Source of the DNA: Theocolax elegans
Taxonomy: Eukaryota; Arthropoda; Insecta; Hymenoptera; Cerocephalidae
DNA: 64,000 nucleotides
Assembly: GCA_026168455.1 (NCBI GenBank)
Contig: CM047431.1
Coordinates: 42,751,966 to 42,815,965 of the forward strand
Direction of reading: 5' to 3'
This document shows, piece by piece, positions 1 through 64,000 of the stretch. Below the pieces are notes generated by a model. The model was not told the DNA's origin, did no database searches, and saw only the letters and a list, made by a program, of their open reading frames with translations. Within the stretch, counting starts at the first letter, position 1, and each line of letters begins with the position of its first letter. A program made the position numbers and the translations under genes.

Positions 1-95
1 ATTCCAATTAGGAACCTGTAAATTTATAATATAAACTTGGAACTTTATACTTTACAAAATCTAGTATTTCCATATGTTGGAACGGAATTTGATAC

Positions 96-565
96 TTTTT
101 AATAATATATCACACTTTTTAAATTAATATTGAATTTTGTTGGTCTTGCTGAGCTAACGACTAACGACTCTAAGAACTCCAAGTTGCTCGCTCGAAAAGG
201 CACGACAATTCGCCGCGTATCAATCCCGAGGACAACATTATGAAGCCCCACTGATGAGTTCTGGCAGACGGTCCCAAGACGAAACACATAGACTTAAAAT
301 TTCTTTCTTTCTTATTAAAATATTTTCAATTTTATTACTTAGTATTTATTTGCTTCTTCTTTTGGTTTATGTCTGGCGGCTTGTGGCCTTCATAATGTTG
401 TCCTCGGGATTGATACGCGGCGAATTGTCGTGCCTTTTCGAGCGAGCAACTTGGAGTTCTTAGAGTCGTTAGTCGTTAGCTCAGCAAGACCAACAAAATT
501 CAATATTAATTTAAAAACTTTTGCCTGGGCGAGAAAAAATTATATTTTTAATAATATATCACACT
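96..565 (+). mobile_element. Foldback element with hammerhead-like apex
   Basis: Two inverted arms (about 117-250 and 374-525) are nearly perfect complements over roughly 120 bp and are much richer in GC than their surroundings. The same 21-base AT-rich sequence, ending in ATATCACACT, flanks the unit at 96-116 and 545-565 and looks like a long target-site duplication or terminal direct repeat. The apex (251-373) carries the hammerhead-ribozyme-like core listed separately. Short reading frames run through both arms, but I recognise no protein. This resembles a non-autonomous retroelement or a foldback transposon. The class is inferred; the arms and direct repeats are seen directly. Confidence 0.6.
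235..391 (+). ncRNA. Candidate hammerhead ribozyme
   Basis: The elements appear in hammerhead order. Stem I 5' strand ends in CCA (248-250), followed by CTGATGA (251-257). Stem II is 258-264 with 274-280 (six of seven pairs, one of them G-U). GAAA is at 281-284. Stem III is 287-294 with 364-371 (eight pairs including two G-U). The cleavage triplet GTC is at 371-373 and stem I 3' strand starts TGG (374-376). After an internal loop, stem I continues as the long foldback arms (from 245/388 outward). The one defect is two extra bases, CA at 285-286, between GAAA and stem III; removing one CA of the CACA gives the canonical junction. The stem III loop is about 70 nt. Activity is untested, and the extra CA may make this copy slow or dead. 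Confidence 0.5.
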
Positions 566-1205
566 GTTGATATAAAACTGCTATACCTATAAAACTTGTA
601 TTTATTGTTTCATAAATGGCCATTGACAAAAACAATTTAAACATTTAAACGTTTAATTTAATAATTAAACATTGGCCTTGTGTGATCAGCGATGATCAGC
701 TGATAAGGAAACGCCTTTATACATTACAATAATGTAAAAGCAAGCGAATACTTTGATTTTTATAGTGAACAAAATTATTTTGTTAATTAATTTTATACAA
801 TAATGTATATTCTAATATGTATATTTAATAAATAAATAATGGTTGCAGTCTGAAGAAGGTGATACTGATACAACTGTAATGTCACAAGGAAAAAAAATGA
901 TTATTTTCGTCATTTTCCAAAATTTGACTACTGAATATTGATAAATCCGTGTATCTTAAATATATTTTAGTTCTGTTGAGTAAAAAATTCGAGGTTTCTA
1001 CTTTCTAAACCATGCCAAGAGAAAGAACTATTAGTCCTAAATAATTGGTAGATTGGTTATTATTCTCTTATATTCTTCAATATATTTCTCGAATATTAAA
1101 TAGTTGGTAAACTATTAAGAAACTCATAGATTCTAGTATATTAACTTCCAAATTGTTAATAAACATGCAATTTCTTGTATGTAAGTCAACGAATCTTAGT
1201 ATTTA
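566..1205. other. AT-rich non-coding DNA
   Basis: There are no credible reading frames and no repeat that I can pair with another place in the window. Confidence 0.6.
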
Positions 1206-1227
1206 AGAAATATCGTTTATCATAATA

Positions 1228-1263
<36 letters not shown>

Positions 1264-1767
1264 GCAATGATTCCACTTTTTACCTTAATTTTTATACTTT
1301 CGACGTTTAAAAGTACTATATAATTTATTACATAATGTTTATATAACCTCACAAAGATACAATATAAAATTAGTACATTAAATACAACAAGTAAATTTAA
1401 GAAAAAATTTGTTTGAAAAAATGTTTGGAAATTAACGTAGGATAAATAACAGCCGATTCTTCAAAAAATAATATAAAGCAATTTCCGATCTCTCAGACAC
1501 GTTCAAGTAGATTTAAGGAAAAGAAGAAGAGGAAGAAGAAAAAAGGTGTATATATATATATATATTTGACGGGAGAATAAAAGATCGGTTGGGCCAATGC
1601 CAAAATTGATATTAGGATAAAACTAAATTCCACTCTCGTAAATAAAACTAGATTTGCTGAACGTCCGTAGAAATTTGGTTGGCATCTAATTCAAAGGTCG
1701 GTCGGTCGGCTCGTTTCGAAATAGAAATGCAACTTTTGAACTGGGCACCTCAAGTTTTCGGGGTAGA

Positions 1768-1812
<45 letters not shown>

Positions 1813-2545
1813 TTAATTCGAGTTTGAAAAGTTCGTAGGTATCATTGAGATAAAAAATGTAGAGTAAGGGGGTTATTTACCAGCCGTAACGTTTGTACGT
1901 GCGCCACACGGGGACGCGTGCGCGGGGTAAGCGAAATTTCCTACAGTATATATTTGTGGTGGGTATACACCTATAACCTATACATGTATATGTGTGTCTG
2001 TACAAGGCAAAGAGGAAATTCGGCCGGAAAGTTTCACAAGATTTCGATGGCTTCGAGGTCTTAGTTTCCTAATTGCTCGACCGCGTTCTCATATTAATTT
2101 AATTAGAATATATATATACCTGCAGTTTACCCGGCGAATTTGCGGCAAAAATTTTCCAAGGATTGGTTGCACGGCTCGTATATGTACCTCGAGAGTGTAT
2201 ACGAAAAACTTTAAGAGGATACGTGGAAAGTAAGAACAGAGAGAGAGAGAGAGAGGGAGAGAGAGAGAGAGAGCGTTGGCTGTAGCGCGTGCCCTTTTGC
2301 AATACCGATCGGAAGGAAGTATGTACCAAGAAAGATTTACAGGGGGCGTAATTCAGAAATTGATGGTTCAATGGGTTAACAAACCATCGAACAATTCGAA
2401 GACGATAATCGAATGGATAAAGGAGACTCTCGCGAGGAAACGCTGTAACGAGCCGAAAACACCTTTTACGTGGAATTCCCTTATTTTTCTTTTGATCGTT
2501 GCGACGTTACAAAAGTTTCCGGGAAAAATTGAATGAATAGAGTTT

Positions 2546-2592
<47 letters not shown>

Positions 2593-3292
2593 AGATGGAG
2601 AGAGGAAGAGAGAGGTAAATCGATATCAGGAAATGCGGACACATAATAGAAGGTGCGCGTGGCACCTTAGCTGGCTCGACGCCAAAGCGGTATCTATGTG
2701 GAACACCTGCCGCTCAGCCATCACCCCTACCTCTGATTTATGCTCCCTTTTCCCTTTGATTATGCAACTTTGTTTCTTCATTTCTCCCTCTCCCTCTCCC
2801 TCTCCCTCGACCGCGCGCCCTTGCCATCTCCCAAGCCCCCCCCCCGCCTTCTCCTTCTCTTTCTCTTGCGGGGCCGTTAAATTCATGATCAAAAAGGGAC
2901 AGTAGCGCCGAAGGATAATGTAGAGAGAGAGAGAGAGAGGGAGAGTACCACCCTGATATTCTCCCCCGTCTAGCGCAAGATCGGTATCTCGTTGAGCAAT
3001 TACCGTTGTACGCGCGGCCCGTCCGCGAACTGCCGCTAGAGGGAGTTACTTAAAGTCACGAAGTTTCGCGCGATTAACCGGATTCACGAGACCCCTAACG
3101 ACTTTCCGACCTCTCTCTCTCTCCCTTTCTGTCTCTCGTACCTACTCTCCCTCTCTCTCTATCTGCTTAACCCCTCCACCCTTTTCCTCTCTTTAATCTT
3201 CAATGAAGTTATTATTACTATCAAATTACTACCTACGCTACCTGGTCTCGCTGTATCGAAAATCAGTTAACGACTTATTATCGGGTAATCTA

Positions 3293-3342
<50 letters not shown>

Positions 3343-3420
3343 CTCTACTATTGGTTAATCTAACCACCTTCTTCTTCGTCTTCTTCTTCTTTTTCTTCTG
3401 TTTTTTGATGAAATTCCTGA
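1206..3420. repeat. CT/GA microsatellite cluster in GC-richer DNA
   Basis: Dinucleotide runs occur at about 1210-1260 (CT), 1551-1566 (TA), 1773-1810 (CT), 2239-2273 (GA), 2551-2590 (GA), 2920-2945 (GA) and 3296-3340 (CT). The DNA between them is GC-richer than its flanks, with CpG-bearing patches around 1885-1930 and 2990-3090. Reading frames here are generated by the repeats and lack splice context. It could be a regulatory or promoter-proximal region of an unseen gene; this is inference only. Confidence 0.6.
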
Positions 3421-6400
3421 TAGAAACTGTTCGCGTCGTTTAACAAAACCTAATATTTCATTGATGATCGTATATGTAAATTTATATTTTTTTCATTTTG
3501 TTGTATTAGGTCCTGTAATTGAAAAAAAAAGGTAGGAAAAGACGAACAGCGTGTAACGTCGTTGCGATCGGATACAGTTCTTGCGAATCGAATCGAATCG
3601 AATCTCCCCTATTCCTGACGGTGAATCTCGATAAGGGAACACGGCAAAAATTACTTTCTCAAAACAGTGGAGTATCGAAGGCCATTCATTTTCTCGACCC
3701 TCGGATTCTCAATGAATTACTCTTTAACAGTCCTTACTCCATTAATATTATAGATTTCGCATTTCAGAAATATCGCCTACGTATTTTAAGGAGTTACGTA
3801 TATATCTAATTATTATTATTATTATTAATCGAGCAAAATATTTAAATTGTTTAATGAGTGTGACAAAGTCAATATTTATCCTCCCTACCTTATCAATGGT
3901 GCGAAACAAAGAATTCAATTATAATTAGTTAAATATATGATATGATAATATTTGACAAAAGTACGAGAACACGCGATAAAACACAATTGGATTTTCGAGA
4001 AATCCCTTACCAAAAAATGTTAAATACGTTACATCTGCTTCACGTTTTTTAGTAAGAGATTGAAATGAAAAGGTGATATTGTATGTTCGTCAGTAATTTT
4101 GTACAGAAATTAATCACAGAGTTTGTATATAAAGACGCGGCTTCTCCTACTTTCGTCATATAATTTATATATTTTTGTTTAGCTCGGTTGGTAAGCTAGG
4201 GAGGATTAAAGTTGACTTTGGACCCTGTTAATAAAATCTATACACTTCTACGGATAACTCAAATATAGAGACACTGGAAATGTAAATAATTTAGCTCTTT
4301 GTAAAGTTCCAAACGCGTATTTTATATATGCAATTAGAAGGTCTTTCGTCCGAAAAGTGTCTTTTATATAATCTATGCAGAATAACGAATCGTTCGATAA
4401 TTTAGTCCCTCTGCATTTAAATTATTTAATAAAATAGTACAAAACATTGATCAACTCTAATTTATAGATCTAGCTTATCTACATTAATTAACTTAAACTT
4501 ATAAAATTACTTTTTCATTATTCTATATTAATCGGGATTGAATTATTATTCATTGTTTTCGTTACGTTTACGCTGCACAATTTAAGCGGTGTTTTACAGT
4601 GGGAAATATTATACCTATAGTGAAATTTCGAATTGGAAGTATATAAATTTACTTTCCATCCTTTAAAGTCGAAAGGTCTACTCACAAAAGTATATAATAT
4701 TCAAAGTTTCAACTTACTGACAGTATAAAACATCGTTAAAAGTATTAAAAAAGTATATACGACGTTCCAAGTTTCCATTTAAAGAAATATTTTTTTTTCT
4801 ATTTTTGAAACATCGTAATAAAATTGTAAACAATCCGTAAAATAGAAACATTAAATTTTATATTTTTCAAAAGCGCGTATTACGCAGTTTCTATATATTT
4901 TCGAAATTACGAGGGTGCAGAGTTTTATTAATTTTGTTTATCCATTTTATTCTGATGTATCTTTTAGTTAGATCCTTATTGATAGACCGTTCACCGAAAA
5001 AAAAAGAAAGCCCCAAAATGCACATCAGGATCGAGGGAATGTAGAGGTAGAAATTCGATGGGAGTCCCTCAAGATATCTCGAAGGTAGCTCTTGTTGAAA
5101 TCGAATCTCGTATCTCAAAGGAAAGTACTCGAGGAAAACAAACGAGGACGCATCGAAATCCAGGGTTAACTTTGGTAACTCGTATCCCTTATCAATTTGG
5201 GCAGTGGTCTCTCTTGTACATCGATCGAGGCTCGCGGGGGACAGATTACGGGATGTCTCTAACGAGCTTACGAGATCCCGATGTGCCCGCGAGCTGCGGA
5301 TTTCGAAATTCAAAAGGGGGGGTTACAAATGCTCGCGAACAATGAGAGATCTGGGGAATCACCGCGACTCTGAGAATTGACCTGCGATGATGGAAAATTA
5401 TCGAGGATGCTTATCCGACCCAACCGCGTTCCTTTCATTGCTTCCGGCAGACCAACTCTGATACTCGTCTTTTCCCAGTTTTCGAATTGCTAACTCACTA
5501 ATTTCAAATTATTATGCTTTTGACGTGATACATTTCTTAATATAGATTTATACACCACTTAAAAGTACAACCGTGATGAAATATAGATTTATACGTATCA
5601 AAGTTTAATAAACGATAAAAATATTTTTGGTATTGCCGAATTGTAAGAATACGTATAAGACTTTTAATTTATTTACATAATACGTTTTATAATTTACTAC
5701 GTTCAAAAAATCGTAACGATAAATGATTATTTTAACTATTAATGTTTGCCGACTCAAATACGAGGAAAATAGAGTGTTTTGTAACAAATAAATGCATATA
5801 CCTTTAGATTCATAGGTTAAAAACATCATATCTATTAATTTATTAATTATTCATAATAAGTCTTCCAATTCTCTATAACAAATATTTCTTTTTATAACTG
5901 TAAAGATCAACGTATTCTTATATTCACAAGCTAAATATTTGAATGCTCTTTTTTCGTATTCTATGTTTTAAAATACTTTTCTGTATATTATTCTTTTTTT
6001 TTCGAAAATTTTTTATACTGATATGTCTTTAACTTAATTTTGAAATTATGAAACAGACACTTTAAAATATATATGTATATACGTGTGTTAACTTTAATAA
6101 AAATATATAATAAATCTTACCTTTCTTTAAATAAAAATGAAAAAAAACGATATCCTTTTCTAGAAATATGAATTTACCTTCGGAGATATATACATATATA
6201 TGTATACAATTTAATTAACGGTCTATCCGAACTAAAACTTAATTTTCATTTAAAGAAGTCTCTTTTACTTTTCGACCACTGTTTTCTGGACTGGCTGGCG
6301 TCGCAGTACATCTAAGGTATAAGATCTTCAGTTCCTTAGTGAGGAGTTCAAGCTGGATATCGAGGATGAAATGCCTATAAGTTTTGAAAAAGCCATACTC

Positions 6401-6470
6401 TGTGAAATTCCACTAATCATAGTGAACAAAGAGTTAAAATGAGCCTTTTTTCCTTTAATGTCAAGTTTTA
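3421..6470. other. Non-coding, mostly AT-rich
   Basis: I see no exon here. A less AT-rich patch at about 5040-5400 has overlapping frames on both strands but no homology that I recognise and no convincing splice pair. A tRNA-like A-box string (TAGCTCGGTTGGTAAGC) at about 4181-4197 has no B box downstream, so no tRNA is called. Confidence 0.5.
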
Positions 6471-6479
6471 GTTTGAAAA

Positions 6480-6790
6480 AATCAAAGGGGATGACTGAGC
6501 AAAAGAAATATAATTATTACTTTTATTTTAATATATATGCAATTTTATACAAAACCCAAATACAGAAACACTGCAGGATAATTAAATAATAACTAATTCT
6601 ACAAAGTTTCAGGTCAATACAACAAGGGCACCCTAAAAAAATCTGCACCGAGAATGCACGATGTACTCATTGTATTCACCTGAAACTTTGTAGAATGACT
6701 TATTGTTTAATTATCTAGTCCATACATTTTTAAATAAATGTAATAATCATCTTCTTTAATCGGTCGGTACTCCTCCGAGTATCCCACCTT
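6480..6790. mobile_element. Degenerate palindromic MITE
   Basis: Inverted arms centre on about 6596-6620 and 6672-6696 (core ATTCTACAAAGTTTCAGG), and weaker complementarity extends outward over the preceding and following 100 bp. A diverged relative lies at about 17675-17960, sharing the core AAAGTTTCAGG and the adjacent CAAATACAG block. No transposase is visible, and the ends and target duplication are too eroded to define. Confidence 0.45.
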
Positions 6791-8670
6791 CTTAAATAGA
6801 TTTTATTCATATTAAAAAAGATTATAAGGCAGTTTTTTAATACAGTTTATATTGAAAAAAATTAATTTCGTTTTTTTCACGTTTAAATGACCAGTTGCAC
6901 AACTTTTTATTGCTTTATTTTCGTTACTAAAGAGAGAGGGAGAGAGAGAGAGAAATTTGAATTATTAATTTCTCGGCTGCCTAATTAATTTCGCAGATAT
7001 CGAGAAATCTATATTCTCGTTATGGAATCTTTATGAAATAGTTCGTTGTAATTAATTTTCTTTTCGCAATAATAAATATACATATATATTACTTTGTAAA
7101 GTATAACGATTTTTTTTATTATTAATTCCGTTTTACCGTGTATCATGTATCTGTCAGTTTGATCGTCTAACTTATAAAATTGCAATATCGAATAGCAAAC
7201 ATTTAATTTGCTTAAAAAATTGTTGAATTTAATTTACTCTTGTTGAACGTGGACGTAATTAAATCATCAAATTTTAAAATGTAATATAAATCTAAATGCA
7301 TTTTTAAAAAAAATCACAATTAATCCGATCTTACGCGTGAAACAATAATAATTTGTATCGATAGTTCCCAAACTGCAATGTTAAGTGCAACACTCCCGTT
7401 CGAAAATGATTAACAACGATATTTAAAATGTAGAAGGAAAAAAGAAAAGTCCATGATACACCAAAGTGTAATCTTCGATTCGATTAAAGGGGAAGGGATG
7501 TGATACGACAACGAATCCCCATTGAGAAAATAATCAGGGTAAATGGAAAATCTGCACGTAGAAAGTAGGAGAGTGAGTCGGGTCGGGAATGGGGGAAACG
7601 AGGTCGAGTGACGGCGTGAATGCACAAGTGGCTCTACCATTACGTTATTAACCCGTTGCGTTGTCCTAATGAAGCGTCGTGTTTTCACCCCATCCCCCTT
7701 CCGTGTCCCTCGCCCACCCAGGTTCTCTTTCACTTTCTCACGGTGTCGGTGTTTCCTCGACCCGGTCTGATCGGCAATGCGAGAAGCACCGAGTAAACAC
7801 CACGACTGTTTACATTTACCGGTGGCTTACGAAGGAACAGAGGATGATTCGATCATTCCCAACCACTGTTTGTAAATCAGGACGATCTACATCCTCGTGA
7901 TTAACTTTAACTTTCACACCTCTTATTCATTTTGATTTTTTAATTATTTATCCATCTTGTCTAAGGCAAACGCTTCCTTTTTTCCTCTTAGTGTGTGGCA
8001 CTTTCTTAGACTAAATTATGTTGGTTACCTTGCCTCGGAATAACATATTCTACCGTTTTATCCAAAATATGGTAAAATTTCTAGCGGGAAAGATCGGTAA
8101 ATTCATAATTTTATATTTTCTATGCATATTATCGAACAATAAAATTATAATATTTAAAAATTTGTTATTAGATGTATACAATGAGTATATTCGTAGCAAT
8201 TGAAAAAGTTACAGTAGCAATCAACTTGATATTTTTTCGTATACATACATAACGATTTTCTCGACCGGTCGAAAGTTTGAGATCACTAAAGTCAAAATTT
8301 AGGCAATTCCGAAATTTAATATCTTTGGCCCAAATGATGCTACGAAAACCCTTTGAAAATTATATGAAAGATAATAAAAAAAACTTTTGTTTGAACTATA
8401 ATTAAAGTATATTACACGTAAAAACAAAAAAAATTAAGGTTTACTTTAAAAATGTCCGCACTTTCAGGGACATGGGTATACTTAATTAATTTCAAATAAT
8501 TAAAATAAAAATTTTTTTATAAAGCTGTCAATAGGTTATTTTTTCTATTTTATCCAGCATAATTTTTAAGAAAGATGCGAAAGATTTCAAGAAAAAATCG
8601 TTGATATATTTTTGCTTTAGTGAACCCAAACTTTCGATCGGTAATGTATGCATATATATATATAGAGAGA
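6791..8670. other. Non-coding, with a GC-richer patch at 7480-7880
   Basis: The patch contains short frames on both strands with no recognisable domain. A GA run at about 6925-6950 and a TA/GA run at 8650-8674 directly precede the SINE. Nothing else is supported. Confidence 0.5.
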
Positions 8671-8674
8671 GAGA

Positions 8675-9114
8675 GCCGCGGTGGCTCATGGGTAGAGCTC
8701 ACGACTCTCACACCGAGGGTCGTGGGTTCGATCCCAGACGTGTACCTCTGAAAATTTTTTCATGTGCATTTTTCGAACACCGCGACTCAGTGGCTCGGCG
8801 TGTCACTATAATGTGACGCCAGTTCAGGTGCGCGTGCGTTTCGTGCACTTGTCAGTGCATGAGAGGCACGGGCATCTGAACTATAGGGAACGTTAGGGAC
8901 GCGAAGATGTAAAGAGGATCGCGGTGGTTCCATCGGGAGGACAGGAAACTCTAATTATTAGACTAATTACAGTGACCGATGATATCTTCCGATGGACACA
9001 AGCACCATACTGTTTCAACTAAATGTGCTTTCTTTACAGACACACCGTTCACCTCCGTCGCTGATTAGCCCTAGCAGCATAAATAGAGCGACGTTAAATA
9101 ACATAAAATATATA
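8675..9114 (+). mobile_element. tRNA-derived SINE, full-length-looking copy
   Basis: The 5' head (about 8675-8746) is tRNA-like: an A box reading TGGCTCATGGG about 8 bases in and a perfect B box GGTTCGATCCC near 8727-8737, with spacing suited to a polymerase III internal promoter. A body of about 350 bp follows and ends in GACGTTAAATAACAT and a TA-rich tail. A damaged second copy lies at 9630-10010 and a 3' fragment at 63087-63170, so this is a dispersed family. It is not a tRNA gene, because the anticodon arm is atypical and the unit carries a long unrelated body. Confidence 0.8.
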
Positions 9115-9122
9115 TATATATA

Positions 9123-9154
9123 ACATTTTAAAAATGTATGCATTACTTATACAT
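9123..9154 (+). repeat. 32-bp direct repeat, upstream copy
   Basis: This 32-bp stretch, including AAAATGTATGCATTACTTAT, is repeated exactly at 12383-12414, with similarity continuing a few bases beyond. The two copies bracket the whole SINE/foldback nest. Confidence 0.8.
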
Positions 9155-9620
9155 CCCTTACAAAAATTATAATACTAATCTGAAGGATTACTATAAATAT
9201 ATAAACATCATTATTACAATAACTGAATATACGTATTTAATACAAAAAATATAAATAAATCGGATCTGAAATTATAATGAGTATAATATGATAACGTGAC
9301 AGTGACAAGTTTGTGAAATTCAAACAATGTATTGCTGAATAATAATAATAATAATAATGTTGATACTTTTATAGTAATCCTTCAGATTAGTATTATAATT
9401 CTTGTAAGGGATGTAAAACTAAAAATCCAGCATTATAAATGTATAAAAAATAATTTTTTATAATTTTATAATAATATTTGTATTTTTAGCAACTTACAGG
9501 GGATTAGATGGATACTGAAACAAGTGGAGATACTTTTCTACCATTCCAAGGTAAGTGCATAAATTTTTTTGCAATGATCATGCTGCTAGATTCATCGTTA
9601 TAAGGCAACAAATATACATT
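9146..9620 (+). mobile_element. Partial copy of the 1.6-kb foldback element
   Basis: This is nearly identical to 10701-11178, the loop plus inner right arm of the complete element downstream. Differences are mainly the length of an AAT run and single bases. The copy stops at 9620, where SINE copy 2 begins. It carries the same exon-like stretch (9508-9550) as the complete element. Confidence 0.75.
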
Positions 9621-9629
9621 TCATATATG

Positions 9630-10010
9630 TGGTGAATGGTGAGCCACGACTTAGAGGTTGAAGTTCTATCCCGACGGTATATTCTGAAAATTTTTTATGG
9701 CATTTTAACACCGCGATCATGGCCGCTTCACATAATGTAGGCAGAGTTAGGTGCAGCGTGCGTTTCGTTGCACATTGTCAATGCATGAGAGGCACGTAAA
9801 TATAGGGACGTATGGACGCGAAGATGTAAAGAGGATCGCGGCCATCGGGAGGACAGAAACTCTATATTAGACTAATTACAGTGACGATGATATCTTCGGA
9901 TGGACAAAAGCACCATACTGTTTCAAACTAAATGTGATTTCTTTACAGACAAACGTTCACTCCGTGCTGATTAGCCTAGCTTGCATCAATAGAGAGACGT
10001 TAAATAACAT
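9630..10010 (+). mobile_element. Damaged second SINE copy
   Basis: It aligns along its length with 8675-9104 but has many small deletions, several removing one of two adjacent identical bases. The A and B boxes are ruined, so polymerase III transcription from this copy is unlikely. The 3' end TTAAATAACAT is kept. Confidence 0.75.
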
Positions 10011-10027
10011 AATTATTATATATATAT

Positions 10028-11650
10028 GAGTGGTTCTCTGTGACATCGAAGATGAAAAAAATAAATATTGCTATAACTGCGGGAATATGTTTTAGAGGTA
10101 TCCAGTAGTTCTCCTGAATTTTTTCAGATTTTTTCTGGGCCATTATTTTAAGTTACAGAGAGTCAAAGTTGACATTTTAGCACTTTTTTGCATTATATGC
10201 CCATTTTCATGAATTTTTAGCTCCCAGGGGATGCATTTTTCACTAAAAACTTGTAAAATTTTCCGAACTTTTCATTAAAAATACTTTTAAAGACATAAAT
10301 GTATGCTGTCACACTCTTGTAAGCCATTTAAACCTTAAATAGTAAAAATCAGCAATTCTGCTCCGGACTCTGGTAACCTAATATTGTCTAAAAGATGTCT
10401 TTTTATAGTCAGAAACTGCCTAAAAATTTCTAGAGTGGGTCTAAATCATTAAGATCACTTATGGTCAAAATATCCGGTAAAAGTGCCCGAAATATTAATA
10501 GAAATGTATATTTGTTGCCTCATAACGATGAATCTACTACCATGATCATTGCAAAAAAATTTATGCACTTACCTTGGAATGGCAGAAAAGTATCTCCACT
10601 TGTTTCAGTATCCATCTAATCCCCTGTAAGCTGCTAAAAATACAAATATTATTATACAAATGTAAAAAATTAATTTTTAAACATTTATAATGCTGAATTT
10701 TTAGTTTTACATCCCTTACAAAAATTATAATACTAATCTGAAGGATTACTATAAATATATAAACATCATTATTACAATAACTGAATATACGTATTTAATA
10801 CAAAAAATATATAAATAAATCGGATCTGAAATTATAATGAGTATAATATGATAACGTGACAGTGACAAGTTTGTGAAATTCAAACAATGTATTGCTGAAT
10901 AATAATAATAATAATGTTGATACTTTTATAGTAATCCTTCAGATTAGTATTATAATTCTTGTAAGGGATGTAAAACTAAAAATCCAGCATTATAAATGTA
11001 TAAAAAATAATTTTTTATAATTTTATAATAATATTTGTATTTTTAGCAACTTACAGGGGATTAGATGGATACTGAAACAAGTGGAGATACTTTTCTACCA
11101 TTCCAAGGTAAGTGCATAAATTTTTTTGCAATGATCATGCTGCTAGATTCATCGTTATAAGGCAACAAATATACATTTCTATTAATATTTCGGGCACTTT
11201 TCCCGGATATTTTGACCATAAGTGATCTTAATGATTTAGACCCACTCTGGAAATTTTTAGGTAGTTTCTGACTATAAAAAGACATCTTTTAGACAATATT
11301 AGGTTACCAGAGTCCGGAGCAGAATTGCTGATTTTTACTATTTAAGGTTTAAATGGCTTACAAGAGTGTGACAGCATACATTTATGTCTTTAAAAGTATT
11401 TTTAATGAAAAGTTCGGAAAATTTTACAAGTTTTTAGTGAAAAATGCATCCCCTGGGAGCTAAAAATTCATGAAAATGGGCATATAATGCAAAAAAGTGC
11501 TAAAATGTCAACTTTGACTCTCTGTAACTTAAAATAATGGCCCAGAAAAAATCTGAAAAAATTCAGGAGAACTACTGGATACCTCTAAAACCTATTCCCA
11601 CAGTTATAGCAATATTTATTTTTTTCATCTTCGATGTCACAGAGAACCAC

Positions 11651-11652
<2 letters not shown>
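10028..11652. mobile_element. Complete 1.6-kb foldback DNA element
   Basis: The left arm (10028 to about 10756) and right arm (about 10921-11652) are inverted copies of roughly 730 bp around a loop of about 165 bp. The ends read GAGTGGTTCTCTGTGACATC and its complement (with one G/A difference) and abut TA repeats on both sides, compatible with insertion into TA or TATA. No transposase is encoded. Each arm holds an ATG-containing stretch followed by a splice-donor-like GTAAGT (11065-11107 on plus, 10573-10615 on minus). A transcript through it would form a very long hairpin. Confidence 0.8.

Positions 11653-11715
<63 letters not shown>
11653..11715 (+). repeat. (TA)n(TG)n microsatellite
   Basis: Uninterrupted AT dinucleotides pass into about 16 TG dinucleotides immediately after the foldback terminus. 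Confidence 0.9.
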
Positions 11716-11717
<2 letters not shown>

Positions 11718-12382
11718 TCAATACTTTAAAAAAACGGGCTGCATGTTATAGTACTATAAAAGATAAGTATTTAAGTTAAATTTTTAGTCTTGTAGTTCAA
11801 TTAGAGACTTGGATATTGATCTCTAAAAACTCAAATATAGTCTATTTTTCATGGTTTTTTTTTGACATTTTTCATAAAATATAGCACCAATAAAAATTAA
11901 AAAGTTTATATTTTTTCATTCAGTTCAAACTAGGGCAGTTTCAAACGCACGCTATTTTCTTTTCTGTTTTTATATTTCGTTAAATTTTACCGTTTTTTTC
12001 AAAATAAATGTTAATTCATTATAGGTTAAACTTTTAAATGTTACTTGGTCACAGAGTATTTCTTTGAATTATCTATATATATATATATATCCATCTCTCT
12101 TTTTTTCATTCGCACTCTTTTTCCTTAACTCCTTCTTGCCAAGACCCCCTCCCCCCAAAGTCCCAAAATTTAATGTGCCTAGCAATCGTAACTCGATAAC
12201 ATTCGTAACAGCCAATCAAAACGATCTTATTTTGGCTTCACTATTAGGTTCATCTCTTTTTTAAAATAGGATTTTTCGTATTGTTATAACCTTTAGATCT
12301 ATATTTATATAAGATTAAGTTGTTCTAATAACGAAAATTTCCACAAAAGTAAATAATAGCTCTCCTTTTTTTCATACTTTGC
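11716..12382. other. Unique-looking AT-rich DNA inside the repeat nest
   Basis: No coding or repeat signal is visible apart from a short TA run at 12072-12090. Confidence 0.5.
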
Positions 12383-12414
12383 ACATTTTAAAAATGTATG
12401 CATTACTTATACAT
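12383..12414 (+). repeat. 32-bp direct repeat, downstream copy
   Basis: An exact match to 9123-9154, marking the far side of the nested repeat block. Confidence 0.8.
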
Positions 12415-15400
12415 TCGTTACAAATATATCTGAAATTGAAGAATGATATTCAAGATAATCGAATAAAACGATTAACCACACCAAATGGAGCAAAACTATT
12501 TATAAATAGCGGTTAATTTATGGATCTAATACATCTTGAATAATAGCAAGTTAATAATTTTAGGGTGCCACTTTGCGCTCTCGTTGCTCGAAGGAGAAAA
12601 ACGTCAAACGACAGTTTGTTCGTACTACTGAAATTTTCGTAATTATTCACTGTTACACAGGTGTAGTTAGCCCTTTCTCGTTACACAAAACTAACGATCA
12701 GCGGTTTAAGAATTTATTCTAATAACAGCTATATACCTCTCGTAGATTTCGGATAATGTTATCCCAAACAAACTAGTTCACATAATTCAGTAGAGTGCAA
12801 AAAAGGAAGAAGAAGAAAAAAAAAAATTAGTGTCAATCCAATTACCTTTGGGTAATATAACTACGAAAAATTTTACTAAAAATATAATTTCTATATTTAA
12901 AATTATTAGTATTTGCCTCGTGCCGTTCATTTCCTTACCGTCTTTTCTTGGGATATTTAAATAAATTTTTAAGCGAAACTCCTGCCAGTCACCGTAATTG
13001 AATACTTAACTTTATGCGTCTTAGTTTTTTAAAATTGTTTTTCTAGTTACCAATTAAAATTTCCGCGAAATCAATCATTCAACTTGCATAATTTTAGATA
13101 TTTCGTTCATTTATCCATTTGTTCATCGTTTTATAATTGATGGATTATTCTTTTGTAGAGGTTGAGTAGCGTTAAGGAGATCTCAAAGCCTGTAATAAGC
13201 CATTTGCTTTATTTTTGTATGTGTTGGAGATGTTCCGTGTCAAGAGGTTCCTTTCAAGTAACATTTTGTCCCTAAAATGTTTTGTATAATAAAAGAAAAT
13301 TGTTCGTTCCACACGTTCTTAACTATATTGAATGACTTGGTTCGATACTTTACTTTGACATTCATAACAAAATTTCTGGTTTAATAAGAATGTGTATATT
13401 CTTCTTATTTAAGTTTTTGTCATCTTGCTTAAATGTATATCCCTTTGAAAATTTTTACTGTCATTAGAAAATATCCGTTTTCTCGAGGTAAAACTTTGAA
13501 ATCCGGCACCTTTTTCCCCGTAGCAATGTTGGCTATTAATCAAAATATTTTATTATCCTATATATCTATCTATCTATATATACATTGGTGAACTGGCAGC
13601 GAGAGAAAATAAAACTAAACTGCAATACGTCAAAATCCAATAATTCACCTTTTCTCGTTAACGCACTCGGCAACAATTCAATCATTCAATTTTCCCTAAG
13701 CGATCTCCAAAGAAATAGAAGTACTCGAGACAAGGGCAAACAGCGACGTTTACAAATATACAACGAACGAAAGGAAAGAAGGAGGAAAAAGAAAAAAAAA
13801 AAAAAAGAAGGAAAGGTAATAGCTTCCGCAGATTTGGCGCCCAAGCGACGAATTTCGTGGAAGGCTTTTTCTTTCGCGTCTACGTGTATGTATATGCGCG
13901 CACGGGGCAAGTTTCAATTTTTGCGCGTCGCCCTCGTTTCGGATTTTACGAGCCGAAATCACACGCGGCGAAATGAGTCTCGCGTGGTCGCGTGATTCGA
14001 CTATTTTTATTTTTATTTTCCTTCTTTTTTTTATTTTAAACTCGTGCCTTTTAGAGGCCGGTAAAAGAAAAATGTTTAGGTAAATTACAGCTAAAATTAA
14101 GGAAAATGCTAGACGATTAGGTGAACCCTACCCGATCCCTCCTTTCTTTCTCATGGTTTTTATCGAGATCGATTAAGGAAGAGGCCGCTGGCGATTAACA
14201 CCGAGATTTTTCATTTTCATTGGTAATATTTGAAACGGAAATAAAAATAAATGCGATTAATTAATAACGGTAGTTGGTTTCGTACGATTTCCCTTTGATT
14301 AATCGTAACGAAATTTTCCCGTATGAAGGAAAACTTAGGTGTGTGTATGTATGTGTGTATACGCCACTATGAATTTGCATGAAAATTAGACTTTGCATAA
14401 TTATTACGAAAATTGGTTTGAATGTGTGTCAAGTACCACCTCCCTAAGTTTTAAATTATTTTTAACGCCTGACGTATACGTGCAATTGATATATATTAAA
14501 TGATTGTATCTGAAACTTAAATGGAAAACGAAAAATAAAATAAATTTCATTCGTTTATTCTGTTCCAATGAAATTTGAAATATACATCTTTTTGAATTAA
14601 ATTACGAATCGTACATGTAATAGCATTAGTAACATGTATTTGGAAAAACATGTAAAATGTTTTGAGTTACACCTGTTTCGCGTACTTACATCGTAATGTA
14701 CTATTTTACCCTGATCATCTAAAAAGTCTACTTTATTGACCTTTACGAGTGGAGTAAAAGTGTATTTTATTCCATCAATGACTTTATTCCCTGTATACCC
14801 ATGTTATTCATAATATACACATTTTATTCTTTGTTGACTCACTTGCTTATTTTGAACACTTAGTATAGCCATTTTCTACAAATAAAAAATTAAATTTATT
14901 ACATTAATTTAAATATATCAAAAAATTTTGTGAAATTAAAAAAATTTAGAAATTAAAAAAATATTGTTATTGCAAAAAGTGACTTTTAAAATGATCAGGG
15001 TGAAAAATTTCACATGCACTTCGAGAGTAAAAGGCGATTATTCCCTTGGATGAATTACTACCAAAAGTTAAATCTCGGAATCAGCAAGTTTCATCCCCGG
15101 AATAAATGCCTATTTTACTCCCTAATTACATAAATAACTATTATTTTTACTTCTATAATTTACGATACGTTGACATAAGTCATTATAAGTCACAGCATAG
15201 CGCCCTTGTTAACTTAAAATTCGGAAAAGAAAATTTTAATAATTTTAATACAAATAACTAGTTTTGTTGTTTTAAAATCGTATTATTCACATTCTTATTC
15301 TTTCATTCATGTTTTCAGAGTAATTTTTTAAAAAATTTTAATAATTATTTGAATTGAGTTATTGCGAGATATAAATAATTTTAGGATTAATCAAATTCAT

Positions 15401-15460
15401 ATTTTATAATAATATATTACATATATAGGAACGATACGTTAATTCCGAGGAAGCTACTTA
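12415..15460. other. Non-coding; GC-richer patch at 13585-14000
   Basis: The patch gives a 136-residue open frame that is a lysine/arginine-rich product of an A/G-rich run, with no recognisable domain. An octamer-like ATTTGCAT site occurs near 14374. Otherwise AT-rich with nothing supported. Confidence 0.5.
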
Positions 15461-15462
15461 CC

Positions 15463-15757
15463 GGTTAAATAAATAAAGCAAATTGTGGAAATAAAGACAT
15501 TATTGCCCTTCCTTTGACTATTATCTATCACTGTCTGAAATTTTAAACAAAAATATTGTTGCTATTTTAAAAAATGGCATTGGAAGGAAATTTACCAGAT
15601 TTACAACATTTGACGCAGATAAAGAGTTAAATTTACTTCTAATGTTAGTTTCTAACGCAAAATTTTTTGTGTTTCAAATTTCATAGATTGATAGATAATA
15701 GTCAAAGGAAGGGCAATAATGTCTTTATTTTCCACAATTTGCTTTATTTATTTAACC
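15463..15757. mobile_element. MITE with about 68-bp inverted termini
   Basis: The left terminus (from GGTTAAATAAATAAAGC at 15463) and right terminus (ending GCTTTATTTATTTAACC at 15757) are inverted copies over about 68 bp, including AAGACATTATTGCCCTTCC. The interior also folds partly on itself. No coding capacity. I could not define the target duplication. Confidence 0.8.
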
Positions 15758-17670
15758 AGAACCATTTTTTCATCTCCATTGACTCGGTCAGTAAATATTG
15801 AGTATACCATCCCCTTAATGATAGGTTCTTATACTTTCTCAAGAAATATCTGGATATTGATGATGATTTTTAGATAGCATGAGTATCACAGTTGCATTTT
15901 ATATAGGTATTTAATGTTTACCAACCGAATAGTCGTTATTCGCTATAATTAACCTATTGACGCCCAAAATGGAGTTTTTAACAAAAAGTTTGTACGTAAA
16001 GAATCTCAGTCAAATTCTAATTCCCAAAATATCATTTCATTATATTTTTAATGGTCGCTCTTTTGAATGGTCATAAGTACGAATCTTCGAAGGGTAATTT
16101 AAAATAAATTCATTCCCATAGTTTCAACACGAATTTTAACAATTTTTTTCTTTATCAGAATATAAATAATTTTCCCTGTCAAGAACCTCAAAGATACGTG
16201 ATTTCGACTCATTCACTACAATTTAGCAAGTAAATATTTTCTCCGATGATTTTCCCACGAAATTTATTCGACGCGGGAAAGTGACAATTACGAACGTAGG
16301 GGAACAAAAAAATAATTAATAATTCAGATTAAGCATCCATCCATTTCTCGATGTCGTCAACGCGAACGATAACACTCGGAGTGATGCAGATAAAAATAAT
16401 TTATCGCGACGTTGGGCAAACAGGAGTCCAACCCAGTGACAGATGCATTCGAGGAAGACGCACAAGTAGAGGAAATATGCGGTGAAGTTAATACGAGCGG
16501 GAATTAGAAATAAAAATGGCACTCGTAGAAAAGAAATGAGCGTTTGTCCAAACACAGCCCGAAGTACGATGTGGAGAAAGAGAGAGGAAGAGAAAAAGAG
16601 AGAGAGAGAGACAATAACATGCGATTCGCGGATTACTCGGTGGATAGCCGTTAACGTACGCATATCTAACACACCTGTGCTCGAATTATCGACCGCTAAG
16701 AGTCGGGGAAGGAAACGACTTGTCTTACGGTGCCAATTAGTTTCTACCGCTATCCACAATTATACAAGTACATTTACTTTCTTCCTTATCTAACCGTTTT
16801 CTCTTTATCTATACCTTTCATTCTTGATATTTTTTTCTCTCTCTCTCTCCCTCTCTTTTTTTTTAAGAAAGCTCTTGGGGTTTGCGATTATTGCGTAGCT
16901 ATTTGATTTTTTATTTTTGCGTGCAAGACAAAATTTTTAATGAGCGTTTAAATCCAATTTTTACATTATTTCTACCGTATATCGATAAAATTTCAAGTTG
17001 CGTAAAATTGTACGTAATTTAATTTATACGCCATATTTTGAGAGTTCATGTTCAACCCCGTTTATTAATTAACAAACGGTGCAGAGACAAATTTTTTAGC
17101 GTGAAACCTTTATTGATTTTAGAATAACGATGATTTTCGCACAATTTCGCACAGTGAAACAAAATTTATTTCAAATCTTTCGTAAGGAATTTCTTCGATA
17201 TGCCAATAAATATTTATGCGCGAATTGATAATTAACCAAAAGGCAGGGCGGATCAAACTCTTAATATTAATACCACACTGAGAGAAAGAAATATTTGTGT
17301 GAAAGAAATCGTTCATTAGTTTTTGGAAATTGACATTCATCTATAACAAAGTAATATTTCTTCAATATTAACTTATTAAGATTTTAGGTTAACAGTTAAG
17401 TTTTTAGGTTCATAGTTAATGAATAAAATTTAGCTGTTAACAACTGATTAAAATAATACTTGAATGCAAAGAAATATTCATTTGCTCATATTTAAGTCAT
17501 CAAATCTGAACTGTTAAGAAAAGTCATTTATCTTGAATATTCCTTCCTCTTAGTGCGCTTTTCTCTAAACCAATTTTATGCAAATATTTTTTGGTCGCGG
17601 ACGGTAAAAAAAAAGTCACAATTTGATTTGGGACCTACCTTGTGAAACGTGAAAGATTTACATCGAGTAT
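15758..17670. other. Non-coding DNA, mostly AT-rich
   Basis: Around 16430-16760, overlapping frames of 147 (minus) and 103 (plus) residues span a GA run at 16576-16611. They are mirror frames of the same purine-rich DNA and match no family known to me. No exon is called. Confidence 0.5.
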
Positions 17671-17674
17671 AAAA

Positions 17675-17960
17675 AGATTATATATTTAATTAAATTATAT
17701 AAATTACATTTATTTTAAAAAATTTGCTATTTTATGCAAGACTCAAATACAGGGGCATAAGATAATTTAACAATGAATAGCTCTTCAAAGTTTCAGGCGT
17801 GTTATATTTCAACTGCAACTTTAAAAAAAATGTTTGCACCATAAATCTATGACTTCTCGTGCAAAGTTATTTCCAGCTATCTTTTATTTATCGACTTGCA
17901 AATTTGCATTAATACGTATTATTCAATTATCTAGTATTCGAATGGCTTTTTTTAAAATAA
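17675..17960. mobile_element. Diverged copy of the 6480-6790 MITE family
   Basis: It shares, in the same order, the TTACATTTATTTTAA block, CAAATACAG, AAAGTTTCAGG and the AAAAAAAT.TTTGCACC block with 6510-6650. It is strongly diverged, with no clear termini. Confidence 0.4.
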
Positions 17961-18820
17961 AATAATAGATTTTGTCGAATATATTTAAAAATTAATTAAT
18001 TTTGCTCGATCGGTAACGATCCTCCTTGATTTAGCATTAAGAAAAAATGCATATTTATATATGCTCTACAATAAATAAGTTAAATTCAACGTTTCGTAAA
18101 GAAAAATAATACATAGTTGGCATATATGAAATTCTTACCACCGAAACGTCGCCAAATTAATTTAAGATTATAATCATAGTGTTGTTCAAAAGTATACAAT
18201 TACATGGTGTAATGAAATTAATTACTATAAGAATAGCGAATACATTTTGAATAGAATATTTTCAAATTGATACGTTTTTTATGTGCATTATATTATTATA
18301 AATATATATACATTAAAATTGTTATTCATTTTATTTCCGTGAATGAAAATTATACGATACGAGAATCTGTATATTTGTTGATTGATTGATCATTCAAAAT
18401 TTTAAAATGTAAATGTGAAATGTTATATGATGCACATCCGACAAGAAAAATTGATCAATCGACCTGATATTTCTATGAACGTACACTACGCGTCGCGCAA
18501 TATATATATGCAGCATTCCATATCAAATCAGCAAATGAAAATTTAAAAATTATTGATATTCTGCTGAAAAACTCCATTTTGAACCTAGAATATGTAAACC
18601 AATTTTTAGATGCTTTACTTAGATATGACAGAAGTTATTAATAACCAAAAAAATACATATTTTCCTGTTTTCTACTTATACGACCAATTTTCATGCCTTT
18701 ATACGTGATGACAATTACATGAAGATTTCAATAAAATGACAATTGTAGCCATTAATTGAATTATTGCACTTTTACTGACCTTAATTCACTAAAAAATCAT
18801 ATATTCTGATTTTTGGCATT

Positions 18821-19080
18821 GTTACGCTTAGTGGCATAATTAATAGGATAAAAGATATCCATTTTTTTTTGTATAGAGCTAACTGCAAAAAAAAAGTTCA
18901 ACGTGGCTGTCAGTTGCCGATGAACATGAACTTTTTTAATTCAAGATAATTAATAATTTTAAAAATAATGGTTGAGTCTAATTATCATTTGCAACAAAAA
19001 ATATCTCTATCAATTTTCTAATGATATTAATAGTTTCAGAGAAAAAAATTCATAAAGGTATTATTCGTATCATTATATAT
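18821..19080. repeat. Dispersed repeat, copy 1
   Basis: Its first half matches 24657-24795 (shared CTGTCAGTTGCCGATGAACA, then ATGAAC and the AATTCAAGATAATTAA block). Its second half (TTAATAGTTTCAGAG, then the TATTATTCGTATCAT block) is found inverted at 24885-24956. Probably a foldback-type non-autonomous element. Confidence 0.55.
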
Positions 19081-20840
19081 CTAAAGTAATTGTTAATGTG
19101 ATCTTCAAAAATATTGCAAAACAATATATGATATTTATTGTTTTCTTTTGGAAGACAAAATTCATGCTTATACTAGAATCGATTGGTATTTTCAAATTAA
19201 TGAGAAATTCTACCAAAGAACTAACCTTTTGCTTACGATGCTGACCTTTTGCCTACATAATGGCTGACATTGTACCTAATTAGAACAATTAAGATTATAT
19301 TTTAACAAAATGTTTTCTAAAGTATATTAGAAATCGTTTACGTAAATAACAATAAAATCATACAATATTGAATTATTTATTAACATAATACTTTTTACTA
19401 ATTAAAAATTATTTTAGTTACTGATAAAACAACGATTATCATTACCAAACAAGTTTTCAAATCTCTTATTTTCAATATGAAATTAAAATTCAACGTGAAC
19501 CTCATAACTCATTAAAGCTCTTAATATAACTTTTATTATTTATTTATTAATATAATATTTAACATAAAATTATTGTTTAAAATTCAATAAAATAAATGAT
19601 ATTATTAATTTTTATGTAAATATTCGAATTCATTAGCTACAAATTATTTGGTTACCTAATAATTTTCTGAATTTAAATAAATAAAAAGTTTTACAAATTT
19701 ATTTACGTTTGTACTAAACAGTTTAAAAAATGATTATATTACTTTAATGGCTCAGGTGTCGTTAGAGAACCACCTTAATCTATGACGAAATACATAAACA
19801 TCTATCCTTTCCTTAAAAAATAAAATAAAGACAATTTACAACTGAAGTTGATAAATCACGCGGTGGTGACGAAAGTTTATCACCTAAAGTTTGAGCACGC
19901 GTAAAAGAAATCCCTCGTTAATTAAAATAAAAAAATATATACATACAGGACTAATCTATCAGTGATACTATTGATCGAAACGCGTATCATCTCTATATAC
20001 GTGTACAATGCTGTCCAGCTGGATTAACGGATATCCGACAGGTCACATACATCAAATATACACACTTACATTATTAAAACATTACAAGTTTATGTATATT
20101 TTAATTTTTACTCAACACTGATACATCAATACATTAAAAAGCTTTTATCAACACATTCATTTAGTATACGCATATTTCTAAATCGATTTTGATTTATTTA
20201 TTTTCATCTTTTCTTTCCAATTGTATTCATAAAAGGAAATTGTATTAAATAACAACTGTACCGATAAATCAATTTTATTATTAACTATATCGTTGTCAGC
20301 TAGGAAAAAAAAGAGGGAAAAGATGTACGCGTTGATACCGGAAATCAAAATACCTCTGTAATTCGATATTTACGCGAACTTGGCTATCTGTTAAATTCTT
20401 TCGTTGAGAAGCTATTCAACCCCTCCACTCAAGTGACTAGAACTTTTAAATTTTTCAATCTTTTTTTCATTGTTGTTGTTTTCAGAGTTCTCGCTCACCC
20501 CCCCCCCCCCTCCATCCCCCTCCCTTTTTTATGTCAAACAAACCGTGACGTTTAGTTAGTTTCAACTTACGCTATTGGTTATGTAGTTGTTTCACGTCAA
20601 TTATAGAATATTAATCGAATGGTTTTATTGAGAGTAGTTAAAACTTTTTTCCAATTGCTGTGTTTTTACAAAATTTTTGTCCTCTCGTTCTTTTTTCGGG
20701 AGGATAATTTTATTGCAACGTTTGTTTGTTTTAAACGTAAAATTAATTGGGTATACGAATTGTATTATATCGAATAATTAATTGCTAATTGAGCAGTAGA
20801 CGAAATTTTATGTATAGACGTATATTTTGTCATCCACGCA
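19081..20840. other. Very AT-rich non-coding DNA
   Basis: Only a poly-C/T-rich stretch at about 20495-20527 stands out. No exon or mobile element is supported. Confidence 0.55.
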
Positions 20841-20844
20841 AATC

Positions 20845-21268
20845 TTGGTGAATAAACCATACATATAATTAGATGGCGACGTTTCGATGACTTTTCGTCA
20901 TCCTCTTCAGGCTATTACCTTTATTTACAAAAACGAATACATTTGATTAATTAACAATAATTATTGATTTAGTTTTTTAGCCTATTGATTTATAACATAT
21001 TACTTACTACTTGTCATCGAAATCTGTATTTAACATAACATTTTAGATCGTAGTATTTGTTAAATAAATGTTATGTTAAATACAGATTTCGATGACAAGT
21101 AGTAAGTAAAATGTTATAAATCAATAGGCTAAAAAACTAAATTAATAATTATTGTTAATTAATCAAATGTATTCGTTTTTGTAAATAAAGGTATAGCCTG
21201 AAGAGGATGACGAAAAGTCATCGAAACGTCGCCATCTAATTAAATGTATGGTTTATTCACCAAGATCG
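20845..21268. mobile_element. Penelope-like foldback remnant
   Basis: Inverted arms of about 200 bp (roughly 20845-21045 and 21065-21268) meet at a short spacer. Each arm carries the same motif: on plus at 21198-21230, CTGAAGA, a 6-bp stem II (206-211 with 217-222 of 21xxx), GAAA, then CGTC. This is the minimal hammerhead arrangement known from terminal repeats of Penelope-like retroelements. The mirror copy reads on minus at about 20880-20912. Two head-to-head termini with no internal coding fit a truncated, inverted Penelope-like insertion. Confidence 0.65.
21198..21230 (+). ncRNA. Minimal hammerhead-like motif (Penelope type)
   Basis: CTGAAGA, a perfect 6-bp stem with a GAAAA loop, then GAAACGTC. 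Stem III is reduced to a single C-G step, as reported for Penelope-like element hammerheads that act best as dimers. One G (21205) lies between core and stem II. Stem I pairing is poor next to the core, so activity is doubtful. Confidence 0.5.
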
Positions 21269-22261
21269 AGAAACCATGGTTTGAAATGAAATTTTATGTA
21301 TTTCGTTAAGGAGTGCGTTATATCCACACATTAGTAATGCAATTTTCGAATTAATCATATGAATTAAATATTCTTTTCAATATTTGTCAATGATCTTTAT
21401 TTCGATTTTCGAAATTTTATAACTAATCGTTATCGACCAAAATTGATGTTTTATTATACCTGTTTACAATTATTTTACTTGAATTTAATAGTTTAGTTAT
21501 ATTCTCGTAGTTACTTTACTCCTGTTCATTAGATATGCTTGAAAAAATTTTATTTTATTGTATGTTTATTCATTACCAATACAAAAAATATTATACAGTG
21601 AAAAAGGAAGATTTTTTTCGATATTAAAATCGATAGAAAGTAAATACAGTATCCTGTACAAAGTCTTATAAACTATCTTATAGAGAACATCTTGCCTTAC
21701 ACATTAATTCAAATGGATCCATCAGCATATAAAAGGGCCCAAATCGAGGACTACAGCATCATTTCGATCACATCTCTAACTTGAGAATAGAAATTTAGGT
21801 TTAATCTGGTCTTGACAAGGACTGGATGCAAATTCAGGTTAAACTCTCAAAGTAAAGTTCAATATCTAATGTCAATTTCAATTATAAGGTTATTTTCATT
21901 TTTAATTTCAATTTTTGCAACTGTTAAAGTAAATTAACAAATATACGTTTCAAGTAAAGTAAAGAAAAATAACAAAAATAAAAGTAATTATTCTTACGGC
22001 ATTATTTTTAAAAATATTACATAAAAATAGATCGACGGAAGAAACTGTCAGTAATGGGTAGAAATTATATGGTGCATTCGGGCGATTTTTATTATGAAAT
22101 CTTGTGTAGTTTCGAATGAATTCAGAAATGAAAGATTAGAATTAATTTATGGAATAAGTGAATAAAGTTAAAATCGGAAAGGGTTTAAATAAAATATTAA
22201 AATAATGTTAGCAAAAATTAGATAATGTTATAACTTAGGTAAAGACAAAACATCGAAGTGG

Positions 22262-22570
22262 GATATGACTGGTGTAGTATATAAGTTTAATTGTAAAAAT
22301 TGTCTGGCTACATATATAGGTGAAACAAAACGTGGTCTTAAAACAAGAATTAAAGAACATCAAAAAAATAATAACCCGGAAGCAGTGTTACTGCACATAT
22401 GGCAAATAATAAAGATCATGATTTTAATTGGATGAATGTAAAAATATTAGACTATGAACCTTGTTATAAAAAAACGTTTAATTTCAGAAATGTTATATAT
22501 TAATTATTATAACGGTACTTTAAATAGAAAAGAAGATACACAATTTCTACACCGACAATATACAATATAA
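22262..22570 (+). pseudogene. Broken Penelope-like GIY-YIG endonuclease
   Basis: Conceptual reading from 22262 gives DMTGVVYKFNCKNC, then LATYIGETKRGLKTRIKEH. This matches the GIY-YIG endonuclease core of Penelope-like retroelements: VVYK, paired cysteines, YIGET, then R...EH. After a frameshift near 22385 it continues as MANNKDHDFNWMNVKILDYE, and after a second shift near 22475 as KRLISEMLYINYYNGTLNRK and DTQFLH, the expected C-terminal block of the same domain. The frameshifts and absence of an upstream reverse transcriptase show a dead 5'-truncated copy. The family is known; its tie to the hammerhead-bearing foldback 1 kb upstream is inference from proximity and class. Confidence 0.8.
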
Positions 22571-22858
22571 TGGTTTGATTTAACGTTGACCTATGTATGT
22601 AGATAATACAATTGAGGTTTTACTTACACATTCAAAATTTGTTTTGATATAAATACAGGTGCTTTACATATGTTCTGGTTATTCGACTTAGCTCCTTGAG
22701 CAGTATTAATTGTTTATTTTATTATTGAATTAACTTTAAATTCGCGATGTTCGTGTGAAATTAATTTATATAAAATTAATGTCAAAGTGTTGATAAATGT
22801 AAATTATTGGTTTTTTGTCTTAATTTTATAATCTGTAAAGTGATTTGTAAGATTTTGT

Positions 22859-22859
<1 letters not shown>

Positions 22860-22906
<47 letters not shown>
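22860..22906 (+). repeat. (CA)n(TA)n microsatellite
   Basis: About ten CA units followed by about twelve AT units. Confidence 0.9.
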
Positions 22907-22909
<3 letters not shown>

Positions 22910-24484
22910 CAAGGAATAATACAACTCTCGTCCAATGACCCTTGAAACAGCCATGCAACTCTTGCTCAATTATCGTTCCTATGCTGCGTTAGAAAAAAAA
23001 ACCAATTAAACCGAAGTAAAGAGTAAGGTAGAAGGCAAGAAGGACATGTATATATACATAGATATATATACATACATAGGTACGTGTAACAGCAGTGGCT
23101 CATTTGCATTGCGTGACCAAGCTCTTTTTCGACCTGAAAGAAGTTGCGTGTCTTTTTTTTTAAACCCCAATCCCCCTCGAGGGGATTTAACTCGACTTTT
23201 TTTCTCCCCTACCTGCCATGCGATATGCGGCCACCCTTTCTCGATTTGCTTTCTTTTCTCGCCTGCGAAAATTCGAGTACGCGATTCGTCGGAAGCTCAC
23301 GGAAATGCCTTTTGTTGCCTCGGAAATGGGTTAAAGGATTTTTTCAAGTGAACCGAATAATTTTTTCCTTTTTTTTTCTTTCTTTTGCATATTTCTATGG
23401 GTTATTCATTTATATACCGCTTGTTTATTCATGCCTTTTCTTCGATTTAATTAGTTATATTATTTTGAAATTTGGATATTGCGGAAAATGAACAATAATT
23501 TTTTTATTTTAACTCTATGTATAATTTATTTTTTTAACAAATCTTTTTAATAAATTTTATTCGATTATTCTTTATTTATGTTATTAAATCGTACTTACAT
23601 TAATTAAAAATTATACGCAATGTATACATGTCGATTCAGGTAGACCAATTAGAAATAATAAACGAGAATAAAATCTTACTGTTATATGCATGCATTTATA
23701 TTATATTCTATAAATATACTTTAATATACGTATTAAACATTTATTTCAATAATTTAAGGATAAATATAAAAATATTTGAAAATATAATTGATCCACTTCA
23801 ACTTCTTTTTCCCCATTGAACAAACTAAAATTTGAGGCGTACATTCAACAGTCTCGCGCGATATCGTGTAATTAAATAAACGATATATCCAGGAACGTAA
23901 AATGAAAATTTTTTCTTTCTTTTTTTCCTCGTAACTTTGTCGACGTTCGTTATAGCATCCTAAAATATTACAACACCGAATAATGTTGAATGGATATACG
24001 TATGTTTTCATACGTTTGTCAAACTTTCTAAAGGATTGTCGTATACACTTTTTTTAAAAAGTGTAACATGTTAATTATTTCATTCTTACTTTGAATTAAT
24101 CGCATAGACTTTTTAAAGTTGTTAATTCAATTATTTCGGTTTCGAGCATTCTAACTATACAAATTAAAAAAAAAGAAAGCAAAATAAATGTTTGTCACCA
24201 GAGTATTTGGTAACTTTTAATTTTAAAGCAACTTTCGAAAATGTATAATTTTTTGGAAAGTAAAAAGGGTATCCGTAATTTTTTGTAAGTTACTTTGACA
24301 ACTTTACTTTTCTAACACGTAATAATTATAATTTAAGTATAAACTTGTGTAATTTTAAAAGACAATTTAACAAATTTATAACTTTGTTAAATGCTTTTTC
24401 ACAGTTTTTACGTAATTATATGGCACAATTGATATTACTGAAAAAAATCACAGATACTTCTAATTACATGTACTTTGTACCAAA
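22907..24484. other. Non-coding; GC-richer patch at 23090-23350
   Basis: The patch has overlapping plus-strand frames of 101 and 115 residues without a recognised domain or convincing splice sites. The remainder is AT-rich. Confidence 0.45.
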
Positions 24485-24656
24485 CCCTGGTAGAAAATTA
24501 AGCCTATTTCTGGTCAGAATTTCTGGTAAAAATTTTTGAAAATACGATATTGTTAGAAATCCTTTTTAGAAAATTTGCAGAATTTCTAGATATACACCAA
24601 TTTAACATGTGTTGACCAGAAATTCTGGTCAGAATCTGCGCTATTTTCTACCAGGG
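24485..24656 (+). mobile_element. 172-bp MITE, copy 1
   Basis: The termini read CCCTGGTAGAAAAT and its complement ATTTTCTACCAGGG, with subterminal TTCTGGTCAGAAT-type repeats. A second copy of exactly the same length and about 95% identity lies in the opposite orientation at 27049-27220. No coding capacity; the target duplication is not obvious. Confidence 0.85.
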
Positions 24657-24956
24657 AACCGCTTAGTGACATAATTAATAGAATAAATGATATACACTTT
24701 TTTCTGTAAAAATAAAAAAGTTCAACATGGCTGTCAGTTGCCGATGAACATGAACTTTTTCAATTCAAGATAATTAACAATTTCAAAAATACTGGTAGAT
24801 TTTATATTTCATTTGCAACCAAAAAAAAAACCATCAATTTTCTCCTGAGTTTAACAGATACAGATAAAAATATAAATATGATACGAATAATACTTTTATG
24901 AATTTTTTTATTACACCAATACCTTTTTGAATTTTTTTTCTCTGAAACTATTAACC
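24657..24956. repeat. Dispersed repeat, copy 2, rearranged
   Basis: 24657-24795 matches 18821-18975 in the same direction, while 24885-24956 matches the end of copy 1 inverted. It lies immediately next to the 172-bp MITE. Confidence 0.5.
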
Positions 24957-27048
24957 CTTACCTAGAATTAGCTAAATTATTTATATTTATGGGATGGAAA
25001 ATGTAAATAACATTTTTTAAAAATAATTTATCTTAATATCCACGTGGAAAATCGTAACAATTTTTGGAGTAGTAGTTATGTAGTGTAGAAATATGTATTA
25101 AATGTATTAAAAGTATATACAGTTTTCATCTGCTGATTCGACATGATAAAATCATAAATAACTTATTTAGTACTTATGTCTTTCTGTAAAAAGTGTGAAT
25201 ATTGTAACTATTTTCAAACGTAGGTATGATATTGGCTAAGAAGTTGCTAAAACGTTGCTCTTGCACTCCTTTGTGTTCCGAAAATACAAGAGGACATATC
25301 CCACGTTATGTATAAACGACAAGAGAACGTTATCATAACGTTATGCGTCACCCTGATGAAAAGTGGATTAAAGGTTAAAATACTAAATTAATAATGGTTT
25401 ATTTCAAATAATTTATTAACAAATGTTATTAATTTTGATATTACATTGTAAAGAACATCAATTTTTACAAACATTCTATACACAGAGAAAATTAGTATAA
25501 GAAAAATTATTATAACCTACCATACTTTGAACTTTCAATATATTATAAATTACTAAATATGTTTATAGCAAAATTGTAAATTTGAAAATTCACAAAGTTA
25601 CATATTAAAATTAACTTTTTAAATTACAAAATTATTATTTTTAATACAATATTAAAGTTTTGTTTTGCATAACAATTGATCAAATTAATAATAAAACATG
25701 ATAATGTTAAATGTAAATAAATACACATATATAATGTTATTATTACAAATTTTATATATTGATTTACAGTCATGTTTAGATATATAAGAATAACCATAAC
25801 AACCAATAGCAAAATTATTTATATTATCTTCATACAGCTTATCCCAAGTGAAATCGTTTTTATTATACATTTTAAATGCTTGCAAATGAGTGTTATGAAA
25901 ACATAATTCGAATTTTCAAATATTACTTCCCAAACTATTTGGAATAACGGGCCAGAAGAGGTACTTTATTACAAAAAACTTATTTCCGGGTTTCCATAGT
26001 TTGATATACAAGATAATGTATTCACTAAATGCTTACTCGCGATCGCGCCATACACTTTTTTGGATAATACCTGTGACACTTCAAGCGCGTATTCGTTGCT
26101 ATAGTAACTCATACCAAAGCGTACTAATGATTATAATAATTGTTACTATGTTACAAAATAAGTCTTACATTATATTCAAATAAAAATTACACAAACTTTT
26201 TTAAAAAATAAATATATATATATATATATATTTCTTGTAATGTAACATAGTAATTTGAATTATATGCTATAATAAATTTTATAATTAGTTGATATAAAAA
26301 TTGTAAAGAATATATTAATAATTAATAAGTTCATTATAAAAATTAGTTTAAAAGAAGTATGTCTCACCAATATCATGCATTATAGTAATTTTTGCTAAAT
26401 TTATAATAAATTTTCCTATGACACTTTTCTCAAAATACTAGTTTATAAACTTAATAAGGTATATAATCTTCCTTAAAATTAAATAATAATTAATGTTTTA
26501 AAGCTTCTTATACCCTGCTACCAATTCAGGTTCAAGTTTATTATTCGTTAACATTTCTAGCATGGTATGAATATACAACATTCAATAATATTTACGTATA
26601 GTAAAAAGTTATTTTTATGTATTTGTGAATATCGGAAGAGAATTATGATAACATAAGGAAATACCCCCATAGTGTTTTACTATATCGTCATATATAGTAT
26701 TATCTACACACACAAGTTTTTTCAATGTGCTAACGCGTTTTAAATAATATTTAAAGAAATCTTATTTTTTTATAAATATATTATTCTTGTTTTCGAGTTT
26801 ATCGTGATCATGTGTCACTAGGTAGGGGCTGGTACTGACGAATATCAACAACATAAATTACCAAATTTCCAATAACAAATCGTTTTATTCGATAAAAATT
26901 GTAGATAATATTCTAGCAGAGTAGTAGGATAATAAAGAACTACTTGACTATTTTCTATTTTACAGTTTTTGTATTAAAATTTTTAGTATAAATATTATGG
27001 TATAACAATTATTAGTATTTAGTACATTAAATTATTTATACATTAAAT
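24957..27048. other. Very AT-rich non-coding DNA
   Basis: No exon, RNA gene or paired repeat was found, apart from a short TA run at 26212-26230. Confidence 0.55.
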
Positions 27049-27220
27049 CCCTGGTAGAAAATAGCGCAGATTCTGACCAGAATTTCTGGTCAACACATGT
27101 TAAATTGGTGTATATCTAGAAAATCTACAAATTTTCTGAAAAGGATTTCTAACAATATCTTATTTTCAAAAATTTTTACCAGAAATTCTGACCAGAAATA
27201 GGCTCAATTTTCTACCAGGG
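27049..27220 (-). mobile_element. 172-bp MITE, copy 2 (inverted)
   Basis: The same termini and length as 24485-24656 on the other strand. The two copies could pair in one transcript across 2.4 kb. Confidence 0.85.
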
Positions 27221-30200
27221 ATAATGCTATCATTGTAAGAATCAATCCTTAAGTAAAATTACGAGCGAGTCGGATGGTCATCTATACTATTTCGATACCT
27301 TACTAATACTAAGCTTCCTCAATATCTAAAAACTCTGAAAATTTTCAGAAAACTTGTTTACCTCTTTACTATAAACCTACTAACCCTTTCTCGTTTAATA
27401 TAAAATATCGGAATTTTTAGTTTTGACTAATTAAAAAATTACCAGGTGGATTTTAATCCATTTTAAGAATTCACTCTCAACCGACAAATCGTGCATGCTG
27501 GAGAAACTGCAAAAAATTGTAAAACAAAAAGTTAAACAAAAATCATAAAAAAAAAGTAATTCATATTAAAAATTATTAAAAAATAATTCTTGTGAGATAC
27601 TTATATATTTATAGATTCTGTCGAAAACTATAAATAAATGTTTTACAAAATCTTTAAATGTAAAAAAATATGCGGATGATTATATCACCTACAAAACCCC
27701 AAAAAAGGCTTTAATTAGATTAAATGAAATCAGTCTAGTGGACAATGTTTATCCGTGAATTTTCGTTTACGCGCCCTTTCTATTTCCAGCCTTTCGATCA
27801 CAGGTAATAATAATAAATATATGCATGTCTCATTTTGTATTCATGGATATACCTAGATTATTTATATATAATGGACTGGAAATAAACGCTTAGAATTTTA
27901 TAACTAATGCCTTTTTTAAATTATTTCTTAATTTATACAATCTATGTTAAAACAACCCTATATGTACAAAAGCAAACGATTTTTGTTAGTTAACGCGTTA
28001 CTCAAATGCGAGTATATATTTTTGGCTAATATCGAAGTAATAAAAACTTATTAATAATATCTTTAATAATGATTATAGGTATAGAATATGTTTACGTCCA
28101 GGAATAAAATTATTTTTTATTGTTAGTAATAAAATAATGATAATACGTTTTCAATTCCAAAATTAACGAAAAATTAGCCAACGTATCGCTAGCGTTTTTA
28201 CCAGGGGAAAAAAAAGAGTAAAATAAAGTGAATCGATAGTCCTTTGGTAGAATTGAAGAATAATCCGAATAAACCAAATGTATATGTGTAACGAATGGAG
28301 ATATAGCTAAGCATTATTTTAACGACAAGGTTAATCCACGCAATTACAGAAGCTACCCTAACCCCATTACGATTCGCCAAGTCAGAGAAAATTCGGCGAA
28401 ACCTTCCGACACCTGCGACGCACCTGCACTATCCCGAAACCGGACGCGCCCGTTATTAATCCACCCCCTCATCCCCCTTCATCCCCAAACTAGGAGTATT
28501 CCTCTCTACCCCTCTCCCTCCCTCCGCGTTTGTAAATTAAGCGCGTTATTTATCAACCCGGGAATTCCAACGTGCCGGGCGTGCGCGCGTGTAATTCAAC
28601 GCTACGAAATTAAGGGCGGCGACTGCTACGCTCTCCTCTCCGTTTCTTCGGTTTGCTTTTTTTTCCTCTCCTCCTTCATCCTCTATACCCTCGCGTTATA
28701 CATGTGTACTTTCGTTTTATTTTTTAGTTTCACTGATGCTGTCTTTTCATTTAACTTTTCGCGCCCGCGCGAATATTAATGCGGAGGTTTAACTCGTTTT
28801 CTCTTTTATTTTCGTTGAATAAACGTGACGGATTTTACTTTGATCAATTTGTTTCACGATGTCAAATGTATACACACTTGATTTTCTACGGGGAAGATTA
28901 ATTAAAAAGCCTCGGAGTGTCGTTGATTCAAGTATTAGCATTCGTTTTATTTTTTTCTTTTTTTTTTTAATGATAATTTTATTTGTTTATTGAGGTATTG
29001 CTATATAGAAGGTTAAAGCGAAATTGAGAATGATGAATTACTATAGAGGTTAGGCGTGTTTAGTTCCTTCGTGTTTCACGTTAGTACATACATATACCTT
29101 CGATGAAAAGCTCGTCAGGATTTACTCTCGAACTTCCAGTGCCAAGATATTGAGGTAGAATATTCGTAATATTCATTCAATTGGAATTTCTGATATATAT
29201 ATACACACATATATATATACGTACATACACACGTATAGACTCTTTTTTCGATTTAATATTTTATCTTGAATTACATTTGATTGATTCTCACATTTTAGTT
29301 CGATAAGTTCATCATAACGTGCGGGAAACACGAGTTTTTTATTAATACTATTTTACCTTTTTTACATTAATAAAATTTATTTATTATCTTATTTATCATC
29401 CAATCGTTTCGTACAGTTTTTCGAGAAGAACAAAAAAGTTCAAAATTAAAAAATCATCTGCTTCCTAGTGCTAATCTCGTGGGATTTAACATTTAGTAGT
29501 TCGAAAAATAGCAAACGAAAATTAATGATTGATAATGCACATGTATATATAGATAAGAGATATTTGTTCCTTACGTGGTTATCGAATGAAGTTGTTGAAA
29601 ATTTCATTCGCGTTGTTTTATTCGATTGCTCGAGAGAAAAAAAAAGAGAAAAAAAGAAAACAAATAAAGAGTACACGGAAAATAAGATTATAAATCTAAA
29701 ATATGAAACTCGAAGGTTAAAGGTTCCTTCGCGAGTTTACTGAAAAATCCAACCATCACGCTATTAAATGAAAATACATTACCCTTTGATGTGCAATGAT
29801 GCTTTTAAACATCGTGCTGGTTTTATTTTCATCCTTTTTTTACAGCTTCCTCCAACGAAAAAAAAAAAATAGAAAAATACAATTGAGTACGGAAAATGTT
29901 ATTTTATACTTAAAACTATGATACAGTGTAACGGGGATTTACATAGTTCAATTAATAATAAATGTCACAAAGGATATTAACGACCGCATGAAAAATTCAT
30001 GATCTATTATGATAAAACTAGAGAATACATACTTCAAGGGATATTCGTTTACGGACTCTGATTTTACATAAATTATTAGTTTAAATTTTTTTTTTCTTTT
30101 TTAATGTACATCTTCGAGCGATAACGCGTATTTAAATTTATTTCGACAAAAAAGGGAAACGAGTAATTAAGAAAGAAAAAAAAACGTGTCAAGATCGGTC

Positions 30201-31597
30201 GATATATCTCCATATCTTTGAGAGTTCACCCTCGAAAATTTGCCGTCGAGGTATACGAAATATAAACTCTCTAAACGAGGCTAACGATTAATTTTTCATT
30301 CGATTAGATCCGAAAGTTATCGAGAAATATCGATGGGTAGGAGTAAGACGACACCGATTATAACCGAGCAATCTCCGTCGTTCTAATGAATTTAAACTCC
30401 CTTTCCCCAGGTCTCGTAGTAGGAAAATCGAAGGGGGTAAGAAAGAGAGTTGGAAAATGTCGATCCGCGGCGTCGATTTCCATTCGCCGACTACTAATCC
30501 TTATCCGCCGTCGAAAATTACCAAAGGCGGGGGAGAGAGAGAGAGAGAGAGCGAGAGTGAGAGAGAGGGGGGGCAGACCGGTTGAATCTTTAATTTCCGG
30601 GTACGTGAATTTTTCCCATCCTCTTATTCTGGTCGTCCTCTATCTTCGAGAGGTGATAATGGGTTTTCGTTACAAGGTCAAGGCTCACCCGATGTCGCTT
30701 GCAATTTCCGGCTAGCATGCGCCCAACGGTTACGCGCGCGTAATGGCGCACTGGAATGGAGGTGTTAAGTCTATTAGGGAACGCGCGGGGATAATGGAAA
30801 ACGACGTCGGGGATTATGCATGGCGATGGGAGTTTGTTTTCCATCACAAGACAATCCGCTTATCATATTTTTTTTCTTTCTCCACCATCCCCTATTCCGA
30901 GCTCCTTTCTTCTTCTTCTCGAGCTAATAAGACCTTTACATTTTACTTTGGAACTATATGTGTACGTAAAAGTTTGGTATGCGTACGTACACTTGAAAAT
31001 TTGTGGTTTAATGGTTGTTTGACTTCTCGTTTTTACGTATCGTGCTCGGTGTGCGACTTGTGTGTCTACTTGTTCTAACCGAAAATTAATTAACGGAGCC
31101 TTACATTTTTCATAAGGTTTATTTGGAATTTTAAGAAAAAATTATTGTTATGTTATTATTATTTTACGTTACACTTACAATTTCAATTGCAATAATTATG
31201 ACGATTGCAAACTTTTTCTTTTTTATTGAAGGAACTCGAATCTCTGCTAAACTATATTGCTAAGTAATAATGTTAAATTTTGAAATATCATGCCATCGTT
31301 TCATCTTCTATTTGAGTATTATCTATCACTATAGTGATTTTTAAAAAAAACTATCAATGTACTCACAACTGACATTGAAAGGAAATATGAATATTAGTTT
31401 TTACAAACTGAACAGTCGAATTTCCTTTCACAATCATTTTTAAATGAATTAATATTTTTGAAGATGTTTTAGTTTTTCATATAACTTACCACACTATTTT
31501 ATTAAATTAACATTATTTGGCTTTATTCGATCGGTCGATATAAAATATCAGTATCTCATCCCGTTGAATGTATTAAAAAAACTTTTCAAACCATTGA
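27221..31597. other. Non-coding with two GC-richer patches
   Basis: Patches at about 28380-28680 and 30180-30860 are CpG-bearing and far less AT-rich than their flanks. Frames of 60-111 residues in them show no recognised domain. A GA run sits at 30532-30568. They may be regulatory DNA of the gene whose last exon is at 32695; this is inference from position and composition only. Confidence 0.4.
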
Positions 31598-31945
31598 ATG
31601 AATATTTTTTTGGAATACCACATTTTTTTGGTATTGACTATTCGAAAAAAATCATTCAATGAATGCTTTTTCGAACTGGTTTTCCAGTCGATGTATGGAA
31701 TAGTTTTACTAGTGTTAGGAGATGAATTGCATGTACTTATTAATAAAATATGCTCACTACAAAAAAGAAGTATGAAACATTATTTAATAATTTTTGTCAA
31801 ATATTTGATTCTCATACTGACTATTTGAAAGAACTATCCGACGGTAGCTTTTATTCTTATCTATTCAGAAAATGTATTCGACTAATAAGTTTTTCGAATA
31901 CTTTATCTATTTATATTCTCAATGTTTCTCAAAAACTTTGACAGT
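31598..31945 (+). pseudogene. Possible transposase-like ORF relic
   Basis: Overlapping frames (31598-31828 and 31750-31941) suggest a frameshifted old coding stretch. The second holds YLKELSDGSFYSYLF and NTLSIYILNV. From memory these recall the LSDG..Y and LSI.LN blocks of large cut-and-paste transposase-like proteins in insect and fish genomes. Too short and eroded to assign a superfamily. Confidence 0.3.
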
Positions 31946-32020
31946 TGATAGCAGATTAGCCAAGTGTTCGAAAAATATTACGCTTGAATAATAGTTGCCC
32001 AAGTCTGTTAAATATTAATT

Positions 32021-32422
32021 GGATCTTATTCGGAATTCGACCCCCAAAAATATCATGTTTTTTTAATCTAATTGATTAAAAGGTGCATAAAATAACTTTC
32101 TAATTAATTTTTTTTTGTGGAGAAATGTGTTTCCGATCAATTTTTAGCAAAAAATAATTTTTATTCCACGATTTATTTTACCGTTTTCATTACACTGTAG
32201 TTTCAACTTGCTTTTGCATCCGTCCAATAACCCAAATATGCATAAACCCGTTTATCGGGCTGAACTTGCTTTTGGGTTAAGCGAACTACAAATCATTAAA
32301 AACGACCGAAAACACATTTCTCCACTAAAAAAAAGTATTTAGAAACTTATTTTATTGATTTTTTAATCGGTTGGGTTAAAAAAACATGATTTTTTGGGGG
32401 AGTCAAATTCCGAATAAGCACC
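32021..32422. mobile_element. hAT-type MITE with 8-bp target duplication
   Basis: The inverted termini share CTTATTCGGAATT, a GAC.CCCC block and a run ending in ACATGATTTTTT-like sequence over about 100 bp. The identical 8-mer TATTAATT flanks both ends (32013-32020 and 32423-32430). An 8-bp duplication is typical of hAT elements, and its central TA fits the Buster-type preference. No transposase. It lies 272 bp upstream of the terminal exon, so probably in that gene's last intron. Confidence 0.8.
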
Positions 32423-32694
32423 TATTAATTTGCCTGTAGTAAGTTGTTACGATACAACATAATAATCTTTAAAAATTATATTCAATAACATTGTAATTTT
32501 TCCTACAATTAAACTACAACTAACTGTTTGTACCACTTGAACCTTAATAATTGGTTGAATACCATAAAAAATAAACGTATTTTGATAAAAATGTATAATG
32601 TCGCCGCTAGATGGCGCTCCCCCTCTCGCAAGCGACGAATTAACATTCTTGATGAAACTTGTAGTTAACGATGTGTTCTTTGTATGATCAACAG

Positions 32695-32889
32695 GAGGAG
32701 TGCGCATCGATGCTGCAGGATCTCAGCGAGAAAATAAACAATAGGCACCAAGAGGTCCATACGCACCCTCTTCTCTCGATCTTCAAAATGGCCGAAGTCG
32801 AGATAAAATTGCCGCGTACGAGTGGCGTCTCGGCGCTGTCTTCCAGTCTCCTTCTCGTCGCTCTTCTCGTTTTAGCCGTTACCTCGTGA
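32695..32889 (+). CDS. Terminal exon of a probable GPI-anchored protein
   Basis: The open frame runs through a plausible acceptor (CAACAG, ending at 32694) to TGA at 32887-32889, about 64 residues. It opens EECASMLQDLSEKINNRH, a charged, helix-prone stretch with one cysteine, and ends LPRTSGVSALSSSL followed by LLVALLVLAV and TS at the stop. A C-terminal hydrophobic stretch after small residues with no cytoplasmic tail is the layout of a GPI-anchor signal; a tail-less membrane segment is the alternative. I do not recognise the family. Upstream exons are not visible within 32 kb, implying a large intron or exons outside the window. The phase-0 start assumes the CAG acceptor; a second AG three bases on would drop one residue. 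Confidence 0.6.
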   Translation, partial: EECASMLQDLSEKINNRHQEVHTHPLLSIFKMAEVEIKLPRTSGVSALSSSLLLVALLVLAVTS

Positions 32890-33835
32890 CCGTGCGACAC
32901 GTCCGCATAAGAGCAACAACACGAAGAACATGAAGAATACCGCAACAACGGACCCAACCACACATTAGCACTGCTGCACATATATAAGTTCTATAAAATG
33001 TCGTACGCTGGACTACGCACGCGTGCGCCTACGTCTGTATATACGTTAAGCTTTATTATACATATATATAAATATATACATATAATGAACGTATAAATAT
33101 ATAAATATATGTACGAGACGGGGGTAATGACATTTGAGACCGGCGAGACTGTTTGTATATATACGATATTAAACAAAAAACAAAAAGAAGAAGAAAGAAA
33201 GAAAGAAACAAACGAAAATGAGACAAAGGATGATTAACCGTTATAGATATATATGTATATATATATCTCATGGTAATGACGTACGTTCGATCCCTTAGCG
33301 AAGAATTTTCTAGGTTAGGTAGAACGCGAAGCGCGTCTGTCCGTTTGTCTGTCGTCTGTATGAACCACCCTTCTCATCCACCCGTTCCCTCCCCCTAGCT
33401 CCTTACCATGCGGCGATGTTATACGACGATTTAGATTTTTAACGTTGGCAGCCTAATTAATGCTACGCACTTGAATATGTATATTGAGTCTGTGTGACGG
33501 TTTCTTTTTTGTGTTAGATCAATTTTATTGTATGATCCTTGATGACGATGATGATGATGATGCCTATACTTACTGGATGGTACAAATTTGTATTTTAAAA
33601 TGTTTAGGTTAGGTTGCCAATCGGATTGTTACATAAATATATACCCACATATATATATATAGTATATATATATATATGTGTCAGTATTAAAGTTCCTTTC
33701 GATCGAGAAAATGAGCTTAAACACGTTATATCATTTATATTGTTTTTAGAATTCTTCGTACGAAAGGGTTTGAACGTCCCGGCGTTTTACAAATGTAATA
33801 TACGTTGTTTATTTTGTACATGTTAGCGGGAAAAC

Positions 33836-33841
33836 AATAAA
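33836..33841 (+). terminator. Candidate proximal poly(A) signal
   Basis: AATAAA about 950 bases after the stop codon, followed 35 bases later by a T-rich run (33870-33890). Confidence 0.45.
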
Positions 33842-34544
33842 AAAGAATATATCGACGATGCAGTCTAACCTAATTTTTTTTTTTTTTTTTGGAACATTGA
33901 AAAAGGAAAAGAGAATTCGGTATTTTTATATACATACAAACGAGATCAATTTATTTCTTTCGTTGCGGTAGAAAAATTATCTCGACAGTTTGGAACTTCG
34001 AATGTGAATAAGAAAAATCAGATAGTCTCAACGCGATAAAAATTACATAAAATTCGTTATACCGATCTGATATATTCATTATCTGAATTCCTCAACGATT
34101 TTAGTGGGTTGACGTTACCGATCGAACCGCGTGAAAAAAAAAATGTATAGAAAAACATCACGAATTTAAAAAAAATATAATCTCGCTAATCGCTAATCGA
34201 ATTTACACTGATTAAAGTTGCAAAAATAAAAATTATAACGTTAAAATTGCGTTTTCACGTTGCAATGTAATTGTAACGTTGTTTACCACAAATTTACAAA
34301 ATTCGAACTAAATTCGTTTGGCAAGTGTTTCGCCGCTAAATTTTTTTTACTACACTGTTGAATATGAAGAGTCAACCGTTACAAAAAAAAAACAGAAGTG
34401 AACGTTATGCACTGTTGGAATCTTCTGAAAATAAACCAAAAAAATGGTATCAATACGTATACATATATATGTATATATTCTATAGTTTACGTATGCGTCT
34501 TTCTCGAAAACTAACCAAGCGACTGAGGTTTGACTGTAGACGTT

Positions 34545-34545
34545 G

Positions 34546-34596
<51 letters not shown>

Positions 34597-34622
34597 TATA
34601 TACACACATATGTATACATAAA
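34545..34622 (+). repeat. (TA)n microsatellite
   Basis: A TA run of more than 40 bp continuing into TA/CA mixtures. Confidence 0.9.
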
Positions 34623-35784
34623 TATATGTATAACCACGCATGTTCGAACGACATGTCAACGACGAAGCACTCGAAACGTCGTCGTTGTCGTCGTTGTGGC
34701 CGTTGCTTCGAGAAAATTCGCGTTTCCTCAGCTTCTCGTTATTTTTCCTTTTCGCTGCTCCAACGTTTGATCGCGACTGTGTGAATAGATGCGTGCGTAT
34801 ATTCATTCTTATTTTTTTTTTATTTCGAACCTCTTTGTTCCAATCGCTCGCGATGTCGCTTCGTAGTGGGGAATAAAAAAAAAGAAGACAAGATAAGATA
34901 TAATTAATTCCAGCGGCCTTCTTATTTTCCATTTATCGTTTATAGGTATATATAGCAGTCTTCCGATGAGGCGACGTCGCGAACGTGCAAGGACAACCCT
35001 GCGAATTATTATTGTTATTATTATTATTATTATTATTATTAATACGAATAGGATATAAAACGATAATAACCCCAGTGCAAGAATAAAAGAGGCAAACAAC
35101 AAATTAAATTCTGGTCGATGTCTGCTCGTGAATCTTGGCAACGTAATTATTAATTATTATTACTATCGAACGGTCATCTCAACGTATATATACGTATACA
35201 CGGTTATCGATCTGCATCTTTTTGAATACGGTTGACATTTTTGGCGGCCTAATCAAGATTCAGATCGAATCCGTCTTTAAAATAAATTCGAATCAAGATA
35301 CACAAAAAAGGTATACCGTTACAATGTTGCAATCACTCGCTGTCAAATGTTCTTACGGTAATAAAAAATTCCCTTCGATTACGCTTCGATCACGATCAGA
35401 GTATCGCCAGATTCCAGCGAGAGAAGCGATGCGCGTTTTACATGGGAACAGTAACGATTATATAGTTATAACGATAAGAATGCGTGAGAACAAAAATAAA
35501 GACAAAAAAAAAATACGACGAGGACGAAAAATCGTGAAAAAAAAAAGAAGAAAAAGAGGAAGAAGGAGAGGAAGAATAATAAGATATAGAAGCAGAATAT
35601 GGAGAACAAAAAAGATACAGATTCCGGGAGACGCTCGAGGACGTGTTAGCTTGTATAAACCAGACGCGAGGGTACGTCTCCATTATTTTTGGTACAATCC
35701 CGTTCTCGTCCCCTATTTCCGTTCTCCTCGGTCTCGCGTCTCTCGCAATTTGTCGCGAGCACTTGTCGCCGGGACACAAAACGA

Positions 35785-35892
35785 AATATATATATATATA
35801 AATATACATACATATACATATACATATAGATACACCCACACCCACACCCACACACACACACACACACACCCACCCACACATATATATTATAC
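35785..35892 (+). repeat. TA/CA/CCCACA compound microsatellite
   Basis: TA units pass into TACATA, then CACCCA and CA units, ending in a short TA run. Confidence 0.9.
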
Positions 35893-36407
35893 ATAGCGAG
35901 AGGGAAAAAAATATAAATAAGCTCTAGCTTTACATATCTATTGCTGTATCTGTCTCCCTCTCTCCCTCTATCTCTCTCTCTCTCTCTCTCTCACTCTCTT
36001 TCGCTCTGTCAGCGGATCGGACCATTTATTAGGTGTTTGTTAAAGAGTGTGCGTGTACAGAGGGTGTGCAAGGAAGAATACAAGAAAAAATAAAATAAAA
36101 ATAAAAATATATAACGAAGAAACTTTTGTATAGCGCATGTTTTAGGAGTCGCCAACGTCGTTGGGGGAGGAGGGGTGGGAAGGGGAGGAAAGAGGGAGGA
36201 GGGGGGGGGGTAAGAGGGGCTTATTATATAACGATGCACGATGTACATTAATCACACTCGCGTAATCGCATGGTAAGTTGCTGCTATACATATATATATA
36301 TATATACATGTATAAATAACACGTGAAATTTGGACGCGATGAATGTATGGGATGTATACGTTATGTTATATACTTGCGTTCACACTTTTTTCGTGGATTG
36401 CTGCGGA

Positions 36408-36413
36408 AATAAA
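36408..36413 (+). terminator. Candidate intermediate poly(A) signal
   Basis: AATAAA after a GC-richer stretch. Downstream DNA is more AT-rich. Confidence 0.3.
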
Positions 36414-38084
36414 AACTTCTAATTGATACACATTTTACATTTGCGGAATAAGTACGTGTATCGGAAGTATTTTTTATTTTTATTCATTTTTTTTAAAAGT
36501 TGTATTTTAAGACAATTAAAAGTTCATCTCCTCGACTCTCACATACGGAACTTACATCTTCGTTTACCTTAAACAAAAAATAGCTCGAAACTCAGTAAGA
36601 TTCTGATTTTTATATTAAATCGTTCTTATTGAATCGACGTTATTTAATAATTATAAAACGTAATCCTATAATTTTAACCAAAAAATTCAATTTGTTTAGA
36701 AAGAATTTATCATTTCCATAAACGACCAGGGTGAAATTGATTCACCTATACAGTTTGAATAATTAGAAGTTTGTATTTCCTATCGGTACGAATAGGAAGA
36801 AAAAAGGAATATTAATGGCACAGGCTCGTCATTCAACTCTGGGGATACAAAACACAAATTGAATAACGGAGTTCATAAAATTTTGTATACGCTAAAGCTT
36901 TTTCCACCTTGACTAAATTAAAATCCACTCTTTTCTTCTTCGATCTCTCTTTATATCTATCTCTTTTTATCTCTCTCTCTCTCTCTTTCACTACCTCTTT
37001 CTCAAATACTTTCAATAAACAATTTCAATATGAATCAATCGATAAAATATATCGAAAAGACTTGTTTAGCTTAAACAAGAAAATTGTAATATATATAGCA
37101 ACGAACTAGGTACTGTATACATTTCGTTCGGAAACGTTTTCGTGTATCTTTAAAAAGAAAAAAAATGAATTTTAACGATCTCAACTTACAACTTCTCCGT
37201 CCTTTATCGAATTAACGTAGTTTTTGAACGTTAAGTCGTTACACGCGTTTATTTCTACGTTTCAAACGCGACTGTTCATATTTTTTACGTAAAATTTTCG
37301 GCGTTTCCGGTACGCAATTGTTGACAAACGTTTAATTTCAACATCGCATATTTACTATTCAAATATTTGCTATTTGAAATAGTTTACAAAAATTTGAAAG
37401 GTAAACGTTGACCGCGGCATTAAAGTTAAATTTGTCATTGAACAAATTGTTGAATAATCCATTTCGCTACGAATGTTTAAACTTGAATATTATTAACGCT
37501 AATATACGTGCCTGATAAAAAGTGCAATTACGCACTGACTATAGTTTTCTTTTTCCTAGTATACTCGTTGTACACTCAAAGTATCGTTTCGTCTACACTG
37601 ATAAAAATGTTGAATACAATTTTTAACAATCTAGGTAATCCGATAAATTGATAATCTTCCAGTATGTGCATTTCTTTACGTTTCGTTGAATTAGGACTTT
37701 GCAAATTTACTTAAAACTAAAGAAAAAAAACGAGTTCCCATTTTTTTTTCATACACAAATTCTTTCCATGCACATTTGACATATGAATTCGTTGCTTCGA
37801 TTTGAATAAGGAAAAAGTATGCGACCTAACTCTGCTTTACATATCTAAACATACCGAACTTACTGCACCATTATTTTATTATATTATCGCAATATTGAAA
37901 TTTAAATACTCCGTCAGTAATATTATTGCAATATTTTGTAACATTATGCATTATTCAGCAATATTGCAGCAGTGTTTTTACGATTCATTACAACTTGGTA
38001 AATATTAGGATGAATTCAATGAAAGTCCACATTTTAAAAAATATTTCAAGTATAGTTTTCAACTACGATAAAATTATTTAACCA

Positions 38085-38380
38085 CTTATTTCATTATGTC
38101 CCGATATTGCTATGATAAAATAACCGGATGGAAATTACAATATTGTTGTTAAATATTGCTTCTAGATATATAATCAAAAAAATGTTTTGTCATTTGATTT
38201 AATATATCATTATATCCACTGATATCACTACGACGTAACAATCAGATAATATGCTACAATATTGCTGCACAATACCCGGATAAAATTTTAAAGCTACGCA
38301 CTTTGATATTTTATTTAATATTTCATTATAAAATCATCCCGCGATATCGTCACGATACAGCAATCGGGTAATCCAATACA
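38085..38380 (+). repeat. Degenerate ~115-bp tandem repeat
   Basis: Three related units are anchored by TTTCATTATGTCCCGATATT (38090), ATATCATTATATCCACTGAT (38202) and TTTCATTATAAAATCATCCC (38322). Each is followed by ACGA/ATGA, then a C/TAA-rich block and CGG/CAGATAAT. TATTGC/GCAATA recurs through and before them (from about 37880). Confidence 0.5.
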
Positions 38381-38644
38381 ATACTTTTGTTAAACGCGTC
38401 CGTATTCTTTAGCATCAGCGTTCTAGTATTACAGAGACAGTTTCTAACATATTTTCGCGAGCGCAACATGGGGGAAAAAAAGCAAAATCCTAATTCAACA
38501 GTAGCGTATATCCACCGCGAATCCTATGAAATCCCACATGGGCGACCAAACGAAAAAAAAAACGAATCTGGGGAAAAGAAAAAACAAAGGAAAAAGAGGG
38601 AGACGTATATAAAAATATTTTCTCGGATTGTACGAAGGCAAAAA

Positions 38645-38671
38645 GGCGTTCACCGCGCGCGCGCGCGCGCA
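38645..38671 (+). repeat. (CG)n run
   Basis: An alternating CG run of about 20 bases, unusual in this AT-rich window and potentially Z-DNA-forming. Confidence 0.8.
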
Positions 38672-38883
38672 TGTGACATTGACATTGAAAAGCGGGGAAC
38701 GCGAAAACTCGAGATGGACGAGCCTGAGCCGGGTGCATTTGCCTACACTCACCCCGCACGAATCTCATCCCGGTCGAATGTGACGCGGCTATCGGAAAAG
38801 CAATATTGTACAAAGTTTACGATCCGCTCCGACCCGAGATAACAAATGTAAATTTAACGACGCACACACGTACACGTATATAC

Positions 38884-38938
38884 CACCCCCCCCCCCCCCC
38901 CGCACACAAATACACACACACACGCACACATGTATACA
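38884..38938 (+). repeat. Poly-C and CA-rich run
   Basis: A homopolymer of about 17 C followed by CA-rich repeats. Confidence 0.85.
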
Positions 38939-39511
38939 AAATGAGCGCGCGCATGTACATAATGTTATACATACACACGAGAGGCACAAAAAAGAAACGA
39001 CGAAGAAGAAGAAGGAGAAGAAACAATGTAAGAGAGAAGAGGAGAGAATTTATAATCGAAGATCGTTAAAACCGCGAGGGAGAAAAACGGAGGCGACGAA
39101 TTGGAAAATTTGCGGAAATGCCGTCACGATTGGGGATCCCGTGTAATTAGGACGAGAAGAAACCTTCTTAACTTGCCTCCTCTTCGTCGGCTGGTTCTAA
39201 TCCGCTTCGTTCTTTTGTGACTCTTTCGATTGATTTCTTCTTTTCTCGGTGCCTCTTTTACCTTTTTCTTCTTTTCCTCTTACTCGCTACTGACGTGGAT
39301 AATTCTGAGGAATGCCCTTTGTGAATCGCGCGAAGATTAAATATGATAAAAAGAGAAAAGGGTGATAGGGATTGGAATTCGGCGACACGCTGAACTGAGA
39401 ATCGATGGATAATCGAACGAGTAATTTGTATATTCGCTCAAACACAGATTTTTAAAGTAATTTCTATTTTGGATGTATTGAATCAATTGGGTGGTTAATT
39501 TTAGATATTAA

Positions 39512-39730
39512 CCCTTTCAGATCTAATGTGCATTGTAATGTACATAGACGAAAAATTTTAATTAAAAAAAATTATAACGTAAATTATTAAAAGTATAGTA
39601 AATAAATTTTTCATTAGTTTTTTTTAGATTAATAAGATATTACACCAACTCTATGTTTAAAAACAATCGTGGTGATAAAATTATAAATAAAAATATGAAA
39701 AAATTCTATATTAATTCAGGTCTGAAAGAG
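39512..39730. mobile_element. piggyBac-like MITE flanked by TTAA
   Basis: TTAA at 39508-39511 and 39731-39734 bracket termini CCCTTTCAGATCT and its near complement (AGGTCTGAAAGAG). TTAA duplication with termini starting CC(C/T) is the piggyBac signature. 219 bp, no coding capacity. Confidence 0.7.
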
Positions 39731-41099
39731 TTAAACAAATTGTCTATAATTCAATTTGATACTGATATATCAAGATACGGATCGATATAAAGACACTATA
39801 AGATAATAACTATCAATTACAATTAACTTGTAAAAAGATTGTCCGTGATTTAATAACCTTCGATTCACTTGGTATCTAGCAATATTGTCAATAATTTAAT
39901 TACCTTTGATTCAAGTCAGATTAAAAATCGCAATCTTCAGTATATATTGTTACATTAAATTCCATTTATCGGTACATAGAGAGTAATAATTTAATTCAAA
40001 ATAAATCTTCCTGTATACCCAAAGTGCCGTTCCTCAATATATACGCGCTTGTTCAAAGATTGTTCCGTTTATCCCTGATCTAGACGATTAAATTTTCTGC
40101 TTTTACGTAACTCGCGGGCGAACGACCCAATTTTGGATCGATCCAAGGAAAAATTCACCGCAACAAAATCAATCAGGTCAACGGGCATCGTAACGAGAGG
40201 GGATTCGAAGAATCGGAGTGTATCCGCGTACCACTCGAGAGTCATAATTAAGAAGAGGAGGAGAAAAGTCTTTGCGCGCGCGTAAAGAAATCCAGTCGAG
40301 GGAGGATTCTTCGATCGAATCCGGGAAGATTATCCGAGAGGAAGCTCGACAACCGAGAAGATCGAGGGTCTAGGGACGGCATCGATCGACCGTTCAGAAG
40401 CTAATCTGAGACTCGGTGGGGTTTAGTAACGCGGCACACGTCGTCGCGGCGCACATAAAACGCTCCCTTCTCGCGAAACAGGGGATGACCTCACGTAAAT
40501 CCGGCGATACGGCATCGATCACGTCGCGCGTACACCCGCCTCCTCGCGGTTCGTACTCCTCATTTTTCTCTACCCTCTTTCTTCTTCCCTCTCTATCTCT
40601 CTATCTCTCTTTTTCTCTCGAGCGCGTCTCCTTCCAATAATGCGCTTTGTCGACGTCTTGGGATCGACCGTCGAGGAACCGATCGCGTTGAGAGGCTCGT
40701 TTGCTTTGAGGATTTCTGTCCAATTCTTTTTTCTTCCATTCTTTTTTTCTTACGCGAATGTCGATTTGCAATAGAGCGCTAAACACAAAAATTCCGAAGT
40801 ATAATAACTTGGTTCGTCCGGCCCGAACACCAAGAGAAAATAAAATTAAATATAATAATAATCCACGGAGTGAACGACATCGAAAAAGCGACATAATCTA
40901 TGTGGGTTACACGTAAGAAAAAGAGGGGGAAAAAGAACACGTCGTTATCGTACGAAGGAAAAGAAAAAAAACACTATAGGCTTCGCTCCTCCTTTCGCTA
41001 TCTATGTAACATTGAGTTTTCATTTTTCAAACCGCGTCAATTAGGTGTTAAGGGTTGTACGTAGTAGTCATTTGCGTTTGAAACTACAGTGACAAAAAT

Positions 41100-41160
41100 T
41101 TATATATATATATATATACATACACACAAGTACATATACTTACATATATATATATATAAA
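41100..41160 (+). repeat. TA/CA microsatellite
   Basis: TA runs on either side of a short CA stretch. Further TA runs occur at 41357-41372 and 41531-41551, a CA run at 41772-41830 and a GAA run at 41245-41270. Confidence 0.85.
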
Positions 41161-42167
41161 ACACGTTGATCGTTGCGAGAGAGCTTTAAACCTGTATAAA
41201 GAGAAAGAAAAATAATAACGCGCGAGATGATTTTTCTTGCGAGAGAAGAAGAAGAAGAAGAAGAAGAATACGAAGAAGGAGTGTACACGGGTTCTCGCTT
41301 GTTTTGCTAGTTTCGCGCGGTAAAATAAATAAACTGAGCAATCCGTCGAAGGAACGTATATATATATATATAGTGAAATTCTCACGATTCGTCGGGCTCC
41401 TTCTGTACTTAGAACGATTGATTTATCGTTCGCGTGCGAATTTTCATTGTCGATAACTTGGTCGAGAACTCGAGTGAATGCGAATGAGAGAATAATAAAA
41501 TGTAACGGAAGAAAACCGACCTAGAGCTTCTATATATATATATATATATATCGAGGTGCAAAACTCCGCTATATCCTTGTTAATTTTCATCACCCCATCC
41601 CCATTGACGTGTTTCGTTTTCACGATGTTAACGTTTAAAATGCGCGAACCAAAACCCGCTGAGAGAACAAAAGTTGTACCGATAAGACGATACAGAGATG
41701 ATTATATACGCGAGAGATAACGAGAAATGGCGATTTATAGCGTTTCTTTGAAAGAAAAAATAAATTAAATCACACGCACACACATACACACACACACGCA
41801 CACACACTCACACACGCGCACACACATACAAAATACACTTGCGCAATTGAGCAACTTATAAAAATTGCGATGCTTCCCGCGTGAAATTCGTGTTATTTAA
41901 AAGGTGATAAGAGAAAAAAGGATGAGGATATATGGAAACGAGGATAAGAGGGGATGAGAAAAAAAGGAAGAGTAAAATGAACAAAAGACACAAAAAATGA
42001 AAAAGAATGATACAACAACACAAAACATATCAAGATCCTCCAAGCGTGGAGAATCAGCCAACGAGCGTTCATTCTAATTGTTTAAAGTAGCCTCTGTTAT
42101 AGTCCTAATTCTAAAAATAATTCTTTAAGCTCACAGAAACACCCTATTTATTAATTTATAAATACAT

Positions 42168-42182
42168 AATAAACGAAATAAA
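42168..42182 (+). terminator. Candidate distal poly(A) signals
   Basis: Two AATAAA hexamers at 42168-42173 and 42177-42182, followed by a T/GT-rich stretch. They coincide with the end of the compositionally distinct block. Confidence 0.45.
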
Positions 42183-42549
42183 TTGTTTATATATGATTAC
42201 CAAATTCGTTTGTCGTTGATTTTCTTTTCCTCCTCCTGATCTTCCTCTCCGATTTTCCTCCGATTATCAGTATTATCTGCGCGTATGTGTAACTATTAGC
42301 AAAAGAAAAGTAACGAACGAAAGTTCAAGTCTAGCAAGATCCGTAATATTTTTGTTATCGTGTATAATGAAAAAAATGCAAATTTTATTATTACTCCTTT
42401 CTTTTTCCCGTTTATTAACATTCCGGAATGGATACGCGGTTATACGTATTTATATTTAACACGTTGTCCTACCACCTATCAAAGATAAAGCTAAAATTTT
42501 TAACGTAAAAGTTGCGAACAATACTAGTTTTCTTTTTTTTTTTACCTCC

Positions 42550-43560
42550 GCGAAATACGTATGAAATGCAGGCCACGTGAAGTCGGCTAAAAATAGAAAT
42601 CCAAACGAACACGTCTGCAGTGCCGTCATTAAAAATAAACGAATAGGCGCAGGAGAACCTGGCGCCTCTTTGGTTTAGTGACCCGAAAAGAGATGAGGTG
42701 AAAGGTCATAAATTGATTTTCCACGAAAGGCAAAGTCGTTCTCTCATGGTAAGCGGATTATTGCTCGGTCGGTAATTTAACGGCCATCGATAAATACGAT
42801 TCCTGGATTACTGTCTGATAACCGAACTCCACGTTATCAACGACTCGCAAGCTCTACTTGAGTAAATTTGACCCGACGGATGGTGACATCTACCGATAAA
42901 GCTCGTAAGTTTCAGCGTGTCCGTATACGCTCGATAATTTCCTCCCTAGATTTTCCTCGTTTCCGAGCAATGAACGAGAATCGAATCGCTATAGGTGTCA
43001 TAATCGTAAAATTGGCTTCTCGCCTATAACTGTATTACAGCGCAGCGATGAGGACAGAGGTGAGGAACGTTTCATCTGCACGCCAGCGGTAAAACAGATT
43101 TCCATTAGAAATAATATACAATTTCTCATATTAATGCGAAATTTCAAGATTTTCACAAGGAAAAATATTGGCATTCTACCAGGATCGTCAAGTTCGAAGT
43201 ACATAATTCACCTGTGCCAAAAAAGGATTTATTTTAGATTCTACATTAAAGCAGCAAATTTGACAGATATGCTACAAAAATAGAAAATTAAAAGCCTCGC
43301 TTTGATCGGACCGAGTTGACTTTTAAAAGCCTTAAGTGGATCGAAACGATAAGCCCAATTATTTGCATAACCCCATATCATAGATAGCTCGTGCAAATCG
43401 CATTGACTCTCTTTTTTTCAAGTACTCGAGATGATGTGTTTAAGCAAGAAGCCCTTCGAATGAAATCGAAAGATACCCCTATGAGACATGCTGTTTTGAC
43501 CAACCGATTAGATTCAAGCTATGCAAATGCATTGCATTTCTTATGATCACGTTGAATGCT
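42550..43560. promoter_or_regulatory. Candidate regulatory patch with POU octamers
   Basis: About 1 kb of GC-richer, repeat-free DNA without an exon. It contains ATTTGCAT near 43360 and ATGCAAATGCATTGCAT near 43520, both matching the POU octamer (ATGCAAAT). It lies between the two genes. The enhancer role is inference. Confidence 0.3.
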
Positions 43561-44920
43561 ATTTCTCAGTGTCACAGTTTCAAATAGTATTACAATTATC
43601 GGCCGGTATCGAAATCTACACTCTAAATATTAATACGAGAAAATTGACAATACAATGTGAAAATAAACGTCAACTTAAAAATTTTGTAAATACTAAATAC
43701 TATAACAATACAATTATGACAAGTGTGAAGTTCTCGATTAGAAAATGTAATTAACACAACTGATTTTCGCACATTTACATACTCTAACTACAATTTTTAT
43801 ACTTCAAAATTTAGATGAATATACATTGACATCGTGAAAATCTAATGATTAATATAGCTGTTTCTTGTCACAAAATGCGTGTTACGTATTATTACAAATT
43901 GAAAATATATTTATGCAATATAAGGCATGAAAAATATTCGATAAAATCATAGATTCCGGTCTAATTTCGAAATATCGATAAAAAGTTCGGTATTTTTTTA
44001 ATAATTATTACTTTTGAATAATGTAATAATGATGAATTTTTCTTTCGATAAGTGTTACACCAATTGGACATTTTAACATAATAATATCACTTTATAAACT
44101 GAAAAATAAAATATTACCAAAAAAGAGGACACAAATGTAAATGTTGAAATGTTACAAAACGAATGAATCGTAGTTTATCGTTTACTTTCATTGATGACAT
44201 TTTACGTTCAAACAGAGGAACTGACGGGAAAAAAGAATAAAAACTATAATCAACCATGAGAATTAAAAATTTAGTATTATATAAATTTTCGATAAATATA
44301 GATATCTTGTCAATATATTTCGTTAGCGTTCTCTTTTGATGAACAATTTATCTTTATCGAGTACATTTCTTTCTTTTCCCTTTTACAAATGCGGTTAATA
44401 ATAATTCATCGTATTAATTAATCATTCAATTATGTTCTCTCATCTCTGATGCCACTAACTAACCGGATGAAAATTGTTCGCCTGACATATAAAAAAAAAA
44501 CTATTAATAGACCGTTACTTCGTACAAATGTTAAAATAAAATTACATCCCTCTTTTATTAATTCTGGAAACGCGAAGGCTGAAACTATATGTAGTGATGT
44601 GTGCAACGTATAATCTGAATTCTCACCCTGACTCGCGGCAACGTAAACGTTACGTCAGAGAGTGACCTAAAATATGTTATAGATTACAAAATTTTAATTC
44701 GGACGTGTAAATATAGATCGATATGCAAACTGGATACTTAATACAGTAAATTAAAGTATTTGGTGTTTATTAACATTATCGATATTTAAGATATATCGTC
44801 CAAAATAATTATTATTCAATCGGTGGGTTACCGACTGAGCAGAAACAAATATTTTTGATGCTGTATGCACAAAATACTGAATTGTATAGTATAAATAATT
44901 ATGAATATAAAAATGTATGG
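43561..44920. other. AT-rich non-coding DNA
   Basis: Nothing beyond low-complexity AT and short chance frames. Confidence 0.55.
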
Positions 44921-44924
44921 TTAA

Positions 44925-45065
44925 TCCTTATAGACTACCGGGATTTTAGAAATTATCAATGCGTATTGTTTGTATGAAAAAGTGATGATAGGCCCCCAAT
45001 TTTAATACAAACTAAATCTAAATGTTTGCGAGTCGGAGCATAACGTATATGTGCTATAATAAGGG
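44925..45065. mobile_element. Short TTAA-flanked MITE
   Basis: TTAA at 44921-44924 and 45066-45069 flank termini TCCTTATAGAC and the approximate complement GTGCTATAATAAGGG. 141 bp, probably another piggyBac-type non-autonomous element, more diverged than 39512-39730. Confidence 0.5.
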
Positions 45066-45091
45066 TTAAAAAGAATTTATTGTTTGTCCCA

Positions 45092-45405
45092 AGTTGTTTA
45101 GATGCAAAAATAAATTAATTGATCTCTACGAATAATGGTTTGTTGTGCAATTTGCCGACGTTTCGGACGAGTACTTGCCGTTCCTTCGGGGAGGTCTTCG
45201 GTATTCTACGCAAGCTTTTGACGGTGTGTAAATGTGTCGTTATTTTAAACTTATGCGATTTAACGAAATAAAAAAGTATTTTTCTGTTTGTAAAAGTAAT
45301 TTTGCCTTGAAAAGGAACGGCGAAAACACGTTTGAAATGTCGGCAAAATGCACAACAAACAACTGTTCGTAGAAATCAATAAATTCATTTTTGCAAATAA
45401 AATAA
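45092..45405. mobile_element. Penelope-like foldback remnant
   Basis: The arms (about 45092-45171 and 45325-45405) are inverted copies sharing CAACAAAC, TTGCCGACGTTTC and their complements. On minus near 45153-45195 the order CCGAAGA, stem, then CGAAACGTCGGC mirrors the Penelope hammerhead end, with one core substitution; on plus it is reduced to TTGAAATGTCGGC. Decayed. Confidence 0.5.
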
Positions 45406-46910
45406 TTGGACGACCTTATGAAATAATAGATCAAGTCAAATAAATCTATATAATTATTTCGAAATAATTAATTTAGTGTTTATTTTATTATACATTTAGG
45501 TGCGATATGATAATAAATCTTTAATCTTTATATATCTGACAAATAAACAAATTTTAAACTAAATTTTATCAATTTACAGAGAAAAATGTTGGAAAAGAAG
45601 AATGTTCAATTATTTTTTTAATATGTCATTTATGCCTGACACTTTCTCAAAAATTCAGAACTAAAAAGATAAAACTCTTTTTCAAAAAGGGTAGCTTTAC
45701 TTCAAACTGAGTAATTCAACGTTTGACGTAAGCAAATTTTCGTTAAAAAATTTATATTTCTAGCTAATAACCATCAACAAAGATAAATATTTCACCTTTC
45801 GAATGTGAATTCAATTGAAACTGTTAGAGGCATTACTTTTTTCATTCGTGTATATACATATATATTCAATTCATTTGCCGATAGAAGTTTCCATGTAACT
45901 GCAAAAAAAACCCTTCGTTCAAGCATAAGTACACTTTATTAATTCAAAAAATCAGATTTATCTTTTTATTCTAGAGTAAGGTAAAAACTATTCTTGGACC
46001 AGCTCTGAATGCGAATCGCACGGTATTACTTTAAAATCAAGAGGAGGGAATCCTTTCACAGTAGTTCAATTAGCAATATACGCTCGAGCATTAAAATGCA
46101 TCAAAGAATTTTTAAATCAAGGTTGTTACATTCGTTATTAAAAAATTGGAAATATTTCAAGTGTTTTAATATGTTTTTAAAGAATTACCGTTATTTTTAC
46201 TATTTTTAATATTTTTCGTAAATTTAAAGAATAATATATATCTTTTGATTTATTAGCCCAAGCACTTTGAAATGTAATGTAAAAAATTAAGGTCATCGCG
46301 AAGCCTTGATAATACACCCATATACTTTGTATTTTAGATAATGCAAATGGTTTTGAGGGAAAATCTTTTGCATTCGATTTTGAATTTTTAAATCAATACT
46401 TGTATACACAATCCATAGAATATCGTTTACATTTATATTTAAAAAACAAATTGTATTTCCAAAAAAAACGGTGATCCATCAGGTTTTAAACTTTGTTTAG
46501 TAATGCCAATATTTAATTCAATCAAACTGTTAATTTCGTTGAACGTCTAACAATTAATTATTGCTATTCTTTAATTAATTTCAATATGTTAGAAAGATGT
46601 AGTGTTAAATTATAATGTGAATTACTATTAAATTATTCATTTAATTTAATTAATTATAAAAGAAGCTGTTACCGTTGTATGAAAAACAAATACGGATAAA
46701 AAGTAAATATTTCTTAACCTCGGTCTTTGCGGAAGTGAAATTTTATTATCTTTAATACGCAATTTAACGCTATGGAGAGAATTTTGTAATAAAAATCACC
46801 TTGCCGGTAAACTTGGGATACATTAACTTTTGAAGAAAAATTAATGTAAAAAATCATGCTAAGGAAATCGCTACAATTTTTAAAGTGCTAGTACGCTAAT
46901 ACAATAATGT
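45406..46910. other. AT-rich non-coding DNA
   Basis: No exon or identifiable repeat is supported. The 66-residue frame at 46009 is AT-rich chance coding. Confidence 0.5.
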
Positions 46911-47312
46911 TAAAAAACAAACTCTTTCCGTGTACTTTTGATTTTAATTAAGGAAAATACGACACTCTAAAGATCTCAAGATAAGTACATTTTAAACTCA
47001 GAAATAGTAAACATAAAACAAATTATAAAAAAAAATTCTGGAATATTATAGATTAAAAATTATACAGTATTTATATGTAACAATATTTTACACATTATTT
47101 TTCATAGATTTCTTTCATTTAAAGAAAAGTATTACTTAATTTGTACAGTACTGCAAACTAATGTATATAATATAATTGTACAAAATTACTGTTATAATCT
47201 ATTGATATTTAAATAAGAGTAAAATGTATACTTAGCAATAAAGTTCTAGTAAAGATGGCAATACGGTCTAGTAATGAAATTCAAATTGTCAAAATTCAAA
47301 AATTACTATATA
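46911..47312 (+). repeat. Duplicated segment A, copy 1
   Basis: This segment reappears almost unchanged at 49134-49532, and its last 110 bp again at 47863-47986. In each case it leads into the 210-bp MITE. Confidence 0.85.
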
Positions 47313-47522
47313 GGGTAGAATGGTACAATTCCGACCAGGGTATAATTCCGACCAGTCCAAATATCCTTGTTACTAACTGAAAGCTAAAGGCCATGCTTAC
47401 CAAACATGAGCGTCAATTTGGCGCATCAAAACACGAAAGTCATTTGTTTATTTGTGTTGCCGTTCTCGAGATATTTGGACTGGTCGGAATTATACCCTGG
47501 TCGGAATTGTACCATTCTACCC
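47313..47522. mobile_element. 210-bp MITE, intact copy
   Basis: Termini of about 54 bp are inverted (start GGGTAGAATGGTACAATTCC, with a GACCAGGGTATAATTCCGAC repeat inside). TA flanks both ends (47311-47312 and 47523-47524), typical of IS630/Tc1/mariner-type insertions. This copy shows the unoccupied form of the site that is split in the downstream copies. Confidence 0.85.
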
Positions 47523-47862
47523 TACAGTATAGTAACATTTGACCGTTATTGACCTCATAAGATGCCTAATAATTCCCTGATAAATCTTTATATGAACCTG
47601 ACAATTGACCGATTACAAACCACGTTAATGTCTACTTGGACACCTTACAAACGCTTCATTTAGTTTAGTAGGCATCTATTAATAGGTCCAGATATTTGCC
47701 AAAATTTCATTTCTACTCGGGTTTATTGTTTATTTTATAAAAATTACATATTATTTATAAAGAACTAGTGAATAATGCATTCAAGTTATAACCTGAATAT
47801 ATCTTATTGACGTATTAACATAAAATAGCTCAGTTGGTATGTAGAGCGAGAGGTTCCAGACT
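47523..47862 (+). repeat. Duplicated segment B, copy 1
   Basis: Matches 50575-50918 with few differences. Near its end (47827-47860) a tRNA-like TAGCTCAGTTGGT A-box string is followed by a truncated B-box-like GAGGTTCCAGACTC. This is a relic, not a tRNA. Confidence 0.8.
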
Positions 47863-48067
47863 CAATAATAATCTATTGATATTTAAATAAGAGTAAAATG
47901 TATACTTAGCAATAAAGTTCTAGTAAAGATGGCAATACGGTCTAGTAATGAAATTCAAATTGTCAAAATTCAAAAATTACTATATAGGGTAGAATGGTAC
48001 AATTCCGACCAGGGTATAATTCCGACCAATCCAAATATCCTTGTTACTAACTGAAAGCTAAAGGTCA
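47863..48067 (+). repeat. Segment A tail plus left half of the MITE, copy 2
   Basis: The tail of segment A runs into the MITE left half (47987-48067), which is interrupted by the inserted foldback beginning CCCGTGTAAAA at 48068. Confidence 0.8.
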
Positions 48068-49133
48068 CCCGTGTAAAAAAAAAGTATGGGAAACGTCTGG
48101 GAAAATTCTGGCTTATAAAGTCTAGGCAAAGTTTAGCTGGTGAGACTATCCCATACTTTTTGCCAGACTTAATATATTTTAAATCAACCAGACTTTCTCC
48201 CGCACATTTTGCCAGACTTTATAATTATTTTGAAAAGTCTGGGATAAATCAACCAGACTTTCTCCCGCACATTTTGCCAGACTTTATAATTATTTTGAAA
48301 AGTCTGGAAGAATTCAACCTTTCTCCCGCACATTTTGCCAGCCTTTATAATAATTTTTAAAAGTCTGGGATAATGCAACCAGACTTTCCCCAGACTTCCC
48401 CCTCGTCGAATCTTCGTCGCATTGCATCTTTCAACATAAAATTTATATTATTTCTAATTAATAAAAACAATAAATCCTCGACATGTTTTGAGCTATCGAA
48501 CTCTCATAACCACCAGATACTTATCTATCACATATAAAAAGTCAATAATGTTTTCGTGTATCTCGCGACAATAAACTGATGAAACGGTTAGGTTACAATT
48601 ATAAAAACACAATCATCAAATTGAAGTTGGTTTTCATATCGTTTTGTACCCTAACCATTTCATCAGTTTGTTGTCGCGAGATACACGAAAAACATTGGTG
48701 ACTTTTTCATATGTTAGATATGATAGATAAGTATCTGGTGGTTTTATGAGTTCGATAGCTCAAAAGATGTCGAGGATTTATGGTTTTTATTAATTAAAAA
48801 TAATATAAATTTTATGTTTGAAAGATGCAATGCGACGAAGATTCGACGAGGGGGAAGTCTGGGGAAAGTCTGGTTGCATTATCCCAGACTTTTAAAAATT
48901 ATTATAAAGGCTGGCAAAATGTGCGGGAGAAAGGTTGAATTCTTCCAGACTTTTCAAAATAATTATAAAGTCTAGTAAAATGTGTGGGAAAAAGTATGGC
49001 TTATTTATCCCAGACTTTTCAAAATAATTATAAAGTCTGGCAAAATGTGCGGGAGAAAGTCTGGCTGATTTAAAATATATTAAGTCTGGCAAAAAGTATG
49101 GGATAGTCTCACCAGCTAGACTATGCCAAGACT
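48068..49133. mobile_element. AGTCTGG-rich foldback element, copy 1, right end truncated
   Basis: Starts CCCGTGTAAAAAAAAAGT. The arms of about 500 bp fold around a centre near 48630. Each arm contains two to three near-tandem units of about 70 bp with CCAGACTTTCTCCCGCAC and TTTTGAAAAGTCTGG. Internal frames of 60-80 residues merely translate these units. The right arm stops at 49133 and joins segment A through a TTA microhomology. Confidence 0.8.
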
Positions 49134-49599
49134 TAAAAAACAAACTCTTTCCGTGTACTTTTGATTTTAATTAAGGAAAATACGACACTCTAAAGATCTC
49201 AAATAAGTACATTTTAAACTCAGAAATAGTAAACATAAAACAAATTATAAAAAAAATTCTGGAATATTATAGATTAAAAATTATACAGTATTTATATGTA
49301 ACAATATTTTACACATTATTTTTCATAGATTTCTTTCATTTAAAGAAAAGTATTACTTAATTTGTACAGTACTGCAACTAATGTATATAATATAATTGTA
49401 CAAAATTACTGTTATAATCTATTGATATTTAAATAAGAGTAAAATGTATACTTAGCAATAAAGTTCTAGTAAAGATGGCAATACGGTCTAGTAATGAAAT
49501 TCAAATTGTCAAAATTCAAAAATTACTATATAGGGTAGAATGGTACAATTCCGACCAGGGTATAATTCCGACAGTCCAAATATCCTTGTTACTAACTGA
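49134..49599 (+). repeat. Segment A copy 3 plus a MITE fragment
   Basis: Repeats 46911-47400. It has several one-base deletions relative to copy 1 (for example near 49201 and 49572) and stops abruptly inside the MITE at 49599. Confidence 0.8.
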
Positions 49600-50460
49600 T
49601 CTCCCGCACATTTTGCCAGCCTTTATAATAATTTTTAAAAGTCTGGGATAATGCAACCAGACTTTCCCCAGACTTCCCCCTCGTCGAATCTTCGTCGCAT
49701 TGCATCTTTCAACATAAAATTTATATTATTTCTAATTAATAAAAACAATAAATCCTCGACATGTTTTGAGCTATCGAACTCTCATAACCACCAGATACTT
49801 ATCTATCACATATAAAAAGTCAATAATGTTTTCGTGTATCTCGCGACAATAAACTGATGAAACGGTTAGGTTACAATTATAAAACACAATCATCAAATTG
49901 AAGTTGGTTTTCATATCGTTTTGTACCCTAACCATTTCATCAGTTTGTTGTCGCGAGATACACGAAAAACATTGGTGACTTTTTCATATGTTAGATATGA
50001 TAGATAAGTATCTGGTGGTTTTATGAGTTCGATAGCTCAAAAGATGTCGAGGATTTATGGTTTTTATTAATTAAAAATAATATAAATTTTATGTTTGAAA
50101 GATGCAATGCGACGAAGATTCGACGAGGGGGAAGTCTGGGGAAAGTCTGGTTGCATTATCCCAGACTTTTAAAAATTATTATAAAGGCTGGCAAAATGTG
50201 CGGGAGAAAGGTTGAATTCTTCCAGACTTTTCAAAATAATTATAAAGTCTAGTAAAATGTGTGGGAAAAAGTATGGCTTATTTATCCCAGACTTTTCAAA
50301 ATAATTATAAAGTCTGGCAAAATGTGCGGGAGAAAGTCTGGCTGATTTAAAATATATTAAGTCTGGCAAAAAGTATGGGATAGTCTCACCAGCTAGACTA
50401 TGCCAAGACTTATAAGCCAGACTTTTCCAGACGTTCCCCAGACTTTTTTTTTTACACGGG
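49600..50460. mobile_element. AGTCTGG-rich foldback element, copy 2, left end truncated
   Basis: Begins internally at a point equal to about 48320 of copy 1, then proceeds through the same centre and right arm to a complete end, TTTTACACGGG at 50460. After it the interrupted MITE resumes with CATGCTTACC. Together with copy 1 it defines the full element (TIR CCCGTGTAAAA) inserted in the MITE, with CA on both sides. Confidence 0.8.
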
Positions 50461-50918
50461 CATGCTTACCAAACATGAGCGTCAATTTGGCGCATCAAAA
50501 CACGAAAGTCATTTGTTTTTTTGTGTTGCCGTTCTCGAGATATTTGGACTGGTCGGAATTGTACCATTCTACCCTACAGTATAGCAACATTTGACCGTTA
50601 TTGACCTCATAAGATGCCTAATAATTCCCTGATAAATCTTTATATGAACCTGACAATTGACCGATTACAAACCACGTTAATGTCTACTTGGACACCTTAC
50701 AAACGCTTCATTTAGTTTAGTAGGCATCTATTAATAGGTCCAGATATTTGCCAAAATTTCATTTCTACTCGGGTTTATTGTTTATTTTATAAAATTACAT
50801 ATTATTTATAAAGAACTAGTGAATAATGCATTCAAGTTTATAACCTGAATATATCTTATTGACGTATTAACAATAAAATAGCTCAGTTGGTATGTAGAGC
50901 GAGAGGTTCCAGACTCAA
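50461..50918 (+). repeat. MITE right part plus segment B, copy 2
   Basis: The MITE right part (50461-50574) lacks about 17 bp of the intact copy's inner repeat. Segment B (50575-50918) follows, including the tRNA-like relic string. Confidence 0.8.
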
Positions 50919-51299
50919 AAATTAAAAGATCAAATCACAAATGAAAATTAAAAAAAAATTTTTTTATTAATCTAAATTTTACACGTTTAAAAAAAACTAT
51001 TTTTAAACTTATACCTAAGATATTATTCTATGTTTATCTAAACTTGATATAAATGTTTAATTAATACTTTTCCAAGTCTTGTTGGACACGTTGGTATCAA
51101 CTTTCGCCAAACATAAGCTCTATCTTAAATTGATATAAAGCTTTACATTTTTACACAGGCAACCAACCACAAAATACATATTTTTTCACTGTAGACTGCT
51201 TATTGTAAAATAAGTGTAAATGTATGTGGAAACGACAGTTGCATCAAACGATAAGAGTATACCAATATAAGTAGGTATACGGATATAATAGTAACGTGT
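50919..51299. promoter_or_regulatory. Possible promoter-proximal region of the channel gene
   Basis: AT-rich DNA immediately upstream of the GC-richer probable first exon. I see no compelling core-promoter motif, so the call rests on position alone. Confidence 0.2.
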
Positions 51300-51735
51300 A
51301 CATCGGTTGGTAAAACCTAAGGGAGATCCCACGTGAGATCGTTCGTAACCCCCACTTCGATCGAGAGAGCCGCCCCTCCGATGAAAGAGTAGGGCTTAAT
51401 CAGTTAGTCGATAGGGAAATTGGCTTAAAGTCAACGGGCGACGATGGACTTTGTCGAGGCATTGCCCGTTACGCATCTGGTTAGCTCGTATATACCATGA
51501 GGACGCGAAGGCACAGGATTTACCGTCTTTGAATCAACGGCCGAAAAAAAAGTCCAAAAAAACCAAAGTTGGGAAAACACAAGAAAGAGAGAGTGAGCAA
51601 AGGAGGAGGGTATCAATGTGGTGCACGCGTGAATTTTCTGAATCCACGAGGGATTCGGTGGGGATGGTTCAGAAGATCCTCTGAGGGCAAGTGTCGTCAG
51701 AACCACGGCCCAAGTAGAGAATGTGTAGCTGATCG
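51300..51735 (+). other. Probable 5'UTR exon of the chloride channel gene
   Basis: About 435 bp of distinctly GC-richer, repeat-poor DNA ends in a consensus donor (GATCG then GTAAGTC, junction 51735/51736), 1.45 kb before the signal-peptide exon. Joined to that exon there is no in-frame upstream ATG: the last short frame closes at TGA just before the donor. A 77-codon upstream frame (51451-51684) lies within it and could be a translated uORF, but its lysine-rich product resembles nothing that I know. The left boundary is only an estimate from composition. It could alternatively be an exon of another transcript. Confidence 0.4.
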
Positions 51736-53182
51736 GTAAGTCTTTCTTTTTCTCTTTTTTCTTTGAGTTGTCAATGATATAATAAAAAAAGTGTAACGTA
51801 GATTTATTACATAAAATTGACTTTTTACAACGTTACGCAAAAAAATATTAGAAATGAGAGAAAGAGAGCGGGAGAGAAATGATTCTATTCGATTGACCAA
51901 TAACACGTGAAATAACAGTTTACGAGAACGTATACACTTTTCCCACATTTATCATTGCTTTCGAAATAATTTATCGATTACCGATGAATAATAAAAATTG
52001 ATGATTCAAATTAATGAAACTAGGTTGCATCGAAATGACTTTTTACGAAATATAGTTTGTACGTTTCAAGCTTATTGGAATACTGCCCAAATAGTAGTAT
52101 TCGATGACTTCTTACACGTCTATCCTCGGTTTCAGAAAACCGAAAATTCAAGAATAGAATCTGACCGATGTCTTAAAAAGCAGATATCATTCACTTTAAT
52201 CATTTCAGTCAATTTACATGCTTTATTTATTGTACACTCAATTTATTGCTTATACAACTGTTTATCAAATTTTTCTACATATGAAAACTATAAAGAATTT
52301 TATTTTTAACTTTTATTTGTTTCGAAAAAAATATCCAAATATGTGGTAAATGTGTAAGTCAATAAAAATATGTAATAAATGTATCCGTAAACTGTTTATC
52401 GCAATGCACATAATAATCTTGACAAAAATACCTTAACGCAAGATTGAAAATGTAAATAACACCGATATATTCTTAGTTCGGATTTATTCGTGCGAATAAA
52501 AATTTCGAAATTACATGTACTTATGATTTTGTAAATTTTTCAATATATTGTGCGTTAGGTCGTATTTTTTAAAATTACATAATATCTAACGATAAGAATT
52601 TACATTAATAAATTGACTCAAAAACAACCTACGCATTTCAATTAGAATTATTTAATATATCTCTCGATAACATTATATACAGTTCTTTTTATACCTTCAT
52701 AACGTTTCGTTTGTTAATTTTATAAGAATAATACGTAAATATTATTTTCATTTTCGTCTGATGTATGTAAATGCGCAATTGAATTTTAATTTGCGATTAA
52801 AATTATTCGAATCCTCTCGTTATTAATAAAAAATGTATTTATTCTTACACTTGCATGTACTTGTAAGTAAGTACAAATTTTATAATTTAAATTATATCAA
52901 GATATTCGTGAAACACATAATGTCTTTTTAAATTTTTAATTTGTCCATTGATTAACATTTTGTCGTTAAAATTAATTGCTTTGTATATATTACAACTGTA
53001 CTAATTTTCTACGGATTTTTAAAAACGTCTAATTAGTACTAAATTATATAAAAAGAATACATTATATATTCTATGAAATTATAAACATTACGCAAATTGA
53101 GAGGGATAAAAAAGACTATTTTTAATATAAATAAGAAAATAAAAAAATGTATTGACTAACGTGAAATAATGAAAATTTTTAG
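51736..53182. other. Intron 1 of the channel gene (inferred)
   Basis: AT-rich DNA between the probable 5'UTR donor and the ATTTTTAG acceptor at 53182. The 103-residue frame at 51998 has no recognisable features. Confidence 0.4.
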
Positions 53183-53258
53183 GTATGAGGAGACATTCTC
53201 TGGCGATCCTATGCTGCTACCTCTACACCCTATTTAACATGGCAGCCTTACACTATCC
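53183..53258 (+). CDS. pHCl-1: Chloride channel, start and signal-peptide exon
   Basis: After the acceptor ATTTTTAG, ATG at 53185 opens MRRHSLAILCCYLYTLFNMA, then ALHY: a short basic start and a hydrophobic core, a good signal peptide for a Cys-loop subunit whose N-terminus is extracellular. The donor is CC then GTAAGTATT at 53259, leaving two bases of a codon. These join the exon at 62316 to give Pro-Asp and stay in frame, which is the main reason to place this exon in the gene. No second open exon fits between. The symbol rests on the downstream exons. Signal peptides diverge quickly, so this exon alone would not be identifiable. Confidence 0.65.
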
Positions 53259-53762
53259 GTAAGTATTCGCTTAAATTCACCCGGAAACCTCGATATATTT
53301 CCCTCTCTGTTTTTACCACTCCTAGCGCGACGATCATTAATCTACGGAATTTAAACCCCTTGCACTTCCAACGTTCGGTGATGCGTAGATTCCTACTTTA
53401 TCGCTGGGGATTTAAAGACGTTTACGACATTTCAAAATGTGTGACAATTTTATACCTATACCTTTTTTCTTTTCCTGCTTCTTTTATTTTCACTTTTAGC
53501 CAATAGTCGTATATAACAAACGTTAAGATTAATATACCGAGAAAAATGTTGTATTGAAAACGGACTATATGTATAAATACACATTTCGTTTATCGTGATT
53601 GTGAATTTATTTTTTAGCAAATATTAAAATGTGTAATAATTAAAATTATGATAATCGTAGTACGTGCTTATTTTACTATAAAATTAGTCACTTATTAATG
53701 GCTATACTATTTTTCTCAGCGTGGAAAATATACATATGTCTTACTTATAAATTTTTGTCAAA

Positions 53763-53885
53763 CTTGATCAACAAACCATACTTGTCATGATGCAATGTTC
53801 TGATGGTTATCTCGTGTGATGAGAATGGAGAAGTTCCATCGAAATGTCGTCGAATAAAAATTATTATGGTTCGTTTATCCATACC
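53763..53885 (+). mobile_element. Penelope-like terminal fragment with decayed hammerhead motif
   Basis: GTGATGAGA (53815-53823), a stem ATGGA/TCCAT, then CGAAATGTCG resembles the hammerhead end of the foldbacks at 20845 and 45092, with substitutions in the core C and in GAAAC. The flanking ACAAACCATAC and ATGGTTCGTTTATCCAT segments are partial inverse complements. Confidence 0.4.
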
Positions 53886-56800
53886 GTTAAAAGCTTGTTC
53901 ATTATATTCATTGAAAAATTTTTAACTTTTTATAATATTAGTTATATTAATATATGGGATATATTAATACAAAATTTAATTTGGTCACTTCGTTACGATG
54001 ATTACTAGATTACGATAAATAGCACACATTTTGATCACGTTGATTATTCGAGTTGCATCTTCTAATTAACAATGATAATTTGATGTCGCCTTGAGTAGGT
54101 ATTTACCATCATCCTCCAACCTCGTGTTCATTATCGAGATACATTAATGGAAAATTTAGCGAATGCGCCTCTAAATTAAATAAATGTGCATACAAGAACA
54201 ACAATGCATTTTGATTATTTATCAAATAATTCCAGTGACGTAGATATAAATATATTATAAATAAATAAATATATATATATATATATAAAATAATTTTTAG
54301 TTGTTTGTTTGCGTATACGTTAATTAATAAATACGTCATTGTAACTTTGTGCCATCATTAAACAATTTATTCGGTATTTATCGAATTATATCGAGTTTTA
54401 AAGGAATAAAATATGAAAAAATGAAAATGTTCTAGCACACCTGAAATTTTTAACGGATTATTCAAATCTAATAAAGCTATTGAAACAATCAAATTTCCAT
54501 GTATAATTTTCAAAAAAAAGAAACCCAAAATACCTAAAAAGATTGACCGATGACCTTTTTGTGTCCTACTCAGCGACAAAGTGTGCGAGGCCGTCCTCTC
54601 CACGGAGGTCGAGGGTTGGCACTTTAAGGTCAATAGCCTAAACTCACGTACAATTCGACTTTCGGCGAGAAAACGCGGGTACCGCTTTTTTCCGAAGATC
54701 GCAAGGTAAACCTTTTGTTTAATCCACAAAACGTTCATTTGTCTTGATTTTTTTTATTCTTTATTTACTTTTACCTCTTTTCACTTTACTGTGTGTCGCG
54801 CACGTTTTTATATATTTTTTCTTATTTTACACTCTGCACGAAGAAAAATTGTCTTTAGCCTGTGTACATGTCAAGTTGAACGAATATTTTTTGCATACAT
54901 GTTCAATTATATATCTGTAAAAAAAGTAGGAAAGTGACAATTAACGATGATGAATAACAATCGTTTTACATGAATGTTAACATTAAATTTTGAATTATCA
55001 AGTAGTCAAGGTCACATTGTAGTCTGACGTCACTTAAAAATGATGTACATATATATATAATTAATGTGATAAAATTAGAGATGTTTGTTTATTACTTTTT
55101 ATTTCTCGTTATCCTACTTTATATTTTTCATCCCAGCTTTACGATAACGTTTTTCTACTTTTTCTTTTTGATGATCAACATTTTCCGAGAAAGAAGTACG
55201 GGTACCGGCTGTTTTTTTTTCTTTTCCTCGAAGGTCGAATTTCCGCGAGGATTTAGGTGTTTTAATACTTTTTATCCTAAAATCACCAAAGATGAAAATA
55301 AAAGTTATTTTACTACGCAAATGACTTTTTCTCTCCACGTACGCGTACTTCTTTGAAAATTATTTAGCTAGAGTATTCGATGTACGCACGTAATGATATT
55401 GATTTGTGTATTAAGAAAAGCACTTAGAGAACATATTGATGTGTTTAAAAATTGTTTTATTTTCAGAAAAATCATTTTTATTTCTGTGCAAAAATTTTTT
55501 GAGTAATAAAAGAATAGCAAATGTAGTACTTATCGTATTATAATACATTATACTATTTACTGAACATTGATTTTCAACTATCGGCCCTCGTGGTAATTCA
55601 TTCTATTTCTTGATTATAAAATAGGTATTTTTAATGATGTTTACCACTGTATTCGTATGTGCCTTTCTACACCGAAAGAAAAAGGAACCTATTATAGCAA
55701 AAATAATGTTTTTGACGTGTTTTCGATGTTAGAAAATCTAACTATTTTTAGAAAAATTGTGTCAAAAACAACAGCAGTAAGTAAAAGAAATTAATAATTG
55801 AATGATTAATCCGAAATGATGATAAATTCAATTTTTATACTCCTACATCCTAATATGTACAAATTAACGGTAAAATATGTAAATCGATATACTTTTGAAA
55901 TATGTAAAATCCTACATTTTAAGTGTTTAGATATATGTTATGAGAGTGAATGTTTAGTGCATTTTAACAAATGATTAAGAAACTTGCGTAACAATTTTAA
56001 AAAAGTATACAATACATTTTCATACATTCAAAACTATTTATTATACAGATATTTTATTCAACGTTATAAATATCTTTTATATTTTTTACACATTTTACGG
56101 TATAGTAATTACCGTTTATTTTGTACTTTACAATATTTTCTTGAAATTTAATATTTTTTAAGAAAATAAAATCTATTGTATCCACTATTAAAATTACTAA
56201 CTAATTATTACTGAAATTTTACACTTTTCAGAAGTGTAATACACATATTTTACGTGTTTCATCATGAATTTTTATATTTATTCGGGTTTAAAGAGTAATA
56301 TAATCTAATAGAAATTAGTTTAATGGCCATTTATGATGAAATGGCAAGTTTTTGACTAAAAGAAGTTGTATAAATACTTCAATTTTCACTAGGACATAGC
56401 AAAGTGAATTTAAATAAATGTCAAGTTTATGCTCGTTTTAATATAAATGAGCGATCACAGTGAAACAAAAAGCATTTCATTAAAGTTATAAGCAGGCTAT
56501 TTTAATATCCATTTTCAACTAATATTAAGTAAAAATTAAATAATCTATCGCGTTAATGATATTAAAATCTACAATCGAGTGTATTAATTTAAATTAAATA
56601 AACAACAAAATTACGAGAAACAATTGGGTTATTACAATATTCTACAGTTATGAAAAACTCTCGTTAATAATATTTAAATGTATTTAATAAATATAATAAA
56701 TGCTTAATAATTGACTAGAATGAGTAAGATTGAATGATGATGGAATTAAAAAATAGGTGATGGTACCTTCGAGCATGTATATAGCGATAGAGAGAAAGAG

Positions 56801-58349
56801 TGAGAGATGCAGGATTTATAATAAGGGGAGTGCGAGAAATCAGAACGAAAGCCTCTCTGGTCTATTATTAATGCACTTTAACGGCAAGTACACGGAGAGG
56901 AAAGAACGTTGTCGGATGAACTTTAGGGTATGCACAGCACGAACGACCTCTTATGGCTTCTCCCTACCGATATTGCTGTTTCATCGGAATCGCTAATATT
57001 TGCTCGTTTACGATACCATACACATATGTATATATTGCCACGTACGCGCACTACATCCTTGCGTTTTATTTCCTAGGTTCGCACGATTTTTCGAGATATA
57101 TGGGGAATTATAAACTCGAAACGTTTTTACACGGTACGATCAAAGATAATGGATCGGTGGTGTCATTTTAATTTAGTAAATAGAACATCCGAGAACATTT
57201 AAATCTATCAATCTTTTAATATCGTGCGTTGTTACTTTCTTTTAAAAATATTGGATATTCTCCTGATTCAAACCTTGATCTCAATTGTGTAAAAAATTTA
57301 ATAATGCAGTTGTCTCTCCGGAAAATTTGCTCTAAAACCGCAATTTGCGTTATTTCAATTAGAAATTCATGTATCGGTGAAAGTATTAACTAAATTGTAT
57401 GCATATACATACCTCGTGGAAATTGTTCTAAAAATTATAGTCAAAGATTTTAGCGTTTTAGCGTTTTTTTTATCAAACATACAAGAAAGTAAATATTAAT
57501 ATCGAATCTAAATTACAGAAATTTACACGTATCAATCCACAAATTACGACTAAATTATGGAATTAAAAATCAAAACAATATTCTTAAGATTAGTTTAGAA
57601 TATGCAGATAAACCTTTCCTGCTAGGAACGTTAACGGCTTATTATACCTACATTTATTAGCTAATTTTTATACTTAAAACGTTGTATTATATTAACATTT
57701 CTTTATAAAAGAAAAAAATTAAATATTCTTCACATATAAATATATTGTAATATTGATAATTAATAATACATGATCATTATTAAAAATTTTTTTAATAAAT
57801 AATGTTAAAAAGTTCCTCAAAAGTTCCTATTTGAACAACTAAAGAATGGTTCGGTTTCTAGCAAGGTTAAAAAACACCATTTTTATAACGAACAATTTAT
57901 CTTAATAAAAATATAAATAAATAACATTTTCATTTTATTCTAAGTGACGATTATTGTGCGAGATTAATCCTTATCATGGATTTCCTCTAGGGAAGACTAG
58001 TGGTTAAAGAGTGTACGAAGATGCTCCTTTTATTATTATAACTTTCCAAACTTTTATATGTATGTACACACACCATTTCGAATAAAAATGCATGTAAGAA
58101 CTTTTTTCTCATGCCTTTGAGAAGGGATTTTATATTTTCATCCCAAAGTTAGGTAATAAAGTGGTTTTTTAATTTAATTACTCGATCTGTGGCGATCGAT
58201 AGAACTGAGAAACAATATTATCTAAACATTTTTCATTTGGTTTTTAAATGACATCTTCTTGGTAAATGAAGCACCAACATCATAATTATAACAAGTGCGG
58301 CTGACAGACAAAAAGTACAATAAAAATCTTTATTTAAAAAGAATAAACT

Positions 58350-58718
58350 TAACGGGATGTCGGACCTAAATTACAGGAATCTGCACCTTTCAACCCAAAA
58401 ATTATATCTAAAATATTGCATTAAAAATTTGAAAAAATTCATACAGATAGCTGAAAACATAAGGAAGGGCTTGACGTTTTGATCTTTTAATGAAAAAACA
58501 TTACTTAAATAATACTTGAATAAACAATGTTTGGTCGGTAATTATTAGTCAAAAAAAGCATAATCTTTTAACCCAAATATCGTGATCAAATTATGGATTT
58601 AACAATTGGAAAAATTTGGGTATATTATTTAAAACATACCTAAGGGCTTGACGTTCAGCGTTTTTTAAAAACTTTATTCATTTGTTTGTAAAAAAAAGTC
58701 TGGGTCCGACATCCCCTT
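58350..58718 (+). mobile_element. MITE with GGGATGTCGGACC ends, copy 1
   Basis: The left end (AACGGGATGTCGGACCT) and right end (GGGTCCGACATCCCCTT) are inverted. The interior is shared with 61264-61614 in order: ACAGG.ATCT, TTTCAAC, GGGCTTGACGT, ATCGGTAAT. A fainter relative may lie at 57515-57640. No coding capacity. Confidence 0.7.
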
Positions 58719-61263
58719 CAAAAAGTAATTAAAATTCACAATAATTATTACATACCTATAATATCAGGGTTCAACATTCTATTAAAATATTAATAACAAT
58801 AATAAATTAATCTATACCAAGGGCTAAAGTAGCGATTAATGATAATAATAAAAAAATTCGCCACCACGACAAGTTTATTAACGATACAATAAGTAAATTC
58901 ACGTAATAAAGAATAATAATTTTGATCGATGACAAGACCTCATTTTTCATTGACTAAAAGAGCTCTTTACCTTGAGAGCTTCACAAATTATTACATCGTG
59001 TTTGGTAAAGTAGTAGAAGAAGAAGAAGACTAAATCGTGACAAAATTATTGCGCAATTGATTGTCGCGTGTCACTATCTCAGCTTTACGTCTATATATGT
59101 ACTAATTAGGGATAATAGTTATTCTAGACGATATCCCAATCGCACGTAATAAACTCGATACTCTGGAAAACGATTTCTGCGAATTCAGCATTTTTCTTAT
59201 TCGATATAAATTCACCTTGTACCAATCCTCGATTTTATCCTCCTCGGCAGTTGCTTAAACTCTTGATACTTTCGTCACATTTAATTCGATCGATAAATTA
59301 TATTCGAATCGTAAGTTTTTCTTTTTTTAGGTCGTACATATTTTTTCGTGCCAATTTCTGCATACCAAAAAATTACATATAGATAATTCGCATTCAAAAT
59401 TTTCGAAGATATATATATATATATAATAATAATCGTCAGTATATATACGAATGCACAATTTCAACTTGGATTGTTTCTAAGTGCATGGAGCTACATCGAT
59501 TTCTGATGAATATCAATTTTCGATGAACTAAAAAAAAAATGTTGCACACCGGAAGATTTAATGCTGTAATGTACAGCTCGAGGTATTAACGAAATGTGTA
59601 CACATACGTGCATCTATACGTATGTATGTATGTGTGTGTGTGTGTGTATACCGTACGAACAGTGGAAATATAGGGGATGCGTTTTTGATTGATTCACGGT
59701 AGATGCTTGCGCAACTTCGATGAGTTGATAGCGTTGATTAATGATCTGATTAAATTCGGATGATTAATGATCTTATCTGTTATTAAAACACTTATTTTAA
59801 AATCCTGCCTGATTATTTTGCGGATGACCTGAATTCGAGGATTATTTATTTCCTTGTAATTGATATATACCCTCGTTTTTATAATACATCACTAGATGTT
59901 AAATGTCGCGATAAATTAAACGCACTTCTGCGTTTCTCCTATATCGATATTAATTGACGAATATTCGCGGAATGCTACTATTTCATTGAGAATTTAATTT
60001 TCTATTTTTAAACGGGACGATCGATGAGGTGAATGATACAAAAAATTTATAATAATTTTATGCATAATTTACGTGTCATTAAATGTACAAAGGGCAATTG
60101 ATTATACTGGTACCTTTTCAAGTTTAAGTTATGCTCTTGTCACGAAGACAGTCAACAATTTGTGAAAAACGGATTGATCTCGAAATAAATCTGATTTTTT
60201 CTGAAACTATATAGTTTGTGATTGTTCAAGCGGAAAAAATCCGAAAGACTTTAAAGGCAACTTTTTCTACGATTTTTCCACTTCACAAATCTTTTTTTTA
60301 GTACACTTAAGGGGATGTCAAACTTGTTATCTTACAATCATGTCATTTACCGAGTGAGGAATAGTATTATATTCAAAACAATTAAATTCATAAACTATTT
60401 CGCTTGTTACCTATGACATTTTACACTATCATAATTTGTATCGTAACGATGGACAACTATTCTCGTAATTTTACTTGAATTACATAAATATAAAACATTA
60501 ATTATATTTTTAAAACACTATTTCTTAGTCGGTAAATGACTTGGATAACAAAATCTTCTCGACAGCTTAATCGATATTTCCGAAGAACAGCAATTTTCGC
60601 ATTTTTGTATGCCAATTCAAAAATCCTTTTCGCAAAATTTTCCAAAACATTTAACGATAACAGATGAAATGTTAAATAACAGTTGGAAAATTTCAATGTA
60701 AAAGATTTTGAGGACCTTGGCTTTTCCCTTCATTGAATGTTCAATGAACGCACGATTTGCAATCCAAATATATGATTGGTCATATCGTGTCAGGAGTAAT
60801 TTTGTTCGCTATGAAATAAATTTAGTTTTAGTAAATTTCTATTTATTACTACTATTCAAAACTGAATAAAAACCTTTATAAAATTTTGTTCTAACAGTTC
60901 AAACGATTGATCCATTGTATACGATTTAAGAATAATGTCAAAAATATGGATTGAAAATGTCGGTAGAAATAATCTTTTAATTAAATATTAATGATAATGA
61001 GTAACTATTATCTAATCCAACGTGACCTTGAAACCATTTAAGTTATGTATAAACAAACCAAAATTAAATAAAATTCCTGATTGACTATTAGAAGTTTTTA
61101 GGCGTCATTAAATAAAACCTCGGTGTCACGAGCCATTTATGAGCCAAATAATCATATCCTTTAGTTTCAGATCAATCCATTTATTTCCACAAGATTTGCA
61201 CTCTTGTACCTTTCAATAATGCAAATTGTAACATAACATTAAATAAGAAGAAAATTCAAATTT

Positions 61264-61614
61264 CATGTGTCCGACCCAGATTGCAGGGATCTACCTTTTT
61301 CAACTAAATAATTATATTTAAAATATGAAAATAAAAATGTGAAAAATTCATAAAGATACTTTGTAACAAACAGGAGGGCTTGACGTGGCGACTATTTTGG
61401 AAAAAAAACAAAATTTTTTCATTAATTTTAAATAAACAAGAATGGATCGGTAATTTAATAAGCACTATTTCCAACATAAAAATTAACAATTTAAACTTCT
61501 AGAAAAATTGATACATAATGTTTAAAGTAAATACAAGAGCCTGATATCAGATTTTTCAGATGAACAATCCCTATCATATGAACACCTACCCTTTTTAGGG
61601 TCCGACATCCCCTT
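61264..61614 (+). mobile_element. MITE with GGGATGTCGGACC ends, copy 2
   Basis: Same orientation and internal blocks as 58350-58718. Its left terminus is eroded (TGTCCGACCC) and its right terminus GGGTCCGACATCCCCTT is intact. Confidence 0.65.
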
Positions 61615-61704
61615 GAAAGAAACAAACGAAAAAAGAAAATATATAAACGATTTTATCGTTAAAAAATATTCGCTTGCTTACCCGATATCGTAATGTATAT
61701 ATAA

Positions 61705-61834
61705 AATTCTGTAAAAAGTTATGACAATTTAAAGAAAGACGAAAAATACACAAAAATTAACATGGTAATTCCCATTTAAATTTTTAAAAAAAAATTTCGT
61801 GTTTCTTTAAAGTTTCATAACTTTTTACAGAATT
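61705..61834. mobile_element. Hairpin-forming repeat
   Basis: Arms of about 40 bp (AATTCTGTAAAAAGTTATGA at 61705 and its complement ending at 61834) surround a short A/T-rich loop. Probably a MITE fragment about 480 bp upstream of the channel exon. Confidence 0.5.
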
Positions 61835-62315
61835 GGAGGCCATAAAAATGCTACAGACCATTTGAAAGGTATTGCTCCAAGCTTTCTTTTAGACTTTTGG
61901 ATGAAAAAATCAAAGGTGGCGCACTTGCACTTTTTTCAAGTTGAATATTGACATGTAGTTTATGTAACATTGACCTTGAGATTAGAAATTCTAACCCAGA
62001 AGAATAAATTCTAGATATAATTAGCAACGAATGTTACATATAATGTTCTATAGTAAAAGTTGATAGATTTTGAGTTATATAGTGGTAAACCCAGCTGGTG
62101 TTGAAAAAAAATATGGAAAAATTCACTTTTTGAGGTTAGAATAACTTTTGAGCAAATAGATTCCAGTACCTAAAAATTTTTTTCTGTATTCTGAAAAACA
62201 TTTGCAAAGTGTATATATATAAAACACGTTGAATTGGTTATCCAATTATAAAAAAAATAATAAAATAACGAATAAAAAATGAAAAGAAAAATATAATGTA
62301 AATCCCATGTTACAG

Positions 62316-62493
62316 AGACATGGATAGCGAAGATTATGGGAGAAAGGAGGTATCGCTTTCTCTGAAAGACATCTTACCGATAAATCCGAAAAATTACGAT
62401 AAGCACAGGGCACCCAAGTATCAGGGTCAACCGACTATTGTCTACTTCCACGTCACCGTCCTTAGCATCGACTCCATAAACGAAGAGTCCATG
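62316..62493 (+). CDS. pHCl-1: Chloride channel, extracellular domain exon 1
   Basis: The exon lies between TGTTACAG and GTATGTTC. Its first base completes a Pro codon from the previous exon, and it ends in phase 0 after Met. It encodes VSLSLKDILPINPKNYDKHR and, further on, TIVYFHVTVLSIDSINEESM: the N-terminal helix region and first beta strands (around binding loop D) of an arthropod Cys-loop ligand-gated chloride channel. The ILP...YDK.R.P and F.VTVLS.DSINEESM pattern is, from memory, closest to insect pHCl; histamine-gated channels share VTV..LDSI.E.SM, so the paralogue call is less certain than the family. It should assemble as a pentameric plasma-membrane anion channel. Length and phases match one intact exon with no stop or frameshift. 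Confidence 0.85.
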
Positions 62494-62755
62494 GTATGTT
62501 CATCTCACCCCCCATTCAATGCTATTCAAGTGCAATATATATTTTCCAGTTTACCTCATTAAATTCATTAATTCTACTTTGACGTTTCGGTAAACTTTAT
62601 TTCAATAAAAAAAAGGATTATTAATTATTGAAAATTACATAAAATATTTATTAAAAATTAAAAGAAAAATATTGAAATCGAGTACAAAGAAGTAATGTAC
62701 AAACTGTGACAAAAGTGAAGTGTGTACCTTATAAAATCTATTGTTGTCGATGCAG
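62494..62755. other. Intron 3 of the channel gene
   Basis: 262 bp, GT (62494) to CAG (62755), AT-rich, phase 0. Read through, the upstream frame terminates at 62560-62562, which supports splicing. Confidence 0.85.
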
Positions 62756-62982
62756 ACTTACGTGGCGGACATATTTCTCGCGCAAAGCTGGCGGGACTCA
62801 CGTCTGAGGCTGCCGGAAAACATGTCGGAAGAGTACCGGATTCTCGATGTCGACTGGCTGCACAACATTTGGAGGCCTGATTGCTTTTTCAAAAACGCGA
62901 AGAAGGTCACGTTCCACGAGATGTCGATACCTAATCACTATCTCTGGCTCTATCACGATAAGACTCTGCTCTACATGTCCAA
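62756..62982 (+). CDS. pHCl-1: Chloride channel, extracellular domain exon 2
   Basis: Acceptor GATGCAG, donor GTAAGACA. The exon begins in phase 0 and ends two bases into a codon (Lys AA|G expected). It continues from exon 62316 as TYVADIFLAQSWRDSRLRLP, with the N-glycosylation sequon NMS, then LDVDWLHNIWRPDCFFKNAK and HYLWLYHDKTLLYMS. WRPD is the strongly conserved W.PD motif near binding loop A of Cys-loop receptors, and the last block is the strand leading to loop E. The Cys-loop disulfide, four membrane helices and M3-M4 loop must lie in exons past the window. No damage is seen. Assigned to pHCl rather than GluCl or RDL because of SMTYVADIFLAQSW and FHEMSIPNHYLWLYHDKT; a histamine-gated paralogue is the main alternative. 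Confidence 0.88.
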
Positions 62983-63086
62983 GTAAGACACTTTCGTTAC
63001 TTCCCTCTTTCATTTTTCTTCTTAAACCGATTAAGAAAACAAGCCTGGGTTGTTAAAAAAAAACATTATTATAAATAATTAATAAT

Positions 63087-63170
63087 GCTTTCTTAACAAA
63101 GACATCGAATGACCTCCGTCGCTGATTAGCACCGATTTGGGAGCATAAAAGGAGCGACGTTAAAATAATA
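63087..63170 (+). mobile_element. SINE 3' fragment
   Basis: Shares GACCTCCGTCGCTGATTAGC-like sequence (ACCTCCGTCGCTGATTAGC) and GGAGCGACGTTAAA with the SINE tail at 9045-9104, then runs into an A/T-rich tail. The 5' part is missing, as in truncated retroposition. Confidence 0.7.
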
Positions 63171-63336
63171 AAAAAAAATAATAATAATTAATAACATTTC
63201 GTAATTTTTTAAATAAACTGTATTATTATTAACTCTTACTTATTAGTTTATTTCTTGCATTTTTACGTGTCATCAAATAATCTATAGGTGTATGTAATTT
63301 AAAGGTTAAAAAATTAATCCGAATAATATTATAATT

Positions 63337-63456
63337 TCAAAGGAAGAAATTAATGTTGAAGCACTGAGAAGCCTTACATCAGACGTGATAGGGCAAGTTA
63401 TATCTCGATTGGATCCACAAGCAGAATATAATGAGGAATTAATATGTTATTTATAA
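63337..63456 (+). pseudogene. Small SAM-like coding fragment
   Basis: The open stretch reads SKEEINVEALRSLTSDVIGQ, then VISRLDPQAEYNEELICYL and stop TAA. The INVEALRSLTSDVIGQVI part recalls the IDGEALL.LTEEDLK.LI pattern of SAM-type helical domains, found both in cellular proteins and in transposon-linked insect ORFs. There is no start codon or convincing splice signal and it lies in the channel gene's intron on the same strand, so a relic of a mobile element is most likely. Low certainty. Confidence 0.3.
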
Positions 63457-64000
63457 GTTTAAGTGAATATGCTGAACTTAATGTAATTTCTTTCAAACTA
63501 TTTACTTTTTTAACATTTTATTAATAGCCCACTTATTTTCATTACAATATATTTATTTCACTGCCTTTAAAATCTCAATTAATTGTTGATGTTATTCTTT
63601 TGGAAAAAACAAATGGATCATTCATTATTATACATTGTGATAACGAAAAAATGTGATAAATACTCTTTGTTAATAAAAACAAAAGAAGCTTTTATAATTT
63701 GGTTAAAAATACGTGAAGTAATAAAAAGTAATTACATAAAATGTTTAATTATATACTCAATGAAATTGTAATAGTGTTATTTATTTATAATAACAGAAAA
63801 TTTTGAAATACCAAAAAAAGTTTACATATCAAATAAATTACGAATAAATGGCAATTACACGGAGAAAAAATGTTGTAGTAAATGACAATGTTGTTTAGTA
63901 ATAGAGAGACAGATTTGATAAATGATAAAAATTACTATTTTCTATAGGAACAATTTACAAAATATATAGTAAATATTAATACAGATGTAATCAAATTGTT

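Follow-up and report, generated by a model that had tools for sequence, protein, structure and literature searches.

Retrozyme-like repeat units with a type III hammerhead motif and a Penelope-type insertion footprint in the hymenopteran Theocolax elegans

The foldback at positions 96-565 of the window, that is, of the whole 64-kb stretch of Theocolax elegans DNA analyzed here, was judged with a probability of roughly 0.8 to be an insertion of a retrozyme-like retroelement, whose 511-nt units meet at a type III hammerhead motif and which displays a Penelope-type footprint. By sequence comparison with its relatives, the window hairpin is one insertion, namely a broken copy, of a 511-bp repeat family.

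To describe the copies on a common scale, unit numbering (M) was based on a reference cut from one copy in locus L007; for the window locus itself (L001), subtracting 1411 from the locus position gives the window position. The window copy is flanked by direct repeats at 96-116 (TTTTTAATAATATATCACACT) and 545-565, which match exactly over 21 bp as originally described and were assessed with the mismatched-locus control given below. Since the first 12 bases of the 96-116 repeat coincide with unit 320-331, the true target-site duplication in the window may be 9-21 bp. The left arm (116-248, minus strand) corresponded to the unit from M292 down to M160 in inverted orientation (blastn against the 511-nt unit, 99.2% identity over M160-292), and the right arm (245-556, plus strand) mapped to unit 20-331 with 100% identity. 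The arms overlap by 4 nt (245-248), and the inverted stretches 116-245 and 388-517 are 100% complementary over 130 bp. The plus strand from the apex onward carries GCCCCA (245-250), the stem I 3' strand of the true hammerhead, whose partner TGGGGC was found to be absent from the window copy upon comparison with the unit junctions in L007, L013, L016, and L027. This is followed by the core CUGAUGA (251-257), recognized in the sequence and in the RF00008 alignment to the complete unit in L007, by stem II with its loop (GTTCTGG CAGACGGTC CCAAGAC, 258-280), supported by sequence, RF00008 alignment, and folding, and by GAAA with the stem III 5' strand (GAAACACATAGACT, 281-294), the partner of which in intact arrays is TTGTGTGTC, with which the preceding unit ends. 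Farther along the arm lie an internal look-alike of the cleavage strand (GGTTTATGTCTGG, 364-376, unit 139-151) and a one-sided "tail" (518-555, unit about 293-330) located between two end positions that recur across the family.

Because the right arm stops inside ribozyme loop I (unit 20), the window copy has kept the catalytic strand 245-294 and lost the GTC|T strand together with the 5' half of stem I, so that the position of the apex is simply the end point of a copied arm. With the cleavage strand and the stem I 5' strand missing, the window copy is, as far as its sequence tells, most likely not a ribozyme. In the Rfam searches, the whole 64-kb window gave no match at the curated cut-offs, and the interval 90-570 gave no hammerhead match even at E ≤ 10; the only hits listed for the interval were to a single miRNA model, found once on each strand with 37.6 and 28.8 bits where the cut-off is 200, and this model fits a long hairpin. 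A search of viral contigs with a 29-nt arm pattern yielded 0 matches, and a search of phage records with the window element yielded none. Elsewhere in the window, positions 46910-50794 are densely packed with direct and inverted repeats nested in one another, including 61/65-bp tandem units that occur in either orientation; this block may be a further composite mobile element.

Copies of the element elsewhere in the host genome, the search for which had been proposed with the original prediction, proved to be abundant: the window interval 90-570 matched its own genome (658 Mb) in at least 298 segments, the inverted arms of one copy being counted apart. Many of these copies are head-to-tail arrays with a 511-bp period, the units measuring 508-512 bp in the four loci read, and the longest arrays contain 12 full units in L031 and 13 in L040. 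The intact unit junction reads TTGTGTGTC|TGGGGC-AGGGACCGTCTGC-GCCCCA-CTGATGA-GTTCTGG-CAGACGGTC-CCAAGAC-GAAA-CACATAGAC, and this order is that of a type III hammerhead, in which stem III is open to the flanks and stems I and II are closed hairpins. RF00008 aligned over its full length (model 1-54) to L007:1985-2057 with 36.3 bits (E 7.9e-7 over 131 nt), and nothing in the nine loci scanned reached the curated cut-off of 48.5 bits. The motif thus possesses the core CUGAUGA...GAAA...GUH and the three stems with a score below the curated one. The unit has no long reading frame, and the natural array in L013 contains no frame longer than 92 aa. As a non-coding, multi-copy unit delimited by hammerheads in tandem, it conforms to the general description of a retrozyme. 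In the unplaced contigs L038-L041 and L050, the 511-bp arrays have flanks that are identical or almost so and differ in their number of units; they are likely haplotype copies of one array.

In the loci searched, 130 ribozyme matches were detected, 117 of them complete. The core CUGAUGA, GAAA, and U16.1 were intact in 113 of 116 complete copies (the 117 minus one duplicate locus), and unplaced contigs with shared flanks contributed 42 of the 116. Compensatory changes were also sought, and the copies turned out to be too alike, with 80 of the 117 complete ribozymes identical to the reference. Loop I was the most variable part, showing 18 distinct changes over 13 positions versus 2 over 9 in loop II, with 18 of the 21 loop I substitutions falling in the unplaced arrays with shared flanks. 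No loop II change in the variant list matched a loop I change, which argues against strict upkeep of loop-loop pairing. A nested fold model, which is unable to represent such pairing, favored pairing of the loop I strand with the loop II strand in a 12-bp hairpin and gave stems I and II a probability of 0. The 12-nt complementarity between loop I and loop II could form either a kissing helix of the active ribozyme or a core-hiding hairpin that would protect the circle.

To define the insertion footprint, 44 loci drawn from the best-scoring matches, several of which cover the same place, were mapped onto the unit. Duplicates (L011, L014, L016, L019, and L022-L030, as well as L044 for the ribozyme-core count) were dropped before the counts; L044 was merged with L043 for the foldback count, L046/L047 (three copies with the same flanks) were treated as one, and the second element of L037, which is cut by the locus, was excluded. 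What remained included 26 distinct foldback loci whose two outer ends could both be seen. For 22 of these (L001-L006, L008-L010, L012, L015, L017, L018, L020, L021, L031, L033, L035, L036, L042, L043, and L049), one side ended at M287-297 and the other at M327-332, the distance between the two positions being 33-43 nt (mean 37.7). These foldbacks therefore display two fixed ends and a one-sided tail of the 30-40-nt class, as in a Penelope-like footprint. The remaining four (L032, L034, L046/L047, and L048) have one end at M327-332 and the second end elsewhere.

Among the 22 foldbacks with typical ends, 20 lie between direct repeats of 12-21 bp, L031 and L043 having just 8 bp, and when left flanks were paired with the right flanks of other loci as a control, matches of at least 11 bp occurred in 4 of 462 pairings. 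At many loci several bases of the repeat are shared with the unit end (12 in the window), which makes the exact duplication lengths uncertain. At L032, L034, L046, and L048 no matching direct repeat of 9 bp or longer was found at the ends, and a looser scan of L047 gave chance-level matches of 7-9 bp. Not every copy is a foldback: L007, L013, L045, and the unplaced arrays L038-L041 and L050 contain units of a single orientation, as does the first element of L037, which has an 11-bp repeat. The dispersal of copies over different sites, each with its own direct repeats, indicated that the family has been mobile and that its mobility entails target-site duplication.

The apex positions vary widely among the foldbacks, the arms being of variable length, up to many units, and meeting head to head. 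When arm divergence was compared, with L038-L040, L044, L050, and L037 additionally dropped, the opposite arms of a locus were closer to each other than to other loci at 20 of the 26 loci compared. The pooled opposite-strand difference within loci (2.56%) exceeded the between-locus mean (2.23%) because a few loci, among them L005, L032, L046, and L049, have diverged. Units lying on one strand of the same locus differed by 1.44%. Three short foldbacks with differing flanks (L001, L002, and L006) have right arms that end at unit 20-26 inside ribozyme loop I, and arms in L003, L012, L031, L048, and L049 end at unit 2-24. Such arm ends near the ribozyme perhaps mark where the enzyme meets the ribozyme structure or a cut RNA end. 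In the predicted fold of M280-370, both start sites are unpaired and flank one small hairpin.

The same genome harbors Penelope-like elements of similar anatomy. A genome search found 98 GIY-YIG matches, not every one of which is Penelope-like, as L051 is a bacterial UvrC. This latter locus (C834:582742) encodes GIY-YIG and UvrC_RNaseH domains, the region downstream seems by eye to read TGA as a codon, and its contig within the insect assembly seems mollicute-like, perhaps Spiroplasma. In one Penelope-like family, the longest frames reach 799-854 aa in four loci, and RVT_1 and GIY-YIG were found in stop-free frames in both loci of this family that were scanned. In L063, L064, and L065 such frames occur on both strands and face outward, as foldbacks, and L063 (1251-6919) is a 5.7-kb palindrome with 99.8% identity. 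Long, near-perfect, outward-facing inverted Penelope-like pairs were seen in L063, L064, L065, and L067; these are apparently young insertions, and direct repeats of 13-15 bp flank all four. A one-sided tail of about 29 nt containing ATGAAGGGTGCTAATTCTCAT was present in all five copies with both ends seen (L055, L056, L063, L064, and L065). In L065 and L066 the tail motif is found internally as well, where it is in phase with the long reading frame, in agreement with published descriptions of the Penelope tail. In a second Penelope-like family (L067, L057, and L058), inspection by eye indicated that some ends bear an additional stretch of about 40 nt and others lack it.

A hammerhead-like motif, CTGATGA..GAAA, was noted near Penelope-like element ends by pattern match only, and Rfam reported no hammerhead at E ≤ 0.5 in 12 GIY-YIG loci. 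When the unit was compared with 17 GIY-YIG loci, no similarity was convincing, the best match having an E of 0.003 over 28 nt, and no coding sequence for reverse transcriptase and GIY-YIG lies inside the unit, such genes being found elsewhere in the genome. Among the best 120 of 490 relatives of the Penelope-like protein, the nearest named ones were from Leptopilina and Trichogramma, and ants were also among those named, which suggests a hymenopteran host. An insect host is likewise indicated by 133 genomic matches to the odorant-receptor family 7tm_6, which is not known from outside the insects; none of 14 control genomes, prokaryotes insofar as they were named, gave a match. When the longest flank frames of ten unit loci were inspected, eight matched other element families, one matched nothing, and one matched GIY-YIG. 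The last, L049:3-845 (minus strand), scored 21.9 bits, just under the cut-off, and lies about 1.4 kb from a 511-bp-family element; no unit match was found between the frame and that element.

In the Penelope-like protein of Anolis, reverse transcription starts at two adjacent internal sites, the 30-40-bp Penelope tail lies between these two start sites, and both target strands are cut and extended (Frangieh et al., PMC11167929). In Adineta, a typical Penelope copy has pLTRs in inverted orientation, a tail of 31 bp, and short duplications (PMC3846280). For the present unit, we propose that tandem copies would be transcribed and that the ribozyme would cut at GTC|T to release 511-nt monomers, which may be circularized. 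A Penelope-like protein, which we infer from the matching footprint to be the mobilizing enzyme, would use the unit RNA as template, and the arms would be cDNAs primed by both target strands. In their anatomy, most insertions are foldbacks in which each side starts at M~292 or M~330, about 38 nt apart, and runs inward in opposite orientation. In the window copy, the left arm spans M292 to M160, and the right arm extends from about M330 as far as M20, within loop I. The full scenario, in which an insect type III retrozyme is copied by a Penelope-like enzyme from a probably circular RNA and the priming of both target strands at two internal sites generates foldbacks, seems to us an even bet. Were it true, the footprint of the copy ends would answer which reverse transcriptase moves animal retrozymes.

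These findings were weighed against other readings of the element, of which the original prediction was the most specific: it held that the window apex is a working hammerhead, cut at the internal GTC 371-373, with the long foldback itself as stem I. Every piece named there does exist in the window. CTGATGA (251-257), GAAA (281-284), and GTC (371-373, unit 146-148) were recovered upon re-reading the sequence, stem II (258-264/274-280) is present with six of its seven pairs formed, and 287-294 is complementary to 364-371 over 8 pairs. CCA 248-250 likewise pairs with TGG 374-376, but this short stem is not continuous with the arms, as 246-247 first face 377-387. With the catalytic half fixed, dinucleotide shuffling produced an equally good partner (8-bp stem III and 3-bp stem I) just 3 times in 20,000 and one of looser form (5 bp and 3 bp) 14 times in 5,000, under a criterion chosen after the look-alike had been seen; such a partner is thus rare by chance, which counts against our main reading. 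On the other side, the true partner strand is known from the intact units and lies elsewhere in them, where stem I is a 6-bp hairpin and stem III is open, so that the foldback does not serve as stem I. The "extra CA" after GAAA, taken as a flaw, belongs in these units to a regular stem III (GAAACACA with TGTGTGTC). For 238-395, the fold originally proposed amounted to -10.3 kcal/mol versus -30.8 for the best one, about 20 worse, and its five key pairs that were checked had probabilities of about 0.02 or less. Reading the CA as a stem III bulge was tried as well and restored a canonical core, but at -6.7 versus -30.8 kcal/mol. In the predicted whole-unit fold, the look-alike 364-376 pairs with unit 244-257, and nothing observed speaks for its use as a cleavage site. 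The lack of a covariance hit, named with the original prediction as a refutation, applies to the window copy but not to the family (RF00008). A working ribozyme at the apex is accordingly very improbable. What endures of the original prediction is that the catalytic strand truly belongs to a hammerhead motif, incomplete at this apex, that the window copy belongs to a mobile foldback element, and that the hammerheads of Penelope-like elements and retrozymes are the right comparison.

The perfect 130-bp inverted arms and flanking direct repeats would also suit a transposase-mobilized DNA transposon of the foldback or MITE kind, the ribozyme half being accidental. That origin is scarcely credible given direct repeats whose length varies over 12-21 bp, two ends unlike in sequence with a tail on one, apex junctions that vary between copies, and multi-unit tandem arrays within the foldbacks. 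Twin priming yields inversions with target duplications, and movement by a LINE-type enzyme rather than a Penelope-like one would account for these. Neither the two recurrent internal start sites nor the one-sided tail is predicted by it, yet both are present in 22 of 26 foldback loci, and the same tail footprint is common to the Penelope-like elements of this genome; we hold a LINE-type origin to be improbable. Finally, the 511-bp unit might be satellite DNA, or the pseudo-LTR of an unseen Penelope-like element, rather than an independent non-autonomous element. The arrays of 12 and 13 full units, the anatomical match to Penelope pseudo-LTRs (PMC3846280), the GIY-YIG frame neighboring the L049 element, and the restriction of our mapping to the best-scoring matches all lend this idea some weight. 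It is opposed by the mobility evident from dispersed copies, by the lack of any frame above 92 aa in the natural L013 array, by the flank frames of the ten loci, by the lack of a unit match between the L049 frame and its neighboring element, and by ends that differ from those of the unit in both Penelope-like families looked at. We therefore regard it as unlikely, if deserving of some credence, and retain the retrozyme-like retroelement as the preferred interpretation.

Among known systems, the metazoan non-LTR retrozymes (Cervera and de la Pena 2020, PMC7229834) resemble the present family in their short, low-G+C tandem repeats with a canonical hammerhead per unit, in their dispersed and multimeric copies, and in the presence of Penelope-like elements alongside; the Discussion of that paper names these elements as a strong candidate mobilizer of animal retrozymes. 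They differ in being of type I with RNAs of about 170-400 nt, whereas the present unit carries a type III motif and measures 511 nt and hence falls outside the metazoan retrozyme class so defined, and the words "inverted" and "target site" are absent from the main text of that paper. Plant LTR retrozymes, as described in PMC7229834 and PMC11722881, share a type III hammerhead that delimits a unit of several hundred nucleotides, but the ends of the present unit are of the Penelope type. The type III motif is presented as mostly a plant form in PMC7229834 and PMC7761336.

The unit shares several traits with the Penelope-like elements of Anolis (PAc, PMC11167929) and Adineta (PMC3846280): the arms are inverted, only one side has a tail, which measures 30-40 bp, the targets are AT-rich and their duplications short, and the order is tandem or partial-tandem; the PAc repeat also bears a hammerhead. 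The unit departs from them in lacking a long reading frame and in carrying a full type III motif instead of their minimal type I. The atypical type III hammerheads of HDV-like RNAs, termites, and dipterans (PMC7936874) are similar in showing a type III order in an insect genome and Watson-Crick complementarity between the loop I and loop II regions, which extends over 11-12 nt in the present unit. The termite motifs, however, are isolated with no described mobile unit, whereas the present motif resides in a tandem, mobile 511-bp unit; in their own search of hymenopterans, those authors report finding none.

A type III motif joined to a retrozyme-like unit and a Penelope-type footprint was not encountered in the open-licence literature searched, outside which most subscription journals fall. 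The animal retrozymes known have type I hammerheads (PMC7229834), and the type III motifs known from insects are isolated or HDV-like (PMC7936874); the combination would be the new feature. It places the type III motif in a mobile unit of an insect, and it endows a retrozyme-like unit with the two-site, one-sided-tail footprint that has been tied biochemically to a Penelope-like reverse transcriptase (PMC11167929). Given this shared footprint and the co-resident Penelope-like elements with long open frames, the question of the mobilizer becomes directly testable in T. elegans.
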